DNA of 64,000 nucleotides. Source: Synechococcus sp. CC9605. Its GTDB lineage: Bacteria; Cyanobacteriota; Cyanobacteriia; PCC-6307; Cyanobiaceae. Of the stretch, positions 1 through 64,000 are shown one piece after another. Below the pieces are notes generated by a model. That model ran no database searches. It was not told the origin of the DNA and was given only the letters and a program-made list of their open reading frames with translations. The position numbers and the translations under genes are program-made. The stretch lies in contig NC_007516.1 of assembly GCF_000012625.1 (NCBI RefSeq), positions 1,426,001 to 1,490,000 on the forward strand, in the 5' to 3' direction. Each line of letters begins with the position of its first letter. Position 1 is the first letter of the stretch.

Positions 1-35
1 GCAAGCAGTAGGCAGCTAGCGAGAAGAGCCTTCAT
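1..35 (-). CDS. 5' end of a probable exported-protein gene (partial)
   Basis: Reading leftward off the window edge, an ATG at 35 opens MKALLASCLLL, a Lys followed by a hydrophobic run as in a signal peptide. Only eleven codons are visible, so the product cannot be named. The downstream gene on the same strand (ATG at 286) ends 71 bases upstream of this start. No clear ribosome-binding site is seen. Confidence 0.35.
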   Translation of the reverse strand, partial: MKALLASCLLL

Positions 36-106
36 CGCAATCAGGAGAGGAAAACGTTGCCACCTGGGTTTAGCCGATGCTGAAAGGCTTGCCTACTGCT
101 CTTGAA

Positions 107-286
107 TCACAGCAGCCACCAGCCCAACAGCAAGCCAAGAATCAAGCCCTTCAACCAGACCAAGGCAGCCATCTGGTACTCAGATAGTCCGAACTTTCCC
201 TTGATCCAGAAGAAGGCCTTTTGATCTGCGAACAAGAGAGCACGGACAGGCTTCCAAACAACAAGGCCATCACGTCGCCAGTTCAT
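107..286 (-). CDS. Small membrane-anchored protein, 59 aa
   Basis: An uninterrupted 59-codon frame starts at ATG 286 (MNWRRDGLVVWKPVR) and ends at TGA 107-109. The N-terminal half is basic and aromatic (FFWIKGKFGLSEYQ). The last ~18 residues (ALVWLKGLILGLLLGWWLL) form one hydrophobic segment that could be a tail anchor. Composition with many Trp residues and a coherent charge pattern argues for a real gene. No family was recognised, and the function is unknown. Confidence 0.6.
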   Translation of the reverse strand: MNWRRDGLVVWKPVRALLFADQKAFFWIKGKFGLSEYQMAALVWLKGLILGLLLGWWLL

Positions 287-530
287 CAGCTCTCTTGAGC
301 AGTGGAGTGCACCTGACAGGTTTAGGAAGAGAGGAATCAGATTTCAACAACTTGGTGCGACTCAGATCGCTTCAAGGGCCGGTGGCGGCATTGCATCCGT
401 TTTCGCTCAACGAAATGCAACCTCGCCTATTAAGCCAACCAAGGATTTGTAACGAGCAGAACCTTTTGTCTCGTTTTCCCTGGACGCGACCAATTCACGA
501 CCTACCTGTTGGATTAGCAGGGTTGGGTCC

Positions 531-701
531 ATGAAAGCGACAAAACTAACCACCGCTCCGGAAGGCTTTGAGTACTACAGGATTTGCGACCGAGAAGGTG
601 TCTGCCAAGTCGTCAGAGGCATGTGGGCAGCTCAGCACCTCACAGAGGACATCCGTGAGCTGAGCGCCACCAAGACAAAATATTCAGAGGATTGGGTTTA
701 G
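531..701 (+). CDS. Small hypothetical protein, 56 aa
   Basis: ATG 531 to TAG 699-701 encodes a soluble, mixed-charge protein with two Cys (YYRICDREGVCQVVRGMWAA) and an acidic/basic C-terminus ending in EDWV. It has no signal peptide or membrane segment. Balanced composition makes it plausible as one of the small lineage-specific proteins common in marine Synechococcus, but no family is recognised. Confidence 0.5.
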   Translation: MKATKLTTAPEGFEYYRICDREGVCQVVRGMWAAQHLTEDIRELSATKTKYSEDWV

Positions 702-920
702 AGCACTGGACCACATCCATCCTTGGCGCAGGTAATCCCGCCGCCTGAGCAGGACCGGCTCACCATTGGGCATCTCCCGACACTTTTTAACGGATCGGCC
801 GACTTGTATCAAAAAAATCAAAACCAGCTGTTTAGCATCAAGCTATACCTTCTCTATGTAAATGCCTGAGGCTAAAGAATAGAAATAGCGATTAACTTTT
901 TGAGCCATTCTTCTGCAGCT

Positions 921-1079
921 ATGGCATTGGATCCCGCTGGGAAAGCTCGCATCGTCACGTCAGAAGAGCTGTCGGCCTGGTTCAACGAGCGGGTTGATCA
1001 ACTCACAAAGGACAAGCGCTGGCTGGACGCCAAAGCACTCGTCAGGGAGTTCTTTCTTCAGGGACCTTCATGCCCCTGA
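921..1079 (+). CDS. Small hypothetical protein, 52 aa
   Basis: ATG 921 to TGA 1077-1079 encodes a charged helical protein (SEELSAWFNERVDQLTKD then RWLDAKALVREFFLQG). The amphipathic pattern looks like a genuine small protein and suggests a helical hairpin. It stands alone with an AT-rich stretch upstream that could hold its promoter. No homologous family is recognised. Confidence 0.5.
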   Translation: MALDPAGKARIVTSEELSAWFNERVDQLTKDKRWLDAKALVREFFLQGPSCP

Positions 1080-1637
1080 GGCTGTCGGGAACAGGGAACT
1101 TCGGTAGACCGCGCAAAAGGTGAGCGCATGTTGACCCTGCAGGCCTTAGGGGGATCTGCACCGAGGAGTCGAGGACCACAAAGGCTCTTCCCCGCACCAT
1201 TCGTTTGCACAGCGTGAGCTAGCGGCTTATGGGTCAGTCATAACTGCCTCGAGTAACCACCACCATTCAGATGAGGTGCGTAGCCCTGGCTCTGTGATGT
1301 ATCCCCGTCAATGATTTAAGCCACACCAGAACAAGGACAGTGATTGGCAGCACCAAAGGAACCATGACAAGTGGCCCACCAGAAGGTCGAGGAGTGAAAC
1401 AACGCTGGTCTGACTCCCTGCATCGCCAGAAGGGAGTCAGTGCAGTGACCAGCGCCCAATGGTCAACGGAACAACCATTGGAAAGAAGGAGCCTTCGTCT
1501 GCGCCTTACTGTTCCACCATGGCTTCGATGAAAGAGGCCAGCGGCCACAAATGACGCGATGAGGCGGCACTAATGATTGACCCCAATGTTGCGGCACTGA
1601 ATCAACCAGTCAGAGCAAAGTCATCCGTGTCTGCTCA
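1080..1637. other. Gene-poor stretch
   Basis: No frame here has convincing protein composition. A 32-codon minus-strand frame ending near 1270 (starting MVPLVLPITVLVLVWLKSLTG, near 1363) could encode a one-helix membrane peptide. It has no ribosome-binding site that I can see and is left uncalled. No hairpin terminator, tRNA or repeat was noticed. Confidence 0.3.
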
Positions 1638-1739
1638 TTACTCAGTGGCCTGCATCAACCGCACAGCGCCATAGATGAGAACCAACACACCAACAATGGC
1701 CAGGCACTCTGCAGCAGTCAGGAACAGTGTGTTGAGCAT
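1638..1739 (-). CDS. Single-helix membrane peptide, 33 aa
   Basis: ATG 1739 to TAA 1638-1640. The product is almost entirely one transmembrane helix (CLAIVGVLVLIYGAVRLMQ) with a short polar N-terminus and the C-terminal tail ATE. The size and shape resemble the tiny subunits of photosynthetic membrane complexes, but no specific subunit is recognised. The call rests on hydrophobic pattern alone. Confidence 0.4.
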   Translation of the reverse strand: MLNTLFLTAAECLAIVGVLVLIYGAVRLMQATE

Positions 1740-1916
1740 CAAACCCACCCTGCATCTGACCTTGGTTTAAGGCTGCGGCGCATCAATATGGAGAGGGTCA
1801 ACCGACTTGTTTGGTTCGCTTTCCCACCGGGATCAAAAGGACGAATGTTTTCTTCAGTCAAGCCCACAACGCCACAGGCAATGCATCAACAGAGTGTTGC
1901 CACACCAGCATCAGGC

Positions 1917-2411
1917 TCACCGGCCAATGGGCATGGCTTCGGATCCACCAAGGGCTCTGCCTTTGGTCGCCAATTCGTACATCTCTTGGTGAATATTGTC
2001 TGATTCGTTGCTGAACCAATTGGCCAACTCTGGCTGCTCAATTATTTTGATGCCAAGATCAATGAATGAATACTCAAGGGTGATGAAGTCACCACCAACC
2101 GTGCGGTAACCAAGCTCAACAAGCATCTGACCGCTTGCAGAGGGAAGTTCAATCTGTGCTTGCGTTGCCTTGAGGCTGAGCTCCACCAACTTGCTCGCGA
2201 CAGTGCCGTCTCCGGAGGCATCCCTGATTCTGATCATCAACACTGATCTATTGCTTTGCCTCAGCAAGAGCTGAGTTTGCTTCCTCAGAAGCCATTGACA
2301 TGCAATGGCATTGGAGTGAACCGAGATTTTAAAAAAAGAGAGATCTTCCTTCAGATCCGGGGTGTTTTTGTGCTGCTTGAATAAACCGAGTTTCGGGAGC
2401 AGCCACTTCAT
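1917..2411 (-). CDS. DUF4912-like hypothetical protein, 164 aa
   Basis: The protein has a beta-rich C-terminal domain. A segment LLLRQSNRSVLMIRIRDASG is followed by an alternating strand region and GQMLVELGYRTVGGDF. This is reminiscent of the DUF4912 fold seen in cyanobacterial proteins, where a ligand-handling strand is followed by an ELGY motif. The match is by eye and weak. The N-terminus (about 40 residues) is basic and unremarkable, with no signal peptide. ATG 2411 is the only reasonable start. It stands alone on the minus strand. Confidence 0.55.
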   Translation of the reverse strand: MKWLLPKLGLFKQHKNTPDLKEDLSFFKISVHSNAIACQWLLRKQTQLLLRQSNRSVLMIRIRDASGDGTVASKLVELSLKATQAQIELPSASGQMLVELGYRTVGGDFITLEYSFIDLGIKIIEQPELANWFSNESDNIHQEMYELATKGRALGGSEAMPIGR

Positions 2412-2518
2412 CGCATCTTTTTTAAACGTGACCGTAATTAGCCCGTTTTTGGGCTGGCGCGCGAGATTCTTTTTAACGCTTAACCCGAGTATCTGTTGTT
2501 ACCAAGAAGCTTGAGCGA

Positions 2519-2620
2519 ATGACATTGTCGAAGTGTGAGCGTTGTAACGACCAAACGAAATCGATGAAAGCCATGACAGGGGAGATTTGCCAGCACGCTC
2601 CATGGCTCAAGCAGACTTGA
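2519..2620 (+). CDS. Possible Cys-containing micropeptide, 33 aa
   Basis: ATG 2519 to TGA 2618-2620 encodes MTLSKCERCNDQTKSMKAM followed by TGEICQHAPWLKQT. The CxxC plus a third Cys and a His resembles a minimal zinc-ribbon peptide. It overlaps the start of the next gene (ATG 2602) in another frame. It is too short for certainty and is listed because of the metal-binding-like pattern. Confidence 0.25.
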   Translation: MTLSKCERCNDQTKSMKAMTGEICQHAPWLKQT

Positions 2621-2802
2621 TTGCCCAGACCCCGCGCGGTTCATCCATCCAAAAAATCGAGACCAGCAAATTTCTGGTGTGCGACAGCGAGAATGTGTGC
2701 TTCTTCACGCGCAGCCTCTACCTCGCCGAGGAGCAGCTGGAGGAAATGGAGCTTGGCTACCGGTTCCCCTATTCAACCAATTTCCGCAAAGCACGCGCCT
2801 GA
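2602..2802 (+). CDS. Small hypothetical protein, 66 aa
   Basis: A soluble mixed-charge protein starts at ATG 2602 (MAQADLIAQTPRGSSIQKIE) and runs through a Cys-containing middle (FLVCDSENVCFFTRSLYLAE) to a basic tail. A TTG 15 bases upstream could also start it, but ATG is preferred. No domain is recognised. Composition and absence of rare codons support a real gene. Confidence 0.55.
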   Translation: MAQADLIAQTPRGSSIQKIETSKFLVCDSENVCFFTRSLYLAEEQLEEMELGYRFPYSTNFRKARA

Positions 2803-3525
2803 CATATGGAGCCATTTGAGTAGCGGATTTCGCTGAATCCACTGGCTCTAATGGCTTATCTGTATCGCGTCCTGGTCTCATGCACCTAGCCGGGACGCGG
2901 ACCCATGTCAGCGGCAACTGCTGGGTCCCCTCTTTAGCGAATCCAGCCGTTCTCCCGAGGCCAATCGAGCTTTTAGGCAGTCCGTAACAGTCGCGACCAT
3001 TGCCTGCATCTACCGAAATTTTTGGCGGATCAGCACATCTTCAGAAATTTCCAGACAAGCCTGCTGAATGGCCTCATCATTGAGCCCTAAGTTGTCCGCG
3101 CACCAGATGTGGTGCTGAGCAGCACGGGGAGAGCGACCCTGGGGCTGGCAGACGAGTTTCCCCGTTGAGAGGGATCAATGGGGAACCCTCTCTCTTAAAG
3201 CTGTAGAAATTCAGTGCATCAGGCGCAAATCAGTGTGACGTGGCGAACGTGTTTATGCGGATATCGCATCGCTCGGGGAGGACTCGCTTCTCCTCGCGGT
3301 TCCGTGGCTCCACAACGTTAAGTCGCAGCTTGGTTGAAGGTCAGCCATCGCGGCAGAAGGAGCTGCTCAAAAACGCGGATCACACCGCTCACATCATTCG
3401 TTTTCATGAGACCTTGATGGACGAATCGTGAAAGAAAAATAATTACCTATTTGCGATATTTAAAGCTTTAAAATTAAACAAACAATTAAGTGCTTAAGTC
3501 GTTCCGTTAATTAAAGGAGGACAGT
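2803..3525. other. Gene-poor stretch with hairpin and gene remnant
   Basis: About 720 bases without a confident gene. A strong stem (GGACCCA pairing with TGGGTCC) lies at about 2899-2928 with no T-run. A start-less frame that looks coding lies at 3010-3174 minus. A basic 63-codon frame at 3240-3431 plus (GTG start) ends in a plausible helix but begins with Arg/Ser-rich junk-like sequence and is left uncalled. The last 90 bases are AT-rich and probably contain the promoter of the 3526 gene. Confidence 0.4.
3010..3174 (-). pseudogene. Remnant of a small soluble protein gene lacking a start
   Basis: On the minus strand the frame from 3174 down to TAG 3010-3012 reads like a real protein: GKLVCQPQGRSPRAA, then HHIWCADNLGLNDEAIQQ, then a helical end DVLIRQKFR. 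It is closed upstream by TGA (3175-3177), and no ATG, GTG or TTG lies before the conserved-looking part. Either the 5' end is lost or a frameshift separates it from the TTG at 3178. It could also be an unusual start. The reading is by composition only. Confidence 0.3.
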
Positions 3526-3759
3526 ATGCACAGTCAGAAGAACTCCCCGGCCTGCTTTTTGCGCTGGTCTGTGAGCAAGGTGACGGACAGGCTCTATGCG
3601 GTTGCGGCAACGGTTGATGGAAAGGAATACGACTTCGTCGGCAATTTCAAGAGTGTTCGAGAAGCGCAACAAGCGGGGCGCCGCTACGCCGAAGACCTGG
3701 TTCACAACTCCATGGCTGGTGGTCGCTTGTCGCTGAAACAACAGCCTCTAGCAGCCTGA
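3526..3759 (+). CDS. Small hypothetical protein, 77 aa
   Basis: ATG 3526 follows an excellent Shine-Dalgarno sequence (AAAGGAGG, spaced about 6 bases). The product is soluble, with a beta-strand-rich middle (SVSKVTDRLYAVAATVDG) followed by a helical segment with Arg-rich turns and a C-terminal LKQQPLAA. A good rho-independent terminator at 3798-3827 follows, so it is probably monocistronic. The family is unknown, but the strong translation signal suggests it is well expressed. Confidence 0.75.
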   Translation: MHSQKNSPACFLRWSVSKVTDRLYAVAATVDGKEYDFVGNFKSVREAQQAGRRYAEDLVHNSMAGGRLSLKQQPLAA

Positions 3760-3797
3760 CCGTCTCCAATAACGAGATTTGAAGACAAGGATGGGTT

Positions 3798-3827
3798 CCC
3801 CTGGAGAGTGCACCTCCAGGGGTTTTT
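3798..3827 (+). terminator. Rho-independent terminator
   Basis: A 9-bp perfect stem CCCCTGGAG / CTCCAGGGG with a 7-base loop is followed by TTTTT. It lies 39 bases after the stop of the 77-aa gene. Confidence 0.85.
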
Positions 3828-3869
3828 CAGCCTGAATCCATGGAACACTTGGGCACCGCCTGAGATCCA

Positions 3870-4259
3870 ATGGCCAGCTTCGACAAGTCCACACCGTTCA
3901 TGTTGCTGGCGCGAATTCACGTCAAACCCGGTTGTATTGACCAGTACCTGGAGCTAGCTCGCATCACCGACGAAGCCGTTCAGGTTTCTGAGCCAGGCAT
4001 GATTCATCACACTTTTGATCAGGATCCAGACGATCCCCAGGCGTTCGTGTGGTCAGAGGTCTACGGCAACGACAAGGCGTTCAGAGCCCATGTGTCCAAC
4101 CCTCCCGTTCAGGAGTATCTAAAAAAGCATGCGGAACTTGGCGATGGCTTCAGCATTGAGGTGTACGGCACAGTGGGCGATGACTGCCGGCAGCTGATGG
4201 AGTCGTTTGGACTTCCACTCAAGATCTTTGAAACCAAGCTCGGATACAGCAGGGTCTGA
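3870..4259 (+). CDS. Antibiotic-biosynthesis-monooxygenase-like (ABM) protein, 129 aa
   Basis: A single ABM-type dimeric alpha/beta-barrel domain spans residues ~10-100. The strand LLARIHVKPGCIDQYLEL is followed by a helix, the strand MIHHTFDQDPDDPQAFVWSE and the helical block KAFRAHVSNPPVQEYLKKH. This order (RI.VKPG, helix, E-V-W/Y strand, F..H..S) is typical of the fold. Members range from quinone oxygenases to proteins without known activity, so the substrate cannot be assigned. It has no signal peptide. It is separated from the upstream gene by a terminator. Confidence 0.7.
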   Translation: MASFDKSTPFMLLARIHVKPGCIDQYLELARITDEAVQVSEPGMIHHTFDQDPDDPQAFVWSEVYGNDKAFRAHVSNPPVQEYLKKHAELGDGFSIEVYGTVGDDCRQLMESFGLPLKIFETKLGYSRV

Positions 4260-4301
4260 ACAAACGGGCGGGACATATCTCTCGATTTGTGGCACTGCTG
4301 C

Positions 4302-4556
4302 CTACAGGCTTCTGTTCAGTTCATCCTTGAGCTTGTCAAGACGGGTTTTGAGTTGCCTGGCGCGACGGGTTGTGGGTTTCTCGTCATGGCTCTTCAGCGC
4401 TGATTTGATCACAGCGATCTCCTTCTCAAGCTTCCGTCTCCTCGTGAAGGAAAGCGCTTCCTGAGCAAGACCGATCAGAAAATCGCCCCGAGGGGCGTAA
4501 CAAGGAGCATCTTCAGCTGACTCGTTGTGTGCGGGTGCATCCTCAGGATCAATCAT
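4302..4556 (-). CDS. Coiled-coil hypothetical protein, 84 aa
   Basis: ATG 4556 (MIDPEDAPAHNESAED) overlaps the end of the upstream gene in ATGATTGA, so the two are probably translationally coupled. The C-terminal 50 residues are strongly charged and helical (RRRKLEKEIAVIKSALKSH then RRARQLKTRLDKLKDELN), which is a probable coiled coil. No family is recognised. A longer frame upstream exists, but its extra N-terminus (MCFSWRPMLPRN) is not protein-like. Confidence 0.6.
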   Translation of the reverse strand: MIDPEDAPAHNESAEDAPCYAPRGDFLIGLAQEALSFTRRRKLEKEIAVIKSALKSHDEKPTTRRARQLKTRLDKLKDELNRSL

Positions 4557-4836
4557 TATCCAGGGATTTCTCGGCAACATCGGCCGCCACGAGAAACACA
4601 TAGGAGAGAGCATTCATATGACTGGCCAGATCTTTGATCGATTCAACGATCTCCTTTCGCGACAAACCACTCTCCCGCTGAAGTCGAATGATCTCGTGCG
4701 TCAGTCGGGTCACATGGTCGCGACCATAGTTGTAAGCAGTACCAAAACAATCCTCACTCTCCTCATCAGTCCTGCAAGCTGAGGCAAAGTCTGAGGCAAT
4801 TTTCTGAGAAAAATCTTCAACCTGACGGCAGGACAT
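4549..4836 (-). CDS. Helical hypothetical protein, 95 aa
   Basis: The chosen start is ATG 4836 (MSCRQVEDFSQKIASDF). The product is acidic and helical, and its C-terminal third (HMNALSYVFLVAADVAEKS) is moderately hydrophobic. It overlaps the following coiled-coil gene by 8 bases, which suggests an operon of two. The frame stays open to 5067, but the extra residues contain basic and Cys-rich stretches that look less protein-like, so a longer form is possible but less likely. The function is unknown. Confidence 0.55.
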   Translation of the reverse strand: MSCRQVEDFSQKIASDFASACRTDEESEDCFGTAYNYGRDHVTRLTHEIIRLQRESGLSRKEIVESIKDLASHMNALSYVFLVAADVAEKSLDND

Positions 4837-5371
4837 CGCTTTCTGGGTTTGCCGGAATGTATGCGATAAAAGAATGAAGCCCCAATAACTTTTTGAGCCA
4901 ATGCGTTGAACTTCGAAGTCTTGCTTATCGATCAATGACAAAACTTTATGTTTTTTCTTGGAGAAACAAAAAGATGCTCGACGTCTTTCTCTAAACCATC
5001 GATCGATGCATCGACCTATGCAAAGGTTTCCTGCCTTGGTTGGACCGTGGTCGCAAACCAAGGCCAACAGGAGCTTCTCTCAAGCCTCATTTTGACTGAG
5101 ACAAGCTTCTTTTCCTCGAGCAAAACAACAACGCATCCATTGATGTTCCGTCGGATTCGCCAGCGTCTTTGAGGCCTGAATATCGTCCTCCTCGATTTGG
5201 CCCACCGTTCAAGCAGCGAATTCGCCATCGTGAAGCCGGGGCGTCGCCTCGGGAGCAGATGCTTTGCAGAGCTGTTCTCTGTTGCCGTAGCCCCGTAACC
5301 GCGCTACCCACGAACCACCGGAACAGCCAGGCGGAGAGGGCTGGCTGGTAAGAGCCGAGCAGCAGAAGGTG
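4837..5371. other. Region without a confident gene
   Basis: Several overlapping frames are open here on both strands, including a 70-codon minus frame from 5228 to 5016 starting MANSLLERWAKSRRT. None is clearly better than the others, and no terminator or promoter could be assigned. The minus frame is the best candidate if a gene exists. Confidence 0.3.
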
Positions 5372-5554
5372 ATGCAGTTCAAGCCAGATGCATCCACCGC
5401 CCATGCACAGTGGGTGGTGCGCAGCTACAGCTGGATTCCGCCCAATCCACCGGTGCCCCAGACCCGGCGATGGATGCTGCGGCACAACGCCATCGAAGCC
5501 AGGAACACGATGCTCAAAACGGGCTGGCGGCGCTGTTCACCTCCCGTTCGCTGA
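5372..5554 (+). CDS. DUF1651 family protein, 60 aa
   Basis: The C-terminal half carries the family signature: QTRRWMLRHNAIEARNTM followed by GWRRCSPPVR, matching the pattern RR.M-R.NAI...W..M...GW..C.P of the picocyanobacterial DUF1651 family. The family is usually 60-90 aa, so this is a short full-length member. ATG 5372 has AGAAGG upstream. The function of the family is unknown. Confidence 0.7.
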   Translation: MQFKPDASTAHAQWVVRSYSWIPPNPPVPQTRRWMLRHNAIEARNTMLKTGWRRCSPPVR

Positions 5555-5561
5555 TGGCATC

Positions 5562-5587
5562 AAAAAACCGGTCCCCCCCGGGACCGG
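5562..5587 (-). terminator. Rho-independent terminator (minus strand)
   Basis: The stem CCGGTCCC / GGGACCGG is followed on the minus strand by TTTTTT. It faces the minus-strand gene at 5730-5915 and lies just past the end of the plus-strand DUF1651 gene. Confidence 0.7.
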
Positions 5588-5648
5588 CATGACGCAATCA
5601 CACAAAAACTTGGCTTGGTCTTAGCCCTTTCCCTTGGACTCCTCAGTT

Positions 5649-5837
5649 ATGGCTCAGGTGTACGAGGAAACCATGAGCGCCATGGCGCATTGGCGAAAGG
5701 GCGATCAGGCGTGGAGAAAGAAGAGTCAATCAATCTCCATCCATCTCGACGTCGGGATCGAGACCGACATCATCGATACAGGCTTGTTTGTCCACTTGGC
5801 ACAACAGCTGCATCAGGTTCTTTCGATCAAGGGCTGA
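5649..5837 (+). CDS. Possible small protein overlapping an antisense gene, 62 aa
   Basis: ATG 5649 (MAQVYEETMSAMAHWRKGDQ) has a convincing N-terminus. The second half runs antisense to the minus-strand gene at 5730-5915 and ends in a helical segment HLAQQLHQVLSIKG. Only one of the two overlapping frames may be real in that half. There is no clear terminator after it, whereas the opposite strand has one, which favours the minus gene. Confidence 0.3.
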   Translation: MAQVYEETMSAMAHWRKGDQAWRKKSQSISIHLDVGIETDIIDTGLFVHLAQQLHQVLSIKG

Positions 5838-5915
5838 CAACTCACCGTTGATTTCCCACTTCAGACAGGTTCTGCGCTGGCAGCTGCCAGTATGACCCTT
5901 GAGGACCTCAAACAT
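5730..5915 (-). CDS. Small Cys-containing hypothetical protein, 61 aa
   Basis: ATG 5915 opens MFEVLKGHTGSCQRRTC and continues with a polar, helical middle (LSALDRKNLMQLLCQVDKQ) and an acidic tail (VGLDPDVEMDGD). Four Cys are spread through it. A minus-strand terminator 140 bases downstream fits its orientation. It overlaps a weaker plus-strand frame. The family is unknown. Confidence 0.5.
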   Translation of the reverse strand: MFEVLKGHTGSCQRRTCLKWEINGELSALDRKNLMQLLCQVDKQACIDDVGLDPDVEMDGD

Positions 5916-6028
5916 GACGGCCTCCCTTGGGCCGATGATTTGATACACACAACGGATTGACGGGGTAATGCCAGAGCAGCAATACCTAACGTGCTTGGAG
6001 CTTGCCAAGGCCCTCCAACCTTGAGCTG

Positions 6029-6103
6029 ATGAATGTCAGTGACGACTGCTGGACCCCTGACACCTCTTTCGCCAACGTGATCGAAGTTGCGATCAAACGA
6101 TGA
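6029..6103 (+). CDS. Possible leader micropeptide, 24 aa
   Basis: ATG 6029 to TGA 6101-6103 encodes MNVSDDCWTPDTSFANVIEV followed by AIKR. The stop overlaps the next ATG as ATGA, an arrangement typical of coupled translation. It is very short and may be a leader peptide or chance. Confidence 0.3.
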   Translation: MNVSDDCWTPDTSFANVIEVAIKR

Positions 6104-6279
6104 CCAACGGATCCGGCACCTGGGCCAACAATCAGCCCCCAGCAGCAGCCGAAAAACTCTGGAGAGGCCTGGCTCTGGTGGGAGCCTTCCACATCGGAGG
6201 AATGCTGATCAACGTCATCTTCCAGATGCTGGGAAACAACAGCCTGGATGGCATTCCCGCCAAATTCCTCGGCCTCTGA
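6100..6279 (+). CDS. Small membrane protein, 59 aa
   Basis: ATG 6100 to TGA 6277-6279. A polar N-terminus (MTNGSGTWANNQPPAAAEKL) is followed by one hydrophobic segment (LALVGAFHIGGMLINVIF) and a polar C-terminus ending KFLGL. A good terminator follows 30 bases downstream. Its start is coupled to the 24-codon frame upstream. No family is recognised, though the single-helix layout and terminator make it a solid gene call. Confidence 0.65.
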   Translation: MTNGSGTWANNQPPAAAEKLWRGLALVGAFHIGGMLINVIFQMLGNNSLDGIPAKFLGL

Positions 6280-6309
6280 GCCCATCAGCACCATCTAAGC
6301 GCTGACCAG

Positions 6310-6334
6310 CCCCTGCAGCAGGCAGGGGTTTTTT
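6310..6334 (+). terminator. Rho-independent terminator
   Basis: The stem CCCCTGC / GCAGGGG with a 5-base loop is followed by TTTTTT. It ends the transcript of the 59-aa membrane protein. Confidence 0.85.
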
Positions 6335-6339
6335 ATTTT

Positions 6340-6927
6340 CCAACTGGAACGCACCATGCAGCTCAGGCGCCAGGACAATCAAGGCGAGACCCAGCCATCT
6401 CGTACTAAGCAGAATTACCCATTGTTAAGGGAGATTGCGCAGCATTAAGTTCCCCTCGCATGCACGAGTCGTTCCCGGGGAGTGGGCTCTTCGGGAACCT
6501 TTTTTTGGGTAAGTTCTTCTCAGGTGAGTGATGTATCCCGTAAGTGGGCCCCGGATACATCTCATTCTATTGAACGGCCGCTTCTCGCTAACAGCCGAGA
6601 GGAGAGGAGCAGGCTAGGGAACCTGCTCCTTATTCCCTCCAGAAGCGTTTGCAATGGTGCTCGCGCGAGCATGATCATCGGCTATGCGGGAATGATTCTC
6701 ATTTAGCAGTAATGCCTATTCCGCCTCCTGAGAATTCCCTGAGAAACGCTCCGATTGCACCTCGAACGGACCTCTGCTGATCCACTCTTGAGGTGAAGGC
6801 TGTGGTGCCTTCAATGCGTCAAGCAGGAGCGGGCTGAGGGGCCGGCTCTTTTTTTTGGATCAGAAGGCCAGCAAAGTCAGTAGTCCGCCTCACCAGCCAC
6901 AAGACTGAAACCAGCTGATCCAACGCC
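6340..6927. other. Gene-free, stem-loop-rich stretch
   Basis: No protein-like frame is present. Three inverted repeats follow one another. GTTCCCG/CGGGAAC lies at 6471-6498 with a T-run at 6500-6506. The 9-bp GATGTATCC/GGATACATC lies at 6530-6561. GGAGCAGG/CCTGCTCC lies at 6606-6629. A Zur/Fur-like palindrome half lies at 6690-6704, and an imperfect hairpin with T8 near 6824-6857 precedes the next gene. This suggests one or more non-coding RNAs, but no known RNA family is recognised. Confidence 0.45.
6690..6704. promoter_or_regulatory. Zur/Fur-like palindromic site
   Basis: GAATGATTCTCATTT resembles the ATGAGAATnATTCTCAT palindrome found in this window before the CobW-like operon and znuA. 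One half is complete (ATTCTCAT) and the other is degenerate. No gene start lies within 200 bases downstream, so the target is unclear. Confidence 0.3.
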
Positions 6928-7446
6928 GTGCTGCTCCTGCTGGCTTTCAACTTGATCGTCGTTCAAGAACCGGCGACCCCGCCTCCAATGAACTTGGCCT
7001 GCCCAGACGAAGTGCGACAACAGCTGGACGGGCTCTACGAATGGCAGGTGCAGCGCATGGACCAACCGAATAACACCTCCACTTCGCTCTCAAGCCAGAG
7101 CGAGCGCTTCAGTCCTAGTCTATTCAGTCTGCTGACGGAAGCCCGGCAACTCACCCCATCAAAGGATGGCCGCTATTTGGACTTCGACGTCTTCAGTAAC
7201 ACCCAGGTGCGGACCTTTTCAGCAGTCATTACCGGCTGCAGCGCGGCCCAGAAGAACAGCATCCTTGCTGCAGTGGAGGTGCAAGCCGGATTGCGCAACA
7301 CCCCCAGCGCAACACCCCGACGATTGGAATACGAACTACAGCGGGACTGCACAGGCCAGTGGAAGATCGCAGAAATCACTTACCGCAATGAGCGGGTGTT
7401 TCACCTGAGGACTTATCTCGAGAAACTTGTGAATCCAACACCCTGA
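6928..7446 (+). CDS. Secreted NTF2-like/DUF3828-like protein, 172 aa
   Basis: The GTG start at 6928 opens a hydrophobic signal segment (MLLLLAFNLIVVQEPATPPP). The mature part begins as a helix (CPDEVRQQLDGLYEWQVQRM), continues through FSPSLFSLLTEARQL and YLDFDVFSNTQ, and ends in antiparallel strands (WKIAEITY). This order resembles secreted NTF2-like proteins such as DUF3828, but the identification is tentative. It lies upstream of the gamma-glutamyltransferase gene with 41 bases between, so co-transcription is possible. Confidence 0.55.
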   Translation: MLLLLAFNLIVVQEPATPPPMNLACPDEVRQQLDGLYEWQVQRMDQPNNTSTSLSSQSERFSPSLFSLLTEARQLTPSKDGRYLDFDVFSNTQVRTFSAVITGCSAAQKNSILAAVEVQAGLRNTPSATPRRLEYELQRDCTGQWKIAEITYRNERVFHLRTYLEKLVNPTP

Positions 7447-7487
7447 TCTTCAACAGCCAAGCTGATAAAGGAGATCAACATCTCTGC

Positions 7488-9260
7488 ATGCGTCGCAATT
7501 TCCTCCTGCTCAGAGGCTTACTGCTGGCGCTGAGCCTTCGGACCACTCTCCCCGCAGCGGCAGCCCCGATCAGCCGCGACGATCCGGAATCCAGCGACAC
7601 CAGCAGCAGAGGCATCTCCACCGCCCGCGGATCCGCCGTGGTGGTCACCGCCAATCCCCTCGCCAGCAAGGCGGCGCTGGCTGCGTTGAAGAACGGCGGC
7701 AACGCCATCGATGCTCTGGTCACAGCCCAGGCGGTGCTGGCGGTGGTGGAACCCCAGAGCTCCGGCCTGGGGGGTGGTGGTTTTCTGCTCCACTGGGAGG
7801 CCAAGCAACGCCAGCTTGCAGTGCTGGATGGCCGTGAAGTGGCCCCCGAACGCAGCCGCCCCGCCGATCTGCTTGATGCCGCGGGGAACCCCCTCCCTTG
7901 GCGGCAGGCCACCAGCAAAGCCAACGCCATCGGCATTCCCGGCACCGTGGCCCTGCTCTGGGAGGCCCATCAAAACCACGGCCAGCTGCCCTGGGCACAA
8001 ATCCTGCAACCTTCGATCCGCCTGGCCAGCGATGGCTTTCTGCCGAGCCCGCGACTGCTGCGATCCATTCTCCTGGCCCAGCGCTTCGGCGTGGCCCACA
8101 GCCCTGATTTCCAAGCGCTTTACCTGCCCGGCGGCCAGCCACCAGCAGCGGATCAACGCTTCCGCAACCCAGCCCTGGCACGCACCCTGAGGCTGCTGGC
8201 CAGGGGAGGGGGGCCAGCCTTTTATCAAGGGCCTCTGGCGCAGCAGATCTTGGGCGGGATCAACGCCCTGCAGGCAAGCGAGCCGAATTTCCGCGGCTGG
8301 AGCTCCGCTGATCTGAGCAGCTATGCCGTGGTCCGGCGCACCCCCCTCTGCAGCCAGCAGCTGCAGCACCGGATCTGCACGGTCCCGCCCCCCAGCAGCG
8401 GTGGCTTGGCGCTGCTGCAAACTCTGGCGCTGCTGAACCAGACCACCCACCTGGCCAGCTCCAGTGCAGGTGAGCCGCAGGTATGGCGGCAGCTGGCCCG
8501 CGCCCAGGCCTGGGCCGATGCCGACCGGCTCTACTGGGTGCACGACCCCATCGATGGAGCAGTGCCCAGCGCAGCCCTGCTGGATCCGGCCTACTTAGAC
8601 AGCCGGGCCAGAGCCATGCAGCGCGCCAACGGCGAAAGGCCAGCGCCGGGGTTGCCCCCAGGCATCGATCGCTATCCCTACGGCAGGCCGGATCAGGACA
8701 TCGAACAGGGCACCAGCCAAATCACCATCGTGGATGCCAGCGGCAACATCGCCTCCTACACCTCTTCAGTGGAGACGATCTTCGGGAGTCGGCACCTGAT
8801 AGGAGGCATGGTGATGAACAATCAGCTCACCGATTTCGCCTTCAAACCAAGCCTTGGCGGCAAACCGGTCGCCAACCGCCGACTGCCTGGACGGCGGCCG
8901 ATGTCGTCGATGGCGCCGACGCTGGTGTTCCGCAAGGGCGAGCCGGTGCTAGCCCTCGGCAGCCCCGGCGGCCGCAGCATTCCCCATCTGCTCAGCCGGG
9001 TGCTGCTGGCATCCCTGGTCTGGAACGATCCACCGGCGCGGGCGGTTGGCCTTCCCCATCTCTCACGCCGGGGCACAACACTGGTGCTGGAAAGCAATCC
9101 GCCGCTGCCCTGGCCGTTTCCGCTGCAGCAGCTCAAAAGCGAAGCAAGCCCACGGCTTCAGAGCATCGGCAGCGGCACCGCTCTGATTCAAAAAATCGAT
9201 GCTGGCTGGCAGGGGGCCGCTGATCCGCGCCGCGAAGGAACGGCCCTGGTCCTGCCCTGA
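7488..9260 (+). CDS. ggt: Gamma-glutamyltransferase
   Basis: Periplasmic N-terminal-nucleophile hydrolase that cleaves or transfers the gamma-glutamyl group of glutathione and related amides. At 590 aa it matches the family. The order is a signal peptide (RRNFLLLRGLLLALSLRTT), then the large-subunit start GSAVVVTANPLASKAAL and GGNAIDALV, then the autoprocessing site with nucleophile Thr409 in GTSQITIVD. This is followed by the small-subunit motifs GSRHLIGGMVMNNQLTDF, MSSMAPTLVF and GSPGGRSI. All catalytic landmarks are intact. AAGGAG lies upstream of ATG 7488. The 5-oxoprolinase at 41 kb could act on the downstream product of the same cycle. Confidence 0.93.
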   Translation: MRRNFLLLRGLLLALSLRTTLPAAAAPISRDDPESSDTSSRGISTARGSAVVVTANPLASKAALAALKNGGNAIDALVTAQAVLAVVEPQSSGLGGGGFLLHWEAKQRQLAVLDGREVAPERSRPADLLDAAGNPLPWRQATSKANAIGIPGTVALLWEAHQNHGQLPWAQILQPSIRLASDGFLPSPRLLRSILLAQRFGVAHSPDFQALYLPGGQPPAADQRFRNPALARTLRLLARGGGPAFYQGPLAQQILGGINALQASEPNFRGWSSADLSSYAVVRRTPLCSQQLQHRICTVPPPSSGGLALLQTLALLNQTTHLASSSAGEPQVWRQLARAQAWADADRLYWVHDPIDGAVPSAALLDPAYLDSRARAMQRANGERPAPGLPPGIDRYPYGRPDQDIEQGTSQITIVDASGNIASYTSSVETIFGSRHLIGGMVMNNQLTDFAFKPSLGGKPVANRRLPGRRPMSSMAPTLVFRKGEPVLALGSPGGRSIPHLLSRVLLASLVWNDPPARAVGLPHLSRRGTTLVLESNPPLPWPFPLQQLKSEASPRLQSIGSGTALIQKIDAGWQGAADPRREGTALVLP

Positions 9261-9276
9261 GCCAGCCAGCCGGCGA

Positions 9277-9669
9277 TCAACCCTTGGAGCGCAGGTGCGT
9301 GAAGCTGGGCACGCCATTGCCCCAGGCACGGGTGATGGCCAGGATCAATGCCCCGATCAGGGCCAGGTTCATCGCAAAGCCGCTATTCACCGGGAAGGTG
9401 TGGAACATCAGCGTGGTGGGAACCAGGAACAACAGCAGCAGCGAGGCCCCCAGCACCGTGTTGCTACCGAACACCAACAGGGCCGATCCGGCGATCAGCA
9501 CCACAATCGCTGCCACCAACAGCACAGAAGCGAGGGGTTCGGGGATGCCATTGGAGGCGATGAGGCCTGCGGTTTCAGCAAAGTTGGTGAACTTGGCCGG
9601 CAGGGCATTCACAAACACGGCCGCCATCAGCACCCGGCCGAGGAAATCGAACAGCTTCGAAGCAGTCAT
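9277..9669 (-). CDS. DoxX family membrane protein, 130 aa
   Basis: The start is ATG 9669 (MTASKLFDFLGRVLMAAVFV). Four hydrophobic segments and the DoxX-like features (LGRVLMAAVFVNALPAKF near the first helix, a central ASVLLVAAIVVLIAGSALLV helix, and LFLVPTTLMFH) fit small quinone-related DoxX/SURF4-like membrane proteins. It converges with ggt, with 16 bases between stops. The physiological role in cyanobacteria is not established. Confidence 0.75.
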   Translation of the reverse strand: MTASKLFDFLGRVLMAAVFVNALPAKFTNFAETAGLIASNGIPEPLASVLLVAAIVVLIAGSALLVFGSNTVLGASLLLLFLVPTTLMFHTFPVNSGFAMNLALIGALILAITRAWGNGVPSFTHLRSKG

Positions 9670-9837
9670 GAAGATCAGTAGCCCGCAGGTGCAGAGGAGT
9701 CGTGACAAGCACTCTAGGGAGCAACTGTTCACCAAGAACATTCACAGGCCACCAGAGGATGAGCTGATCCAGGGATGGAGATCAGCCGTCAAAGGCGGTA
9801 GGACTGAGTTCAGCAGGGTCGGGATGGGCCGAGCTCG

Positions 9838-10713
9838 ATGCTGGAGATCAGACCCTTCACCCCCGCCGACCTCGACGTGATCACGGCCCTGGCCCGTGAG
9901 CAGGATTTCGCCCCAGGAATCGGCGACATCGAGATCTACGCCAACACCGACCGCCAGGGGGTCTGGCTCGCTTGGCACGACAACACACCGGTGGGCTGCA
10001 TCGCGGCGGTCACCTACAACCCCGACTACGCCTTCATCGGGCTGTTTGTGGTGAAGCCGGAGCATCGGGGGCAGGGGATCGGCCGTAGGCTCTGGCAACA
10101 CGCCCTAAAAACACTCAGCGGCGTTCAATGCATCGGCCTGGAGGCCGCGGTGCAGATGGTGGGTTTCTACGAACGAGCTGGATTTCAGAAAGACTGCATC
10201 ACCACCCGCCGGCAGATGCTGTTCCGCAGTGAGGCAACACTCGATTTAAGCCCGAGCCAGCGCAGCGACGTTGCCGTAGTGCCTTTGCGCGAGGTGTCGC
10301 TGGATGCAATCCAACGCTACGACGAACGCCATGAGATCAGCCCAAGACCTCACTTCCTTGAACTCTGGCTCCGCCACAGAGCCGGAGATGTGTTCGCAGC
10401 GAGGGATGCCGAGGGTGAATGCCATGGCTACGTGCGCATTCGGCCTTGCCTGATGCCGATCGGCGAGGGATGGCGGGTGGGTCCCTGGCTTGCCGAAGAC
10501 CCCGGCATGGCCTCGCTTTTGCTGAACAACGCCCTGGACCACCACAACGGTGTCGTGCTAATCGACACCCCCGGCCACAACCCGAGCGCCAAAACCATCC
10601 TCAGCGCCCGGGGCTTCAAACCGATGACGTCAACTGTGCGGATGTACAAGGGCGTGATCCCAAAGGGGCACGACCGCAACGTTTACGGCCTGGCCTGCCT
10701 CGAGCTGGGTTGA
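9838..10713 (+). CDS. GNAT family N-acetyltransferase, two-domain, 291 aa
   Basis: The N-terminal GNAT domain spans residues 1-140: a start strand LEIRPFTPADLDVITAL, then IGLFVVKPEHRGQGIGRRLW with the acetyl-CoA loop R-G-Q-G-I-G. A second, more divergent acetyltransferase-like half follows (residues ~155-290) containing GYVRIRPCLMPIGEGWRVGP and a C-terminal strand MTSTVRMYKG. This tandem layout matches GNAT proteins with a C-terminal acetyltransferase_18-type domain. The substrate is unknown. ATG 9838 is preferred because the domain starts immediately. Confidence 0.85.
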   Translation: MLEIRPFTPADLDVITALAREQDFAPGIGDIEIYANTDRQGVWLAWHDNTPVGCIAAVTYNPDYAFIGLFVVKPEHRGQGIGRRLWQHALKTLSGVQCIGLEAAVQMVGFYERAGFQKDCITTRRQMLFRSEATLDLSPSQRSDVAVVPLREVSLDAIQRYDERHEISPRPHFLELWLRHRAGDVFAARDAEGECHGYVRIRPCLMPIGEGWRVGPWLAEDPGMASLLLNNALDHHNGVVLIDTPGHNPSAKTILSARGFKPMTSTVRMYKGVIPKGHDRNVYGLACLELG

Positions 10714-10736
10714 TCGCTGAACGAACACTCCACAGA

Positions 10737-10901
10737 TCACTCCACAAGGAATTCGCTGCGCAAGGCCCGCGCATCCTGAATCCGCTGCCCCACCGCGAGC
10801 TGGCGCAGGCGGGTGTTCAACCAGGCGCGCAGTCGGGTGGACGACACCGACTTGTTCAGCAGACCGTCCGAAGGCTCAGGCGTGCCGAAGGGAATCGTCA
10901 T
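10737..10901 (-). CDS. Small basic hypothetical protein, 54 aa
   Basis: From ATG 10901 the frame reads MTIPFGTPEPSDGLLNKSV and continues with a basic helix (TRLRAWLNTRLRQLAVG). It ends EFLVE. The in-frame sequence just upstream (NRRWWL) also looks coding but has no standard start before a TAG, so the true start may be a rare codon or the 5' end may be lost. It lies convergent with the GNAT gene. Confidence 0.5.
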   Translation of the reverse strand: MTIPFGTPEPSDGLLNKSVSSTRLRAWLNTRLRQLAVGQRIQDARALRSEFLVE

Positions 10902-11434
10902 CAGCCACCAACGGCGGTTCAGGCTAATCAGATCGCAGCCACGCTAGCCCTACTCTCAGCTGGTTCTGCCCTGAAAGGCAATGCGTGTTCGTGCTGATTG
11001 CCAGGGCCTGGCCCAGCCCCAAGACTGTATGCATCGAGATCGGAGGCGTCCATGCGAGACGACGGTCCAACCGAGCAGACGTCAGAAGCCAGCTGACTTT
11101 CAGGCCCCTGCTCCAACAGTTTTCACACCTCTTGTTGGGTGCGCCCTTCGACAGGCCTTGTGCGAAAGGCCAGGCCGATCGGCACTCCATCTGCACCGTG
11201 CCAGGTGCCCTAAGGAGCTCCCATCACCCGACCCCTTGGAACATGGCCCCAGGCGCCATAAGCCAGACGCTTCGACCTTCCTTCAGCCACTTCTGATGGA
11301 TTGCGTCATGCACAAACGAGCGAGTTAGGCCGCCTGTTCACCGGAACGGGACGGCCACATCAACCCTGAACACCATCGTTCAGACACAGACCCCCGGCCC
11401 CCTCCGTCACAGGGACCGGGGGTCTGCTGCTGGA
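10902..11434. other. Region without a confident gene
   Basis: Frames up to 115 codons exist on both strands, but their composition is poor and none has a start signal. A long stem (AGACCCCCGG / CCGGGGGTCT) at 11388-11425 lies just beyond the stop of the next minus-strand gene. It may end that transcript, although there is no T-run. Confidence 0.35.
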
Positions 11435-11854
11435 TCAGGCCTTGCGCTTCTGGTCGGCCTGCCGCAACTGCTCGCGCAGGATGATCGGATCATCACAGTG
11501 GGATCTGCGGTAAAGCGCTTTGATCTTGCGTGACTCCTCATCGAGAAGCTCCAGCTCAACCGCGTCCGCCATTCCCACCGTGAAATCTTCGATCTGGCGG
11601 TCTTCAAACTGATTCTCCAGAGCCATCAACTCCTTCAACGAATCACTCATATACAAACAACTCGACGCCATCAATTTGAGGTTTTCTCGAATCTTGATGT
11701 CAGCCTGCTCGCGCACATCCCGTGCCTTTTCCAGCGTGGCAATCAGATCACCACTGGCCGCCTCCTCAATCGTTGCCGCAGACGCTGTTGAGGTTGTTGC
11801 ACAACCGAGCATCAGCACCAATAGCAACGCCAGAACGGATTGCAGAACCTTCAT
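11435..11854 (-). CDS. Secreted or lipoprotein-like hypothetical protein, 139 aa
   Basis: ATG 11854 begins MKVLQSVLALLLVLMLGCAT. This is a signal peptide with a lipobox-like LMLGC at residues 14-18, which would make Cys18 a lipidation site. The rest is helical and acidic (IATLEKARDVREQADIKIRE, then ALENQFEDRQIEDFTVG) with two later Cys (SSCLYM and SHCDDP). No family is recognised, and a periplasmic helical bundle is inferred. A start seven codons earlier is possible. Confidence 0.6.
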   Translation of the reverse strand: MKVLQSVLALLLVLMLGCATTSTASAATIEEAASGDLIATLEKARDVREQADIKIRENLKLMASSCLYMSDSLKELMALENQFEDRQIEDFTVGMADAVELELLDEESRKIKALYRRSHCDDPIILREQLRQADQKRKA

Positions 11855-12022
11855 CGGAGTCCCAGAAGACAATTCACGTTAAGAGGAGACATCAGACGAC
11901 GTCCCCTCAGATGAGGGAGACATTGCTTGGAATCACCACCCCACAACCCCTCGAGTGGGTGATGTGTGGCCCTCTGGTTTTGCCGATGCTGATGGAACAC
12001 GAGCAGAGGAGAACCTAAGAGC

Positions 12023-12238
12023 ATGACCAACACATCCGCCAAAGCCGAACTGCTCGATCTGCTGATCGAACCGCTGAAGGGATGCAAAGGGCTTTATGCC
12101 CATCGGCAGAACCTGATGCAACGGGTGATGCGCATGCCCGATCTGGAGGTGCGCGATCACCTCGATCGGCTCAGGGCAAGCCATTTCCCAGGCACTGGGG
12201 CCCCAAGGCCACGGCAGATCAAATTTAAGGAATGCTGA
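12023..12238 (+). CDS. Small helical hypothetical protein, 71 aa
   Basis: ATG 12023 follows GAGGAGAACC. The product has two charged helices (AELLDLLIEPLKGCKGL, then MRMPDLEVRDHLDRLRASH) and a basic proline-containing tail. It is soluble, with no domain recognised. It diverges from the lipoprotein-like gene upstream, so the 168-base gap probably holds two promoters. Confidence 0.6.
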   Translation: MTNTSAKAELLDLLIEPLKGCKGLYAHRQNLMQRVMRMPDLEVRDHLDRLRASHFPGTGAPRPRQIKFKEC

Positions 12239-12328
12239 GAGACGCAAAGAAAGCCAAACCCGTATCGGTTGTCGCAGCCCAGTCCAATCACGAATCCGTA
12301 GGACGACTCGAGTTTCAAGCGTGATCCC

Positions 12329-12511
12329 ATGGCCGAGACCCTGCGCCTGCCCTACTCCGTTCAAGGCAATGGAACTGTGGAATCGATCGGCAATCACCTG
12401 TATCGGGTCTGCGGACCAGCTGGGTGCACCGTTGTGATGGGGCTCAGCAACGCCCTTTACCTGAGCCGCAACGTGCCGGAAGTGGGACACAACGACCGCT
12501 CATATCGTTGA
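12329..12511 (+). CDS. Small hypothetical protein, 60 aa
   Basis: ATG 12329 encodes MAETLRLPYSVQGNGTVESI and a strand-rich middle with two Cys (LYRVCGPAGCTVVMGLSN). It is soluble and short. Composition is plausible, but nothing identifies its role. Confidence 0.5.
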   Translation: MAETLRLPYSVQGNGTVESIGNHLYRVCGPAGCTVVMGLSNALYLSRNVPEVGHNDRSYR

Positions 12512-12723
12512 CAAAAAAATTCGCCCCAACCAATGGAGCGAATCATCAAGCCGGAGCAATCCCCATCACCCGGCCGATAGCACCAGATCTTGATGCTTTG
12601 GCTGGATGGTACTCATCAGGCTCCAGATCTAGGGGGAGCACTATCACTTACGCAGAGCTCCTTGATCACACATCAACGCTGCATGTGGTGGCCATCAGAG
12701 TTATGTTGAGAGACCCATCACCC

Positions 12724-12748
12724 GCCCGCCCTTTCGGCGGGCTTTTTT
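12724..12748 (+). terminator. Rho-independent terminator
   Basis: The stem GCCCGCC / GGCGGGC with loop CTTTC is followed by TTTTTT. Confidence 0.85.
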
Positions 12749-12798
12749 GTGGCAACACCCCAGATGTAGCGCCTGATTAACACTGTGCGGCCGACTCA

Positions 12799-12827
12799 TA
12801 AAAAAGGAGGGTTCCCTAGTCCCTCCC
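12799..12827 (-). terminator. Rho-independent terminator (minus strand)
   Basis: On the minus strand, GGAGGGACTAGGGAACCCTCC is followed by TTTTTT and then AT. It faces the two-gene minus-strand unit 12932-13386. Confidence 0.65.
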
Positions 12828-12931
12828 CTGTTCGACGCAGTTTCCCCCTGTTCTGAGCTGGGGGTTACCTATTCATTCTGTATCCTGAGGAACCAAACGG
12901 CATCAGTGATTGCACCTACCGAACGGTCGCA

Positions 12932-13111
12932 TCAGCGATCAAGCAGGCCAGCATTGATCTTGGCGTCGGGATTGAGCTTGATCAGCATCCAAAGCAACAT
13001 GGCCGAGCAATCGCGATCACTCACGCCGTAGTCATATTTCCAGTCAGCCACGATCCTCTTGAGCTCATGCTGAGCCTGGGTGATGAACTCGTCGTTCCAT
13101 TCCTGCACCAA
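12932..13111 (-). CDS. Small helical hypothetical protein, 59 aa
   Basis: The frame ends at TGA 12932-12934 and starts at TTG 13111 or GTG 13108; AGAGGA is better spaced for the TTG. The product is a charged helical protein (QEWNDEFITQAQHELKRIV, then KYDYGVSDRDCSAMLLWML). It begins 5 bases after the stop of the membrane protein upstream, so the two are likely co-translated. A terminator follows. No family is recognised. Confidence 0.6.
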   Translation of the reverse strand: MVQEWNDEFITQAQHELKRIVADWKYDYGVSDRDCSAMLLWMLIKLNPDAKINAGLLDR

Positions 13112-13116
13112 GCGAT

Positions 13117-13386
13117 TCAGTCCTCTTCGAGATCCTCTTCTTTGACGTAGAAGGGTTCATCAGAGCCGGGCTGATCATTCTCCAGCACGAGCACCTTGAG
13201 CGAATCATCGCTCTCAAAGACAAAGAGACCATCCTCATCAGGGTGCACGCCTTTCATTTCGGGATGCTGGTTGACGAGGCGCTTGAGGCGGCGCTGCTCC
13301 TTCCAGAACTTGGTTCCCTTTTCAACCAGATAAACCGTCAGAGCCAAGTTCACCAGCACGAGGGCGAGGAACTCCAGGGCCTCCAT
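13117..13386 (-). CDS. Membrane-anchored acidic protein, 89 aa
   Basis: ATG 13386 opens a transmembrane segment (MEALEFLALVLVNLALTVYL), followed by a basic stretch (KFWKEQRRLKRLVNQHPEM) and a strongly acidic C-terminus (YVKEEDLEED). The positive-inside rule places the charged tail in the cytoplasm. It forms a two-gene unit with the 59-aa gene. It diverges from the Zur-type operon at 13537. The function is unknown. Confidence 0.7.
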   Translation of the reverse strand: MEALEFLALVLVNLALTVYLVEKGTKFWKEQRRLKRLVNQHPEMKGVHPDEDGLFVFESDDSLKVLVLENDQPGSDEPFYVKEEDLEED

Positions 13387-13503
13387 AGATCAAAACCGGG
13401 TCTTGTCGACCCTAGCGAGAGACGCAGACAGCGCCATAGCAAGCGATACCAAGCGACCAAAGGCACGAAGAGAACGGGACAGGGTGGCGGTAGCGGCTCA
13501 TAA

Positions 13504-13518
13504 TGAGAATGATTCTCG
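13504..13518. promoter_or_regulatory. Zur-type operator
   Basis: TGAGAATGATTCTCG is a 7-1-7 palindrome with a single mismatch in the outermost pair. It is nearly identical to the perfect site between znuA and znuC in this window (TGAGAATCATTCTCA). It lies 18 bases before the ATG of the P-loop/CobW_C gene, a position expected for repression. Fur uses similar sequences, but the gene content downstream points to zinc. Confidence 0.75.
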
Positions 13519-13536
13519 AATCTCGAGGAGGTTGCG

Positions 13537-14316
13537 ATGGGTCAGGTGTGCCTGATATCAGGTCCCCCGGGGTGCGGGAAAACAACTTGGGCGCTCCAGA
13601 GGCTCCAGCAGCATCAAGGCCCCTGCACTTACCTGCGGCTGGAGGGAGAGAAGGCAGCCGGGCTTCAACAGGGGGAAGACAGCGGAATCGACCTGGCTTG
13701 GCTCAAGGACCAGGTGCCCAGGCTTGAGGAACTGGCGACAGCCAACGCGACGGATCTGAAGCAGGACAACGATGGGCTGACCCTGATCGAAGTTCAGCAG
13801 TTCCATCCCCCCAGCCAGGAGGGAATTGAAGGGCTCGGAGACGACGTTCTCTCCAAGCTGAAGGCCTTTCGGCTGCACCCCGACCAACTCCTGCACTTCG
13901 GGCGTGACCCTGAATTGCCTGCAAAAGACACCTTGGAGTTCAGCAAGCTTGAGGCATGGCACACTTCTCTTTCCGGTTCTGTCTGGGATCCCAACAGCCT
14001 GAGCAGCTTCTGGTTTGAACTCGTGAACGGTGCCTACGGCGATGTGTACCGCGCCAAAGGCCTGATGAATCTTCCTGACGGGCGGGCATTTTTCTGCAAT
14101 TGGATGGTGAGCCAGGCGTCATCCCAGTTCCTGCCAATGGACGCCACGGCACCTCCGCAGGGTCGCCCTAGTCGAACCTCAGAGCTCGTTGTTCAGGGCA
14201 AGGCACTCAACCCCGAAGGCATTCAATCCACCATCAATGACTGTCTGCTGGCGGATGACGTGCTCGCCATGCAGCAACAACAGCTCCAACAACAACAACC
14301 CACATCGCAAGGCTGA
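13537..14316 (+). CDS. P-loop protein with CobW C-terminal domain, 259 aa
   Basis: Residues 3-18 hold a Walker A motif (LISGPPGCGKTT). The GTPase core that should follow is shortened and lacks the CxCC metal motif and the NKxD base-recognition motif of COG0523 proteins. From residue ~140 the CobW_C-like domain is clear (GSVWDPNSLSSFWFELVNGA, then DVYRAKGLMNLPDGRAFFCN). The C-terminus is a Gln-rich tail. The Zur-type site directly upstream and a full COG0523 GTPase three genes downstream suggest a role in zinc allocation or insertion. GAGGAGG precedes ATG 13537. Confidence 0.7.
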   Translation: MGQVCLISGPPGCGKTTWALQRLQQHQGPCTYLRLEGEKAAGLQQGEDSGIDLAWLKDQVPRLEELATANATDLKQDNDGLTLIEVQQFHPPSQEGIEGLGDDVLSKLKAFRLHPDQLLHFGRDPELPAKDTLEFSKLEAWHTSLSGSVWDPNSLSSFWFELVNGAYGDVYRAKGLMNLPDGRAFFCNWMVSQASSQFLPMDATAPPQGRPSRTSELVVQGKALNPEGIQSTINDCLLADDVLAMQQQQLQQQQPTSQG

Positions 14317-14321
14317 TTGAC

Positions 14322-15137
14322 ATGAACCACGCCGTCATCTCCTGTTTGCACGCCAACCTTGCCGCCGTGGAGGCGGTGCTCGACGACATCGACTCCCAGG
14401 GCATCCAAACCATCACCTGCCTTGGCGACCTTGTGGGCTACGGACCCCAGCCCAATGAAGTGGTGGAACTGGTGCGCGAGCGCGAGATTCCCAGCTGCCA
14501 GGGGTGCTGGGACGAGGACATCATTGACGGTCTGAATGCCTGTGAATGCAGCTATCCCTCCCAACTGGCGGAACGACGAGGCCATCGCGCCCATCACTGG
14601 ACAGCCGATCTGCTGACGGAGGAGAACAAGGCCTTTCTGGCTGAACTTCCGATGACACTGCGGCGCGACAAGCTGCTATTTGTGCATGGCAGTCCGAACA
14701 GTCAGCACGAATATCTGTTGCCTGACATGAACGCTTTTGCTGCCCTTGAACGGGTGGAAACAGCAGGAGCGGAAACCTTGTTCTGCGGCCACACCCACCA
14801 GCCCTATGTGCGCGAACTACGGCAGGGGTCCATTCGGGTGAAGGTGCAACAACGCGACCAAGGCGCACCAGCAGAACAAGAGCTGGAACTGCCAATGCGG
14901 CGGATCGTGAACGCTGGTTCTGTGGGGGAACCGCGTCATGGCAGCACCAAAGCCACCTATGTGATCCATAACGACAACACCGGAGAGGTGACGATTCGAG
15001 AGGTCGACTACGACGTCGCCAAAACCTGTCGAGCGATCGTTGATGCGGGCTTACCTGAGGTGTTTGCCTGGAGGCTCAGCCACGGCTTCGAATACGCCGA
15101 GCGAGCTGAAGACGCCAGCCACGTGTGTGAGCGCTGA
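14322..15137 (+). CDS. Metallophosphoesterase-like protein with altered metal site, 271 aa
   Basis: The calcineurin-like fold of the YfcE/YfkE type is recognisable from the order of motifs. Some are changed. The first, usually DxHxN, reads CLHAN (Cys8, His10). GD is present (35-36). GNHD is replaced by GCWD (61-64). His122 in VHGS and the closing CGHTHQPY (His157, His159) are intact. So an Asp and the Asn-His pair have been swapped for Cys, Cys and Trp, which could alter metal preference. It starts 5 bases after the P-loop gene and overlaps the next gene by one base, so it sits inside the Zur-type operon. Confidence 0.7.
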   Translation: MNHAVISCLHANLAAVEAVLDDIDSQGIQTITCLGDLVGYGPQPNEVVELVREREIPSCQGCWDEDIIDGLNACECSYPSQLAERRGHRAHHWTADLLTEENKAFLAELPMTLRRDKLLFVHGSPNSQHEYLLPDMNAFAALERVETAGAETLFCGHTHQPYVRELRQGSIRVKVQQRDQGAPAEQELELPMRRIVNAGSVGEPRHGSTKATYVIHNDNTGEVTIREVDYDVAKTCRAIVDAGLPEVFAWRLSHGFEYAERAEDASHVCER

Positions 15138-15847
15138 TGGAACGCTGGGCCCTGGTGAGCGGTCTCCAAGGAGACCTGGATCTATACGAGCAGATTCAGA
15201 AGGAGTTGAAGCAACAACGGGGTGTTGCCAATCTCTTCGTTCTCGGTGATCTGATCGGATCACAACGCAAGTGCAATGCACTGCTCGAGCGGCTGAGGCA
15301 GCCGAAGCGCGCTGATCTTCCGCCCGACTGCATCTATGGCTGGTGGGAAGAACAGCTACTTGCGGAGTGTGGCTACCGCGGCGAAGGCAAGGCTGAAGGC
15401 CTCAGAGCCGAGCAGGGCGAAGCGGCGGTTGGAGAACTTCTCGCTGCGGTAGACGCCGACCATCTCAACTGGCTTGCATCGCTGCAGTTCGGGTTCATCG
15501 AACTCGACTGCGCTTTGATTCATGGCAGCTCCGCTGACGTCGGCGACCGGCTGACGGAAAACACCTCAGCCCTGGTACTACTGGATCGGCTGACACGGCT
15601 GGATGTGAACCGGCTGTTTACGGCGCGGTGTAGGCGTCAGTTTCGACTGGAGCTTTCCGGTGGATCCATCCAATCCCACGTCAAAGACCATGCCGGTGAA
15701 CAGCAGAGCGAACAGGCTGTGCCCAAACGAAGCGTGATCGGCATTGGTGGGGGGAGGCACTACACCCTCTACGACCCCGCCACAGATCACATCGAATTTC
15801 GAATTGCGGGAGGGCCTTCCAACGCTTCGGGGATGGGCTTTGGCTGA
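15137..15847 (+). CDS. Degenerate metallophosphoesterase paralogue, 236 aa
   Basis: The fold matches its upstream neighbour. A strand-turn at residues 6-13 reads LVSGLQGD where DxHxN is expected. LGDLIGS is kept (37-38). GNHD is replaced by GWWE (68-71). HGSSAD keeps one His, and the final GHTH is replaced by ARCRRQF. Most metal ligands are therefore missing and catalysis is unlikely. The pairing with the preceding gene (1-base overlap) suggests a structural or regulatory partner or heterodimer. Confidence 0.6.
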   Translation: MERWALVSGLQGDLDLYEQIQKELKQQRGVANLFVLGDLIGSQRKCNALLERLRQPKRADLPPDCIYGWWEEQLLAECGYRGEGKAEGLRAEQGEAAVGELLAAVDADHLNWLASLQFGFIELDCALIHGSSADVGDRLTENTSALVLLDRLTRLDVNRLFTARCRRQFRLELSGGSIQSHVKDHAGEQQSEQAVPKRSVIGIGGGRHYTLYDPATDHIEFRIAGGPSNASGMGFG

Positions 15848-15963
15848 CTGCTACGTCTCGAGATGTTGTTTCGCAGCAACTGCTGAGCGAGTTGCTCGCC
15901 TGAACACAACAACGTCGTTTCACAACCTTTGATCCCAAAGATCACCTCTGTTTTTCAGACCCA

Positions 15964-17082
15964 ATGACCACCGCACCAGCCACCGCCAACATCCCCGTCA
16001 CCATTCTCAGCGGCTTCCTAGGAGCGGGAAAAACCACGCTGCTGAATCACATCCTGAGCAATCAGCAGGGGGTGAAGACCGCGGTGCTGGTGAACGAGTT
16101 CGGTGAAATCGGCATCGACAACGATCTGATCGTCACCACCGATGAAGACATGGTGGAGCTGAGCAACGGTTGCATCTGCTGCTCGATCAACGACGAGCTG
16201 ATGGAGGCGGTGGAACGGGTGATTGAACGGCCCGAGCCACTCGATTACATCGTCGTGGAAACCACCGGTCTGGCCGATCCCCTTCCGGTGGCCATGACCT
16301 TCCTTGGCAGTGAGCTGCGGGACCAAACCCGCCTGGATTCGATCATCACGTTGATCGATGCAGAAAACTTCGACGACGTCGTTCTGGACACGGAAGTTGG
16401 CCGGGCCCAGGTGATTTACGGCGACATCCTGCTGCTGAACAAGTGCGACCTCGTCTCCGAGGAGCGGCTCGAGGCTGTCGACCAGCAACTCAGAGACGTC
16501 AAGAACGATGCGCGGATCCTGCGGTCGGTGAAAGGAGACGTGCCCTTGCCCCTACTGCTCAGCGTTGGACTGTTCGAATCCGACAAGGTGAGTTCCCCTG
16601 CCGACGATCCGAGCCTGGATCACAGCGACTGCGACCACGACCATGGCCACTGCAGCCATGACCACGATCACGGTCATGACCGCGGACACGATCACAGCCA
16701 AGGGCACGATCACAGCCATGGGCATGACCACAGCCATGGGGACGGTCATGACCATGGCCACCATCACCACAGCCACAACCACGGTGACCATCAGGACATC
16801 GAGGGATTCACCTCCGTGTCCTTCCAAAGTGATGGCCCCTTCTCCCTGCGCAAGTTCCAGAACTTCCTCGACAACCAGATGCCACAGGAGGTGTTTCGGG
16901 CCAAGGGAGTCTTGTGGTTCAACGAAAGCGAACGCCGCCATGTGTTCCATCTGGCGGGCAAACGCTTTTCCATCGACGACACCGACTGGACCGGTGATCG
17001 CAAGAATCAATTGGTGCTGATCGGCCGCGATATCGACCACACCACCCTGCGGGAACAACTCCAGGCCTGTGTGGCGCATTGA
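15964..17082 (+). CDS. COG0523 (CobW/ZNG1-type) GTPase with His-rich loop
   Basis: G3E-family metal chaperone GTPase. Motifs in order: Walker A GFLGAGKTTLL (17-27), a Glu-rich switch (VNEFGEIGID), the metal motif Cys70-Ile-Cys72-Cys73, Walker B/G3 VVETTGLADP, and base recognition NKCD (159-162). A very His/Asp-rich loop follows (~219-280, largely HDH, HGH and SHG repeats), then the CobW_C domain ending in LVLIGRDID. Such proteins deliver zinc or another divalent metal when it is scarce. It lies 117 bases after the phosphoesterase pair, in the same direction as the Zur-type operon. No separate operator was recognised in the gap. Confidence 0.88.
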   Translation: MTTAPATANIPVTILSGFLGAGKTTLLNHILSNQQGVKTAVLVNEFGEIGIDNDLIVTTDEDMVELSNGCICCSINDELMEAVERVIERPEPLDYIVVETTGLADPLPVAMTFLGSELRDQTRLDSIITLIDAENFDDVVLDTEVGRAQVIYGDILLLNKCDLVSEERLEAVDQQLRDVKNDARILRSVKGDVPLPLLLSVGLFESDKVSSPADDPSLDHSDCDHDHGHCSHDHDHGHDRGHDHSQGHDHSHGHDHSHGDGHDHGHHHHSHNHGDHQDIEGFTSVSFQSDGPFSLRKFQNFLDNQMPQEVFRAKGVLWFNESERRHVFHLAGKRFSIDDTDWTGDRKNQLVLIGRDIDHTTLREQLQACVAH

Positions 17083-17083
17083 G

Positions 17084-17314
17084 TCAAAGGACACCGCACC
17101 CACGACATAACTCGAGTTGTGGTTGTTCCGTCTTGACGCTGGTTCTCGTAGGTCGCGTGACAACGGAATCGCCTTTGCTCAACACCCAGAGCGACCATTT
17201 TTTTGTTATGAGGTCGAGATGGCGAAGCGAGCTAACCAAAGCTTCCACGTTCTTCTGCTGCATCGTCAGATCAGCAACGTTGCTCAAGGTCAATCGACGC
17301 GCAAGGCTGTCCAT
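17084..17314 (-). CDS. Possible small protein, 76 aa
   Basis: The minus-strand frame (MDSLARRLTLSNVADLTMQQ, then NVEALVSSLRHLDLITKKW) has helical, balanced composition in its first half. The C-terminal part (TKTEQPQLELCRGC) is weaker. It would converge with the COG0523 gene, with stops two bases apart. A competing plus-strand frame covers the same DNA. Confidence 0.3.
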   Translation of the reverse strand: MDSLARRLTLSNVADLTMQQKNVEALVSSLRHLDLITKKWSLWVLSKGDSVVTRPTRTSVKTEQPQLELCRGCGVL

Positions 17315-17340
17315 ACGTTGAAACCAATCACAAGCGACGC

Positions 17341-17598
17341 ATGGTCGACCACAACCAACAAAAGCTCACGGCTCGCGAGATGGTGCGGGCCCACGCCTAC
17401 CCCGTACTGGCAGCCCTCAGCAGTCTCAGCTTGCTCAGCATCACGGTTCTGCTGATCCCGCAAGCCGTCAAAACCCATCGCTACAACCGCTGCATCGACG
17501 TACAGATCGCCCTGCGGGCCAGCATCAATCCCAAGGGAGGCACGGCTGCCGGCAAGATGAATTACCTCAAAGCCGTCGAACATTGCGAAGGCTTCTAA
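17341..17598 (+). CDS. Small membrane protein, 85 aa
   Basis: ATG 17341 (MVDHNQQKLTAREMVRAHAY) leads into one transmembrane helix (PVLAALSSLSLLSITVLLIP) and a soluble C-terminal half with two Cys (RYNRCIDVQIALRAS and VEHCEGF). It is the first of three closely packed genes running up to the metallothionein. The C-terminal half resembles small cyanobacterial periplasmic or lumenal tails, but no family is named. Confidence 0.65.
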   Translation: MVDHNQQKLTAREMVRAHAYPVLAALSSLSLLSITVLLIPQAVKTHRYNRCIDVQIALRASINPKGGTAAGKMNYLKAVEHCEGF

Positions 17599-17602
17599 AC
17601 CG

Positions 17603-17824
17603 ATGACCGCCATCCAACCGTTATTGGCTTTCAGCTTCGGGGTTTTGGCCCTGTTGGTGAACACAACGCCAGGAATGGCCCACGGCAAGGGGCTCTATGG
17701 CACCGAAGCCGAAGCCAGGCAGCGGGCAGCTGAAATCGGTTGCAGCAGCATTCATGAGAACAACGGACGTTGGATGCCTTGCACTGATGAACGGGAACTC
17801 CACCAACAGCTGCGAAAGCAATGA
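17603..17824 (+). CDS. DUF3721 family secreted protein, 73 aa
   Basis: A signal peptide (LLAFSFGVLALLVNTTPGMA, cleavage near residue 26) is followed by the family core: GLYGTEAEARQRAAEIGC, then SIHENNGRWMPCTDE. This matches the DUF3721 pattern (Y-x-T-x-x-E-A, GC-x-x-x-H, WMPC). Two Cys and His could bind metal or form a disulfide. It starts 4 bases after the previous stop and overlaps the next gene by 4 bases, so the three form an operon. Confidence 0.75.
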   Translation: MTAIQPLLAFSFGVLALLVNTTPGMAHGKGLYGTEAEARQRAAEIGCSSIHENNGRWMPCTDERELHQQLRKQ

Positions 17825-18105
17825 AAGCCTCCAGAACAACCAGCCGGCAGGCGCGGCGAATCCATCGCTGGCTGGTGCCGATCGCAGCAGCACCACTGCT
17901 GATCACCGCAGGAACCGGCTCCCTCTACAGCCTGCTGCTGGAGCAGAACATTGATGCCTTCTGGCTGCTCAAGCTGCACACAGGACAGTTCGGCTGGTTC
18001 AATCTTCAGCCCGTGTACCCAATCCTGCTGGGAGCTCTCACCATTGTTGTGACCGTGTCTGGGCTGACAATGATGCTCAGGCCAGCCCGTACGACAGGGA
18101 GTTGA
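17821..18105 (+). CDS. Two-helix membrane protein (PepSY_TM-like), 94 aa
   Basis: ATG 17821 overlaps the previous stop (ATGA). A basic N-terminus (SRQARRIHRWLVPIAAAPLL) is followed by a first helix (LITAGTGSLYSLLLEQ) and a second (YPILLGALTIVVTVSGLTMM). The RRIHRWL start and the spacing resemble the first part of PepSY-associated TM proteins, but the soluble PepSY domain is missing. It may be a truncated or minimal version. It converges with the metallothionein gene. Confidence 0.6.
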   Translation: MKASRTTSRQARRIHRWLVPIAAAPLLITAGTGSLYSLLLEQNIDAFWLLKLHTGQFGWFNLQPVYPILLGALTIVVTVSGLTMMLRPARTTGS

Positions 18106-18120
18106 TATCACCCCGACCGC

Positions 18121-18291
18121 CTACTCCGCGCAAGTGCAGCCGCAGGAGCCACTGCCATGGCAGGGCTCGTGGTTTGGATGACCGGTGGCACAGGCCTCTG
18201 AACAGAAACTCTGGCCATCGCGAACAACAACCTGGGATGCCTGCACCTCACAGGTGCAACGCGGACAAGCACAGGGATTAGCAGGAGCCAT
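18121..18291 (-). CDS. smtA/bmtA: Bacterial metallothionein (SmtA/BmtA type), 56 aa
   Basis: Zinc-binding storage protein. Ten Cys and three His in the family order: CACPRCTCEV at the start (Cys7, 9, 12, 14), a middle CSEACATGHP (Cys30, Cys34, His38), then PCHGSGSCGCTCAE at the end (Cys44, His45, Cys50, 52, 54). This is the GATA/zinc-finger-like fold plus C-terminal Cys cluster known from SmtA. The length of 56 aa is typical. ATG 18291 to TAG 18121-18123. A Zur-like site lies about 90 bases upstream. It was not caught as a long ORF because of its size, but the Cys spacing is decisive. Confidence 0.93.
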   Translation of the reverse strand: MAPANPCACPRCTCEVQASQVVVRDGQSFCSEACATGHPNHEPCHGSGSCGCTCAE

Positions 18292-18379
18292 CACAACAAA
18301 TCAACAAACTGTTGTATGGGCCTAAAAAAGATGACCACAGAACAAACACACCATTTCCACACAATTCACGCGGAAAGAT

Positions 18380-18394
18380 TGATAATAATTCTCA
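18380..18394. promoter_or_regulatory. Zur-like operator upstream of the metallothionein gene
   Basis: TGATAATAATTCTCA is a 7-1-7 near-palindrome fitting both the TGATAAT and ATTCTCA half-sites. It lies 89 bases upstream of the smtA/bmtA ATG, further away than the site at 13504, which would suit activation more than promoter occlusion. I recall reports that Zur activates bmtA in Synechococcus WH8102; that is background knowledge, not shown by this sequence. Confidence 0.65.
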
Positions 18395-18573
18395 CATTTC
18401 ATAGCGATCGACAAGCGAAGAGCCACTTACAGCAAAAACAACAAAAAAGAAGAGTCACAAAAAAAGGCCAACAATCACAGCGCAACAAACCAAATAGCAC
18501 AAGGGGAAGCAATTAAATCCGCCGCAACGCAATCAGGAAGTAGAAAAATAACGAGAGCAGCAACTCAAAGCAA

Positions 18574-18753
18574 ATGAACAAAAATAGCCAATTGAGAAGC
18601 AAGACGCTGCGCGAAATCACTGCATGGTGCTACAAACGCGCTTCCCACCTTTCAATCACAGGTCACGACAAGGCGGCACAAGCCCTGACCGAAGAACACA
18701 TGGAGTTACTCCAGAACGTCAACCCCGAAAACTTACTCTGGGTTGAAAATTAA
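18574..18753 (+). CDS. Small hypothetical protein, 59 aa
   Basis: ATG 18574 encodes a basic helical N-terminus (MNKNSQLRSKTLREITAWCY) and a second helix (HDKAAQALTEEHMELLQN), ending LLWVEN. It lies in AT-rich DNA at the left edge of the iron island. It looks like a genuine small soluble protein of two helices. No family is recognised. Confidence 0.6.
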   Translation: MNKNSQLRSKTLREITAWCYKRASHLSITGHDKAAQALTEEHMELLQNVNPENLLWVEN

Positions 18754-18971
18754 CTGAAACAACACTTTTATCGCGCCGACGAATTGTGTCGTACCTGACC
18801 TCAAGGAAAGCAAATATCACAAGAAGAGACAAAACCAAGAAGCCACATCGTGCTATAAGAGACATTAAATACGCACGAAATCTCGGAATACCCGTTCATA
18901 AATAGCAAAAAGATTCCATCAGGAAAATTAAGCACAACCCGGTGTAGCAAAAAGCACAAGTCAGTACCTCA

Positions 18972-19547
18972 ATGAACACTGAGCACCAGCATCGAAAAAA
19001 GGGAGGGAGGCCCATATCCTTAAATTCGTACGAAACAGTCCGCCTAAAAAGACCTCAAGCTGGAGAAAATATAGAAATAACAGTAAAGAGTGGAGTTATA
19101 AGGATTGCGGGCAACCAATCGAACAATGCAAAAGACATAACTTTAGCTTTTGCATGCAGAGCAGATGCTTTCAAATTCCATTATCCAGAAGACCTAGAAA
19201 TCACAATAGAAGCCATAACAGACACAACTTACATAGTTGAATCAATAGGCAAAAAAGGATCCGACACAAGCGATGCAATTATGGAATGGATCATTCAACT
19301 GCATATAGTGAGGAACGAGACAAATCTAGAAAACAGACTGATGAAATTTTTTAGATTACTGATAACAAGACTAGGGAAAAGAACATCAGAAGGGCTACTG
19401 CTCGAGCACACACTGCCCCATGCACGTATTGCTGAAATAATTGGATCCACGAGATCAACCGTATCAAGAACGATTAGCAATCTTAGGAAGTCACAACAAA
19501 TTTATATTGATGAACTAAAGGAACAGATTATTTTACCTGTGGATTAA
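18972..19547 (+). CDS. Crp/Fnr-family transcription regulator, 191 aa
   Basis: An N-terminal beta-roll-like region lacks a recognisable cyclic-nucleotide motif (it starts RPISLNSYETVRLKR, then ENIEITVKSGVIRIAG). A linking helix (MEWIIQLHIVRNETNLENRL) and a C-terminal winged helix follow. The winged helix contains LPHARIAEIIGSTRSTVSRT (~153-172), which is the typical Crp recognition helix. At 191 aa it is short for the family. Location at the start of the iron island next to a porin suggests control of iron-stress genes; the effector is unknown. Confidence 0.82.
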   Translation: MNTEHQHRKKGGRPISLNSYETVRLKRPQAGENIEITVKSGVIRIAGNQSNNAKDITLAFACRADAFKFHYPEDLEITIEAITDTTYIVESIGKKGSDTSDAIMEWIIQLHIVRNETNLENRLMKFFRLLITRLGKRTSEGLLLEHTLPHARIAEIIGSTRSTVSRTISNLRKSQQIYIDELKEQIILPVD

Positions 19548-19688
19548 CTAACGCCCACAACGACATGTTCCACCCTTCCACTTAGAGCACTTGGATTTCT
19601 TGCAACCCTTTTTCTTATTTACTGCAAGTCGGTTTTCGGAAGACTCGGCCAAGACCCTAGAAAATGTATTCTTCAACAATACCGTCAC
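19548..19688 (-). CDS. Cys/Lys-rich small protein, 46 aa
   Basis: The GTG start at 19688 reads MTVLLKNTFSRVLAESSEN. The C-terminal end is very basic and Cys-rich (KKKGCKKSKCSKWKGGTC, then RCGR) with the pattern CxxxxC-x(8)-CxC. The stop at 19548 abuts the stop of the convergent Crp gene. Four Cys in a compact basic tail suggest metal or nucleic-acid binding. There is no signal peptide. Composition is too specific to be a chance frame, but no family is known to me. Confidence 0.55.
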   Translation of the reverse strand: MTVLLKNTFSRVLAESSENRLAVNKKKGCKKSKCSKWKGGTCRCGR

Positions 19689-19935
19689 TAGCGGAAATGG
19701 ATCTAGACACGGGGAGTGACAAAAAGCACAAAATCGCGAGTCATCTGATCCGAGTCAAGGCATACCCAAGGCCTAAGAGCGCTTGCTTCCATTGAGGAAA
19801 CAGGCAATACGCGTATCAAATAAACCTAAGGCTGTATAGAAAGCTACTTTTAATTGAAGTAATCGAGTAGCAGGCGACACAGCAGAGCAGCAATATGTGT
19901 TTGCCCAAATCGGGCCTTCCTGTGTGAGGAATTCA

Positions 19936-21480
19936 ATGAAGCTTTTCCAGCAACTGCTGGTGGCTCCCGCCGCCCTTGGCCTTCTGGCCACCGGCGCCAA
20001 TGCCGCCGAGCTGAACATCAACGGCGTTTCTGATTACGCGGCTTCCGCTGATCAGGTCACCAGCGTCACCCAATTCTCTGACGTTTACCCCACCGACTGG
20101 GCCTATCAGGCTCTGGCCAACCTGGTGGAGACCTACGGCTGCGTCGCCGGCTACCCCAACGGCACTTTCCGTGGCAACCGGGCGATGACCCGCTACGAAG
20201 CGGCTGCCCTGCTGAACGCCTGCCTCGACCGGATCACTGAAGTGACCGACGAGCTGCGTCGCCTGCTCAAGGAATTCGAAACCGAGCTGGCCATCCTCAA
20301 GGGTCGCGTTGACGGCCTCGAGGCCCGCGTCGGCGAACTGGAAGCAACCCAGTTCTCCACCACCACCAAGCTGCGTGGTCAAGCAGACTTCTTTATGGGC
20401 GCCGTTAAATACGACGATCGTGATGAGTGCAACGAGGAAGTAGCCGGAGCTTGCGAAAGCGACGGATTCAACTTCTCTTACCGCTACACCCTGAATCTGG
20501 ACACCTCCTTCACCGGTAAGGATCTCCTCTACACCCGACTTCGTTCGGGCAACATGAAGAACGTCTGGACTGAATCGGACTCCTATTTGTCCGACGCTAA
20601 GAGCGGTGATAACACCCTCAAGGTGGACAAGCTTTGGTACAGCTTCCCAATTGGGGATGAGTTCAAGGTCACGGTTGGTCCGTTGATCGAGAACTACTAC
20701 ATGATCGAAACTCCCACCCGTTACAAGCCGATCCTCAAGGCCTTCAAACTGGGTGGATACGGTGCAGTCCTGGGTGCTAGCACCGGTCAGGGCTTTGGTG
20801 TGCAGTGGCGTCAGGATGTTGACCCTGGTGATGCAGCCTTCAACATTGCGGTCAACTACGTTGCCGACGGTGGTGACGGTGCAAAAAGCACCTCTAAAAA
20901 GCAGATGTTCGGTGAAGACACCGATGCTTACCTGCTGAGCCAAGTTGGATATGGCAACCGTAAGTGGTATCTCTCAGCGCTTTATGCCCTGAAGAATGCA
21001 CGCCAGCCTGATGGCTCATCGACCGCTAAAGCAGCAATGGGTTACTCAACCCCCACTGCTAAGAACTTGGCTCACCCCCTGCACGCCGTCGGCCTGCGCG
21101 GCTACTGGTCACCAGAAGACAGCGGCTTCATTCCCACCATCAGTGCGGGTCTGGACTTCGGCTGGGCTGATAGTGAGTACTACGGCAATGCAGAGGCCGT
21201 GACAGGCTGGATGGTTGGCCTGAACTGGAATGATGCCTTCATGGAGGGCAACAAACTGGGACTGGGCTTCGGTTCCTATTCCAGCTACGCGACCGAAATT
21301 CGTGACCGGCCCGATGGCGGCGACCAAAACTTCGCCATCGAGGCTTACTACGACTTCGCTGTAACCGACAACATCACCATCACTCCCGCAGTGTTCTGGG
21401 TTGATGATGCCAAGGGTAAGGATCAAATTGATGGCGCCAACAAGCTTGGCGGTCTTGTCAAGACAACCTTCAAATTCTGA
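19936..21480 (+). CDS. som: Som-type outer-membrane porin with SLH domain (left copy)
   Basis: 514 aa from ATG 19936 (MKLFQQLLVAPAALGLLATG). The signal peptide is followed by an SLH domain (YPTDWAYQALANLVETYGCV, then GTFRGNRAMTRYEAAALLN), a coiled coil (ELRRLLKEFETELAILKGRV) and an OprB-like beta-barrel that ends KTTFKF, a terminal Phe as expected for outer-membrane insertion. Such porins let small solutes, and in iron-regulated members probably iron, cross the outer membrane. Residues ~38-145 are encoded by DNA nearly identical to the right copy at 35868-37454. Terminator follows. Confidence 0.9.
   Translation: MKLFQQLLVAPAALGLLATGANAAELNINGVSDYAASADQVTSVTQFSDVYPTDWAYQALANLVETYGCVAGYPNGTFRGNRAMTRYEAAALLNACLDRITEVTDELRRLLKEFETELAILKGRVDGLEARVGELEATQFSTTTKLRGQADFFMGAVKYDDRDECNEEVAGACESDGFNFSYRYTLNLDTSFTGKDLLYTRLRSGNMKNVWTESDSYLSDAKSGDNTLKVDKLWYSFPIGDEFKVTVGPLIENYYMIETPTRYKPILKAFKLGGYGAVLGASTGQGFGVQWRQDVDPGDAAFNIAVNYVADGGDGAKSTSKKQMFGEDTDAYLLSQVGYGNRKWYLSALYALKNARQPDGSSTAKAAMGYSTPTAKNLAHPLHAVGLRGYWSPEDSGFIPTISAGLDFGWADSEYYGNAEAVTGWMVGLNWNDAFMEGNKLGLGFGSYSSYATEIRDRPDGGDQNFAIEAYYDFAVTDNITITPAVFWVDDAKGKDQIDGANKLGGLVKTTFKF
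20050..20370 (+). repeat. Left arm of a 321-bp inverted repeat within porin genes
   Basis: Aligned by eye to the reverse complement of 36984-37304, the two arms have the same length and differ at about 8 positions, all at third codon positions. It covers the SLH domain and coiled coil. The arms point towards each other across about 16.6 kb containing the iron genes. Confidence 0.9.
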
Positions 21481-21501
21481 TCATAAAGATCAAAAGAAAT
21501 G

Positions 21502-21523
21502 GCGCCCCTCGGGGCGCTTTTTT
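21502..21523 (+). terminator. Rho-independent terminator of the left porin
   Basis: The stem GCGCCCC / GGGGCGC with a 2-base loop is followed by TTTTTT. Confidence 0.85.
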
Positions 21524-21531
21524 ATTGGCAT

Positions 21532-21555
21532 AAAAAAAGGGGGCATTTGCCCCCT
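21532..21555 (-). terminator. Rho-independent terminator (minus strand)
   Basis: On the minus strand, GGGGGCAAATGCCCCC is followed by TTTTTTT. It closes the 74-aa secreted protein gene and lies next to the porin terminator of the opposite strand. Confidence 0.85.
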
Positions 21556-21575
21556 TGGAAGAAATCAGAATGGTG

Positions 21576-21800
21576 TCACCAGCAGTTCTCGCCCTCTCCA
21601 ATAGGAACACAAATATCTTCTTGCTCTGCCTTTTTCTTTAGAGCAGCAGCATCGGAATCCAACACACTTTCCTCATTCACATCTTGATCAGTATTCCATT
21701 CCTTAAGACCGCCAGCACTCTGTGCGTGAACAAAAGGGGCCGATGCAACAAGAAGAGACGTGGCAGCGACGAAAACTGAGATAGCAGAGGGCTTTGGCAT
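21576..21800 (-). CDS. Small secreted protein, 74 aa
   Basis: ATG 21800 opens a signal peptide (SAISVFVAATSLLVASAPFV, cleavage after HAQ near residue 27). The mature peptide is acidic (EWNTDQDVNEESVLDSDAAA) with a C-terminal Cys pair (DICVPIGEGENCW) that could form a disulfide loop. It has its own terminator. Position between the porin and piuC suggests iron-related control, but no function can be read from the sequence. Confidence 0.7.
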   Translation of the reverse strand: MPKPSAISVFVAATSLLVASAPFVHAQSAGGLKEWNTDQDVNEESVLDSDAAALKKKAEQEDICVPIGEGENCW

Positions 21801-21877
21801 TGGGATAGCTCAACTAATCTAATTGTAAACAAGAGCTACACAACAATAATCACGCCGAAGCTATCAAAAGCTACAAA

Positions 21878-22546
21878 TCAACTCGACAAGCGTCGGACAG
21901 CGTTCGTATAGCTTTGAAAGATCAGATCAAGTTCATCCGATCGTCCATGGCGAGCTAACAAACCCCGTGCACCAGCATCGATATTGAATAACATTGAGCG
22001 GTCGTCAGCTGCCTTGACATAACTCTCAATCCAGCCGACACATACATAACGATCACCGCTCAAAACCGGTGTAACACAATGAAGCGTGGATGACGGATAG
22101 AGAACAACTTGGCCAGGTGGCAAGCGAAATTCCTTCGTGTCCTCACCACCAGTTTGGATCATTAAGGATCCGCCCTCATAGGAATCTTCATCACTGAGAA
22201 AGCAGGTGAAAGACAAATCCCGACGACCATTGCGGGAGAAAGGATTATCAACATGCCATCCATAAGATTCTCCAGCACTTGATCTAGAAACCAACAAACT
22301 ATGGACCTTACGAACAAGTGAAAAACTTTTAACAAGAGGGTCACTCGTTAATGCTGTAGAAATGCAATTGCTAATCGCAAGTGAAAGCTCAGCATTCGGA
22401 TCGAGCTGGTAGTTTTTCTTCACCAATGCAGCCTGGTCCCCTGCAGTCAATCGGCCATCTCGCCAGGGAAGGTTGGGAGCACTGAGGCGCTGCTGAAGGG
22501 CACAAACTTCATGAAGAGGCAAAAGAGAATGCGTCAGGAATTCCAT
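21878..22546 (-). CDS. piuC: PKHD-type 2-oxoglutarate/Fe(II) dioxygenase PiuC
   Basis: 222 aa. The double-stranded beta-helix dioxygenase carries the iron triad His98-x-Asp100 in YGWHVDNPF and His156 in PSSTLHCVTPV, with Arg166 for 2-oxoglutarate ten residues later. The N-terminus (LLPLHEVCALQQRLSA) and GGSLMIQT-like strand match PiuC/YbiX proteins, which are induced by iron starvation alongside siderophore or iron-uptake outer-membrane proteins. It diverges from idiA with 114 bases between; no clear Fur box was found in that gap. The substrate is unknown. Confidence 0.88.
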   Translation of the reverse strand: MEFLTHSLLPLHEVCALQQRLSAPNLPWRDGRLTAGDQAALVKKNYQLDPNAELSLAISNCISTALTSDPLVKSFSLVRKVHSLLVSRSSAGESYGWHVDNPFSRNGRRDLSFTCFLSDEDSYEGGSLMIQTGGEDTKEFRLPPGQVVLYPSSTLHCVTPVLSGDRYVCVGWIESYVKAADDRSMLFNIDAGARGLLARHGRSDELDLIFQSYTNAVRRLSS

Positions 22547-22660
22547 CGTTCAGAGAATCTCAGGAATAAAAGCAATTGACAAATGCTACGAAACGGAGCG
22601 TCAAAAACAGCTGAAAACTGAAATCACTGTCCTAGCATAGATGAAACTATGTCTTGAAGC

Positions 22661-23665
22661 ATGCGTAGGTTCTTTGCAGCGCTTGGTCTGGTGGCATCAT
22701 TTGCTGCCCTACCTTCAGTGGAAGCAAAGGAAGTAAGGGTGTACTCAGGCCGGCATTACAACACTGATCGTGCCGCTTACAAACAATTCAGCGACGAAAC
22801 TGGAATCAAAGTAAGACTAATCGAGGCCACAGGGATATCACTGGTTGAGCGGCTTAAACGAGAGGGAGAAAATTCAAACGCCGATGTGATTCTGTTGGTG
22901 GATGCAGCGAGGATTAACAACGCTGCAGAAGCAGGTCTTCTGCAGCCAGTGTCCTCGAGTGAACTCCAGTCGAATGTTCCTTCACGCTATCGTGATCCAT
23001 CAAATCGATGGTTTGGTTTCACGAGGCGCGTTAGAGCAATTATCGTGAATCCTAATGTCGTCGATCCAAAGACGATTAAGACCTATTCCGATCTTGCAAA
23101 TCCAGCACTCAAAGAAAAACTCTGTTTGCGTAAAAGAAAAAACGTCTACAACCAATCACTGGTGGCAGATCAAATCATATTGAAGGGTAAAAATGCTGCT
23201 TCTGTTTGGGTCAAAGGAATGGTCAAGAATGTAAGCCAGCCTTACTTTGGTGGTGATGTATCACTGATTCGTGCAGTCGGACAAGGTAAATGCGGGGTTG
23301 GACTTGTTAATCATTACTATCTTGCACGAATGCAGGCAGGAGCAAGTGGTAAAAACGATCAGAAAGTGACGTCCAATATTGAATTAGTCATGCCAAATCC
23401 AGCCCATGTGAACATCAGTGCCGCAGGAGTTGCTAAGTCCGCAAAAAACAAAGCAGAAGCAATTCAATTTATTGAGTTTATTTCGTCACCAAAAGGAAGT
23501 CGACTCATTGCAGGCCCAACCTTCGAATATCCACTAAAAAATCTTGGTACATCGAAAGAATTGAAAGACTTTGGAAAATTTACCCCAGATAATATTTCTA
23601 TTAGTGCTTTAGGCGCAACTCAGAAAACCGCAATCAAAGTGATGGCAGATGCTGGCTGGCGTTGA
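22661..23665 (+). CDS. idiA/futA: Iron ABC-transporter substrate-binding protein (IdiA/FutA)
   Basis: 334 aa periplasmic ferric-iron binding protein. After a signal peptide (RRFFAALGLVASFAALPSVE) come the family features: an initial strand EVRVYSGRHYNTDRAAYKQF with Tyr ligands, NADVILLVDAARINNAAEAG, FGFTRRVRAIIVNP and GVGLVNHYYLARMQAG, in which the Tyr pair contacts iron. Iron-starvation-inducible IdiA has the same architecture. No permease genes are adjacent, so FutB/FutC must be elsewhere. It diverges from piuC. Confidence 0.92.
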   Translation: MRRFFAALGLVASFAALPSVEAKEVRVYSGRHYNTDRAAYKQFSDETGIKVRLIEATGISLVERLKREGENSNADVILLVDAARINNAAEAGLLQPVSSSELQSNVPSRYRDPSNRWFGFTRRVRAIIVNPNVVDPKTIKTYSDLANPALKEKLCLRKRKNVYNQSLVADQIILKGKNAASVWVKGMVKNVSQPYFGGDVSLIRAVGQGKCGVGLVNHYYLARMQAGASGKNDQKVTSNIELVMPNPAHVNISAAGVAKSAKNKAEAIQFIEFISSPKGSRLIAGPTFEYPLKNLGTSKELKDFGKFTPDNISISALGATQKTAIKVMADAGWR

Positions 23666-23715
23666 ACTAAAGAACTCAACAATCGACTGAAAAAAATCAA
23701 GATTTCAGATGCTTT

Positions 23716-23730
23716 TGATAATGACTCTCA
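23716..23730. promoter_or_regulatory. Fur-box-like site upstream of ferritin
   Basis: TGATAATGACTCTCA, extended by TTT, matches the TGATAAT half-site and an ATTCTCA-like half with one substitution. It lies 80 bases before the ferritin ATG. Fur and Zur sites look alike here; gene context favours iron. Confidence 0.45.
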
Positions 23731-23809
23731 TTTAACTTGGTGCAAATAACACACCTTGCGAGCAATTCGACTTGCATGTGCGTATCATTTGAACATCAAC
23801 AAGTAAAAA

Positions 23810-24394
23810 ATGCTGAGCACAACCAATTCGATCTCCGCTTCATCTATCGCTTGCGGACCATCAGGTCGTGCAATTGCAGAAGCGATTGACTCTGATCTTC
23901 TAAGCGCGATCCAAGCCCACCTCAACATGGAGAGGCAAGCCCATGCCTCTTATTTCGCTGCAGCAATCTGGTTTGCTGAACGAGAGTTGAGGGGATTTTC
24001 ACGATTCTTCCGAGACGAATCCAACAGCGAGCATGAGCATGCTGCAAAATTCGCGGAATACATCATTGCTCGAGGGCAAAGCGTTGCACTACAAGTTGTC
24101 GATGCTCCCTTGCAGAACTGGGCATCCCCTGCAGACGTAATGGCAACCGCATTTCAAATGGAGGTTGACGTCACAGCTTCGTTGCAACAGCTGTATTCAA
24201 TGGCAGAAAGAGTGAGCGATACGCGTACCACGGTGTTTCTCGACCCGATGGTGGAAATGCAAACTCAGTCAGAACACGAATTTGCGCACCTTCTTGGACG
24301 GGTGAAGTTTGCAGATAATCAAGCAGCGGCTTTATTGCTCATCGACAACGAGCTAGACCAAGGAAATAACAAACCTGCATCTCTTCAGGGTTAA
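23810..24394 (+). CDS. Ferritin, 194 aa
   Basis: Four-helix ferritin that oxidises and stores iron. Ferroxidase ligands can be seen in order: helix A HLNMERQAHASYFAAAIWF (Glu and the spaced His/Tyr), helix B DESNSEHEHAAKFAEYI with the ExxH motif, helix C MEVDVTASLQQLYSMAE and helix D MQTQSEHEFAHLLGRVK. The N-terminus has an unusual ~25-residue Ser/Ala-rich extension (MLSTTNSISASSIACGPSG) before helix A, so a later start cannot be excluded. A Fur-box-like site precedes it. Confidence 0.88.
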   Translation: MLSTTNSISASSIACGPSGRAIAEAIDSDLLSAIQAHLNMERQAHASYFAAAIWFAERELRGFSRFFRDESNSEHEHAAKFAEYIIARGQSVALQVVDAPLQNWASPADVMATAFQMEVDVTASLQQLYSMAERVSDTRTTVFLDPMVEMQTQSEHEFAHLLGRVKFADNQAAALLLIDNELDQGNNKPASLQG

Positions 24395-24441
24395 TTCACT
24401 CACGGCCAGAAAATTGATTAACACACATCAACTTTCTGATG

Positions 24442-24645
24442 TCACATATTTAGCCCTTGTGGATCGATTACGAAACATTTTATATCCCGCATTAACGATT
24501 TAGGCGATACTTCCAGGTATTCAGAAATAAGCCGATGCGACCAGCCTTGGCTTCTTAATGCCATTGCAATCTTCAGTCGTTTTTTACGCCAACCATTAGG
24601 AGACCCTAAATAATGCGAAACTCTTGATGTTGAGCATGAATTCAT
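24442..24645 (-). CDS. Small helix-turn-helix-like protein, 67 aa
   Basis: ATG 24645 encodes SPNGWRKKRLKIAMALRSQG followed by RLISEYLEVSPKSLMRDIK. The second segment looks like a recognition-helix unit (I-S-E-x-L-x-V-S-P-x-S-L-x-R-D) as in small DNA-binding or sigma-region-4-like proteins. It is basic overall. It lies in the iron island between ferritin and ferredoxin. Target and effector are unknown. Confidence 0.55.
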   Translation of the reverse strand: MNSCSTSRVSHYLGSPNGWRKKRLKIAMALRSQGWSHRLISEYLEVSPKSLMRDIKCFVIDPQGLNM

Positions 24646-24850
24646 GACATAAGCCCTTTATTTGAGAGATAATATAAATTAAAGCACGCGAATCGATTAA
24701 ACAACAATTGAATGTTGCCTGCCAACATCATATAAGCAAGACTGGTGTATAGCTAACATCAATCTAGAACGTAGCCAATGACGCTCAAGCGAGATACATA
24801 TACGAGCAGAGGAGACTAATTGAAGTTATTGTATGATTTTAATTGGAGTG

Positions 24851-25144
24851 ATGTCCTCATTCAAGGTGGAATTAAGAATGCCTGATGGAGTCAAACACTT
24901 CGTATGTCCTGATGATGAATACGTTCTAGAGGCAGCAGAGCAGGCTGGAATTGATATGAGTTATTCATGCAGAGCAGGAGCATGCAGCACTTGTGTAGGG
25001 AAGATCATCGAAGGAACAGTTGATCAATCTGATCAAAGTTTTCTCGATGATGAACAAATGGAAGACGACTACACACTTCTATGCGTAGCTTATGCAACAT
25101 CAAATTTGATCGTAAAGACTGACTGCGAAGAAGAGCTTTGGTGA
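24851..25144 (+). CDS. Plant-type [2Fe-2S] ferredoxin, 97 aa
   Basis: Cluster ligands Cys40, Cys45, Cys48 and Cys78 in [15 protein letters not shown] and LLCVAY. Around these, the order of strands and the acidic loop ([17 protein letters not shown]) is that of photosynthetic ferredoxins. ATG 24851 is preferred because GGAG precedes it by six bases, while ATG 24833 adds a short unlikely N-terminus. It leads a compact run with a small basic protein, an alpha/beta hydrolase-like protein and a flavoprotein, and may supply that flavoprotein with electrons. Confidence 0.92.
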
Positions 25145-25383
25145 AAATAGTAAAAAGAAAGAAACGTCTCAAAATGAAAGCGCAAAGAGGAAGGGAAATT
25201 AATTTGGTGGATCAGTATCTAAATGCATCCTGCTTCAACAAAATAAGCAATACAACCTATCAGAACATGCTGAGTTACGAATCAAAGGCCGATCCAATCG
25301 AAAAAAAATTGATTAAAAGGATCAAAGAACAAGTAAGGCACGGAAAGGTCATGCTTTCTTCTGAATCAAAGGTGAAAGCTTGA
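25141..25383 (+). CDS. Small basic hypothetical protein, 80 aa
   Basis: The GTG start at 25141 overlaps the ferredoxin stop as GTGA, indicating coupling. The product is very Lys/Arg-rich ([20 protein letters not shown]) with a helical C-terminal half ([18 protein letters not shown]) and one Cys. It resembles small nucleic-acid-binding proteins in composition only. The family is unknown. Confidence 0.55.
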
Positions 25384-25474
25384 TCAGCCTGGATGTGATA
25401 AAGAATACAGCCAGTCGTCTTCTCTGAGAGAAAACATAATCAAAAGCATCAGAAAATAAGAAAAATAAAATCAA

Positions 25475-26242
25475 ATGAGCACCAGTCAGATACTTTGGAT
25501 TGATCTCCAGCCATCACTGTATTGCCTTTTCAAGCGAACAGCGCAAAGCTTGGGTCAAAACTTTGAAGTCAAAAGATGGTCATTCGAACATGATCTTGAT
25601 GAATCATGTGATGTTGAAGTCGTCCACAGCCTAATGAGACACACGATAGAAAACTCTTCAAATCCAGTTCATCTTATAGGCCACGGAATAAGCGGTACTA
25701 TTGCATATTTATTTGCTCAAAAATATCCCAACAACATATCATCAGTTTCCGTGCTATCAGTGGATACTAACTCGACAAATCAATGGACTAGTCATTATCA
25801 GAGTATGCGGAGCCAATTACCCTGCTCAAGATTTCATATTTTAAGCCATCTAAGCCGACTATTGGTAGATAGAAAAACTGAAAAAGTTGTCAATATTATG
25901 GCGAGGCTGTTAGCAAAATGTTTAGATAATGATTTAGTGTATGGATCTATTGTCAATAGCCAACCAATCACAAATCTAAACAAAGCTGAGGTTCCAATAC
26001 TGGTGATTAATGGTGAAAAAGACTTTGTTGTTGATGAGCAGAGTGAAATCAGATGGAGACACTGCCTAAAACCTGGAGACTGCTACCAAAAAATTTCTGA
26101 CGGACGCCATTTCTTCCCATTTACAGAGTGGAATAAAACTGCAAAATTGATAGAATCATTTGTCAGGATGGTACCTGAGCAACATCAGAACCAAGTCCCT
26201 AATAGCTGCAAAAATCTGAGTATTAGTAAAACCAACTCATGA
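25475..26242 (+). CDS. Alpha/beta hydrolase-fold protein with altered nucleophile elbow, 255 aa
   Basis: The fold is recognisable: HLIGHGISGTIAYLFAQKYP at the nucleophile elbow, VPILVINGEKDFVVDEQ with the acid residue and SDGRHFFPF with the catalytic His. The elbow reads GHGISG where GHSxGG is usual, so the Ser nucleophile position is Gly. Either a shifted Ser serves or the protein is non-catalytic. It has no signal peptide. It overlaps the following flavoprotein by 4 bases (ATGA), so it belongs to its operon. The substrate is unknown. Confidence 0.7.
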   Translation: MSTSQILWIDLQPSLYCLFKRTAQSLGQNFEVKRWSFEHDLDESCDVEVVHSLMRHTIENSSNPVHLIGHGISGTIAYLFAQKYPNNISSVSVLSVDTNSTNQWTSHYQSMRSQLPCSRFHILSHLSRLLVDRKTEKVVNIMARLLAKCLDNDLVYGSIVNSQPITNLNKAEVPILVINGEKDFVVDEQSEIRWRHCLKPGDCYQKISDGRHFFPFTEWNKTAKLIESFVRMVPEQHQNQVPNSCKNLSISKTNS

Positions 26243-27198
26243 ATCAAATGAATACCTTCGACGTCATCATCATTGGTGGAGGACCAGCGGGTTGTTCTTG
26301 TGCATTGTATACAGCAAGGTCAAATCTATCGACAATTATCCTGGACAAAAATCCAGCTGTTGGTGCACTTGCTATCACTCACAAAATTGCAAACTATCCG
26401 GGTGTGGAAGGAGACACATCAGGTGAGGCATTATTAAAAACAATGAGAGTTCAAGCATTTAACTATGGAGCGGAATACAAGCAGGCTCAAGTTTATGGAA
26501 TCAACATGACTGATTCAGAGAAGACTGTATATACACCAGAGGGAACATTTGTAGGCAAAACATTGGTTCTTGCAACAGGTGCAATGGGAAGAGAATCAAC
26601 ACTTCCCGGTGAGAACGAATTTCTTGGTAAAGGGGTTAGTTATTGTGCAACTTGTGACGGAGCTTTTTATAAAAACCAAGAAGTAGCTGTCTATGGATCA
26701 AATCATGAAGCAATTGATGAGGCACTTGTACTCACAAAATTTGCATCAACAGTACATTGGATTACCAATAATAAACCAAACGGAAATTCTCCAGCAGTAG
26801 AAATCCTTCTCAATTCTAAAAATGTGAAGCACTGGAAGCGAACTAGGCTCACCTCCATACAAGGAGATGACCAGGGAGTAAATGCTGTCAAAGTTCAATT
26901 ATCTGGTGGTCGTGAAGAGCAGATGATCCAAGTTCAAGGTGCTTTCGTCTACTCCACAGGTTCTCTGCCCATCACCGATTATCTACAAGAACAGGTACCG
27001 GTCAACCCAAATGGTGGAGTTCGAGTAAACAGCGACATGATGACAAATCTCGAAGGAGTCTGGGCAATCGGCGATATCCGCAATACACCCTTTAAACAGG
27101 CTGTTGTTGCTTGCTCTGACGGATGCATTGCAGCGATGGCAATTGACAAGTATTTGAATAAACGGAAGGACGTCCGGGTGGATTGGGTGCATCGATAA
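26239..27198 (+). CDS. Thioredoxin-reductase-like flavoprotein without the NADPH motif, 319 aa
   Basis: FAD-binding motif IIGGGPAGCSCALYTARS (11-28), redox-active CATCDG (Cys136 and Cys139) and a C-terminal FAD motif GVWAIGDIRNTPFKQ are intact. The pyridine-nucleotide site is not: GGGDSA is replaced by GSNHEA (153-158) and the HRRxxxR stretch that grips the NADPH phosphate reads TNNKPNG. The enzyme may be reduced by ferredoxin or flavodoxin, as in FFTR/DTR/DDOR-type relatives. A ferredoxin lies in the same run and flavodoxin is encoded next door. The product would be a reduced thioredoxin or another disulfide. Confidence 0.85.
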   Translation: MNQMNTFDVIIIGGGPAGCSCALYTARSNLSTIILDKNPAVGALAITHKIANYPGVEGDTSGEALLKTMRVQAFNYGAEYKQAQVYGINMTDSEKTVYTPEGTFVGKTLVLATGAMGRESTLPGENEFLGKGVSYCATCDGAFYKNQEVAVYGSNHEAIDEALVLTKFASTVHWITNNKPNGNSPAVEILLNSKNVKHWKRTRLTSIQGDDQGVNAVKVQLSGGREEQMIQVQGAFVYSTGSLPITDYLQEQVPVNPNGGVRVNSDMMTNLEGVWAIGDIRNTPFKQAVVACSDGCIAAMAIDKYLNKRKDVRVDWVHR

Positions 27199-27219
27199 AA
27201 AAAGCGCCCTCTCGGGCGC
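27197..27219 (-). terminator. Rho-independent terminator of the flavodoxin gene
   Basis: On the minus strand, GGCGCCCGAGAGGGCGC is followed by TTTTTTT. It overlaps the end of the convergent flavoprotein gene. Confidence 0.85.
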
Positions 27220-27243
27220 CTACAGTTCAGTAATAAATTACGT

Positions 27244-27753
27244 TCAGGCCTCAGCGTTTATTTGCTGAACCCAGGCCTGCAAACGATGATCTGTCAATTC
27301 CGACTCATTGTCTTCATCGATTGCAAGTCCGCAGAACTTACCATCAATAATGCTCTTTGAGTCATCATAGGTATACCCTTCTGTGGAAACCTTACCAATC
27401 AACTTGGCACCAGATTGAAGAAAAGCCGTATACAGTTCCTCCATGGCATCACAGAAAAAATCCGAATAACCGGAGGAGTCACCAAGACCTACGATTGCGA
27501 CTGATTTACCGGCAAAATCCTTGTCAGGAATTTCCTGAACCAGATCATCCCAGGCTGTTCCTGACCGTGCTTCATCAGCGCCTGTATTCCAGGTTGGAAC
27601 ACAACAAATTAACGACTCAGCTGCAACCAACTCATCAATTGAATCGATGTTGTCAACATCCTTCGCTTCTGTTCCAGGAAGAAGCTCCTTGAGTCGATCA
27701 GCCACATCCTCAGTTTTACCAGTAGATGTGGCAAAGAAAATAGTGAAAGTCAT
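27244..27753 (-). CDS. isiB: Long-chain flavodoxin
   Basis: FMN electron carrier that replaces ferredoxin during iron shortage. 169 aa from ATG 27753 (MTFTIFFATSTGKTEDVADR). The phosphate-binding loop FFATSTGKT, the FMN loops PTWNTGADE and GLGDSSGYSDFFCDAM, and the C-terminal long-chain insertion (YTYDDSKSIIDGKFCGLAID) are all in order. The longer open frame (27816) adds a non-conserved leader. A terminator lies 25 bases downstream. The upstream gene on the same strand is a 51-aa protein 127 bases away. Confidence 0.93.
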   Translation of the reverse strand: MTFTIFFATSTGKTEDVADRLKELLPGTEAKDVDNIDSIDELVAAESLICCVPTWNTGADEARSGTAWDDLVQEIPDKDFAGKSVAIVGLGDSSGYSDFFCDAMEELYTAFLQSGAKLIGKVSTEGYTYDDSKSIIDGKFCGLAIDEDNESELTDHRLQAWVQQINAEA

Positions 27754-27880
27754 GCAAAAGAAATCACCAATCAAGAATCGCAAGTCATCGCTCTCCCGAA
27801 TTAACGCTTGTTTCAACTGGAGGTGAAATCAGTTACATCCAGACACCTCATCCACCTCATTCTGCCAGACAAATTCTTAT

Positions 27881-28036
27881 CTAAGACTGTCTAAGACGAT
27901 TCAAAGACTCACGATACTCCGACAATGCTTGATCAAATCCTGTCTCACGGATACGTTTGAGCCAACGGAGACGAACCAAGTCATCCTGTTCAATGTGGTC
28001 AATGAATTCTTCGAGTATGGCTGATCCAACAAGCAT
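27881..28036 (-). CDS. Small helical hypothetical protein, 51 aa
   Basis: ATG 28036 to TAG 27881-27883 encodes MLVGSAILEEFIDHIEQDDL, continuing with a charged helix (RLRWLKRIRETGFDQALSEY) and RESLNRLRQS. The helical charge pattern makes it a convincing gene. It could share a transcript with isiB, but the 127-base gap may hold a separate promoter. No family is recognised. Confidence 0.6.
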   Translation of the reverse strand: MLVGSAILEEFIDHIEQDDLVRLRWLKRIRETGFDQALSEYRESLNRLRQS

Positions 28037-28341
28037 GTCAAACTCTAAGAACCATGCCAGACTTTAAATAATTCTATGAACGGCGGTCAGTCAAATGATT
28101 CTTTTGATTCGATCTTAAGCTATACTTAATAAGAGCAAATAAGAAAAAAAGAATGACTTCCTGACAAAATCCATCAAGAGAATTTCATTCGATTTATATT
28201 TAAAGCCAAGCGCAATAAGTTTATAAAATCAAGAAGGCAACCAAATGGCTAAAGCAGCAACACTTTTAAAACAAAATATATTAAAGTAAAATATAATTAA
28301 ATAGGCAAACGTCAAGCTAGACAAAAAATCGTAAAACCAGT
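28037..28341. other. AT-rich intergenic stretch
   Basis: About 300 bases of strongly AT-rich DNA with poly-A/T tracts and no protein-like frame. It lies between two minus-strand genes and probably contains promoter sequence for the 51-aa gene and isiB. No palindrome resembling a Fur box is complete here; GAGAATTTCATTC near 28178 is a weak match. Confidence 0.4.
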
Positions 28342-28632
28342 TCAAGAAAGGTGATATGACAGCTTTGCTGCTGACAGGCAACGAGACAGCAATTCTTCTA
28401 ACAAACATTTCTGCATTGATTGAGAATCAAGAGATTGACTAATCACAGTCATAGATTCTTTTATGGCCAAACATCTGACATGGTAAAAAGATATTTCCGC
28501 AACGAGCCGATTTTTAAGCTTGGGATGCTGACAATGCTGTATTGAACGACTAGCACATTGAAGTCGCCGCCGCATCCATTCAGCCTCTCTGCAGAGATCG
28601 CCAAGAACACCAAAGGAATTCACGATCTTCAA
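28342..28632 (-). CDS. Helical Cys-containing hypothetical protein, 96 aa
   Basis: The TTG start at 28632 overlaps the stop of the Crp-family gene by 4 bases; a GTG nine bases on is an alternative. The product is helical with many Cys and Arg (LCREAEWMRRRLQCASRS, then SQSMQKCLLEELLSRCLSAA). It is coupled to the regulator, so it may be its partner or share its regulon. No domain is recognised. Confidence 0.5.
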   Translation of the reverse strand: MKIVNSFGVLGDLCREAEWMRRRLQCASRSIQHCQHPKLKNRLVAEISFYHVRCLAIKESMTVISQSLDSQSMQKCLLEELLSRCLSAAKLSYHLS

Positions 28633-29231
28633 AATTGGAGTGGTGAAGAATTAATGAGGTCAGGTGCAATGCGCATGGAGACATCACCAGACGACATGGC
28701 GATCATATCGGCTTGACGCCATTTCGATAGAAGGCGGGTTGTGGTCACCCGGGTAGCACCGATTAACTCACCAAAACGATCATGAGTTAGACGGAAGGGA
28801 AGCTGATAAGCATCGCTGCAACGAAGTCCAAGCCGGTTAACCAAGAGCGCCAGAAGAGCGTGAAGCCGCTGTTCCGCCTGACCCAGATGACGGACTCTTA
28901 GGAGCTGCAAGGTCCACTCATTGACTGCGTCGATTCCGAATTCGTCCGCGGAGACGGAGTCACGACGAAACTTCAGGGCCGTAAGTGCCTCGACACAAGC
29001 CCCGTCACTGCACATGCGATCGGTGCGAAGCCTGTCGCCTGACTGCAAAAACGCCAAAGTCATTCCCTCGGTTTCCTCACAAGGGCAATACACCCGGCAA
29101 ACACCTTCCAACACCTCAAGAACGGTGGCCTGATCGCGACCGGCAGGATCCAGCAGAACGGTCTGAAGCCTTGGCATCGACAAAGGAGCCGCAGGATCAT
29201 CCGGCAAGAACCGGTAGGAAGAGGTCGTCAC
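28629..29231 (-). CDS. Crp/Fnr-family transcription regulator, 200 aa
   Basis: The N-terminal effector domain (LPDDPAAPLSMPRLQTVLLD, then VLEVLEGVCRVYCPCEETEG) has a Cys-rich stretch (CPC, MCSDGAC) that might sense redox or metal. The C-terminal winged helix reads LTHDRFGELIGATRVTTTRL (~150-169), close to NtcA/Crp recognition helices. Length 200 aa is near normal. The upstream region carries an 8-bp inverted repeat (29312-29330) and related half-sites, so autoregulation or Fur control is possible. The position near isiB and isiA fits iron stress. Confidence 0.8.
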   Translation of the reverse strand: MTTSSYRFLPDDPAAPLSMPRLQTVLLDPAGRDQATVLEVLEGVCRVYCPCEETEGMTLAFLQSGDRLRTDRMCSDGACVEALTALKFRRDSVSADEFGIDAVNEWTLQLLRVRHLGQAEQRLHALLALLVNRLGLRCSDAYQLPFRLTHDRFGELIGATRVTTTRLLSKWRQADMIAMSSGDVSMRIAPDLINSSPLQF

Positions 29232-29677
29232 GAACTATCGCGATTGAGAATTAATCGCAAGAGTACAGACTCCTTGTCGATATTGCAAGTCATTCTCAAT
29301 AAGGCCCTCAGATTGAGATTCTTTCTCAATACGCTGCAGGCCAACTCCCTCCGTACTCAGAAGAAGTGAGCGGAGCAGCTGCGCATCGCCCTGAATTCGA
29401 AGCATCGGCTTGATGTGGTTATGGCCCAGTACACCTCGCTCACTGAGTGACCGATGGATCGCTTACAACGCTGAGGCGTTCTTATTGAGCGTTTGCGCTG
29501 TATTTCCTTGTCAAAACACAAGGAACGCAGCTTTTGTTGTGATCAGCCCCCCTGTGCTGCAATGGGAGAAGGCTCACCATTTGAGCGGTAAAGATACAAG
29601 CCAGTGAAAGAACGGCTGATGCTGCTGGGGTCCACGAAGGAGAACCACCACTTGGCTATTCGAGAGTTATAAGGTGT
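29232..29677. other. Promoter region of the Crp gene and gene-free stretch
   Basis: The left 110 bases hold three related half-sites: ATTGAGAATTAAT at 29245, CATTCTCAAT at 29291 and the full palindrome at 29312-29330. The rest has open frames up to 65 codons but no convincing protein. A short direct run GTTTGCGC near 29492 has no known meaning. Confidence 0.4.
29312..29330. promoter_or_regulatory. Palindromic Fur- or Crp-like site
   Basis: ATTGAGATTCTTTCTCAAT has 7-base arms (ATTGAGA / TCTCAAT) and a 5-base centre. It lies 81 bases before the start of the Crp-family gene, with two similar half-sites in between. Confidence 0.45.
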
Positions 29678-29869
29678 ATGAACAGCACATTGGTCAATCC
29701 CATCGACGAACCAACCCATAACCATCACTGGCTTGCCGAAACGGGTAACTGCAAGCGTTGGGAACTGGCAAGAAGCACTGGCTCCTCTTTTTCAGGGGAG
29801 GCGGTTCAGAGTTATGGCTTGCCACAACATTGGTGCGCCTCATTTAGTCACTGCCACTGGCTCATCTGA
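29678..29869 (+). CDS. Possible small protein at the head of the repeat array, 63 aa
   Basis: ATG 29678 gives MNSTLVNPIDEPTHNHHWLA followed by a Cys/Trp/His-rich end (PQHWCASFSHCHWLI). The second half is the first unit of the repeat array, and other units in plus frames show traces of the same motif (VQ, P-H-C, SFGNC). It could be the least decayed member of a small gene family that made the array. Confidence 0.35.
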   Translation: MNSTLVNPIDEPTHNHHWLAETGNCKRWELARSTGSSFSGEAVQSYGLPQHWCASFSHCHWLI

Positions 29870-31750
29870 ATTGCACTGAACCCCCAGCAGAAGTGAAAGT
29901 GACTGCGGAAGTTCAGTCACATGGATCTTCCATCCAATGGAGGGGCAATTTCCATTGGACGCTGTGTGTGTCTACGCTAATCCAGTCCGGCGTTGACATA
30001 GCAAGTGACGGCCTGACTCCTCTCCTCAACCGGGGGAGTCAGCACAGCGGTTTCAGTCGTTGAAACATTCAGCGAATCTTTTGGACGTCGCTTTCGCACC
30101 ATTGGAAGGGCGCTCAATACCTTCCGAGGAGATAGTATGAATGGAACGCAGAACAGCCTAATTACAATGAAGTAATGACCATTGGGCGCTGATAACACAA
30201 CTAACTCTCTTCTACATCCTAAGAGGGGAATCGGATCAGCGTTATCTGAGTGGTGGTGTGCAACATCTCCAGCCCGTGTCCGTATCGTCTCCATAGCCTC
30301 AATGGCATTGTGGCGCATCATCCGCTGCAGCTAAGACCACCGTGATCTAGGACTCCGTCTCATTTGGTCGTTGCAATAGCCTCATCTGACAAAGCGCAGC
30401 CCACGACAGCACCGATCGTGTCTTTGGGAGTTCCGTTGCTGGGGACTTCCATCCAATGGTTTCTCCAATGAACATTGGGCGCTGAAAACCGTACTGACTC
30501 TCCCTTTCGCAACCGGGAAGTCAGTTCAGCGTTTTGACTTCCCAAAACATTGTGACGACTCATTTGGCAACTGCTATCGCCTCATCTGTATCGCGGTGTG
30601 CACCCGACGCGGTGATTCTGTCTTAGGAGTCCACAAGACCTCCATCCAATGTTTTTTGTAGGGACCATTGGGCGCTGTCCAGAAAAGCTGACTCCCTTTC
30701 TTGGCGGACGGGGAGTCAGTTCAGCGTTTGACGGGTGACTTGACCTCGCAAAACAAAACCACTGAGATGCTTGAAGTAGTTGCTGCGATTGTTATCACAG
30801 CAGGTCTGGTTGCCGGAAATCTTTTGCTGTTTTCACCTTTGCGAATAGACAACAGGATTAAAGCTCCAGCACCTCCTGCTCAACCTGAGAACGCAGCTGG
30901 CCCGGTATTTAGGTGATCAGCTACGGACGTTGGCGCGACTTAATTCATCACTGCCATCTGCTTATAGGAACAGGCAAAAGCCATAGAAGGTGAGATTCTC
31001 ACTTTGGAAGCCCACTTCCATCCAATGGCCCCTGCATCACCATTGGCCTAAGTGTCAGCTAACTTCTTTTCTCACAGAGAAGGCAAGAACAGCCTTTACA
31101 ACGCCTAGGCAGAGAGCCACCGGCTGACATATCTTTTGAAGGGAAGAAGTCGGTTCAGCGTTTTGCCCTACAACCTTCCCAAGGCTCATTTGATTCACCG
31201 ATCAGCATCATCTGGAGCAGCAACATCCATATACCCATTCATTGTAATCACGGATGTTCCGTCGCAGGAAACCTCCAACCAATGGTGGGGGCAATCACCA
31301 TTGGGCTCTGATAACACCACTGACTCCCTTCTGACAATACGGGGAGTCAGATCAGCGTAATTGCATTGCAAAAATGCCAAAGCTAATTTGACGAGCCCAC
31401 TGAGATCATCTGGCGTGCAAATGAAATGGATTGAAGCTAGTCAAAGAAAGCCACGCGTAACATCTGCTTGAAGGGTTGTATTCAGGCCCAATTCAAGCTG
31501 GTCACACCACTAACTCCTCCCCAATGAGTAGACAGGGGGAGAGACCAAAGGCACAGAGGAGAAGAAAACCAGTTATAGATTCATTTGACAGATGAGATTA
31601 GATAGTTTGTACTCGCACTCTGAGAAAAACCAGCCAATATGCATTTGAAGGTTCTCGCAAGGCACCTTCATCCGATGGCTGATCCGGGTCATCGCGCTGG
31701 GGTTACAACTGGCTCCTCTACTCAACCAGGGGAGTCAGTCCAGTTGCTTA
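29778..31750. repeat. Array of decayed ~200-nt hairpin repeats
   Basis: At least eight related units. The left hairpin CCAATGG...CCATTGG occurs near 29934-29958, 30453-30478, 30646-30671, 31022-31046 and 31279-31304 (right arm only at 30179). It is followed by GGCGCTG, and then a second hairpin of the form CTGACTCC...GGGAGTCAG at 30014-30041, 30494-30525, 30688-30719, 31320-31350 and 31708-31739. Shared flanks include TCAGCGTTTTGAC and TCCATCCAATG. Units differ by indels and substitutions. Partial protein-like reading exists on both strands. Neither a CRISPR nor a known RNA family fits. Confidence 0.75.
30767..30916 (+). CDS. Small single-helix membrane protein, 49 aa
   Basis: ATG 30767 opens a transmembrane segment (MLEVVAAIVITAGLVAGNLL) followed by a Pro/Ala-rich tail (KAPAPPAQPENAAGPVFR). 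It sits inside the repeat array between units and is not itself repeated. Composition is clearly protein-like. No family is recognised. Confidence 0.6.
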   Translation: MLEVVAAIVITAGLVAGNLLLFSPLRIDNRIKAPAPPAQPENAAGPVFR

Positions 31751-31774
31751 CTCCCAGAAATACACTGAATTATT

Positions 31775-31975
31775 ATGGCCAAAAGCAAAGGCGTTCGCAT
31801 CATTGTCACACTCGAATGCACCGAATGCAGAACAGCAACTGCTGCTGAAAAACGCAGTCCTGGAGTCTCTCGCTATACAACAACTAAAAACCGAAGAAAC
31901 AATCTTGAAAGGCTCGAACTGATGAAATTCTGCCCACAACTCAACAGAATGACTCTTCATCGCGAAATAAAATAG
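31775..31975 (+). CDS. rpmG-like: Ribosomal protein L33 paralogue lacking one zinc Cys
   Basis: 66 aa. The L33 pattern is unmistakable: [14 protein letters not shown], then [20 protein letters not shown] and [19 protein letters not shown]. In ordinary cyanobacterial L33 the zinc ribbon has CTEC and FCPxC; here the second pair reads FCPQLN, so one of four Cys is missing. It stands alone, without rpsR (S18), which usually follows rpmG in cyanobacteria. It may be a stand-in copy for low zinc or a decaying duplicate. No Zur-like site was seen before it. Confidence 0.85.
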
Positions 31976-32257
31976 AAGAAAAATATAATGCTTGCAAAAC
32001 AGCACACACCAAATAATCTCGTCTCAAATAAACTTTGGCTATCATTGTTTTTACCAAAGCACGGGCGAGCGCATGCCTTGAGCAATTCATTTTGTGCAAA
32101 AAACCAACAACGACAACCGCATATTGGCCAACGCATGAAACACATCACTGAGTCATCACTGATCAACACTAATCAATCAATACAAACATCGATCAGTAGA
32201 ATTTAGGACACAGCCTAATTCAGCAGCAGCTACTTTACGCAAAGCAGCGATCTATTC
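31976..32257. other. Gene-free AT-rich stretch
   Basis: A 72-codon plus frame from 31988 (MLAKQHTPNNLVSNKL) is open but has low-complexity Ser/Asn/Gln composition and no convincing domain. No hairpin or palindrome was noticed. Confidence 0.3.
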
Positions 32258-32464
32258 TTGACTAACATTGAAGCCTTCGCACACATCATTGACCTCGCTA
32301 ACAGAACGACTGACACGGCCACTTATGAGTATTTAATGAGAGAAGCGCAGGAAATCATGCTCGACAAAAACAAGGAAGATATAGATTATTGTGATTTTAG
32401 ACAATTGGTAGAGGAGCGGCTCGCGAATCAAACACTCAAAACAAAAGAGCAAGGCTGCACATAA
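32258..32464 (+). CDS. Small acidic helical protein, 68 aa
   Basis: The TTG start at 32258 reads MTNIEAFAHIIDLANRTTDT, followed by a helical middle (YLMREAQEIMLDKNKEDIDY) and FRQLVEERLANQTLK. The helical, balanced composition argues for a real gene despite the weak start. It lies alone in AT-rich DNA. No family is recognised. Confidence 0.5.
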   Translation: MTNIEAFAHIIDLANRTTDTATYEYLMREAQEIMLDKNKEDIDYCDFRQLVEERLANQTLKTKEQGCT

Positions 32465-32940
32465 TTGCAGAATGACTAGCACCAATTATTATCATTTTAG
32501 CAGAAAATAGTCAAGACCAAGATATTTAGAATCGCGCCGATTTATAAACAAAAAATAATACTCAAAAAATACACTTATATCAGGCAATCAAGGTAGCATA
32601 ATGCTTGCAGATCAATCCCCCTCAATATAATTACAAACCTCAGGCTTTTTTTAATTAGCATCACTTACACGGGAGTGCATCATTTCAAACGTAGTACTAC
32701 GACATCTGAGCGACATGGTCCTATTCACAACACGAAAATGAGATTGGGCAGTTCACTCCAGCCTGAGCTGTTCAAACAATGATTCTGATCATGTCAGTCT
32801 CATTGGGCGCCATCTGGCTCTTCTTCCCTCCAGGTTCAAGAGCCAGAGTGTCGCTTCAACCAAACCAGAACAATTGATTGGTCTTGTCTTTGCCCATCGA
32901 TAACTGGCGTTGATGTTTTCTACTTCTCACCATCAACACA
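32465..32940. other. AT-rich stretch ending in a repeat-like hairpin
   Basis: The first 300 bases are AT-rich with poly-A tracts and no gene. A 32-codon membrane-like frame starts at about 32779 (MILIMSVSLGAIWLFFPPG) and is not called. At 32801-32850, CATTGGGCGC is followed by the hairpin TCTGGCTCTT/AAGAGCCAGA and then GTCGCTTCAAC. This follows the layout of the repeat array 1 kb upstream and is probably a distant unit. Confidence 0.4.
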
Positions 32941-33126
32941 ATGTCTCAAAAAACATCCCGGTTTTTCAAACTTGATGCATCGGTATTAGAAGCGCAAATG
33001 CGCTGCGGAACGGAATGGCCAATAGGCCTTGTTGATGCAATTGCAGAAGCCCATCGAACCACAGTTGAAAATGTCATTGAGCGTCAACGCGTTTTAAGGT
33101 CAACGGACCCACACGATCATAAATAA
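32941..33126 (+). CDS. Small hypothetical protein, 61 aa
   Basis: ATG 32941 encodes MSQKTSRFFKLDASVLEAQM, then WPIGLVDAIAEAHRTTVENV and a basic end ERQRVLRSTDP. It is soluble and helical. It precedes the broken small membrane gene and the phosphatase gene on the same strand. No family is recognised. Confidence 0.6.
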   Translation: MSQKTSRFFKLDASVLEAQMRCGTEWPIGLVDAIAEAHRTTVENVIERQRVLRSTDPHDHK

Positions 33127-33159
33127 AACGTTTATTTTTGAGATTATTTTAGTTTTCCC

Positions 33160-33351
33160 ATGTCCTTATCAGGATTCGAAATTTCTGTAGGTTGAATCAC
33201 ATCAATTGCACTAACAAGCAGCTTGGTTCTGTTTCTCTACAAAGCATTTGGCGAAAAACAAATGGGCATGAGCAAATCTAAAGAAGGAGTGACAGCCAAA
33301 GCAGCGCCTTCAACTCCTAAACAAGGAACAACAAAACCCTGGCTTTACTGA
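33160..33351 (+). pseudogene. Small membrane-protein gene interrupted by TGA at codon 12
   Basis: From ATG 33160 the frame reads MSLSGFEISVG, then TGA (33193-33195). It continues in the same frame as ITSIALTSSLVLFLYKAFGE, then KQMGMSKSKEGVTAKAAPST and a clean end GTTKPWLY at TGA 33349-33351. Read with Trp at codon 12 it is a natural 63-aa protein with one transmembrane helix and a basic tail. A single base change (TGG to TGA) explains it. A shorter product from the in-frame TTG in SSLVLF is possible. Confidence 0.6.
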
Positions 33352-33382
33352 AAGCAAAGTAAGCACTTCAACCAACAATCTC

Positions 33383-34081
33383 ATGTCTAAAATTTTTATT
33401 CCATTGTTCACTGCATTGCTTTTGAGTGCATGCGGACTCAATAGTGAATCGGGTGTCTCCTCTAATGATGGTGATGCTAAAACCACAGCGGACCAAAATA
33501 CCAAAACACCAAGCATTGGTCTGAGTTCAGAACCGAGTATTGGGAAATCAGTGTTGCTGGCTTCACTCAAGGATGGAGGATATGTCATTTATTTTCGTCA
33601 TGCAACGACGGTGAAGGATTACGCAGACCAAGCTGATCCTCTGATGAGCCTTAATGATTGCAGTTCACAGCGAAAGCTGAGCACTCAGGGCATCAAGGAA
33701 TCCTACGAAATTGGCATGGCATTTGCTGCAAAGGAGATCCCAGTCGGTGAAATTATTGTTAGTGAGTATTGCCGGTCCTGGAAAACAGCAAACCTTGCAT
33801 TTGGAGAATGGACCCAAAAAGATTCCCGTTTAAACTTTTTACCTTATGAGGATTACACCAAAAGTAATGTTGAACTGATGAAAAAGAATGTCATGCCTTT
33901 ATTAACGCGCCCACCTCTACCAGGAACCAACAAAGTCATTATCGGACATGATGATCCTTTTGAAGCCGTGACAGGAATTTATCCTGAACCGCAAGGAATC
34001 GCATACATCCTTCAGCCCGATGGGGGAAAAAGCTTCAAGATCATCGATAGTGTGTTGCCGTCTGAGTGGGCAACACTCTGA
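33383..34081 (+). CDS. Histidine-phosphatase-superfamily lipoprotein, 232 aa
   Basis: A lipoprotein signal with lipobox LLSAC (Cys17) is followed by a Ser/Asp/Lys-rich linker (~18-55) and a phosphatase domain. The catalytic RH(A) is in IYFRHATTVKD (Arg72, His73), with Arg130 in SEYCRSWKTA and His188 in VIIGHDDPF. Members hydrolyse phosphate esters at the envelope. This would be periplasmic-facing and membrane-tethered. Its place between iron-stress genes suggests phosphate or metal-chelate processing, but the substrate cannot be read off. Confidence 0.82.
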   Translation: MSKIFIPLFTALLLSACGLNSESGVSSNDGDAKTTADQNTKTPSIGLSSEPSIGKSVLLASLKDGGYVIYFRHATTVKDYADQADPLMSLNDCSSQRKLSTQGIKESYEIGMAFAAKEIPVGEIIVSEYCRSWKTANLAFGEWTQKDSRLNFLPYEDYTKSNVELMKKNVMPLLTRPPLPGTNKVIIGHDDPFEAVTGIYPEPQGIAYILQPDGGKSFKIIDSVLPSEWATL

Positions 34082-34642
34082 GCAAGACAGCCACTCTGAT
34101 CCTTGATCATTTGACTTGATAGATGTTTAGGATCTAACACTCGATTGATGCGTTGCCAACATTCAAGGCATCGCAGAGTAGGATAATTACCGTGTCGACC
34201 TTGGACGGGTTTCGGCAAATTCAAAGCGATCTATCTCTCGTAGGCAATTCCGGGAGGTAGATTTTTTCAATAGATCTTTAATAAATAAACCATGTGTGGC
34301 TGAAGCATGGTTTGTACGAAGCTGCAAATCATGCAGACCCAAGTACAATACAGAGAGTACTGCATTCTGTGCGCGGGTATATTTGATACAATTCCTGCCA
34401 TCAATTGGCTGCAATCAGATGCCAGATTAACTCTCTTGTCAAAGCAAAATAATTTCATTGGGCAGCTCAAAGAATTCAATCCAGATGATCAAATGATCCA
34501 CATCATTAGATTAAAAACAAAGTACTCGAATCAAATGACTCTTTGACCGGTTAAATATGACTTACCCCTGCAAAGCTATGTAAAAGCAGATTTATTCGAC
34601 AGACAACACTCATTATGTTTTTTATGCCGCATCTTTCTGAAA
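34082..34642. other. Intergenic stretch before isiA with a terminator-like hairpin
   Basis: A stem (GATCTATCTC pairing with GAGGTAGAT with G-U pairs) at about 34228-34260 is followed by TTTTTT, which could end a small RNA begun near 34150 or the phosphatase transcript. A 79-codon plus frame, 34307-34546 (MVCTKLQIMQTQVQYREYCI), is listed separately. The last 90 bases before 34643 are AT-rich and likely contain the isiA promoter. Confidence 0.4.
34307..34546 (+). CDS. Possible small protein upstream of isiA, 79 aa
   Basis: The frame reads MVCTKLQIMQTQVQYREYCI, then FDTIPAINWLQSDARLTLLS and FNPDDQMIHIIRLKTKY. The second half looks like a plausible strand-rich protein. No ribosome-binding site is obvious, and an antisense frame is also open. 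Confidence 0.35.
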   Translation: MVCTKLQIMQTQVQYREYCILCAGIFDTIPAINWLQSDARLTLLSKQNNFIGQLKEFNPDDQMIHIIRLKTKYSNQMTL

Positions 34643-35680
34643 ATGCAGTCTTACGGAAGTTCATCAGTCACTTATGACTGGTGGGCTGGAAATGCAGGAG
34701 TCGCGAAGCGCAGCGGTTCTTTCATTGCAGCCCACGCTGCCCATGCAGGTTTAATCATGTTTTGGGCAGGTGCATTCACCTTGTTTGAGTTGGCCCGTTA
34801 TGACGGAACACTGCCAATGGGAGAACAAGGGCTGATTTTGATTCCACATCTCGCCGGCCTTGGCTTCGGCGTAGGGGAAAGCTCTGTAATCGTTGACCAA
34901 CAACCCCTCATCGCGATCGCAGCATTCCATCTGGTTTCGTCTGCTGTTCTTGGAGCAGCTGGAATCTGGCATACACTTCGAGCTCCCAGGGACCTTTCAG
35001 AGGCTGAAGGCCGCGCCCAAAAGTTTCATTTTGAATGGAGTGATGACAAAAAGCTCACGTTCATCCTGGGGCATCACCTGATTTTTCTCGGCCTGGGTGC
35101 CATTGCCTTCGTTGAATGGGCAAAACGACATGGAATTTACGACAGCGCCATCGGAGCTGTTCGACGGGTTGAACCAAATATTGACCTCGGTATGGTGTGG
35201 AGTTATCAGGCTAATTTTCTTTCCATCAGCAGTCTTGAAGACGTGGTGGGTGGCCATGCTGTTTTGGCCTTCATTCTCACGATTGGTGGTGTTTGGCATA
35301 TCATCTCTAGGCCTTTCGGACCCTTCAAAAAGGTCTTGATCTACAACGGCGAATCGATCCTGTCTTACTCGCTTGCCAGTGTAGCTCTGATGGGATTTGT
35401 GACCGCCATTTGGTGTGCTCAAAACACAACAATTTACCCCGTTGAGTTGTATGGCGATCCGTTGAAATTGAATTTCGCTTTCTCTCCCTATTTCAGCGAC
35501 GCAACTGCTCTTGAGGGTGGTGCCCACTCAGCCCGAGCTTGGCTGGCCAATACGCACTTTTACCTTGCATTCTTTTTCCTGCAAGGACATTTTTGGCATG
35601 CCTTGCGCGGCATGGGCTTTAACTTTAAGCGCGTTTCTGAGGCGCTTGACAACATGGGAAATTCCAAGGTCAGTGCCTGA
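34643..35680 (+). CDS. isiA/pcb: IsiA/Pcb-type chlorophyll-binding antenna protein
   Basis: 345 aa, six transmembrane helices, homologous to the CP43 antenna core but lacking its large lumenal loop. Helix I contains SFIAAHAAHAGLIMFWAG with chlorophyll-ligand His, later helices contain IAAFHLVSSAVLGAAGIWHT, FILGHHLIFLGLGAIAFV and GGHAVLAFILTIGGVWHI, and the C-terminal helix has NTHFYLAFFFLQGHFWHAL. It forms chlorophyll rings around photosystem I under iron stress or serves as a general antenna; context with isiB and idiA favours IsiA. Terminator follows. Confidence 0.93.
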   Translation: MQSYGSSSVTYDWWAGNAGVAKRSGSFIAAHAAHAGLIMFWAGAFTLFELARYDGTLPMGEQGLILIPHLAGLGFGVGESSVIVDQQPLIAIAAFHLVSSAVLGAAGIWHTLRAPRDLSEAEGRAQKFHFEWSDDKKLTFILGHHLIFLGLGAIAFVEWAKRHGIYDSAIGAVRRVEPNIDLGMVWSYQANFLSISSLEDVVGGHAVLAFILTIGGVWHIISRPFGPFKKVLIYNGESILSYSLASVALMGFVTAIWCAQNTTIYPVELYGDPLKLNFAFSPYFSDATALEGGAHSARAWLANTHFYLAFFFLQGHFWHALRGMGFNFKRVSEALDNMGNSKVSA

Positions 35681-35701
35681 TTGATCTGCCTTTGCTGATG
35701 C

Positions 35702-35741
35702 ACCCCTCATCTCATTGAGATGGGGGGTTTCTTTATTTTTT
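35702..35741 (+). terminator. Rho-independent terminator of isiA
   Basis: A long stem (CCCCTCATCTC / GAGATGGGGGG) with an ATT loop is followed by TTTCTTTATTTTTT. Confidence 0.8.
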
Positions 35742-35867
35742 GCCATTCAGGCAAATATCCACTACAGCAGCCCCAGTACATGAAAAACGGCAAGGGAGCG
35801 CAGACAAAGAAGCCTTTAGCAGCGGTCAGCCTCGATTGACCTCGAATCCAATGAAAGGACCCTTGGC

Positions 35868-37454
35868 TCAGAACACAAATGTCGTCTTGATCAGACCGCC
35901 CAGTTGCTGGAAGGTTGAACCATTCGGTGTGAGCTCACCCATCGGTCGCGACAGATAGAACAGCGCCGGGGTGACGCTGATGTTGTCGGTCACTTGGAAC
36001 TGATACCACCACTCCCAGATGAACTGGCCATCGGCAGCCGTGTCGCCACCACGCAGATCCGTCGCAAAAACAGGCTGGCCCACAGCCATTCCGGCGTTGT
36101 TCCCTGCCATCAACATATCGCTCCATTCCAGTCCAGCCCTCCAGGACTGACTGGTGCTGACCTGGCCCTTGCGCTGGGTGTCGGATTGATTGATGCCCCA
36201 ACCGAGCGACAGCGAAGGAAGCCAACCGCTCTCCAACGGCTGCCAGAAACCACCGAGGCCATAGGCGTGGGTCTCGCCCCGATCACTGAAGCGATCACTG
36301 GCGAAGGGTGTGGCATACACGATCAGGTCTTGACCGTTCTGAACCTTTGAATACAGGGCAGCAACACCCCAGTTCTCACCCTCCCAACCCAGCTGCAGGG
36401 TGCCGGTCCCTCCCGCATCGTCGGTGGCGAAACCACCGGAACGGGTGTCGCTTAATGCACCATTGGCCGCCACATAGTTGGCCGACGCGCGAGCTCCACT
36501 TTCCGCGGCCCAGCTGATGCCCACGCCCGCACCTTTGTTTTTGTTGTAGGCCCCCGGAGCTCCATTCACCGTGAGCACATCAAGGATCGGATCACTGGGA
36601 TAGACGCTGGGCCAGATCGCGAGCATGTCCTCCTGGCCAACAATCGGGCCGGTGGTGATGGTGATCTCATCTCCCAACGGGAAGGTATAGAAGAGTTTGT
36701 CGATCGCCACCAGATTGGGGCGATCACCCTCCTGAAAAGCAGTTTCCAAGATGGCGAGGCCCGACGGCCCTCCACTGCCGAAGACGTTGCCGTCTCCGTC
36801 GAAGTTGCCGCCACGCAACACCGTGGTCAATTGATCCTTGCCGGTGAAGGAGGTGGCCAACCCCAGCTGAAGGTCGTAGTTGAACGTGGTGCCGCCCAAC
36901 GCTTCATTGCTCTGGGAACGCAGCCGGGACGCGGATCCCTTAAAGCAGCTGGCTCCGAACACCCAGGTGGCTTGTCCATTGAGTTTGGTGGTGGTTGAGA
37001 ACTGGGTGGCTTCCAGTTCGCCGACGCGGGCCTCGAGGCCGTCAACGCGACCCTTGAGGATGGCCAGCTCGGTTTCGAATTCCTTGAGCAGACGACGCAG
37101 CTCGTCGGTCACTTCGGTGATCCGGTCGAGGCAGGCGTTAAGCAGGGCAGCCGCTTCGTAGCGGGTCATCGCCCGGTTGCCACGGAAGGTGCCGTTGGGG
37201 TAGCCGGCGACGCAGCCGTAGGTCTCCACCAGGTTGGCCAGAGCCTGATAGGCCCAGTCGGTGGGGTAAACGTCAGAGAATTGGGTAACGCTGGTGACCT
37301 GATCAAGGCTGTTGCCACTGGCAGTAGCCGCGTAATCAGAAACGTCGTTGATGTTCAGCTCGGCGGCATTGGCTGCTGGGCTGTTGACAACAGCCAAAGG
37401 GGCCAGAAGGCCAAGGGCAGCAGGAGCCACCAGCAGTTGCCAAACAAGCGTCAT
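35868..37454 (-). CDS. som: Som-type outer-membrane porin with SLH domain (right copy)
   Basis: 528 aa from ATG 37454, with signal peptide VAPAALGLLAPLAVVNSPAA. The SLH domain and coiled coil are nearly the same as those of the porin at 19936, but the beta-barrel is different (for example TWVFGASCFKGSASRLRSQS and QLGWEGENWGVAALYSKVQN), so the two pores probably differ in selectivity. It ends KTTFVF with terminal Phe. It is transcribed towards isiA, inverted relative to the left copy. No terminator with a T-run was seen after it. Confidence 0.9.
   Translation of the reverse strand: MTLVWQLLVAPAALGLLAPLAVVNSPAANAAELNINDVSDYAATASGNSLDQVTSVTQFSDVYPTDWAYQALANLVETYGCVAGYPNGTFRGNRAMTRYEAAALLNACLDRITEVTDELRRLLKEFETELAILKGRVDGLEARVGELEATQFSTTTKLNGQATWVFGASCFKGSASRLRSQSNEALGGTTFNYDLQLGLATSFTGKDQLTTVLRGGNFDGDGNVFGSGGPSGLAILETAFQEGDRPNLVAIDKLFYTFPLGDEITITTGPIVGQEDMLAIWPSVYPSDPILDVLTVNGAPGAYNKNKGAGVGISWAAESGARASANYVAANGALSDTRSGGFATDDAGGTGTLQLGWEGENWGVAALYSKVQNGQDLIVYATPFASDRFSDRGETHAYGLGGFWQPLESGWLPSLSLGWGINQSDTQRKGQVSTSQSWRAGLEWSDMLMAGNNAGMAVGQPVFATDLRGGDTAADGQFIWEWWYQFQVTDNISVTPALFYLSRPMGELTPNGSTFQQLGGLIKTTFVF
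36984..37304 (-). repeat. Right arm of the 321-bp inverted repeat
   Basis: Reverse complement of 20050-20370 with about 8 differences, all synonymous. With the left arm it brackets the iron-stress genes. Confidence 0.9.
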
Positions 37455-37532
37455 GGGTCGAGGGCGATTTGCCCATGACGCAACATCCGTCTCTAGGCGT
37501 CAAGCCATCTGGGCAAGACGCAACAAGAGGTT

Positions 37533-38165
37533 TCAGTCGATCAGGGCAACCCAGGCGAAGGCCATACCGATGCCCATCCAGATGCCGGCACCAAGCCGTT
37601 GCCCCTGGGAGCCGAGGCGCTCAACCAGGGTCTTGGACCAGTTGCTCACCACCAGCAGCAGTGCGCCTTGGCCAATCAACAAGCCCAGGAAATAGGTGAA
37701 CAGCGGGGTGGGTTCCGCTCCAACGATGGTGCTACCGAGCAGAAAACCGTGCAGGGCCACCAGCGGCAGCAACCAACGGGAGGAGGCCACGGTGAGAGCC
37801 ATCAAACCCTCCACCACCAGGCTGAGGGAGACCATGGCCTCCGCCCAGGGAGCCACGGCATCCGGCAGGGGAATGAACTGCGACAGAACACTGCCGCCCA
37901 GGCCAGCAGCCAGCAGAGGAATCACCCAGGCGCGGGGACGTTGCAGGCCGATGAAGGCGATGGCCAGCAGAAACAGGAGATGGTCGGGACCCAGCAGCGG
38001 GTGACCAACGCCACTGAGTAATCCCTGCAGGGGGGTGAGGGCAGCGCTGTCGCCCATGCCAAAGGGGTGGTGGGCGAAAGCCGGACTGGCTAGGAGAAGA
38101 ACCGCCAGAAGCGAAGGGCCGGCGATCCGCAGCGGCCTGCGCAGGGCCAGTGGCAAAGAATTCAA
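37533..38165 (-). CDS. hupE: HupE/UreJ family nickel/cobalt transporter, 210 aa
   Basis: Inner-membrane permease for nickel or cobalt. A signal-like first helix ends in a His-containing motif (SPAFAHHPFGMGD), then the family hallmark GVGHPLLGPDHLLFLLAIAF (HPxxGxDH) with metal-binding His and Asp. Five further helices follow (for example PLLAAGLGGSVLSQFIPLP, WLLPLVALHGFLLGSTIVG). A cobalamin riboswitch lies directly upstream, so cobalt is the likely substrate. It is transcribed alone. Confidence 0.88.
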   Translation of the reverse strand: MNSLPLALRRPLRIAGPSLLAVLLLASPAFAHHPFGMGDSAALTPLQGLLSGVGHPLLGPDHLLFLLAIAFIGLQRPRAWVIPLLAAGLGGSVLSQFIPLPDAVAPWAEAMVSLSLVVEGLMALTVASSRWLLPLVALHGFLLGSTIVGAEPTPLFTYFLGLLIGQGALLLVVSNWSKTLVERLGSQGQRLGAGIWMGIGMAFAWVALID

Positions 38166-38189
38166 AAGTCGATCCTCGTCGGTTTGATC

Positions 38190-38305
38190 TGGCGGGCGTT
38201 CTGACTGACGTGGGCGGAGGGCCGACGTTTCACAGCTGCGGGACAGCGGCAGATTTTCACTGCTCTTTCCCCGTTTCCTTCAGCGGCTGTTCCCCGCTGA
38301 AACCA
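38190..38305 (-). promoter_or_regulatory. Cobalamin riboswitch upstream of hupE
   Basis: Read on the minus strand, the core elements follow in order: GGAACAGCCGCTGAAGGAAA, CGGGGAAAGAGC, GTGAAAATCTGCCGCTGTCC, CGCAGCTGTGAAA and, nearest the gene, CAGAACGCCCGCC. These match the adenosylcobalamin-riboswitch core (the B12 box with GCTGTCCCGCAGCTGTGAA). It ends about 25 bases before hupE. High cobalamin should shut off expression. Confidence 0.88.
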
Positions 38306-38349
38306 GCACCCCACCCTACCGGCGCCTGGCCGTCCCGCCTGACCAACAA

Positions 38350-38601
38350 TCATTCGGCCTGTGGCGGTGCATCGGCAAGGTCGGTGGTGTGGAAATTCCA
38401 GCGATCACCGTCTTCCAGCCAGAGCTCCCAGGCCAGGCGGCGGCCGCTCCGTTTCAGTCGCAGCTGGCCGCCAAAACCCGCCGGAGAGGGCTGATAGAGC
38501 TCGGTAATGTCGTCAACAGGGGCTCCATCCCGGGTGAACACCTGCTCCACCTGTTCACCAAGCCGGGCCGTCAGGTCGCTGCGCAGCTCTTCAACCGTCA
38601 C
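38350..38601 (-). CDS. Hypothetical protein, 83 aa
   Basis: Coupled to the upstream gene by a 4-base ATGA overlap. The N-terminal helix (MTVEELRSDLTARLGEQVEQ) is followed by beta strands (GGQLRLKRSGRRLAWELWLE, then DRWNFHTTD). Small conserved proteins of this type are common in the lineage, but no domain is recognised. The riboswitch and hupE follow downstream. Confidence 0.6.
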   Translation of the reverse strand: MTVEELRSDLTARLGEQVEQVFTRDGAPVDDITELYQPSPAGFGGQLRLKRSGRRLAWELWLEDGDRWNFHTTDLADAPPQAE

Positions 38602-38906
38602 GCCGGCTGGCTCGAGAAATCGAGCACCAGATCGCCGACGTCATCCCGGCTGATCTGGAAACCGAAGCCATCAACGGTGCCGGTCCACAGGCCTGTATCG
38701 AGATCGGCCTCGATCCCCTCCAGCTGCTCCACCTTGTGATCGAAGAGCAGCCCGAAGCAATGGGCCGCGACCTGGGCGGCCTGGGACGCATCCATGTCAT
38801 CGAGTTCGTGGGCTTCCACCGGACACCCATCGAGCAGTTCGGCATCGATGACGTTGCCGGACCCAACGTCCTCCACAAGAGCTTGCAAGCCAGCCAGATC
38901 GTTCAT
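38598..38906 (-). CDS. Acidic hypothetical protein, 102 aa
   Basis: The N-terminal helix (MNDLAGLQALVEDVGSGNVI) is followed by an acidic middle (HELDDMDASQAAQVAAH) and a beta-rich end (GLWTGTVDGFGFQISRDDVG). It has no signal peptide or Cys cluster. It overlaps the next gene by 4 bases and forms a pair with it, 34 bases after rsmE in the same direction. No family is recognised. Confidence 0.6.
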   Translation of the reverse strand: MNDLAGLQALVEDVGSGNVIDAELLDGCPVEAHELDDMDASQAAQVAAHCFGLLFDHKVEQLEGIEADLDTGLWTGTVDGFGFQISRDDVGDLVLDFSSQPA

Positions 38907-38940
38907 TGCCTTCGCCGTTGAAGCAACACACGCAACACCA

Positions 38941-39645
38941 TCATCCCTGGGCCAGAGCGGCGGTGAGGGCCGTGTCCACGCTCAAGGTGCGCGATCCCAG
39001 ATGCACGGGCTGCGCGATCACCTCCTGGGCCAATTCCAGTTCAAACGGAACAAAACCGCCCTCGGGCCCCACCATCACCACGGCCGTCCCCCTTGGGGTG
39101 TCGCGCAAGGGAAGGGATGCCCCCATCTGGGCCATCCAGCAGGGCCGTCCAGCACAAAGATCCTTGAGCTGGTCTTCGACGAAGGGGCGAAAGCGCCTGT
39201 GCTGATGCACCCGGGGCGCCACCGTGTCGCTGGCGCGCTCCATCCCAGCAAGCAGCGCATCGTTCACCTTCTCTGGTGCGAGCAAAGGCGATTGCCAATA
39301 GCTCTTTTCAACCCGAGCGCAGTTGATCAGGTGAAGGTTTGCCACCCCGAATTCGGCCACGGTGCGGAACAGACGTCGCAGCACCTTGGGCCTTGGCAGA
39401 GCCAGAACAATGTCGAACCGATGGCGGGGCGGCGGTGGCTGGTTGAGCTCCACCTCCAGCACCACTGCATCTGCATCGAGCGCGCAGATGCGGCCCTGGC
39501 CGAGATCGCCACCTAGCTCACCAACCAGGATGCTGTCGCCCACCGCAGCCCGAAGCACCGAACGGATGTGATCCGCCCGCCGATCCACAAGACGAACTTT
39601 CCGTTCATCCAGCCAATCCGAACGGTTCAGAACAACGATATTCAT
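38941..39645 (-). CDS. rsmE: 16S rRNA m3U1498 methyltransferase RsmE
   Basis: SPOUT-class methyltransferase, 234 aa. The N-terminal PUA-like part (RADHIRSVLRAAVGDSILVG) is followed by the SPOUT core with ALPRPKVLRRLFRTVAEFGV, the SAM-binding knot VMVGPEGGFVPFELELAQEV, and HLGSRTLSVDTALTAALA at the end. All are in family order with normal length. It is a housekeeping gene at the head of a probable minus-strand unit with the next two small genes. Confidence 0.9.
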   Translation of the reverse strand: MNIVVLNRSDWLDERKVRLVDRRADHIRSVLRAAVGDSILVGELGGDLGQGRICALDADAVVLEVELNQPPPPRHRFDIVLALPRPKVLRRLFRTVAEFGVANLHLINCARVEKSYWQSPLLAPEKVNDALLAGMERASDTVAPRVHQHRRFRPFVEDQLKDLCAGRPCWMAQMGASLPLRDTPRGTAVVMVGPEGGFVPFELELAQEVIAQPVHLGSRTLSVDTALTAALAQG

Positions 39646-39726
39646 GGCTGGATCTCTGGGAGCAACACCACGCCGTCGCCAACAGATCCGTCAGTTCAGC
39701 ACAACAATCCCCGCGGCCCACAATCC

Positions 39727-40032
39727 TCAGCAGTGTTCGAACACCCCGGGGATCAACTCCCGCTCGCGGCGCGACTGAAACTCAGCGTCGGCAGCACGCA
39801 GCGCCGCAGGATCATCCTGGAACCAGCAGCCATAAAGAAGATTCAGGATCCGATCCACATCGAGATCACGATCAGCCACGTCCTGCCAGAGGCGTTGGCT
39901 TAATTCGGCATCAGCCAGCTGAAATTGAGCCTGGGCCAGACGTCGGGCTGCGTCGAAATGGGCCGGTTGCAACTGCCGCGACGGTGAGTCGTACTGAAGC
40001 AACCGTCCCTGGATCGTTTGGAGCAAGCCCAT
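39727..40032 (-). CDS. Hypothetical protein, 101 aa
   Basis: A helical protein (LLQYDSPSRQLQPAHFDAAR, RLAQAQFQLADAELSQRLWQ) with an Arg/Glu-rich end. The composition is typical of a real soluble protein. It lies 81 bases upstream of rsmE, same strand. No domain is recognised. Confidence 0.65.
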   Translation of the reverse strand: MGLLQTIQGRLLQYDSPSRQLQPAHFDAARRLAQAQFQLADAELSQRLWQDVADRDLDVDRILNLLYGCWFQDDPAALRAADAEFQSRRERELIPGVFEHC

Positions 40033-40142
40033 GCCATCAGCTTTGCTGCATTCAGATTGAATCCGCAGATGCCGATCGACAATGGGTCCTCATGCTGATT
40101 CTCAAAAAACGGGCCTAAGTTCGATTTAGATGCCTTGCCGTG

Positions 40143-40646
40143 ATGCCCCCTGAGCGTCAGAGGCAAGTTGCAGCAGGCCTGCTGATATTGGGTGCCGTAG
40201 CTGCGATCCTTCTGCCGTTCATTTCAGCGACGCTTCTCACCCTTGCGCTTGGTGGGATTGCCTTCTCCGCAGGGGTGAGTCAACTGCTGCGACTCGGCCA
40301 AGACCAGGCCGGTGGCAAGTTGTTTCGTCTGCTTTCCGCCCTGCTTTACATCGGCGGGGCGCTGTTCATCCTGATTGACCCCATCAAAGGAGAAATCAGC
40401 CTGACCCTCTTCGCCGGGGTTGTGGTGTTGGTGGAGGGAATCATGGAACTGGCGGCGGGGGCCACTTCAAAAGCGCCGATGGCCGGACTTGTGCTGCTCG
40501 ATGGCTTGCTCTCCGCAGGCATCGGCCTGCTGTTGGTGCTCAAGTGGCCCAGTGACAGCGTCTGGGCTCTGGGAACACTCTTCGATATGACCCTATTCTC
40601 ATCGGCCCTGAAACTTCTGCAGAAGCCCAGTGGAGCAATTGTCTGA
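40143..40646 (+). CDS. HdeD-type membrane protein, 167 aa
   Basis: Six hydrophobic segments arranged as in the HdeD/DUF308 family (AGLLILGAVAAILLPFISAT, LTLALGGIAFSAGVSQLLRL, then LLYIGGALFILIDPIKGEIS). The IDPxxG turn between helices is a family feature. The role is unknown (acid-stress-related in enterobacteria). ATG 40143 is used; a GTG three bases before it is open. Confidence 0.78.
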   Translation: MPPERQRQVAAGLLILGAVAAILLPFISATLLTLALGGIAFSAGVSQLLRLGQDQAGGKLFRLLSALLYIGGALFILIDPIKGEISLTLFAGVVVLVEGIMELAAGATSKAPMAGLVLLDGLLSAGIGLLLVLKWPSDSVWALGTLFDMTLFSSALKLLQKPSGAIV

Positions 40647-40726
40647 ATCAGACTTTTTATCTTCGCAAGGGGAAAACTTGAACATTGGGGTCAGGTTGAT
40701 CCATCCCAACATCGCTTAAAGAGCAT

Positions 40727-41011
40727 TCAACAAGCATCAAATCCCAACAGGATCCTGTCCTGCAAGTCAGCGTGATTGAGGCCTGGACGATGCAATTGCA
40801 GGGCCGGAAGAAGATCGAGCACAAGATTGTTGGCCCGGCGGGATTCCACACAAACGCCGACACTATCCCCCCTGGACCGCGCCAGACGGATCTGATCCAT
40901 CACCAGCTGCAACTGGAACACATGCTGGTCGAGGCTTCTGGCGTGGGCAGCCCCGCTGAGGCTGCAGCCCAGCAGCAGCGCCAACCACCAACCCTGTGAT
41001 CGCATCGGCAT
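40727..41011 (-). CDS. Small secreted protein, 94 aa
   Basis: Signal peptide MPMRSQGWWLALLLGCSLSG (cleavage after AHA near residue 24). The mature part is helical and basic (LDQHVFQLQLVMDQIRLARS, then VCVESRRANNLVLDLLPALQ) with two Cys. No domain is recognised. The start could also be two codons later. It lies just after the 5-oxoprolinase gene on the same strand. Confidence 0.6.
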   Translation of the reverse strand: MPMRSQGWWLALLLGCSLSGAAHARSLDQHVFQLQLVMDQIRLARSRGDSVGVCVESRRANNLVLDLLPALQLHRPGLNHADLQDRILLGFDAC

Positions 41012-41035
41012 CGCACCACCAGAAGGCATCCCCCC

Positions 41036-44000
41036 TCAACGTCCCATGCCGCCTCCCCCTGGGGTGAGCATGCGAATGGCCTCGCCCGCCTGGAGCTCCA
41101 GCTGCACGGCACCAGGCAGGGGATGAGCCACCCCCTCACAGTCCAGCCGCAGGTTCTCGCCACAGGCACCACTGCCCCCCCCGTTAAGACCGAACGGGGC
41201 CACCTGCCGCGAGCCACTGATCAGCGACACACTCATCGGCTCGAGGAAACGTATCGTGCGTTCCAAGCCGTCGCCCCCGGGCCACCGGCCCTGGCCGCCA
41301 CTGCCGGAGCGCACCGCGAAGGATTCCAAGCGCACCGGATAACGACTCTCCAGCACCTCGGGATCCGTCAGCCGCGAATTGGTCATGTGGGACTGCAGCC
41401 CCACCGATCCGGCATAGCCCTCACCAGCGCCGCCACCACCGGCCACCGTTTCGTAGTACTGGCAGCGGCCATTGCCGAAGCTGACGTTGTTCATCGTTCC
41501 CTGGCCGGCCGCCTGGGCGTCGAAGGCCGCAAACAGCAGATTGCAGAGGGCCTGAGACACCTCCACATTGCCGGCCACCACAGCGGCGGGGGGCCGCGGA
41601 TTCAACAGACAGCCCTCAGGGACCACCAGATCAAGCGGCGCGAAACAGCCCTCGTTCAAGGGGATGTCGCTCTCGAGGAGACAACGGATCACGTACAGCA
41701 CAGTCGCCCGCGTCACCGCCAGAGGGGCATTGAAATTGCCTGGCCGTTGGGGCGATGTTCCGCTGAAATCCAAACGCAACCGTTGGCGGTTGGGATCAAG
41801 GCACACCTGCACCACCAGGCAGGAGCCGTCATCGAGGGCCAACTGATGCCGGGCATCCGTCAGGCGCAACAGCAGCCGCTGAACGCTGCGGGCTGCGTCC
41901 TGCTGCAGCAGGGTCATCTGCTGTTGCACCAGGGTGTGCCCCTCCCGCTCCACGAGGGATTGAAGCGCCACAATCCCCGCCTGATTGGCCGCCACCTGCG
42001 CCTGCAGATCGGCCAGCAGTTCCGGAAGGTTGCGGGGCGGCGTCGCCATGCCGCTGCACACCGCTTCCAAATCAGCGGCGAGAACCCGGCCCTGGCGCAC
42101 GAACAGCTGGTTGCGCAGTAGCAGGCCCTCATCAGAGATGGTGCGACTGAAGGACGGCATTGATCCAGGAGCGATGCCACCGACATCGGCGTGATGGCCA
42201 CGGCTGGCCACAAAGAAGCTGGGCTGATCCCCGTTGCAGAACACCGGCGAGATGGCGGTGATGTCGGGCAGGTGGGTGCCGCCATGGAAAGGATCGTTGC
42301 TGAGCAGCGTGTCGCCGGGCTGCAACGGTGCGACATCACCGGTCGCCACCTGGACCAACAGGTCGCGCACGCTGTCGCCCATCGATCCCAGGTGCACCGG
42401 AATGTGGGGGGCATTGGCCACCAGGGAACCCGTGGCATCGAACAACGCGCAGGAGAAATCCAGGCGCTCGCGGATATTCACGGAACGACTGCTCTGGCGC
42501 AGCTGTTCCCCCATCTGTTCGGCGATCGCCATGAAGCGATGGCGAAACAGTTCCCCCTGCAACGGGTCGTGGGCACCGGCCTGTGCCAGCTCCGATGATT
42601 CGTCTGCAGGATGCGAGCGCTCCAGCAACAGCGTGCCACCCTCCAGCACCCGGGCCTGCCAGCCCGGCTCCAGCACCGTGCAGCCCGTGGCTTCAGCGAT
42701 CAGGGCTGGGCCGGCAATCCGCTGATTCAGCCGCAGGGCACTGCGGTTCAGCAACGGCACCTGCGTCCAACCGCTCGACTCCAAGTGCATCGACACCTGC
42801 GGCGATAGCTCCGCCTCTGGCGTTGGTTCGGCCACCTCAGCTGTGGCTGTGACTGTGGCTGTGGCATCAAACTGTTGGGGTGCTGTGATCTCAACATTGA
42901 GCTGTTCGACAATCAGGGCCTGATCGGCATCAATGCAGTAGCCGTAGCGTTGCTGATGGCTCGCCTGGAAGGCCGAGATCACGGCATCAACGCCTTGCTC
43001 TGCGGACCAGATGAGCACCAGGGTCTGCTCGGCAGAGGGATAACGCAGGTCCAGGCTGACCCAGACCTCCGGCAGCCCCGCATCGGCATCAGCGCCATCT
43101 CCCTGGCGACGCAAGGTCTCCTGCGCTTCAGCCATGAGCCGCTCCACCTGATCCGGCAGGGCCGCCAACAGTTCAGGCGAGAGAGCAGCGCCGAGATGCA
43201 CCTGCCGCCGGCAGCGCTGACGGGCCTGACCCATGCCGAAGGCGGAGAGAACGCCGGCCATGGGATGCAACAGCACCGTGTTCAGCCCCAGTTCATCCGC
43301 CAGGCGACAGGCGTGCTGACCACCAGCCCCCCCATAGGCCACCAAGACCCCGCCGCGAATGTCCTCACCGCGATGCAGCGACACCCGGCGGATCGCAGCG
43401 GCCATGGTTTCCACCGCCAATTGCAACGCACCGGATGCCACCCGCTCCGGGGTCTGCCCCAGCGCTGCCGCTAGCTCCGCGAAGCGATGCCGCACCACCT
43501 GCACATCCGGTGGTAGATCCCCGGACGGGCCGAACACCGCCGGGAAGCGGTCCACCTGAAGCCTCCCCAGCAACAGGTTGGCGTCAGTGATGGTGAGCGG
43601 TCCGCCGGCGCGATAGCAGGCCGGGCCAGGTTGCGCTCCGGCGGAGCGGGGCCCCACCCGCAGCCGCTCCCCCTGGAACTCCAGCACCGATCCGCCTCCG
43701 GCCGCCACGGTTTCAATCGGCAGGCGTGGGGCCAGCAACTGCAGGCCGGCGATCTCGGTCTGCTCCTTCACTTGCCGCAAAGCCTGCGCATCGGCGCAAG
43801 CCACACAGAACACATCCGTCGACGTGCCCCCCATGTCGAAGCCCAGCACCGGCACTCCTTCAAAACCGGCCATCCGCGCCGCAGCGATCGCCCCGACCAT
43901 GCCGGCCGCGGGCCCCGAAAGAATGGTGTCTTTCGCTTGCAGCCGGTCTGGAGCCTGCAACGCTCCGCTGGAGGTCATCACCCGCAGTGGCGTGGCAGCG

Positions 44001-44683
44001 CCCAGCGCCCCTTGCACCTGCTGCAGGTAGCCATCCAGCACCGGATGCACGGCTCCCTCCACCAAGGCCGTCTGCCCCCGCGGCACCAGCCGGGGCATCA
44101 CACTCACCTGGTGGGAGCAGACCACGGTGCGAAAGCCAAGTTCGCGCAGCAATGCGGCGCAGCGCTGCTCATGGGCTGGGTTGCGCTGGGCATGCAACAA
44201 CGCCACCACGGCGACGTCCAGGCCGGAACTGCGCTGCTCCTCAAGACGCCGCCGCAGCGGCTGATCCAGCACGAGGGGCTCCACCTCCTCACCCCCGGCA
44301 TCAAGCCGACCGGCCAGCTCCAGCACCATTTGCGCAAGGAAGGGGCGCTGGGGCTGCTCGAGCGCGAACAGATCGTCGCGATGTTGATCGCCGATCCACA
44401 GCTGATCCCTCAGCCCGGCATTGGTGAGCAGCAGCAAAGGAGCACCAACCCCCTCAAGCAGCGCATTGGTGGCCACGGTGGTACCGAGACGCACGTCGTC
44501 GACGTCCGCCAGATCCACGGGCGGTGAAGCCAACGCCAACATCGCCTTCATGGCCGACACCGCAGGGTCTCCATGACCGGCCTGCTCCGAGAGCACCTTG
44601 CGCACATGCAGCTGGCCTTCTGGATCGCGACCGATCAGATCGGTAAAAGTGCCACCGCGATCAATCCAGAAGCACCACCCCAT
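41036..44683 (-). CDS. 5-oxoprolinase (HyuA-HyuB fusion), 1215 aa
   Basis: ATP-dependent enzyme opening 5-oxoproline to glutamate, an end step of gamma-glutamyl metabolism. ATG 44683 (MGWCFWIDRGGTFTDLIGRD) begins the HyuA half: the ATPase-like DRGGTFTD, TTVATNALLEG and a central VLGFDMGGTSTDVFCVA. A HyuB half starts near residue 720 (DPLQGELFRHRFMAIAEQMG) with DFSCALFDATGSLVANAPHI, GDTLLSNDPFHGGTHLPD and a glycine-rich end (PGGGGMGR). Fusion and length match eukaryote-like and cyanobacterial OplAH. It diverges from the permease pair. Confidence 0.9.
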   Translation of the reverse strand: MGWCFWIDRGGTFTDLIGRDPEGQLHVRKVLSEQAGHGDPAVSAMKAMLALASPPVDLADVDDVRLGTTVATNALLEGVGAPLLLLTNAGLRDQLWIGDQHRDDLFALEQPQRPFLAQMVLELAGRLDAGGEEVEPLVLDQPLRRRLEEQRSSGLDVAVVALLHAQRNPAHEQRCAALLRELGFRTVVCSHQVSVMPRLVPRGQTALVEGAVHPVLDGYLQQVQGALGAATPLRVMTSSGALQAPDRLQAKDTILSGPAAGMVGAIAAARMAGFEGVPVLGFDMGGTSTDVFCVACADAQALRQVKEQTEIAGLQLLAPRLPIETVAAGGGSVLEFQGERLRVGPRSAGAQPGPACYRAGGPLTITDANLLLGRLQVDRFPAVFGPSGDLPPDVQVVRHRFAELAAALGQTPERVASGALQLAVETMAAAIRRVSLHRGEDIRGGVLVAYGGAGGQHACRLADELGLNTVLLHPMAGVLSAFGMGQARQRCRRQVHLGAALSPELLAALPDQVERLMAEAQETLRRQGDGADADAGLPEVWVSLDLRYPSAEQTLVLIWSAEQGVDAVISAFQASHQQRYGYCIDADQALIVEQLNVEITAPQQFDATATVTATAEVAEPTPEAELSPQVSMHLESSGWTQVPLLNRSALRLNQRIAGPALIAEATGCTVLEPGWQARVLEGGTLLLERSHPADESSELAQAGAHDPLQGELFRHRFMAIAEQMGEQLRQSSRSVNIRERLDFSCALFDATGSLVANAPHIPVHLGSMGDSVRDLLVQVATGDVAPLQPGDTLLSNDPFHGGTHLPDITAISPVFCNGDQPSFFVASRGHHADVGGIAPGSMPSFSRTISDEGLLLRNQLFVRQGRVLAADLEAVCSGMATPPRNLPELLADLQAQVAANQAGIVALQSLVEREGHTLVQQQMTLLQQDAARSVQRLLLRLTDARHQLALDDGSCLVVQVCLDPNRQRLRLDFSGTSPQRPGNFNAPLAVTRATVLYVIRCLLESDIPLNEGCFAPLDLVVPEGCLLNPRPPAAVVAGNVEVSQALCNLLFAAFDAQAAGQGTMNNVSFGNGRCQYYETVAGGGGAGEGYAGSVGLQSHMTNSRLTDPEVLESRYPVRLESFAVRSGSGGQGRWPGGDGLERTIRFLEPMSVSLISGSRQVAPFGLNGGGSGACGENLRLDCEGVAHPLPGAVQLELQAGEAIRMLTPGGGGMGR

Positions 44684-44802
44684 CTCAGGCCCTGGCCAAC
44701 GTCGTCCCAGCCTGCCGCGCAGGCCGATCAACAAACCATGTCGACGCCCCCCGATGGGCGAGCTGAACTGAGAACGTTGAGAGGCAACTGCCGCCCGAAC
44801 GC

Positions 44803-45759
44803 TTGGACAAGCTCGCCACGGCCTGGGCGATCTTTCAGGGGTTACTGCTGGAAGCCGTTCCGTTTCTCCTGCTCGGCGTTGCCATCGCAGGGCTGGCCCG
44901 ATGGGCCGTGCCACCGGGTGCCTGGATCGAGCGGCTCCCCAAGAACCCTGTGCTAGCTCCGATAATCGGGGCCTTGATGGGTTTTGCCCTCCCGGCCTGC
45001 GAATGCGGCAACGTTCCTGTCGCCCACCGTCTGCTGGCCAGCGGTGCACCGATGGGCACGGCCTTCGGCTTTCTGTTTGCAGCTCCGGTGCTGAATCCCA
45101 TAGTGCTGGCCAGCACCTGGGCGGCGTTTCCTGATCAGCCCTGGCTGCTGGTGGCCCGGCCATTGGGAGCCTTTCTGCTGGCGATCCTGCTGAGTTTGTT
45201 GCTGGTGCAACTGCCCGAGACGCAGCTCCTGGCAACGGCGTTGCTGGAGGAACGCCGCATCAGCCAGCCCCTCAGCAACCTGGGGCTGCTGCAGCGCAGC
45301 AGTGGCGTAATCGGCGGATCACCCAGTCCTCCCCGATCCATGAACGGCAGCCGCCTCAAGGCCTGGCAGGTGCTGGACCAGAGCTGCCGCGAATTTCTCG
45401 ATCTGCTGGCTCTGCTGGTGCTGGGGTGCGTAATTGCGGCCCTGGTGCAGACCTGGCTGCCGCGCAGTTGGCTGTTAGCCGTGGGGGGCGCGCCGACAGC
45501 ATCGATCCTGGCCTTGATGCTGCTGGCCGTGGTGGTGTCGGTCTGCTCCAGCGTGGATGCCTTTCTTGCCCTGGGGTTTGCCGCTCAAATCACCCCAGGA
45601 GCCCTGCTGGCCTTCCTTTTGCTGGGGCCCGTTGTGGATCTCAAACTCGCGGGCCTGTTCACCGTGCTGATGCGGCCAAGGGCGATCCTGATCACGGCGA
45701 TCGGTGCCAGTCTTGGCGTGCTGCTGATCGGTCAGTGGATCAACCTGTGGCTGCTGTAA
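44803..45759 (+). CDS. YraQ/ArsP-like membrane permease (DUF318), 318 aa
   Basis: The TTG start at 44803 leads into about eight hydrophobic segments. The family hallmark CECG lies in MGFALPACECGNVPVAHRL; the second half has a matching VSVCSSVDAFLALGFA with Cys. Such two-part permeases move metal or metalloid compounds, and their Cys motifs likely bind metal. The pairing with a TIGR03943 protein (next gene) is the same as Bacillus YcgR/YcgQ, a zinc-controlled pair, so zinc transport or handling is a fair inference. No Zur-like site was found before it. Confidence 0.8.
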   Translation: MDKLATAWAIFQGLLLEAVPFLLLGVAIAGLARWAVPPGAWIERLPKNPVLAPIIGALMGFALPACECGNVPVAHRLLASGAPMGTAFGFLFAAPVLNPIVLASTWAAFPDQPWLLVARPLGAFLLAILLSLLLVQLPETQLLATALLEERRISQPLSNLGLLQRSSGVIGGSPSPPRSMNGSRLKAWQVLDQSCREFLDLLALLVLGCVIAALVQTWLPRSWLLAVGGAPTASILALMLLAVVVSVCSSVDAFLALGFAAQITPGALLAFLLLGPVVDLKLAGLFTVLMRPRAILITAIGASLGVLLIGQWINLWLL

Positions 45760-45772
45760 GGGGCCGGTCGAG

Positions 45773-46426
45773 TTGAAGCGCGCAACCCTGCTGCTGCTCT
45801 GGGGCCTAACGCTGTTGTGGAGCTTCCACAGCGGACGCCTCGATCTGCTGCTTCGCGGGGTTTTTCACGGCCTGGTGGGGGTCACCGGCCTTGTCTTGCT
45901 GATGCTGGGCGTGGCCGTTCTGCTGAAAAGAGAGAAGCAAGACGAACGCTGGCGCTGGCCCTGGCTGCTCAGCGGTGTGATGGCTGCGCTGGTGCTGATC
46001 CTTCCGCCCAGCCCCTCCTTCAGCGATCTGGCCAGCAACCGCCCCCAGGGCCTACCCGATCCACCGGAATTGGCCTTTGTTCTTCCCCCCGAACAACGCA
46101 GCCTCACGGAATGGGTGCGCTTGCTTCGCAGCCAATCTGACCCTGATCTTGTGGAAGGCAATCCTGTGCGCATCAGCGGTTTTGTCTGGAGGCAACCCCA
46201 GGGCCCGCCGCTGATCGCCCGACTCACGGTGCGGTGTTGCCTGGCCGACGCCACGCCCGCTGGCCTGGCGGTGGAGTGGCCGGAGTCGTTCAGCCCCCAA
46301 ACCAACCAATGGTTGGCCATCGAGGGAACGATGAGCGTGCAAATCCGGAACGAACGGCGCATCCCCGTCGTGATTCCTGAAAACATCACACCGATTGCCA
46401 GGCCCGAGCGGCCCCTGGAACCATGA
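45773..46426 (+). CDS. TIGR03943 family permease subunit, 217 aa
   Basis: The TTG start at 45773 reads MKRATLLLLWGLTLLWSFHS. Two or three helices (GVFHGLVGVTGLVLLMLGVA, WLLSGVMAALVLILP) are followed by a soluble OB-like domain (GNPVRISGFVWRQPQGPPLI, then TVRCCLADATPAGLAVEW) that carries a CC pair. It starts 13 bases after the permease and overlaps the next gene by 4 bases, so it is a subunit in that operon. This is the YcgQ-type partner. Confidence 0.78.
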   Translation: MKRATLLLLWGLTLLWSFHSGRLDLLLRGVFHGLVGVTGLVLLMLGVAVLLKREKQDERWRWPWLLSGVMAALVLILPPSPSFSDLASNRPQGLPDPPELAFVLPPEQRSLTEWVRLLRSQSDPDLVEGNPVRISGFVWRQPQGPPLIARLTVRCCLADATPAGLAVEWPESFSPQTNQWLAIEGTMSVQIRNERRIPVVIPENITPIARPERPLEP

Positions 46427-47745
46427 CGCGTCGGCCCTTGCTGCTGATGCTGATGGCCTGCGCCGCTGTTCTGGGGCAGCAACAGCTGCTGTTGCGACAG
46501 CCTCCACGTCTGCTGCGCTTGGTGCCCCAGCAGGTGCAAAGCGGCAGCGCAGCTCTGGATCTGCAGTTCAGTCGCCCGATGGATCGGCCCCGGGTCAGCG
46601 AGGCCACCCGAATCACTCCGGCCGTGCCCCAGCAGTGGCTGGGGGAGACGACATCACTGCGGATGGTGATCGATGCGGATGTCGTGCCCAGGGCTCCGCT
46701 CGAACTATCGATCGCAGGGGACGACCAACGCGGGCTGCAGCTGGAACAGCAGCAATGGTGGTGGGACCCAAGACCCTGGCTGATCGCGACGCGACCTGTG
46801 CCGGAAGGCGAGCAGGTTCAACTGCAGACGCGATCGGGAGCGTGGATGCCGATCAGTGGGGTCTGGCCCGCCATCCCCAGCGTCGTCCCCCTCGGAAATG
46901 GTCGAGGCATTGCGCTGGTGGGACGCGATCAGAACGGCACCGAACAGGTGTGGTGGGACCAGCTGACGCCCCGCAGCACCGCCAACCGTCTGGCGGCCTT
47001 GGGGCCGCCAACGCTGAGTCGCACAGAACCCCTGTTGAAAGGGGAGGTGCTCTTCGCCCATCTCAGCAGCAATCTCAATGGTGATCTGCTGGTTCAGAGC
47101 GGTGGCTTCCAGCCGGGCAGCGACCAAGCCCTGTTGCTGCAGGCCGATGGCAAACGCAAAGCTCTGGCTCTGAAGCCCTCCGGGCCGATGCAGTTGCTTC
47201 CGGCTGGAGGGGGGGTGGTGATGCCCAGCAGCAACGGGCTGAGCCTCCGGCCCCTGCAGGCAAGCGAGCAAAAGCCGCAGATGCTGCCGGGCAGCCGGGA
47301 GCTGGGGGCCTTCTGCGGTGCTTCAGGACGGGCCGTGTTGATCCGGCACTGGCCGGATTACAGGCGCTCGATCGAGCTGGTGGTTCCCGGGCAAGCACCA
47401 AAGCAACTGCACCTCGGTGATCAGGCGGTGCTGGGGGTGGCCTGCGACAACCGCGGCAAACGGATCTGGGCTGTGCTGGGGCGCTGGGAGCAGCAACGGG
47501 GCAATCACGAACTGGTGCTGATCAGCGACGCGGGAGAAGTGACACAAAGCAGGGCCCTGGAACCATGGACGCTCAAGGCGGGCAGCCCTATCCAGTGGAA
47601 CCCTGTGACGAATCAATTGCTGATGACGCTGACCCGACCAAAGCAAACCCATGCCCGTGCCGGCCTGATCGATGGCGACAGCTTGAAGCTCATCAAGGTG
47701 ATCAACACACCCATCAGCGAAGCCCAGTGGCTGAATGCAGGCTGA
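46423..47745 (+). CDS. Secreted beta-propeller-like hypothetical protein, 440 aa
   Basis: Coupled by ATGA to the preceding gene. A signal-like N-terminus (RRPLLLMLMACAAVLGQQQL) is followed by a beta-rich chain. An Ig-like opening (ALDLQFSRPMDRPRVSEATR) precedes repeats ending in strands such as VGRDQNGTEQVWWDQLT and ELVLISDAGEVTQSRALE, suggesting a WD40- or TolB-like propeller. No enzyme motif is visible. As third gene of the metal-permease operon it could be a periplasmic binding or assembly partner. Confidence 0.6.
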   Translation: MTRRPLLLMLMACAAVLGQQQLLLRQPPRLLRLVPQQVQSGSAALDLQFSRPMDRPRVSEATRITPAVPQQWLGETTSLRMVIDADVVPRAPLELSIAGDDQRGLQLEQQQWWWDPRPWLIATRPVPEGEQVQLQTRSGAWMPISGVWPAIPSVVPLGNGRGIALVGRDQNGTEQVWWDQLTPRSTANRLAALGPPTLSRTEPLLKGEVLFAHLSSNLNGDLLVQSGGFQPGSDQALLLQADGKRKALALKPSGPMQLLPAGGGVVMPSSNGLSLRPLQASEQKPQMLPGSRELGAFCGASGRAVLIRHWPDYRRSIELVVPGQAPKQLHLGDQAVLGVACDNRGKRIWAVLGRWEQQRGNHELVLISDAGEVTQSRALEPWTLKAGSPIQWNPVTNQLLMTLTRPKQTHARAGLIDGDSLKLIKVINTPISEAQWLNAG

Positions 47746-47764
47746 TCAGCAAAAGCTGAACAAC

Positions 47765-47790
47765 AAAAAAGGAGGGCAAAACTGCCCTCC
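47765..47790 (-). terminator. Rho-independent terminator (minus strand)
   Basis: On the minus strand, GGAGGGCAGTTTTGCCCTCC is followed by TTTTTT. It ends the His/Asp-rich protein gene. Confidence 0.85.
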
Positions 47791-47822
47791 TGTTCAAACA
47801 AAATTCGAGCGATTGTTGAGAC

Positions 47823-48941
47823 TTAGAAGCTGAACGTCACACCAGTGCCGACATGGTGCTGCCAACCTTCACCCCAGCCCGGTGCATCTTCCCAGCTGTA
47901 GGTCTGCTGCCAGTGCAGGAACAGCGTTGCATCACCGATGGGAACCGAAAGTTCAATTTCACCGGCCAAATCTGTACGGGGATCCAGTCCTGCGTAGCTA
48001 CCGGGAACATAGAAACGAGGTCCAGCTTCAATCATCAAGGAGATTTCATCACCACCAAATGTGAAGCCCAAGCCCACACGAGGGTCGGTGTAGTTGCCCA
48101 CATACATGCCATCGGATTCCCAGCCCTGACGGTGATCCACTGACAGATAAACACCATTCACCAGATCTTCGATGCCATCGCCAAGGGCAAAGTTCACATC
48201 TCCATCACCAAGAGCCCAAGTCACCTTTGCACCGAGCTCGTTCTTCAAGCCCTGAATGTCCTCACCCTGATCTTGTGTGACGTAATAAGGGTTCCAGGAA
48301 AGAGCAATGCTTAAACGGTCATTGGGTGCATAGCGGGCCTGCAGAAAGCCTCTGATATCGGTGCGTTTGAAATCGGTATCGTGCTCATGACCATGATCAT
48401 CATGGTCGTGATCATCATGGTCGTGATCATCGTGATCATGGTCGTCATGATCATCGTGGTCATCATGATCGTCGTGGTCGTCATGATCATCGTGGTCGTC
48501 ATGGTCGTGATCATCGTGATCATGGTCGTCATGATCATCGTGGTCATCATGATCGTCGTGGTCGTCATGATCGTCGTGGTCGTCATGATCATCGTCGTGA
48601 TCATGGACATGCACTTTTCCGTAAAAGTGTTCAGCCTCTCCCCAAACCAGAGCAGGGCCAACGGCAGCTTCGATCGCGAAAGAGCCGCCATTGCCGAGGC
48701 CCCACTCAAAAACGCCACCAAACATGCCATCAATGGCGTAATGCTTGGGTTCACCATCAAGGTTGATGTCAAAACCACCATGACCCTCGATGGTGATGAT
48801 TGGCGTGAAGTCAAACTCGCCAGCTTCAAGAGCCTCTCCGCCACCACCATGGGAGCCGTGGGCGAAAGCCGCAGAACCCGCTGTAAACGGAAGGGCTAGC
48901 AAGCCGAGAAGCAGAAGCTTTGAACGGAAATGAGATGCCAT
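47823..48941 (-). CDS. His/Asp-rich predicted outer-membrane metal-binding protein, 372 aa
   Basis: Signal peptide (LLLLGLLALPFTAGSAAFA) followed by AHGSHGGGG and a beta-strand-rich region. A striking run of H-D-D units then fills residues ~112-190. After that come strands such as FLQARYAPNDRLSIALSWNP, GDVNFALGDGIEDLVNGVYL and a C-terminus GTGVTFSF, typical of an outer-membrane barrel. The low-complexity loop is a probable metal-concentrating tentacle. A cobalamin riboswitch lies upstream, so the metal is likely cobalt. Zinc is the alternative because znuABC is adjacent. A terminator follows. Confidence 0.75.
   Translation of the reverse strand: MASHFRSKLLLLGLLALPFTAGSAAFAHGSHGGGGEALEAGEFDFTPIITIEGHGGFDINLDGEPKHYAIDGMFGGVFEWGLGNGGSFAIEAAVGPALVWGEAEHFYGKVHVHDHDDDHDDHDDHDDHDDHDDHDDHDDHDHDDHDHDDHDDHDDHDDHDDHDDHDDHDHDDHDHDDHDHDDHGHEHDTDFKRTDIRGFLQARYAPNDRLSIALSWNPYYVTQDQGEDIQGLKNELGAKVTWALGDGDVNFALGDGIEDLVNGVYLSVDHRQGWESDGMYVGNYTDPRVGLGFTFGGDEISLMIEAGPRFYVPGSYAGLDPRTDLAGEIELSVPIGDATLFLHWQQTYSWEDAPGWGEGWQHHVGTGVTFSF
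48385..48612 (-). repeat. 9-bp tandem repeat encoding HDD units
   Basis: About 25 imperfect copies of a 9-base unit (minus strand CATGACGAC and variants) encode alternating His-Asp-Asp. It is an internal repeat of the outer-membrane gene, prone to change length by slippage. The antisense reading gives a spurious Met/Val/Ile-rich membrane-like frame. Confidence 0.85.
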
Positions 48942-48974
48942 GGGAGACGATCCTCGTCGGAAGGGTTGAAAACT

Positions 48975-49084
48975 TGGCGGGCGTTCTGACTTGCTCTTTG
49001 GGTGAGCTTTACAGCTGCGGGACAGTGACGGATTTTCGCCGCTCTTTCCCCGTTTCCTTCAGCGGCTGTTCCCCACTGAAACCA
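48975..49084 (-). promoter_or_regulatory. Cobalamin riboswitch upstream of the His/Asp-rich protein
   Basis: Minus strand core in order: TTTCAGTGGGGAACAGCC, GCTGAAGGAAACGGGGAAA, GCGGCGAAAATCCGTCACT, GTCCCGCAGCTGTAAAGCT and AGAACGCCCGCC. It is closely similar to the hupE riboswitch 10.8 kb away, so the pair probably arose by duplication and responds to the same ligand. It ends about 35 bases before the ATG. Confidence 0.88.
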
Positions 49085-49149
49085 AGATGGAAGGTTGGTC
49101 GAGTTACATCACGGGAAATCAATGGATGTCCATTGATTTCAACAGCCGG

Positions 49150-50076
49150 TCAGCGGATCGCAGACCAGCTTTTGACCAAACGCGCAGCCTCAACCTGGTC
49201 ACACTGACCACCCTGGCCATTAACCATCGTGCAGATGTTGTTCACAGCGGTGGAAACAGCAGTCTCACCTGAAGCAACACCTTCTCCATTCAAAGGTGTT
49301 GAACTGATGGGAACACCACTGCGCTTGCTGATGCGCTTGAGGGTTTTTGTTGCATCCCACGATGGCTTGAAAATCACCAGTACATCGGAGGCTTTGATCT
49401 CTTTGGTGATTGCATTAAGACTCGACGGCCTCAGCACACCTCCTGTGGTGTGACTATCCAACATTGCAATCTCACGGAAGCCAAAACGATCCGCCATGTG
49501 GGAATACGTTCTGTGATCGGTCGCGATGACGCGACGGCTTTCGGGAAGATCAGCGAACTGAGCGGCTCCCCATGAACTGAGGCCGTCAAATACAACCACC
49601 GCTTGGCTGGTTCGGCGTGACACACCATCATGGGTTTCAGTCGGCAGGGCCTTCTTCAATTCGCTGGAGATCGCGCGGATCATGCCGGCTGAAGCTTGGG
49701 GGTCGTGCCACACATGAGGGTCAGAACCGCTGTATCCAGGCAAAGCAACCTCTCCTACAGCAACAACCGGACCCGAAGAAGAAATCTTTCGTACAGATGG
49801 CGTGAGATTGAACCCGTTGTGAACGACCAGAGCGGCTCCAGCCAGCGTCTGACGATCACTGGGCTTCAACTGATAGGCATGCGGATTACCACCGGGTGGA
49901 ATCAGGCAAGTCACTCGTGCCACATCACCAACAAGAGTCGTGGTGAGATCACACAGCGTTCCGTCAACGGCAACGATGTTGACCTGAGAAGCGTTGGCAG
50001 AGACTTGGGTTAGCCCCAGGATGAAAAGAGCAGACAGTGCGCTTTTTGTGCACCATGCCGGAACTCGCATCATCAT
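49150..50076 (-). CDS. znuA: Zinc ABC-transporter substrate-binding protein ZnuA
   Basis: 308 aa periplasmic zinc binder (cluster A-I). Signal peptide (KSALSALFILGLTQVSANAS). Metal ligands appear in NPHAYQLKPSD (first His), DPHVWHDPQASAG, DHRTYSHMADRFGFREIAML (second His with a conserved helix) and a late Asp region. The His-rich flexible loop often seen in ZnuA is absent. It diverges from znuC, and a perfect palindromic Zur site lies a few bases before the ATG. Three ATGs at the start are interchangeable. Confidence 0.9.
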   Translation of the reverse strand: MMMRVPAWCTKSALSALFILGLTQVSANASQVNIVAVDGTLCDLTTTLVGDVARVTCLIPPGGNPHAYQLKPSDRQTLAGAALVVHNGFNLTPSVRKISSSGPVVAVGEVALPGYSGSDPHVWHDPQASAGMIRAISSELKKALPTETHDGVSRRTSQAVVVFDGLSSWGAAQFADLPESRRVIATDHRTYSHMADRFGFREIAMLDSHTTGGVLRPSSLNAITKEIKASDVLVIFKPSWDATKTLKRISKRSGVPISSTPLNGEGVASGETAVSTAVNNICTMVNGQGGQCDQVEAARLVKSWSAIR

Positions 50077-50079
50077 CAG

Positions 50080-50094
50080 TGAGAATCATTCTCA
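50080..50094. promoter_or_regulatory. Perfect Zur operator between znuA and znuCB
   Basis: TGAGAATCATTCTCA is a perfect 7-1-7 palindrome positioned 4 bases before znuA and 68 bases before znuC, so one repressor dimer pair could control both directions. Confidence 0.88.
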
Positions 50095-50161
50095 TCTTGA
50101 TGAGGCCAGGGCTCCTGTCTCCACTTGAAAACCCAGTCCTTGAACCGACCACCTCAGCCTG

Positions 50162-50860
50162 GTGACGTCCTCCTTGCCTGATCAGTCCTCGGCCCTGTGT
50201 GCCGAACAACTCCGCTATCGATACGGAGAGCAAATGGCCATTGATGGAGTTTCGTTTGCACTGAGCAACGGAACACTGACGGCCTTGGTTGGGCCCAATG
50301 GCGCAGGCAAGTCCACGCTCCTCTATCTCCTGCAGGGTCGATTGCGCCAGTCCAGTGGTGCTGTGCATTGCAATGGCTCAATCGCGCTCATGCCTCAGAA
50401 AGCAGCCATTGACTGGAGTTTTCCAATCACTGTTGAGCAAATGGTGAAACTGGGCCAGCCGTCGCGCCAGGCATCAGCGTCCAGCCAATGCGTGGACTCC
50501 CTCCTGAAGCAGGTGGGTATGAACGGAATGGGATCAAGACGCCTGAACCAGCTGTCAGGAGGGCAACAACAGAGGGTGTTGCTGGCCCGCGCTCTGATGC
50601 AGAACGCCAGTGTTCTATTGCTGGATGAGCCCTGCAGCGCGATCGATCCACCAACACGGGCCCACCTACTGCAGGTCATGCGCCAACAGGCCGACCGAGG
50701 TCAGACCCTTCTGGTCAGCAGCCATGACTGGGGCAAAGCCCTCGACAGCTACGACCGAGTTCTGGTGATCAACAAACAACTGGTGGCCGACGGCACCCCC
50801 TCAGAGGTACGAAGCACGATCACGGATATGGACGGAATGATGGGGGATTGCTGTGCCTGA
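50162..50860 (+). CDS. znuC: Zinc ABC-transporter ATPase ZnuC
   Basis: 232 aa. Walker A LVGPNGAGKSTLL, Q-loop IALMPQKAAIDW, signature LSGGQQQRVLLARAL, Walker B VLLLDEPCSAID and switch VSSHDWGKA are all in order. The MPQKAAIDWSFPITVEQMV stretch is typical of the Mn/Zn class. The GTG start at 50162 is used. It overlaps znuB by 8 bases. Confidence 0.93.
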   Translation: MTSSLPDQSSALCAEQLRYRYGEQMAIDGVSFALSNGTLTALVGPNGAGKSTLLYLLQGRLRQSSGAVHCNGSIALMPQKAAIDWSFPITVEQMVKLGQPSRQASASSQCVDSLLKQVGMNGMGSRRLNQLSGGQQQRVLLARALMQNASVLLLDEPCSAIDPPTRAHLLQVMRQQADRGQTLLVSSHDWGKALDSYDRVLVINKQLVADGTPSEVRSTITDMDGMMGDCCA

Positions 50861-51629
50861 TCTTGATTTCTGGTGGGGATTACCCCTGCTGATTTCGCTG
50901 TTGGTCGGAAGCCTCTGCCCAGCAGCCGGATCCCTGTTAATCACGCAGCGGCGAATCCTCCTGGCCAACTTGATGGCGCACTCGGTTCTGCCGGGTCTCG
51001 TGCTGGCCCTCGCATTTGAACTGGACCCCAGCCTCGGCGGTTTAATCAGTGGTCTAATCGGTGCATTAATCGCTGAACAACTGACCCAACGGTTCCGTGG
51101 AAGGGAAGAAGGAGCCATGAACACCGTTCTGGCCGGCTTCACCGCCCTCGGTGTTCTGCTTGTGCCGCTATTGCAAGCCCGTGTCGACCTGGAATCAATC
51201 CTGTTTGGAGACATCCTTGCCTCCGGCACCCCTGATCTGATTCGCACCACCATCTCGGCCGTTGCCTTGGTCCTACTGCTGATCGGTCAGTACCAGGATC
51301 TGGTCTTCATCGGTGTTGATCCGGAAGGGGCTCTCGCTGCAAAGCGCCCCGTGCGACAGATCCGATTTATCGCCATCGTGGTAACCGCGCTGGTGGTGAT
51401 CAGCGCCATCACCGCTGTGGGGATTGTGCTGGTGATTGGTCTGTTGTGCGCTCCTGTGCTCATTCATGTGGAACGCAGCACCAGCCTGAAAAGTCTGATG
51501 CTGAAATCAGCGGGCACAGGATTGCTGCTCTGCGGGGGAGGGATGATGCTGGCGGTTCTCTGGGATTTACCCCCAGGACCGCTGATCGGGGTTCTTTGCA
51601 TGGCTCTACTCATCGTGAGAAGGCCGTAA
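50853..51629 (+). CDS. znuB: Zinc ABC-transporter permease ZnuB
   Basis: 258 aa ABC-3 family permease. Eight hydrophobic segments with family features: the initial LVGSLCPAAGSLLITQRRIL, then LLANLMAHSVLPGLVLA, GAMNTVLAGFTALGVLLV, LFGDILASGTPDLIRT and the late AITAVGIVLVIGLLCAPVLI. The GTG start at 50853 overlaps the znuC end. It completes ZnuABC. Confidence 0.93.
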   Translation: MPDLDFWWGLPLLISLLVGSLCPAAGSLLITQRRILLANLMAHSVLPGLVLALAFELDPSLGGLISGLIGALIAEQLTQRFRGREEGAMNTVLAGFTALGVLLVPLLQARVDLESILFGDILASGTPDLIRTTISAVALVLLLIGQYQDLVFIGVDPEGALAAKRPVRQIRFIAIVVTALVVISAITAVGIVLVIGLLCAPVLIHVERSTSLKSLMLKSAGTGLLLCGGGMMLAVLWDLPPGPLIGVLCMALLIVRRP

Positions 51630-51794
51630 TCACTGCTGCGACAGACGCAACATCCGATCAAGGCGGCGCCGCATTCGCCGCATCAATGTGCGTTCTTGCT
51701 CCTGGCGGAAGGTGCGCTGAAAGGCCAGGAATAACACAGTCAACGTTGAGGCCATCCCTACGCTGAACAGGGCGATCAAGCTTGCATCGTTCAT
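51630..51794 (-). CDS. Single-helix membrane protein, 54 aa
   Basis: ATG 51794 gives MNDASLIALFSVGMASTLTV, then a strongly basic tail (QEQERTLMRRMRRRLDRMLR). It has a type I-like short N-terminus, one helix and a cytoplasmic Arg-rich part. It converges with znuB with adjacent stops and lies 16 bases after the next small membrane gene. The function is unknown. Confidence 0.6.
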   Translation of the reverse strand: MNDASLIALFSVGMASTLTVLFLAFQRTFRQEQERTLMRRMRRRLDRMLRLSQQ

Positions 51795-51810
51795 GACTCC
51801 ATTCACTCCG

Positions 51811-52047
51811 CTACTGAACAAAGGCGAACCAACCACCAGCCAGGGCTGCAATCAAACCACAGGCGAGGGCTTGAAGCACAAATTGGCCTGAGTCTTTTTT
51901 TTCCCAACGATCAATGGCCTTAGATGCCGTCACAAACGGTTCTTTGTCTTTGATCAGCTTTTCGAGATACCGCTCGATGAATTGATCATCGAGATCGAGC
52001 CGACGAAGCTTAGAACGGATCTGATTAAGTTCAAACTGATTCATCAT
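51811..52047 (-). CDS. Tail-anchored small protein, 78 aa
   Basis: A charged helical N-terminal part (MNQFELNQIRSKLRRLDLDD, IERYLEKLIKDKEPFVTASK) and a C-terminal transmembrane segment (VLQALACGLIAALAGGWFAF) make a tail-anchored layout. It probably forms a unit with the 54-aa gene. No family is recognised. Confidence 0.65.
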   Translation of the reverse strand: MMNQFELNQIRSKLRRLDLDDQFIERYLEKLIKDKEPFVTASKAIDRWEKKDSGQFVLQALACGLIAALAGGWFAFVQ

Positions 52048-52271
52048 TCGAAAATCTCACAACTTCGCAACCATGAACATTGAATTCCCGTTCCGATTGA
52101 ATCAATTCTGAAAAGATTAACCATCTTTTAACAGAGCCAATCCAAAAATTTCTGGTTGATTACTTTAGCGAGACCGAACTCGTTACGTGGCCCTTCAAGA
52201 AAAGAAAGCTCACTGCTGTCATTTCAAGTAATCCCAAACTCGATTGATCACTAGCAAGTTCATCAAAATCC

Positions 52272-52463
52272 CTAAAAACCTTTGGCACTGCCGCGTCGCT
52301 TCGGTTGCATCACTTCAATCGTCTTTGGCCTTGTCTTACTGGAGTACCAAATACGTTGCGCTTCTTCATAGCTCTCCACATCCTTGAACGATCCATCACG
52401 CAACCAGACGCGGTAGTGGTGTCGGTCATAGGGTTCGGAACTGGTTTCAGTGAAGTGTTTCAT
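52272..52463 (-). CDS. Small conserved-looking protein, 63 aa
   Basis: MKHFTETSSEPYDRHHYRVW, then RDGSFKDVESYEEAQRIWYS and a basic tail (KTIEVMQPKRRGSAKGF). The pattern of a strand, the DGS turn, a helix starting SYEEAQ and a strand resembles small picocyanobacterial proteins. The role is unknown. It is well separated from its neighbours. Confidence 0.65.
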   Translation of the reverse strand: MKHFTETSSEPYDRHHYRVWLRDGSFKDVESYEEAQRIWYSSKTRPKTIEVMQPKRRGSAKGF

Positions 52464-52499
52464 GCAGCGAAAAAAGTAGTGACAAACAAGACCTGCTGG

Positions 52500-53675
52500 T
52501 CAATGAGACCCAAGTCTGGTGAACGCTGCGCGACGTGGATCTCGATACCGCTCCGCCACATGCTTGCCCCATAACCCTTCCCAGTAGAAAAAGATCACGC
52601 CATGACCGCGCTGGCGGGCCAGTCGAACTTTTTGCTCCAGAACAGCCATCGAAGTGGTGCGCTTGCCAAATCCCGCCAACACGCCAATCTGCGAAGGAAT
52701 ACCCCAGTCGCGGGCTTTGCGCAGAGCCGGCTGATCCAGGTCTTTGGCAAATCCTCGAACCGAATAGGCATAGTTCTGCACCACCAACTCTTCAATCAGC
52801 CCGCCCAAAGCCCAGAGCTCCCAGTCCTGCAACCAGAGGTTGTAGGCCGAACGAAAGGGGCCTGGAGACAAGCTGATCCGGGTGGAGAGGCCTTCCTGCT
52901 TGAGACGTTGCCGCAATTCACGCAGCAGCGAGGTGAGTTGATTGCGGCGCCATTTCATCCAATATCGATTGCTGTGATCCCCAGGAGGCGCCAGTCCCGT
53001 CTCCTGCCGGTAGAGCGCCAGGGTGGTGGGGTCATAACCGAAATGAACGGGCCAGGCGAAGTGATCGTCCAGTTGCAGGCCGTCCATCGGACAGCGCTTG
53101 AGGGTTTCCACCACCAAACCAATGAATCGGGCACGAACCTCCGGATGGGCTGGATTGAGCCAAGCCATCCGATGGTTGCCATGCATGGCCATCCAACGTT
53201 GGCCATTGGCTTTGGCCAAGACCCAGCTGGGGTTCTCATGAACAACAGCTGAATCAGCCGGTTCCATCAGGCCGTACTCAAACCAGGGCATCACCTTGAT
53301 GCCGCGGCGCCGACCTTCCGCCGCCAGGGTGCAGATGGGATCAAGTCCGACCCCAGCCTTCTGCAGCGGTGGCTCCACCGGAGCGAAGCGGCTGCGATGA
53401 AAGGTGGTGCCTCGACTCCAAACGTTTGGCACCACGCGATTGAAGCCCGCATGCTGCAGCTGCTGCATCGCAGCGCTGATGCGCTTCCGGTCGTAATAGA
53501 GCTTGCTGGGGCTGTTGGTCAGCCACACCCCCATGGTGCTGCGGTTTCGGAGCAGCCGGTCCAGTCGAGACTCGGCCATCACAGGGGCCGGAAGCCCCGC
53601 CATCAGGCTGGCCAGGGCAACACCAATCAATGGCCTCCACCGTTGAGCCAACGCCGTTGAAGCACCGGGCATCAA
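52500..53675 (-). CDS. Family 10-like glycosyl hydrolase-like protein, 391 aa
   Basis: Secreted (signal ASLMAGLPAPVMAES). TIM-barrel features of the GHL10/DUF4015 group: GVWLTNSPSKLYYDRKRISA, AAEGRRRGIKVMPWFEYGLM, MAWLNPAHPEVRARFIGLVV and MDGLQLDDHFAWPVHFGYDP, with acidic residues in DD placed at the barrel mouth. Such proteins act on surface polysaccharide or cell wall, but the substrate is unknown. The length is normal. Confidence 0.8.
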   Translation of the reverse strand: MMPGASTALAQRWRPLIGVALASLMAGLPAPVMAESRLDRLLRNRSTMGVWLTNSPSKLYYDRKRISAAMQQLQHAGFNRVVPNVWSRGTTFHRSRFAPVEPPLQKAGVGLDPICTLAAEGRRRGIKVMPWFEYGLMEPADSAVVHENPSWVLAKANGQRWMAMHGNHRMAWLNPAHPEVRARFIGLVVETLKRCPMDGLQLDDHFAWPVHFGYDPTTLALYRQETGLAPPGDHSNRYWMKWRRNQLTSLLRELRQRLKQEGLSTRISLSPGPFRSAYNLWLQDWELWALGGLIEELVVQNYAYSVRGFAKDLDQPALRKARDWGIPSQIGVLAGFGKRTTSMAVLEQKVRLARQRGHGVIFFYWEGLWGKHVAERYRDPRRAAFTRLGSH

Positions 53676-53749
53676 GGATGGCCCGAATCAATCCTGACCA
53701 AGCCGAACCAAGCCCGCTCGTTCAACAGTCCATGGCCCCGAGCCAACGA

Positions 53750-54745
53750 TCAGCGGAACATCGAGCTCACGGAGCTCTCTTCATGGATGCGCCAGATGGC
53801 TTCCCCCAGCATGTTGGCCACGGAGAGCACCTTCAGCTGAGGGAAGACCCGATCCTGTGGGATCGGAATGCTGTTGGTCACAACCACCTGCTCAAACAGG
53901 CCCTCAGCGGACAGGCGTTCGCTGGCGGGGGGAGAGAACACGGCGTGGGTGGCGCAGGCCAGCACCCGCTTGGCCCCTTGCTCCCGCAGCAACCGTGCCC
54001 CCGCGCAGATCGTGCCGCCGGTGTCGATCATGTCGTCGATCAGGATCGCCGTCCGCCCCGCCACATCACCAATCACCGTGAGGCTCTCGGCCATGTTGTG
54101 GCCAGTGCGGCGCTTGTCGATGATCGCCAGCGGAGCATCGTTCATCTGCTTGGCAAACGCCCGGGCCCGAGCCACGCCCCCAACGTCAGGAGACACCACC
54201 ACCACATCTCCGAGATCCTGTGTGGAGAGGTAGTCCACCAACACCGGGGATCCGTAGATGTGATCGCAGGGGATATCGAAGTAGCCCTGGATCTGAGCGG
54301 AGTGCAGGTCCATCGCCAGGACGCGGTCAACACCCGACGTCACCAGCAGGTTGGCCGTGAGCTTGGCCGTGATTGATTCACGACCGGCAGTCTTGCGGTC
54401 CGCTCGGGCATAGCCGTAGTAGGGCACCACGGCGGTGATCTGCCGTGCCGAGGCCCGTCTGCAGGCATCCACCATGATCAGCAGCTCCATCAGGTGGTCA
54501 TTCACCGGCGCGCAGGTGGGCTGGATCAAGAACACATCACAGCCGCGGATCGACTCCTGGATCTGCACGTAGAGCTCACCATCGGCAAAACGCTTGCAGA
54601 CGCGGGGACCATCGGGAACCCCGAGGTAAGCGGAGATCTCCTTGGCTAGAGCAGGGTTCGAAGTGCCGCTGAACAGACGCAGTCGGCGGCTGTCAGGGGC
54701 CAGCTGCTCCTGTTCGGCACGGGCAGCTGTCAGGAAACTGGTCAC
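53750..54745 (-). CDS. prs: Ribose-phosphate pyrophosphokinase
   Basis: 331 aa from GTG 54745 (the longer frame adds a non-conserved stretch). PRPP synthase: LFSGTSNPALAKEISAYLGV, FADGELYVQIQESIRGCDVF, the ATP-binding VPYYGYARADRKTAGRESIT, HSAQIQGYFDIPCDHIYGSP, VVSPDVGGVARARAFAKQMN, and the PRPP loop AILIDDMIDTGGTICAGA. All landmarks are intact. It supplies PRPP for nucleotide, His and Trp synthesis. Confidence 0.95.
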   Translation of the reverse strand: MTSFLTAARAEQEQLAPDSRRLRLFSGTSNPALAKEISAYLGVPDGPRVCKRFADGELYVQIQESIRGCDVFLIQPTCAPVNDHLMELLIMVDACRRASARQITAVVPYYGYARADRKTAGRESITAKLTANLLVTSGVDRVLAMDLHSAQIQGYFDIPCDHIYGSPVLVDYLSTQDLGDVVVVSPDVGGVARARAFAKQMNDAPLAIIDKRRTGHNMAESLTVIGDVAGRTAILIDDMIDTGGTICAGARLLREQGAKRVLACATHAVFSPPASERLSAEGLFEQVVVTNSIPIPQDRVFPQLKVLSVANMLGEAIWRIHEESSVSSMFR

Positions 54746-54777
54746 GGCGCCCGCGGAACGAATTCTGCTGTAATCCG

Positions 54778-55302
54778 ATGGTAGAGGTGAGCAGTGCCCC
54801 CATGTCCACAGGTTTCCCACTGTTGGTGGGTGCGGGCCCCCTTCCTGAACTCAAAATGCGCCAGGCCTGCGAAGCCCTGGCCCGGGCTTGCGGCTGCCCT
54901 CTCACCACCGTGGCCAGTGGTGCATCACCGGCTGAAGTCCTGCAGACCAACCCGGCGGCAACAGGGCTGGTGCGGCTCAGCGGTGACGCGGCCAGGCCGA
55001 CCCCGGAGGGAGATGCCAGCTGGCTGCAGGCCCTGGCCGACTGGCGTCAGCCGGTGCTGCTGCTGACCAATGCAGATCAGGACGGTTCGATCTCTGGCGC
55101 AGCCGCGGCCTATGCCGCCCTCTGCCGGGAGCTGCAGGTGCCGCTGCTCGGCCTGGTGCAGCTCCAGGGCCCCTGGATCGGCCCAGCGCGACGCCGTGAC
55201 GGCCTCAGCTGGCTGGGCTGGATTCCCGATGAACAGCATCCGGAACAGGCCGAATGCGTCGACGCCCTCGCCCGGAGGCTGCAACTCCGCAGCCCTGCTT
55301 AA
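54778..55302 (+). CDS. Cyanobacterial hypothetical protein, 174 aa
   Basis: An Ala/Leu-rich alpha/beta protein (GFPLLVGAGPLPELKMRQAC, LADWRQPVLLLTNADQDGSI, AAYAALCRELQVPLLGLVQL). Its alternating strands and helices suggest a Rossmann-like or P-loop-like fold but no motif is complete. It is probably a conserved cyanobacterial protein. It converges with the LCP gene by 4 bases and diverges from prs. Confidence 0.65.
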   Translation: MVEVSSAPMSTGFPLLVGAGPLPELKMRQACEALARACGCPLTTVASGASPAEVLQTNPAATGLVRLSGDAARPTPEGDASWLQALADWRQPVLLLTNADQDGSISGAAAAYAALCRELQVPLLGLVQLQGPWIGPARRRDGLSWLGWIPDEQHPEQAECVDALARRLQLRSPA

Positions 55303-56231
55303 GGCTGGGGCCAGAGAGGGCGGCTGGCACTGGCTTCGATCTGGCGCAAGGTCCGTTCACCGGCCCGCTCGGCCAGGGGCAGGCGGCTGATCCGTGCGGG
55401 TTCAGGGCTGGCGATGAGCGCCGCGGCCAGGCTCAGCTGCTCCGAACGACTGAGGTTGGTCTCCAGCTCAAGGTTCAGTTGGTTCACCAGCCCAGGAATC
55501 ATCCCAATGCCACTGGGGTCCTTGACCTGTTCGATCAGACCCTCCACAAGGATGTTTTGACGCTGGCGACGCTGGGAGACAGCCTTGGGGTCAGGCAGGT
55601 GGCGCACCAGCTGTTCCGCCTGGGCTCCGTTCAGACGTTGTCGCCCGGCCTGGAGCAGGACGGTGTAGTCCTGCGTCTTGTCTTGGCGCTTGTAGGACTC
55701 GCTCAGCACCACCTCAACCTCGCCCAGACCATCCACCAGGCGGCGTAAGGCAGCGCGGGGCACAACCACGTAGCGCTTTGGATCACCCTCCTGAAGACCA
55801 ACAATGTCGCGGATGGCATCGCTGAGAAGACTGACGCCACCCTGTCGCCACAACTGAGCCAAGCGACCCGGATTCTCTTCACCAGGAAGCTGAACGCCGA
55901 GCTCGGTGGGAATCTGGAGCACCTGAAGCGGCTCCTGGGCAGCAATGCGGAGCAGCAGCAGTGCATCGGCATTGGCGGGCCCCTGGGGTGCGGCCTGATT
56001 GGAGGCCGCACCCAGACGATCCCCATCCACACCGATCACCAACACGGTGACGGGGGCTTCAGGAAAAGGGGCCAGAGTTACAGATTGATCCGAACTCAGC
56101 GGAGCGTCCGCGGCAACTCGATCGGGTTTCGGCCAGAGGGTCGCCAGCAACCACCCGGTCACACCAATCCCCAGCACGGCGGCACCGACACACAGCGCAC
56201 CGCGAACACGGGGTGGCGACAACCAGTTCAT
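55299..56231 (-). CDS. LytR-CpsA-Psr (LCP) family protein, 310 aa
   Basis: An N-terminal membrane anchor ([20 protein letters not shown]) is followed by an LCP domain. [20 protein letters not shown] corresponds to the conserved start, with [23 protein letters not shown] and [19 protein letters not shown] in place, and [16 protein letters not shown] at the end. LCP proteins attach glycopolymers to the envelope. Some typical Arg residues are less clear, so activity is inferred only from the fold. Confidence 0.8.
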
Positions 56232-56310
56232 TTCGCTGGGCGAACCGCAATGGCGCTTAGTTTCGCCCAGATCTCCAGTTCCTAGCCTGGGCCCCGTGAA
56301 GCCGTCATCG

Positions 56311-57339
56311 ATGTCCCTCCGCCACGACTACCGCAGCCGACCACCCGAACAGGTGCGCGTGGTGGTGTTCGGAGCCACGGGCTACATCGGCCGCTTTGTG
56401 GTGAAAGAACTGGTGGAGCGGGGCTACCAGGTGATCGCCTTCGCCCGCGAGCGCAGCGGCGTCGGTGGTCGCCAGAGCAGGGACGAAGTCATCGCGGATT
56501 TACCCGGGGCTGAGTTGCGCTTCGGGGATGTCACCGATCCAGCCTCGATCGCAGCCGAGGCCTTCGATCAACCCACGGATGTGGTGGTGAGTTGCCTGGC
56601 CTCCCGCACCGGCGGCCGCAAGGATTCCTGGGCGATTGACCACGCAGCGACCCTGAACACCTACGAGCAGGGTCGCGCTGCAGGAGCAGCCCATTTCGTG
56701 CTGCTTTCAGCCATCTGCGTGCAGAAACCACTGCTGGAATTTCAGAAAGCGAAGCTGGCCTTCGAAGCCGTGTTGCAGGCGGATGAGGAGGTGACCCACT
56801 CCATCGTTCGCCCCACCGCCTTCTTCAAAAGCCTCGGTGGACAGGTGGAAAGCTGCCGCAAGGGCGGCCCCTACGTGATGTTCGGAGGCGGAACCCTGGC
56901 CAGCTGCAAGCCGATCAGCGAAGCCGATCTGGCCCGGTTCATGGCGGACTGCATCCATGACGAGTCCAAACGCAACCAGGTGCTGCCCATCGGGGGACCG
57001 GGTCCAGCACTGAGCGCCCGGGAGCAGGGAGAGATGCTCTTCCGTGCATTGAACAAGCCAGAGCGCATGCTGTCGGTGCCGATTGCCTTGATGGATGGGC
57101 CGATCGCTCTGCTGAACGCTCTGTCTCGGCTGTTCCCAGGCATCAACGACACTGCGGAGTTTGGACGCATCGGCCGCTACTACGCCAGCGAATCGATGCT
57201 CGTCTGGGACGAGCAGAGGCAGTGCTACGACGCGGACGCAACGCCGTCCTATGGAACCGACACGCTGGAGCAGTTCTTCGAGCGTGTGGCACGGGAGGGC
57301 ATGGCCGGGCAGGACCTGGGGGATGCCGCACTTTTCTGA
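56311..57339 (+). CDS. bciA: Divinyl (proto)chlorophyllide 8-vinyl reductase, BciA/DVR type
   Basis: NADPH-dependent enzyme reducing the 8-vinyl group in chlorophyll synthesis. Rossmann motif [20 protein letters not shown], then [40 protein letters not shown], the diagnostic [54 protein letters not shown] and the end MAGQDLG. This strongly matches plant DVR. Its presence indicates monovinyl chlorophyll (Synechococcus rather than typical Prochlorococcus). An alternative GTG start lies 15 bases earlier. It diverges from the LCP gene. Confidence 0.93.
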
Positions 57340-57371
57340 AGCAGCCATCCTTGGGAGACGAAGAGGCCCCC

Positions 57372-58940
57372 ATGGATCAGTCCACTGTTGACCTGTCCAA
57401 GGCTGAACCTGGGCGCAGCACCGGGGTGCTGCTGCATCCCACCGCCCTGCCGGGTAGTCCCGTCTGCGGCAGCTTTGGAGAGCCTTGTCGCCGTTGGCTC
57501 CAGCTGCTGGCCGACCATGACATCGGCGTCTGGCAGATGCTGCCGCTGGCTCCGCCGGATCCCACCGGCTCGCCCTACAGCTCTCCCTCCTGCAATGCGC
57601 TGAACCCCTGGTTCCTGGACGGCCAGGACCTGGCCAATGAGGGATTCATCAGCGGTGACGCCCTCAGGGCTACTCCCGGAGCTGATGCACCGCTCGAGGG
57701 AGCGGAGCATGTGGACTTCAGCCTCGCCAGGCAACGGTCCGCTGCCCTCGGCGATGCCTTGCTTGATGCCTGGCCTGAGCAGGATCCAGTGCGACATGCC
57801 GACTTCAAGCGCTGGACGCACCAGCAGCGCTCCTGGCTGGACGACCACGCCCGTTTTCGCGTCCTGCACGATCAAAACCACAAACCCTGGTGGGAGTGGC
57901 CGCTCCCCCTGGCCCGGCATGACAACAAGGCCCTGCGGGCCTGGGCTGAGCAACACCACGGCGCGCTGCTACGGGAACAACTGACCCAGTGGCATCTCGA
58001 TCGGCAGTGGCAGGCAATCCGCCGCCAAGCGGCAGAGCTGGGCATCCAGCTGTTTGGCGACCTGCCCTTCTATGTGAGCAGTGACAGCGCCGATGTCTGG
58101 AGCAACCGTTCGCTCTTCACCGTCAAGGAGAACGGCCAGCTCACCACCCAGAGCGGCGTGCCGCCCGATTACTTCTCGGAAACCGGACAGCTGTGGGGCT
58201 CACCGGTGTACCGCTGGGGACAGCATCGGATCACGCGGTTCCACTGGTGGCGGCGAAGAATCGCGCGGCAGAGAGAGTTTGTGGACCTGCTGCGCCTGGA
58301 TCACTTCCGTGCCCTAGCGGCCTTCTGGGCCGTCCCCGGTGCCGACAGCACCGCGGAGAACGGTCAATGGCAGCCCTCCCCAGGCCATGCCCTGCTGCGC
58401 AAGCTGCGCAGAGATGCCGGTGGTGCTCTTCCCTTGATTGCCGAGGATCTCGGCGTGATCACACCGGATGTGGAGGAGCTCCGCGATGCGTTCCGGTTGC
58501 CTGGCATGAAAGTGCTGCAGTTCGCGTTCGATGGCGAGCGCGACAACCCTTATCTGCCGGAAAACACCAATGGGCATCGATGGGTCGTCTACACCGGCAC
58601 CCACGACAACCCCACAACCCTGGGATGGTGGAACGCTTTGGATGCCGACAGCCGGAACCGCATCGCGACGCGGGTGAATGGTGAGATCACAGCTCCAGCC
58701 TGGCATCTGCTCGACATGGCCTTTGCCACGACCGCAGGCCTGGTGATCGCCCCACTGCAGGACCTGATGCACCTGGACGACCGGGCCAGGTTCAACACTC
58801 CCGGCACCAGCGAAGGCAACTGGAGCTGGAGGCTTCAAAGCTTTGATGCAGCGCTGGGGAATGCACTGAACGGCTATGGAAGCAGGGGAGCCGTCTGGGG
58901 ACGGTCGCTTGCGGGAGCAGGCAGTTTGTTGACCCGATAA
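57372..58940 (+). CDS. malQ: 4-alpha-glucanotransferase (amylomaltase)
   Basis: 522 aa GH77 enzyme for starch and glycogen turnover. ATG 57372 gives MDQSTVDLSKAEPG. Motifs in order: GVLLHPTALPGSPVCGSFGE, VWQMLPLAPPDPTGSPYSSP, GIQLFGDLPFYVSSDSADVW, the nucleophile DLLRLDHFRALAAFWAVP, the acid in PLIAEDLGVITPDVEELR, and YTGTHDNPTTLGWW. All catalytic residues are present. It is 32 bases downstream of bciA in the same direction. Its end overlaps the convergent RodZ-like gene. Confidence 0.95.
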   Translation: MDQSTVDLSKAEPGRSTGVLLHPTALPGSPVCGSFGEPCRRWLQLLADHDIGVWQMLPLAPPDPTGSPYSSPSCNALNPWFLDGQDLANEGFISGDALRATPGADAPLEGAEHVDFSLARQRSAALGDALLDAWPEQDPVRHADFKRWTHQQRSWLDDHARFRVLHDQNHKPWWEWPLPLARHDNKALRAWAEQHHGALLREQLTQWHLDRQWQAIRRQAAELGIQLFGDLPFYVSSDSADVWSNRSLFTVKENGQLTTQSGVPPDYFSETGQLWGSPVYRWGQHRITRFHWWRRRIARQREFVDLLRLDHFRALAAFWAVPGADSTAENGQWQPSPGHALLRKLRRDAGGALPLIAEDLGVITPDVEELRDAFRLPGMKVLQFAFDGERDNPYLPENTNGHRWVVYTGTHDNPTTLGWWNALDADSRNRIATRVNGEITAPAWHLLDMAFATTAGLVIAPLQDLMHLDDRARFNTPGTSEGNWSWRLQSFDAALGNALNGYGSRGAVWGRSLAGAGSLLTR

Positions 58941-59794
58941 ACCCCCGGCCGTTCTTGATCCACAGTCAGAGGCTCTCCGTTCCAAAGCACCTGATCCTCA
59001 GCACCAGCTGGGGGATCCAGACGGACCTCAATCGGGGCCTGCAACTGCAGGGTCAACCTGCCGGCACTGGCCATAAATTGAACCCGGTCTCCCCCACCGC
59101 TGGAGAGCTTGAGCGCTCTCGGCTCAGCCACCACAACCTCAAGCACCCCCTGGGACTGCGGCAGGGCGTCCCGCACCAGCTCAAACCACTGCTGAGGCGT
59201 GCGTTGCTGGACCTGTTCCAGGGGACGCAGGGCCGCGATGCCTTCGTCTGAACCCGCCAGGTTCGGACCACGGCTGATCGCCTCAACATCGGCGCGCACG
59301 GGCTCAAGGCTGAGGCTGTTGCGCAGGGCCAGATCCTGTTGTTGGCGATTGATGGCCAGCAGGCTTAAAGCGATCACCGCCGCATAAACGACCGTTCCCT
59401 GCCAGGTGGTGAACACATCGATGTTGCCCAGGGTGAAGCGACCCAGTCCCGGTTTGGCGGATCCGCGGCGGAGCAACACCGGCGGGGGGAGCAGTGGGTT
59501 GAGGCAGCCACCGGGAAGGGCCAGACGACGCTCGATCTGCGGAAGCATCGAGGCGAGATAGGCCCGCTCGGGCAGGCGATCTCGCCAGCCCCGCTCCAGA
59601 GCTTCGATCACGGGGGTGGTGATGCGGGTCTCGTTGGCGAGATCACGAAGCGAGAGGCCCAGTTCCTCACGACGCCGCCGCAGCATCAGCCCCAGATCCT
59701 GGCGCTGTTGCTCCTGGGCCTCCACCGTGCCGGCATCAGGGCTGGAACCCTTGCGGGGGCGTCGCCACCAGATTCCTGGACGCTTCAGTCGCAT
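58874..59794 (-). CDS. RodZ-like helix-turn-helix membrane protein, 306 aa
   Basis: The start ATG 59794 (MRLKRPGIWWRRPRKGSSPD) overlaps the end of the pseudouridine synthase gene. An HTH of the Cro/RodZ type lies at ~45-85 (LGLSLRDLANETRITTPVIE, then LPERAYLASMLPQIERRLAL). One transmembrane helix (WQGTVVYAAVIALSLLAIN) is followed by a periplasmic DUF4115-like domain (LEVVVAEPRALKLSSGGGDR, then LWNGEPLTVDQERPGVYRV). RodZ links MreB to cell shape. It overlaps the 3' end of malQ by 67 bases on the opposite strand. Confidence 0.78.
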   Translation of the reverse strand: MRLKRPGIWWRRPRKGSSPDAGTVEAQEQQRQDLGLMLRRRREELGLSLRDLANETRITTPVIEALERGWRDRLPERAYLASMLPQIERRLALPGGCLNPLLPPPVLLRRGSAKPGLGRFTLGNIDVFTTWQGTVVYAAVIALSLLAINRQQQDLALRNSLSLEPVRADVEAISRGPNLAGSDEGIAALRPLEQVQQRTPQQWFELVRDALPQSQGVLEVVVAEPRALKLSSGGGDRVQFMASAGRLTLQLQAPIEVRLDPPAGAEDQVLWNGEPLTVDQERPGVYRVNKLPAPASDRPQTAPLLP

Positions 59795-60537
59795 GGGCTG
59801 TTGGGCAGATCCATCGAACCAGCCCGCTCGAGCAGGGGCTTCCATTCTCCCTCGCACAACCAGATCCAGCACCCCTCGGCCAGATCACCGAGCGGCAACC
59901 CAGCAATCGCCGTGCGCTGCAGGTCCACAACCGGATAGCCAAGAGCTTCCGCCATCCGACGGATCTGTCGGTTGCGCCCTTCCCGCAGCTCAATCTCCAG
60001 AAGCGAGCGGTCACCCCAAGTCCGCAACTGGCGCACCCGAGCGGGGCGGGTCAAGCGCCCATCCAGGGGCACACCCCGACGCCAGCGATCCAGAACCGGC
60101 TCTGATGGCACACCCTGCACCCAAACCCGGTAGGTCTTGGCGTGGCTGTAACGCGGGTGGGTGAGTTTCAAGGTGAGTTCGCCCAGATCGGTGAGCAGAA
60201 GCGCGCCATGGCTATCGGCATCCAAGCGGCCAACGGGGTGAAGTCCCGCCCGATGCTCCGGAGGCAGCAGGTCAAGCACCGTGCGGCGACCCTGCGGGTC
60301 ATCGCAGCTACAGATCACGCCCACCGGCTTGTTCATCAGCAGCACCCGTGCCATTCCGGGGGACGGCAACGGCTGACCATCCACATGAATCGTCTGCTGC
60401 TGCGGATCGGCCTGGTCGCCAACGCGGGCGACCTGACCATCCACCGTCACGCGGCCGGCCTGCAACCATTCCTCAGCCCGGCGCCTGGAGCAGAGGCCGG
60501 CAGCAGCGATCAGTTTCTGCAGGCGCTGCCGCGTCAT
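59785..60537 (-). CDS. RsuA/RluB-type pseudouridine synthase
   Basis: 250 aa. An S4 RNA-binding domain (RLQKLIAAAGLCSRRRAEEW, RVTVDGQVARVGDQADPQ) precedes the catalytic domain with the signature VGRLDADSHGALLLTDLGEL, in which Asp of RLDADS is the nucleophile, and LREGRNRQIRRMAEALGYPV. It modifies rRNA uridine; RsuA, RluB and RluE/F types cannot be separated by eye. It overlaps the histidine kinase gene by 4 bases. Confidence 0.9.
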   Translation of the reverse strand: MTRQRLQKLIAAAGLCSRRRAEEWLQAGRVTVDGQVARVGDQADPQQQTIHVDGQPLPSPGMARVLLMNKPVGVICSCDDPQGRRTVLDLLPPEHRAGLHPVGRLDADSHGALLLTDLGELTLKLTHPRYSHAKTYRVWVQGVPSEPVLDRWRRGVPLDGRLTRPARVRQLRTWGDRSLLEIELREGRNRQIRRMAEALGYPVVDLQRTAIAGLPLGDLAEGCWIWLCEGEWKPLLERAGSMDLPNSPCD

Positions 60538-61664
60538 CCCTGGGGCTCCCGAGGCAGGAGCAGATCCATGCAGGCTCCACCAGCGGGATGGTTGCGGGCT
60601 TCGATACGGCCGCCATGGTTGACGGCGATCTGCTGCACGATGGCCAGTCCCAGGCCACTGCCGCTGCGATTGGAGCGGGTACGGGAGGGATCCCCCCGAT
60701 AAAAGCGTTGAAACATGCGCCTGAGATCGGCCTCACTCAAGCCAGGGCCATGGTCACGAATGCTGAGCAACCACCAGCCGCCGCTCTGACGGACGGACAC
60801 GTCGATGCTGCTCTCATCAGGGGAATAGCGCAGGGCATTGTCGAGCAGGTTGAGCACCGCACGGTGCAAACGGCGCTGATCACCACGCAGGGGGCCGGAT
60901 TCGCTGCGGTCCAGCTGCAGCGTTACCCGACGTTCCTCCGCGATCGGGCGAATCGATCCCCAAGCGCTGTCCACCAGCTCCTCCAGGGTGAGGGGCACAT
61001 GCTCGCTGTCGTCCTGAGGCAGGCTGTTCTCCAACCGTGACAGCTCCAGCAGGTCCTCCACCAGCAGCTGAAGACGCCGGAGTTCCTTCTGCAGCCGCTG
61101 CACCAGAGCCGCGTCGTCCTCCTTGACGGCCAGCTCCAGCCGATCGCTCACCAGCATCAGGGCGGTGAGGGGGGTCTTGAGCTCATGGGCCACATCACTC
61201 ACCCAGCGTTCCTGCTGCTGTTGCTGGGCTTCGAGGGACTGACGGCTCTGGATCAGCACCAGCCAGCATTCGTCGCTGCCCGGCAGAACAACGGCCTCGA
61301 GCGGGGTCCCCTGTTGATCCCATTCACCACGCTGTGAACGCAGCTGATAGCGGCTGCTGAAAATCAACTCCTCCAAGGCAGGAATGTCGAGGACATCCCG
61401 GAGCTTCATGCCACGAACCAGGCGATTGGAGGGGATGTGAAGAAGGCGTTCGGCCCGGTCGTTGATGTAGGCGATCGAGTGATCCTGGGCCAGGATCATC
61501 CAGCCCTGGGTGGCCGCATCAATCCAGGCCAACAGCTGGGGAGCGTTCAAGACGATGGAGCGCTCCTTGGGCGTTCGCTTGGAGGCCAGGGCACGGCGGC
61601 GACGCTGCAGCAGAAGCGTGATCCCGATACCAGCTGCAAAGCCGAGTGCGGCAGAGATCACCAC
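60534..61664 (-). CDS. phoR: PhoR-type sensor histidine kinase, 376 aa
   Basis: One N-terminal transmembrane segment (VISAALGFAAGIGITLLLQR), a PAS domain (LAWIDAATQGWMILAQDHSI, AYINDRAERLLHIPSNRLV) and the HisKA box SDVAHELKTPLTALMLVSDR with phospho-accepting His160. The ATPase domain follows with N-box LLDNALRYSPDESSI, DHGPGLSEAD and GSGLGLAIVQQIAV. Gene order with the response regulator and a PAS-type kinase matches PhoR/SphS, which senses phosphate in this lineage. It starts 7 bases after the response regulator stop. Confidence 0.85.
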   Translation of the reverse strand: MVISAALGFAAGIGITLLLQRRRRALASKRTPKERSIVLNAPQLLAWIDAATQGWMILAQDHSIAYINDRAERLLHIPSNRLVRGMKLRDVLDIPALEELIFSSRYQLRSQRGEWDQQGTPLEAVVLPGSDECWLVLIQSRQSLEAQQQQQERWVSDVAHELKTPLTALMLVSDRLELAVKEDDAALVQRLQKELRRLQLLVEDLLELSRLENSLPQDDSEHVPLTLEELVDSAWGSIRPIAEERRVTLQLDRSESGPLRGDQRRLHRAVLNLLDNALRYSPDESSIDVSVRQSGGWWLLSIRDHGPGLSEADLRRMFQRFYRGDPSRTRSNRSGSGLGLAIVQQIAVNHGGRIEARNHPAGGACMDLLLPREPQG

Positions 61665-61671
61665 AGCGCCC

Positions 61672-62394
61672 TCAGCCGAAGCGATACCCGAAGCCGCGGA
61701 CCGTACGGATCAACTGAGGCGATGAGGGCTCCTGCTCCACCTTTTCCCGCAGCCAGCGGATGTGAACATCCACGGTTTTAGTGTCACCGATGAAGTCGAC
61801 ACCCCAGATTTTCTCCAGCAACTGATCGCGGCTCCAGACGCGTTTGGGGTTCTGAATGAACAGCTCGAGGATCTTGTATTCCTTGGGAGAAAGGGTCAGA
61901 TCCGTGCCATCCCGGGTGACCCTGCATTCACTGGGGAAAAGGCAAAGGTTGGCGTGAGTGAAGGAATGCGGTTGGGAAGGCGACGTTTCCGATTGACTGG
62001 ACCGCCTCAGCAAAGCCCTGCAGCGGGCCACCAGCTCCCGAAGACCAAAGGGTTTGACCAGGTAATCGTCGGCGCCCACCTCCAGCCCCAGCACCCGATC
62101 GGTCTCACTGTCGCGGGCGCTGATCACCAGGATCGGTGTGGTGTTGTTGAGGCGACGGAGCTCTCGGCAAAGGTCGAGCCCGCCCAAACCCGGAAGCATC
62201 AAATCGAGCACGATCAAATCCACCGGATCTGAACTGCCGGCTGTGATCAGAGTGAGGGCTGAGGCGCCATCGGCACAGGTGTGCACCTCAAAGCCTTCAG
62301 CGCGCAGGGCCTCTCCAACTGTTTCGCGAATGCTGTCGTCGTCCTCCACCACGAGAAGTCGACGGGTGGAGACAGACGCAGACAGGGTTGTCAC
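61672..62394 (-). CDS. phoB: PhoB-type response regulator, 240 aa
   Basis: The start is GTG 62394. Receiver domain with acidic pair LLVVEDDDSIRETVGEAL, phospho-acceptor Asp64 in LIVLDLMLPGLGG, the Thr/Ser switch VISARD and Lys in DDYLVKPFGLRELVAR. An OmpR-type winged helix follows (LTLSPKEYKILELFIQNPKR, SRDQLLEKIWG and KTVDVHIRWLREKVE, RTVRGFGYRFG). It partners with the downstream kinase. PhoB function (phosphate starvation) is inferred from architecture and order. Confidence 0.87.
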   Translation of the reverse strand: MTTLSASVSTRRLLVVEDDDSIRETVGEALRAEGFEVHTCADGASALTLITAGSSDPVDLIVLDLMLPGLGGLDLCRELRRLNNTTPILVISARDSETDRVLGLEVGADDYLVKPFGLRELVARCRALLRRSSQSETSPSQPHSFTHANLCLFPSECRVTRDGTDLTLSPKEYKILELFIQNPKRVWSRDQLLEKIWGVDFIGDTKTVDVHIRWLREKVEQEPSSPQLIRTVRGFGYRFG

Positions 62395-62471
62395 GTCCAC
62401 ATGGCAAGGACAGGCCCATTCTGCCCGGAGGCGCATCCCGACGGAGCAGAACGGCGGCTTCGCTTAAGGGC

Positions 62472-62891
62472 TCAGAAGAATTCGTCGAAGTTGTCGAAAT
62501 CAACCGCTTTGAACTTGCCCGCTTCCACTTGCTGCATCAGGCGCTCCAGCTGAGAAAACAAGGCTCCACCGGTCAGCAGCGAGAGCAGAAGGGCCACCAG
62601 CAAAGCAGCGCCTGAGGCAAATCCGAAGATCTGAAGGCAGCAGCCGATGAACAACGTCACCCCGATGAGGGTGCCGGCGTAGCTGAGGTTGATCTCCGCA
62701 GTCCCCAGGGGCATCAAGGGGAGCCGATCCTGTTTCCAGCCATCCAGCTTGTTCTGCACCTGACGGCCAAAGGTGAGGCCGCAGAGCACACCCATCAACA
62801 GACCGATGCCCGCCAGCAGGTAGGGGGGCTGGGGCAGGGTCATCATCTGGAGCAGCTGCTCAAGCTCCTGGGCGCTGATCTCCTCAGGCAT
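62472..62891 (-). CDS. Membrane protein, 139 aa
   Basis: The start is ATG 62891 (MPEEISAQELEQLLQMMTL). Helices are PPYLLAGIGLLMGVLCGLTF, NLSYAGTLIGVTLFIGCCLQ and SGAALLVALLLSLLTGGALF. The tail (LMQQVEAGKFKAVDFDNFDE) is acidic. A conserved cyanobacterial membrane protein is plausible. It is probably transcribed in line with the PhoBR genes but has its own spacing. No function is known to me. Confidence 0.7.
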   Translation of the reverse strand: MPEEISAQELEQLLQMMTLPQPPYLLAGIGLLMGVLCGLTFGRQVQNKLDGWKQDRLPLMPLGTAEINLSYAGTLIGVTLFIGCCLQIFGFASGAALLVALLLSLLTGGALFSQLERLMQQVEAGKFKAVDFDNFDEFF

Positions 62892-62962
62892 CGACGCCGA
62901 TCTCAAAGAGCTGAGACCTTAGCGGTGGGTTCGACACTCTCGCTGGAGTTGTGATTTCTGGA

Positions 62963-64000
62963 TCAGGCTGCCGCCAGTGGATTAAGACGCTGCAACAGCC
63001 CGCCGGCCAGACGTCCTGGGCCAAAGGTGCGTCCGAGCAGGCCGACCAGGGCACGCACGTCATCGGTGTGCAGACGATCGTCACGGATCAGCGTCATCAG
63101 CAGACGCTTGCGCAGGTCAGCACCATCGCGGCCGAGCAGCAGCCGCAGGCCGGCTCCGGCCACAGGGATCAGTTCCTTGCCAGGAGCGGGAGCGTCCTGA
63201 CCCACCACATCCAGCAAACTCTCCAGCCGGTCCAGGCGCAGGCGGCCTGATTCATCAAAGATCACCTCGAGCAGCTTCTCGCGCATTTCGCTGGTGTCTC
63301 CCGCCAGCAGTCGACGAGCCACGTAGGGATAGGCCACAGCAATGATCCGGAAGTTCGGATCCAGCCGCAAGGCAAGCCCCTCCTGACTGACGACGGCCCG
63401 GATGATCAGGGCGAAGCGCGCCGGCACCCGGAAGGGGTAATCGAACATCAGCTCGGAAAAGCGATCGGTGATCGCCTTGAAGTTGAACGATCCAACCGAG
63501 TCGCCAAGGCTGCCGCCGAGCACCTCTTCCAGAGCAGGAATGATCAGCGTGAGATCGGCCGTGGGGCTGAGAAAACCCAGGGATTGGAAGTCCTTGGCCA
63601 ACCCAGAGAAATCACGGTTGATCAGGTGCACCACAGCGCCGGTGAGGGTGAGCCGGTCGCTGTCGCTGATGGAATCCATCATCCCGAAGTCGACATACCC
63701 CACATGGCCGAGATCGCCGGTGCGGCCTGGCAAGGCGAAGAGGTTGCCGGGGTGAGGGTCGGCATGGAAATAACCGAACTCCAGCAGTTGCTGCAGGCCG
63801 CAGATCACGCCCGTGCGGATCAACGCCGTTGGGTCAAGACGCTGGGAACGCAGCTCTTCGCTGTTGCGCATCTTGGCGCCATCGATCCAGGTGGTGGTCA
63901 ACACCCGGGTGGAGCTGAGCATTCGCTCCACCTTCGGGATGTAGACCGCGTCGTTCTCCGCAAAAAGCGCCGAAAAACGCTCGGCATTGGCCGCTTCCAG
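62963..64000 (-). CDS. ABC1/AarF-UbiB family kinase-like protein (partial, N-terminus outside)
   Basis: C-terminal 345 residues; the frame is open to the window edge. Atypical kinase motifs: VYIPKVERMLSSTRVLTTTW (edge of the N-lobe), YFHADPHPGNLFALPGRTGD (catalytic loop with Asp and Asn), YVDFGMMDSISDSDRLTLTG (metal-binding DFG), then a helical C-terminal extension up to LGRTFGPGRLAGGLLQRLNP. Such proteins affect quinone and lipid homeostasis in chloroplasts and cyanobacteria. The missing N-terminal KxGQ region lies beyond 64000. Confidence 0.88.
   Translation of the reverse strand: MEAANAERFSALFAENDAVYIPKVERMLSSTRVLTTTWIDGAKMRNSEELRSQRLDPTALIRTGVICGLQQLLEFGYFHADPHPGNLFALPGRTGDLGHVGYVDFGMMDSISDSDRLTLTGAVVHLINRDFSGLAKDFQSLGFLSPTADLTLIIPALEEVLGGSLGDSVGSFNFKAITDRFSELMFDYPFRVPARFALIIRAVVSQEGLALRLDPNFRIIAVAYPYVARRLLAGDTSEMREKLLEVIFDESGRLRLDRLESLLDVVGQDAPAPGKELIPVAGAGLRLLLGRDGADLRKRLLMTLIRDDRLHTDDVRALVGLLGRTFGPGRLAGGLLQRLNPLAAA

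Follow-up and report, generated by a model that had tools for sequence, protein, structure and literature searches.

The stretch of DNA analysed here (‘the window’) covers 64,000 nt, corresponding to positions 1426001-1490000 of the 2,510,659-bp single-contig genome of Synechococcus sp. CC9605. It contains an array of repeated units, seven of them on the plus strand, each of some 165-220 nt and together spanning 29840-31746, with two weaker units besides; the array is bounded by a divergently oriented gene for a Crp-family regulator (28629-29231, minus strand; HTH_Crp_2, 6e-09) and by a gene for a protein resembling ribosomal protein L33 (31775-31975, plus strand). An earlier note on this DNA had described hairpin repeats in the region, and the repeats and both hairpins that it recorded are present where it put them. 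Its view that the array is not CRISPR-like is also borne out: the units are diverged, and unit starts lie anywhere from 183 to 697 nt apart (60 adjacent pairs).

In an unfiltered scan, all seven plus-strand units match a covariance model of the family at E <= 8.5e-11, with matches starting (listed from best to worst) at 30413, 31239, 30613, 29894, 31634, 30130 and 30993. These values arise by construction, because six of the seven array units were among the sequences used to build the model; independent support comes from the copies found elsewhere in the CC9605 genome (blastn down to 1.5e-193) and in other genomes. Unit 1 (29840-30050; 95.8 bits) carries the two direct repeats of the family at 29840 and 29862, a -10-like hexamer, GAAAGT, at 29895-29900 and a predicted RNA start at 29907, as well as an extra module of about 45 nt ahead of its terminal hairpin. 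Unit 2 (30077-30242; 57.5 bits; fold z -1.95) is decayed, with degenerate repeats and broken first hairpins, and has a -10-like GATAGT at 30131. Three units are intact: unit 3 (30360-30532; 108.8 bits; fold z -5.06; repeats at 30360 and 30382, -10-like GATCGT at 30414, predicted RNA 30426-30531), unit 4 (30560-30727; 97.8 bits; fold z -3.33; repeats at 30560 and 30582, -10-like GATTCT at 30614, predicted RNA 30626-30726) and unit 6 (31186-31358; 108.1 bits; fold z -3.81; repeats at 31186 and 31208, -10-like CATTGT at 31240, predicted RNA 31252-31357). Unit 5 (30940-31161; 38.6 bits; -10-like GATTCT at 30994) has degenerate repeats and an insertion in the region of its terminal hairpin. Unit 7, the final unit ahead of the L33-like gene (31581-31746; 66.5 bits; fold z -3.44), retains repeat 1 at 31581 next to a degenerate repeat 2, followed by a -10-like CAATAT at 31635 and a predicted RNA at 31647-31745. 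The description of the whole array as ‘decayed’ thus fits the match at 30130, which folds poorly, and does not fit those at 30413 and 31239, which fold well (z of -5.1 and -3.8).

The two weaker plus-strand units lie at either side of this series. One, truncated or diverged, occupies the start of the array (29679-29816; 19.7 bits, E 2.3e-5), and the other is a distant, diverged unit at 32733-32858 (22.5 bits, E 3.5e-6); the latter corresponds to the further copy suspected earlier at 32801-32850, which is detectable, if weak, and similar weak matches are found 3' of the array at loci L092, L098, L099 and L107. The window also holds a single dispersed unit on the minus strand (1402-1576; 86.8 bits), with a -10-like CATGGT at 1521 and a predicted RNA start at 1509.

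Each unit folds into three hairpins (H1, H2 and H3) with strong covariation. Of the two hairpins joined by a GGCGCTG linker that had been noted before, both exist, and the second proves to be the core of an extended hairpin, whose outer stem forms where the GGCGCTG linker pairs with a trailing TCAGCG; a further covarying hairpin (GGAAG/CTTCC or GGAG/CTCC) lies upstream of the pair. The units do align with one another above background. Over 104 units, standard pairs make up 94.0% of the paired cells, 226 cells are changed on both sides (against 58.4 in shuffles), double changes occur in 20 of 29 pairs, and none of 500 shuffles reaches the observed value on any of five measures of covariation, in an alignment that was fitted to the model structure and with shuffle controls that ignore the relatedness of the copies. 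Some units contain an additional hairpin module of about 45 nt, always at the same place after CGCTG. Inspection by eye had suggested a fourth helix ahead of H1; it was rejected, since its best stem is paired at 0.72 where 0.70 is expected.

A second alignment, made with MAFFT from sequence alone, comprised 97 units (the 104 model matches minus the 7 weakest), or 72 after removal of near-duplicates. The stems of these 72 units hold 1749 Watson-Crick, 211 G-U, 47 A-C and 131 other cells, compared with 1620, 268, 111 and 139 expected from column composition alone; the G-U count is 155 when one pair with a G-T consensus is excluded. The observed ratio of G-U to A-C (211 to 47) is 4.5, against 2.4 from column composition, which explains part of the strand asymmetry, and it owes its height to A-C being the most depleted class. 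Because an A-C cell of the unit strand reads as G-U on its complement, this depletion favours the unit strand as the folded molecule, which would most simply be an RNA. The unit strand also folds better than its complement in seven of eight units, whether judged by energy or by z-score, the exception being a different unit for each. Traces of related peptides that had been pointed out on both strands do not hold up as coding: each of the six frames is interrupted by a stop in 51-94 of the 97 units, predicted RNA lengths fall in all three remainders modulo 3, and no conserved open frame runs across the units on either strand. A protein-coding family is thereby rejected, and with it the earlier option of a decayed small-gene family for the units themselves, real small genes (L33-like, DUF3104 and others) nonetheless lying between or after them.

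Upstream of H1 is a promoter-like block, consisting of two direct repeats, TCATYTG, and then a hexamer, NANNNT, just before the hairpin. Both repeats (with up to two mismatches each) are found in 82 of 97 units; in 80 of these 82 they are spaced by 22 nt, and in 78 the distance from repeat 2 to H1 is 44-45 nt, unlike the distance from H1 to H2, which varies from 16 to 29 nt. The hexamer has its A in all 72 non-redundant units and its T in 96% of them. These are the two most constant positions of the bacterial -10 element (TANNNT in cyanobacteria). Activators often bind near -64 and -41, and the repeats centre near those positions if the start is placed at the G that opens H1. A further set of 28 units (36 matches minus one duplicate and seven that were weak or on the opposite strand) has the A in 28 of 28, the T in 26 of 28 (with two gaps) and G as the predicted first RNA base in 24, in matches to a model that itself includes the -10 positions. 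The base frequencies of the units show no -35 box, which fits the outcome of a generic sigma-70 scan, where no promoter and no excess of terminators was reported in the array. That scan result, together with the poor U tract (the 8-nt tail after H3 averages 3.7 T), led to rejection of an intrinsic terminator for each unit. The repeats are degenerate in units 2 and 5 and partly so in unit 7 (repeat 2). The divergent Crp-family regulator, whose gene is likewise found 5' of the array in L092, L093, L095, L107 and L108, is a candidate activator of the units.

The distribution of the family was established with a first profile built from the units of the window and then with R1, a covariance model trained on 22 units of the CC9605 genome. 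In that genome R1 detects 24 clear copies at E < 1e-7: the seven of the window array, another eleven split among three groups in the vicinity of a second flavodoxin-like gene (locus L009), one pair and four singles. Of 34 genomes of the genus, 20 match at E <= 0.01 (0 to 25 matches in a genome), so the repeat does occur in relatives. Among 300 genomes sampled across the wider family to which the genus belongs, 15 match at 1e-4, all from the same genus (one of 59 genera), and the repeat was not found in the 58 other genera under stricter filters, which lose weak matches. No Rfam 15 family matches the array at its gathering threshold, and the only Rfam match at E <= 5 within 29200-33400 is a weak one to a snoRNA model at 29354-29448, outside the array. 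A phage origin was rejected, as no match was found in phage records or, by exact pattern, in viral contigs. A pattern scan of genome contigs returned 17 stretches, 10 of them from Synechococcus; the other seven (Hyphomonadaceae, two Bacteroidetes/Bacteroidota, Prevotella, two Endozoicomonas and Betaproteobacteria) were taken as chance. No description of the repeat was found in the open-licence full text that was searched.

Comparison between genomes bears on how the units are inherited and on which part of them is conserved. Unit 7, which precedes the L33-like gene, is present in eight genomes. Its 12 most diverged comparisons pair G022 or G030 with one of the remaining six genomes; over these, the predicted RNA has an identity of 0.85, against 0.52 for the upstream flank and 0.35 for the sequence following H3, while the pS of the L33 gene is 0.73-0.86 in the eight of these pairs that could be compared. 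The conserved block therefore starts and stops where the model places the RNA, a contrast which indicates, for the one unit so tested, that selection acts on the predicted RNA; the promoter region of this unit is not conserved outside its motifs. For 30 of 36 units at the window locus and 30 of 40 at the second array locus, the nearest relative is found at the same locus in another genome, so the arrays are mainly inherited rather than freshly spread. All 60 pairs of neighbouring units no more than 650 nt apart share one orientation. Mosaic copies also occur: 23 pairs of units (not independent of one another) have a clear change point, which falls at ACCATTGGGCGCTGA in nine (three of these sharing one truncated unit, L009_10809) and near H1 in five, the remainder being spread along the unit. 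Since the change points peak in conserved stretches, the exchange looks like homologous recombination. In four genomes (G003, G012, G021 and G027), the homology that covers the single unit at 1402-1576 begins 27-86 nt ahead of repeat 1 and ends right after the last hairpin, and the DNA ahead of the point where homology begins is missing in G003 and inserted in the other three. Homology that stops at the unit edges in this way makes the ends of units common borders of islands, and no clean empty site was recognised in the compared loci.

Several small genes accompany the units. A small membrane-protein-like ORF (MLEVVAAIVITAGLV; 30767-30916, plus strand) sits between units 4 and 5, its stop codon 23 nt from repeat 1 of unit 5; all 10 pairwise comparisons of five copies give a pN lower than the pS. 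The L33-like gene directly after unit 7 (Pfam PF00471, 2.3e-20) has pN of 0.01-0.07 against pS of 0.13-0.86 among six intact copies, which marks strong purifying selection in six genomes; its frame is intact in six of nine places, while in L107 it is split, in L108 it is shortened and L179 gives a poor match, and unit 7 is kept in G027 and G028 (L107 and L108) despite the broken or shortened frame. L33 usually has a second Cys pair; the encoded protein keeps the first (CTEC) and has CPQL at the second position. Genes that recur downstream of a unit, on its strand, belong to a 75-aa family without a Pfam match (10 loci), the L33-like family (8 loci and the window), a tiny membrane protein (7 loci and the window, counting weak matches of E up to 0.5), DUF3104 (7 loci), a second small membrane protein, MLEVV (4 loci and the window), and MKRSL and metallothionein (4 loci each); these loci are not independent, because many of them are the two array loci recurring from genome to genome. 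Metallothionein genes mostly stand without a unit just upstream (42 of 48 matches, with six having one by coordinates), as do DUF3104 genes (a unit in only 7 loci, against 123 matches), so the unit is not an obligatory leader of either, and the idea of a leader with one fixed function was dropped. In the window itself, a metallothionein gene at 18136-18273 (minus strand; PF02069) has no unit, and at L013:8616-8870 (minus strand) a metallothionein frame with one internal TGA lies in an island of shuffled small-gene modules.

DUF1651 genes, a family linked to the response to cyanophage infection (PMC5490813), often converge on units, and some units have no recurrent gene after them. Between units 2 and 3, the stretch 30247-30346 (minus strand) looks by eye like what is left of the C-terminus of a DUF1651 protein. 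A gene named by eye as flavodoxin-like lies close to each of the two large arrays (window 27244-27816 and L009:11222-11737, both minus strand). Next to the second array, tyrosine-recombinase-like and primase-like genes at L009:1640-6138 resemble, again by eye, an integrated mobile element; NCBIfam yielded no family for the tyrosine-recombinase-like gene.

Taken together, the covariation, the -10-like element at a fixed distance and the conservation of unit 7 lend good support to one of the options raised in the earlier note, an array of structured RNAs. We consider it probable (roughly 0.67) that the units are tandemly arrayed genes for small structured RNAs of a new family, most likely acting in trans. 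Each intact unit would then be a complete small RNA gene, in which an activator presumably binds the two TCATYTG repeats, RNA polymerase uses the NANNNT element and transcription begins at the G that opens H1. The product, some 100-155 nt long, would be an RNA that forms three hairpins, namely H1 (GGAAG/CTTCC), H2 (CCAATGG/CCATTGG) and H3 (CGCTG/CAGCG on the outside and CTGACTCC/GGGAGTCAG on the inside, the 5' arm carrying a bulge). Tandem copies might raise the dose or supply sibling RNAs with different loops, and these RNAs would most likely serve as stress-linked regulators encoded in genomic islands; the hairpin loops vary among paralogs, so that no common ‘seed’ for pairing with targets is visible. 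When there is a small gene downstream, the transcript may continue into it, and some copies may thus serve as its leader. The small RNA reading is weakened by the poor U tract after H3 and by units 2 and 5, which are partly decayed.

If the units were instead primarily cis-acting, each would combine a promoter with a structured 5' leader for a small stress gene, and tandem units lacking a gene would be what remains after gene loss. The position of units directly upstream of recurrent small-gene families on the same strand, and the persistence of unit 7 beside the L33-like gene in eight genomes, would suit such a role; many of the supporting loci are, however, the two array loci over again, the L33 frame is broken or shortened in places where unit 7 was kept, the stretch from H3 to L33 is not conserved, most members of the metallothionein and DUF3104 families do without a unit, and downstream of several units there is either a converging DUF1651 gene or no gene of a recurrent family. 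This is the chief rival account, and as a general one it is unlikely. We give still less credence to a mobile repeat of the MITE or BOX type, whose hairpins would serve its spreading and for which any RNA function would be secondary. The dispersal of the family, its sharp borders, the loss of homology at H3 around the single unit (with DNA inserted or missing just before it), the optional extra hairpin module and the mosaic copies are all of the kind that a mobile element might leave, but inspection by eye of 19 units with their flanks revealed no inverted ends or target duplications, the array units best match the same locus elsewhere, and conservation confined to the predicted RNA in unit 7 would not be expected of a MITE.

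Recombination sites of an integron-like cassette array were considered as well, given the co-oriented units with small genes between them, the islands of shuffled modules and the conservation in many units of AAC near the left end and GTT at the right end. Against this, no integron integrase (TIGR02249) scores over the cut-off in the CC9605 genome, and one of 34 genomes has such a gene, on a 19-kb contig whose first 17 kb hold no unit; the change points are spread along the unit and peak in conserved stretches, as homologous recombination would produce; and several single units have no AAC end. In a reading by eye for an attC-type fold, no pairing of AAC and GTT ends was seen. With the integrase model, the change-point analysis and the comparison of borders all unsupportive, this explanation was set aside as very improbable. 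The one true integron integrase (G033:C36:6792-7724, at L159 and L163; 442 bits) may be contamination.

Several known systems resemble the putative small RNA genes in part. Repeats of the BOX/ERIC type are modular, dispersed hairpin repeats in intergenic DNA; the units share these properties and are set apart by their promoter-like block, by their arrangement in tandem and by being conserved at orthologous positions. Cyano-2 (RF01702) is likewise a multi-copy structured RNA of the CC9605 genome, with six places there, five of them over the gathering score and none at a unit; identity with it was rejected, as the places and the sequence are different and no TCATYTG pair occurs in the 110 nt upstream of the six copies. 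One of the five lies in the window at 3118-3312 (plus strand), and some copies are within a few kb of DUF3104 or DUF1651 genes. Yfr103 of marine picocyanobacteria, as described in PMC5069720, is a further multi-copy structured RNA of CC9605 with a conserved upstream motif, 290-328 nt long, with seven paralogs in this genome and homologs in Prochlorococcus; judged by that description, identity is unlikely, the units having a predicted RNA of about 100-155 nt, 24 copies and no match in the 58 other genera sampled. As a guess, Cyano-2 may be the Yfr103 of the literature. A close parallel in layout is NsiR1 of Nostoc sp. PCC 7120, reported in PMC9045159 as 12 tandem copies, each with its own promoter. 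Like the units (60 of 60 adjacent pairs), these form a co-oriented cyanobacterial array of sibling small RNA genes, partly diverged and with a conserved gene adjoining, in which every copy has its own promoter and a common regulatory motif (PMC9045159), features that the units match at the level of sequence. NsiR1 differs in its length of about 60 nt, its DIF1 motif and its place upstream of hetF, and it has been shown to be transcribed and to act on mRNAs (PMC9045159), whereas the units have a longer predicted RNA with three hairpins, carry other motifs and occur in several arrays and as singles.

A more far-reaching possibility, which we put forward tentatively and regard as doubtful, is that the unit is a portable cassette, an activator-dependent promoter joined to a three-hairpin RNA, that has been multiplied both as sibling small RNA genes and as ready-made leaders for unrelated small stress genes (the L33 paralog, metallothionein, DUF3104 and tiny membrane proteins). 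Were this so, the islands of marine Synechococcus would constitute one regulon coordinated by RNA. The family adds a multi-copy structured RNA, absent from Rfam and with predicted starts, to an ecologically important ocean phototroph, and it gives hypervariable islands of iron, metal and phage-response genes a shared, putative regulatory element that can be tested. An in-situ primary transcriptome mapped to Synechococcus CC9605 has been published (PMC5069720), so the key prediction should be open to checking from existing data. The predicted RNA starts fall at genome positions 1455907, 1456143, 1456426, 1456626, 1457006, 1457252 and 1457647 on the plus strand and 1427509 on the minus strand (window position + 1426000); the published study mapped 58 ncRNA start sites to CC9605 and describes its sampling site as probably not limited by iron.

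The window contains other RNAs as well. IsrR, an antisense RNA to pcbD reported for CC9605 (PMC5069720), is found at 35036-35207 (minus strand), opposite an isiA/pcb-like gene at 34643-35680, and two cobalamin riboswitches lie at 38174-38322 and 48959-49101, both on the minus strand.
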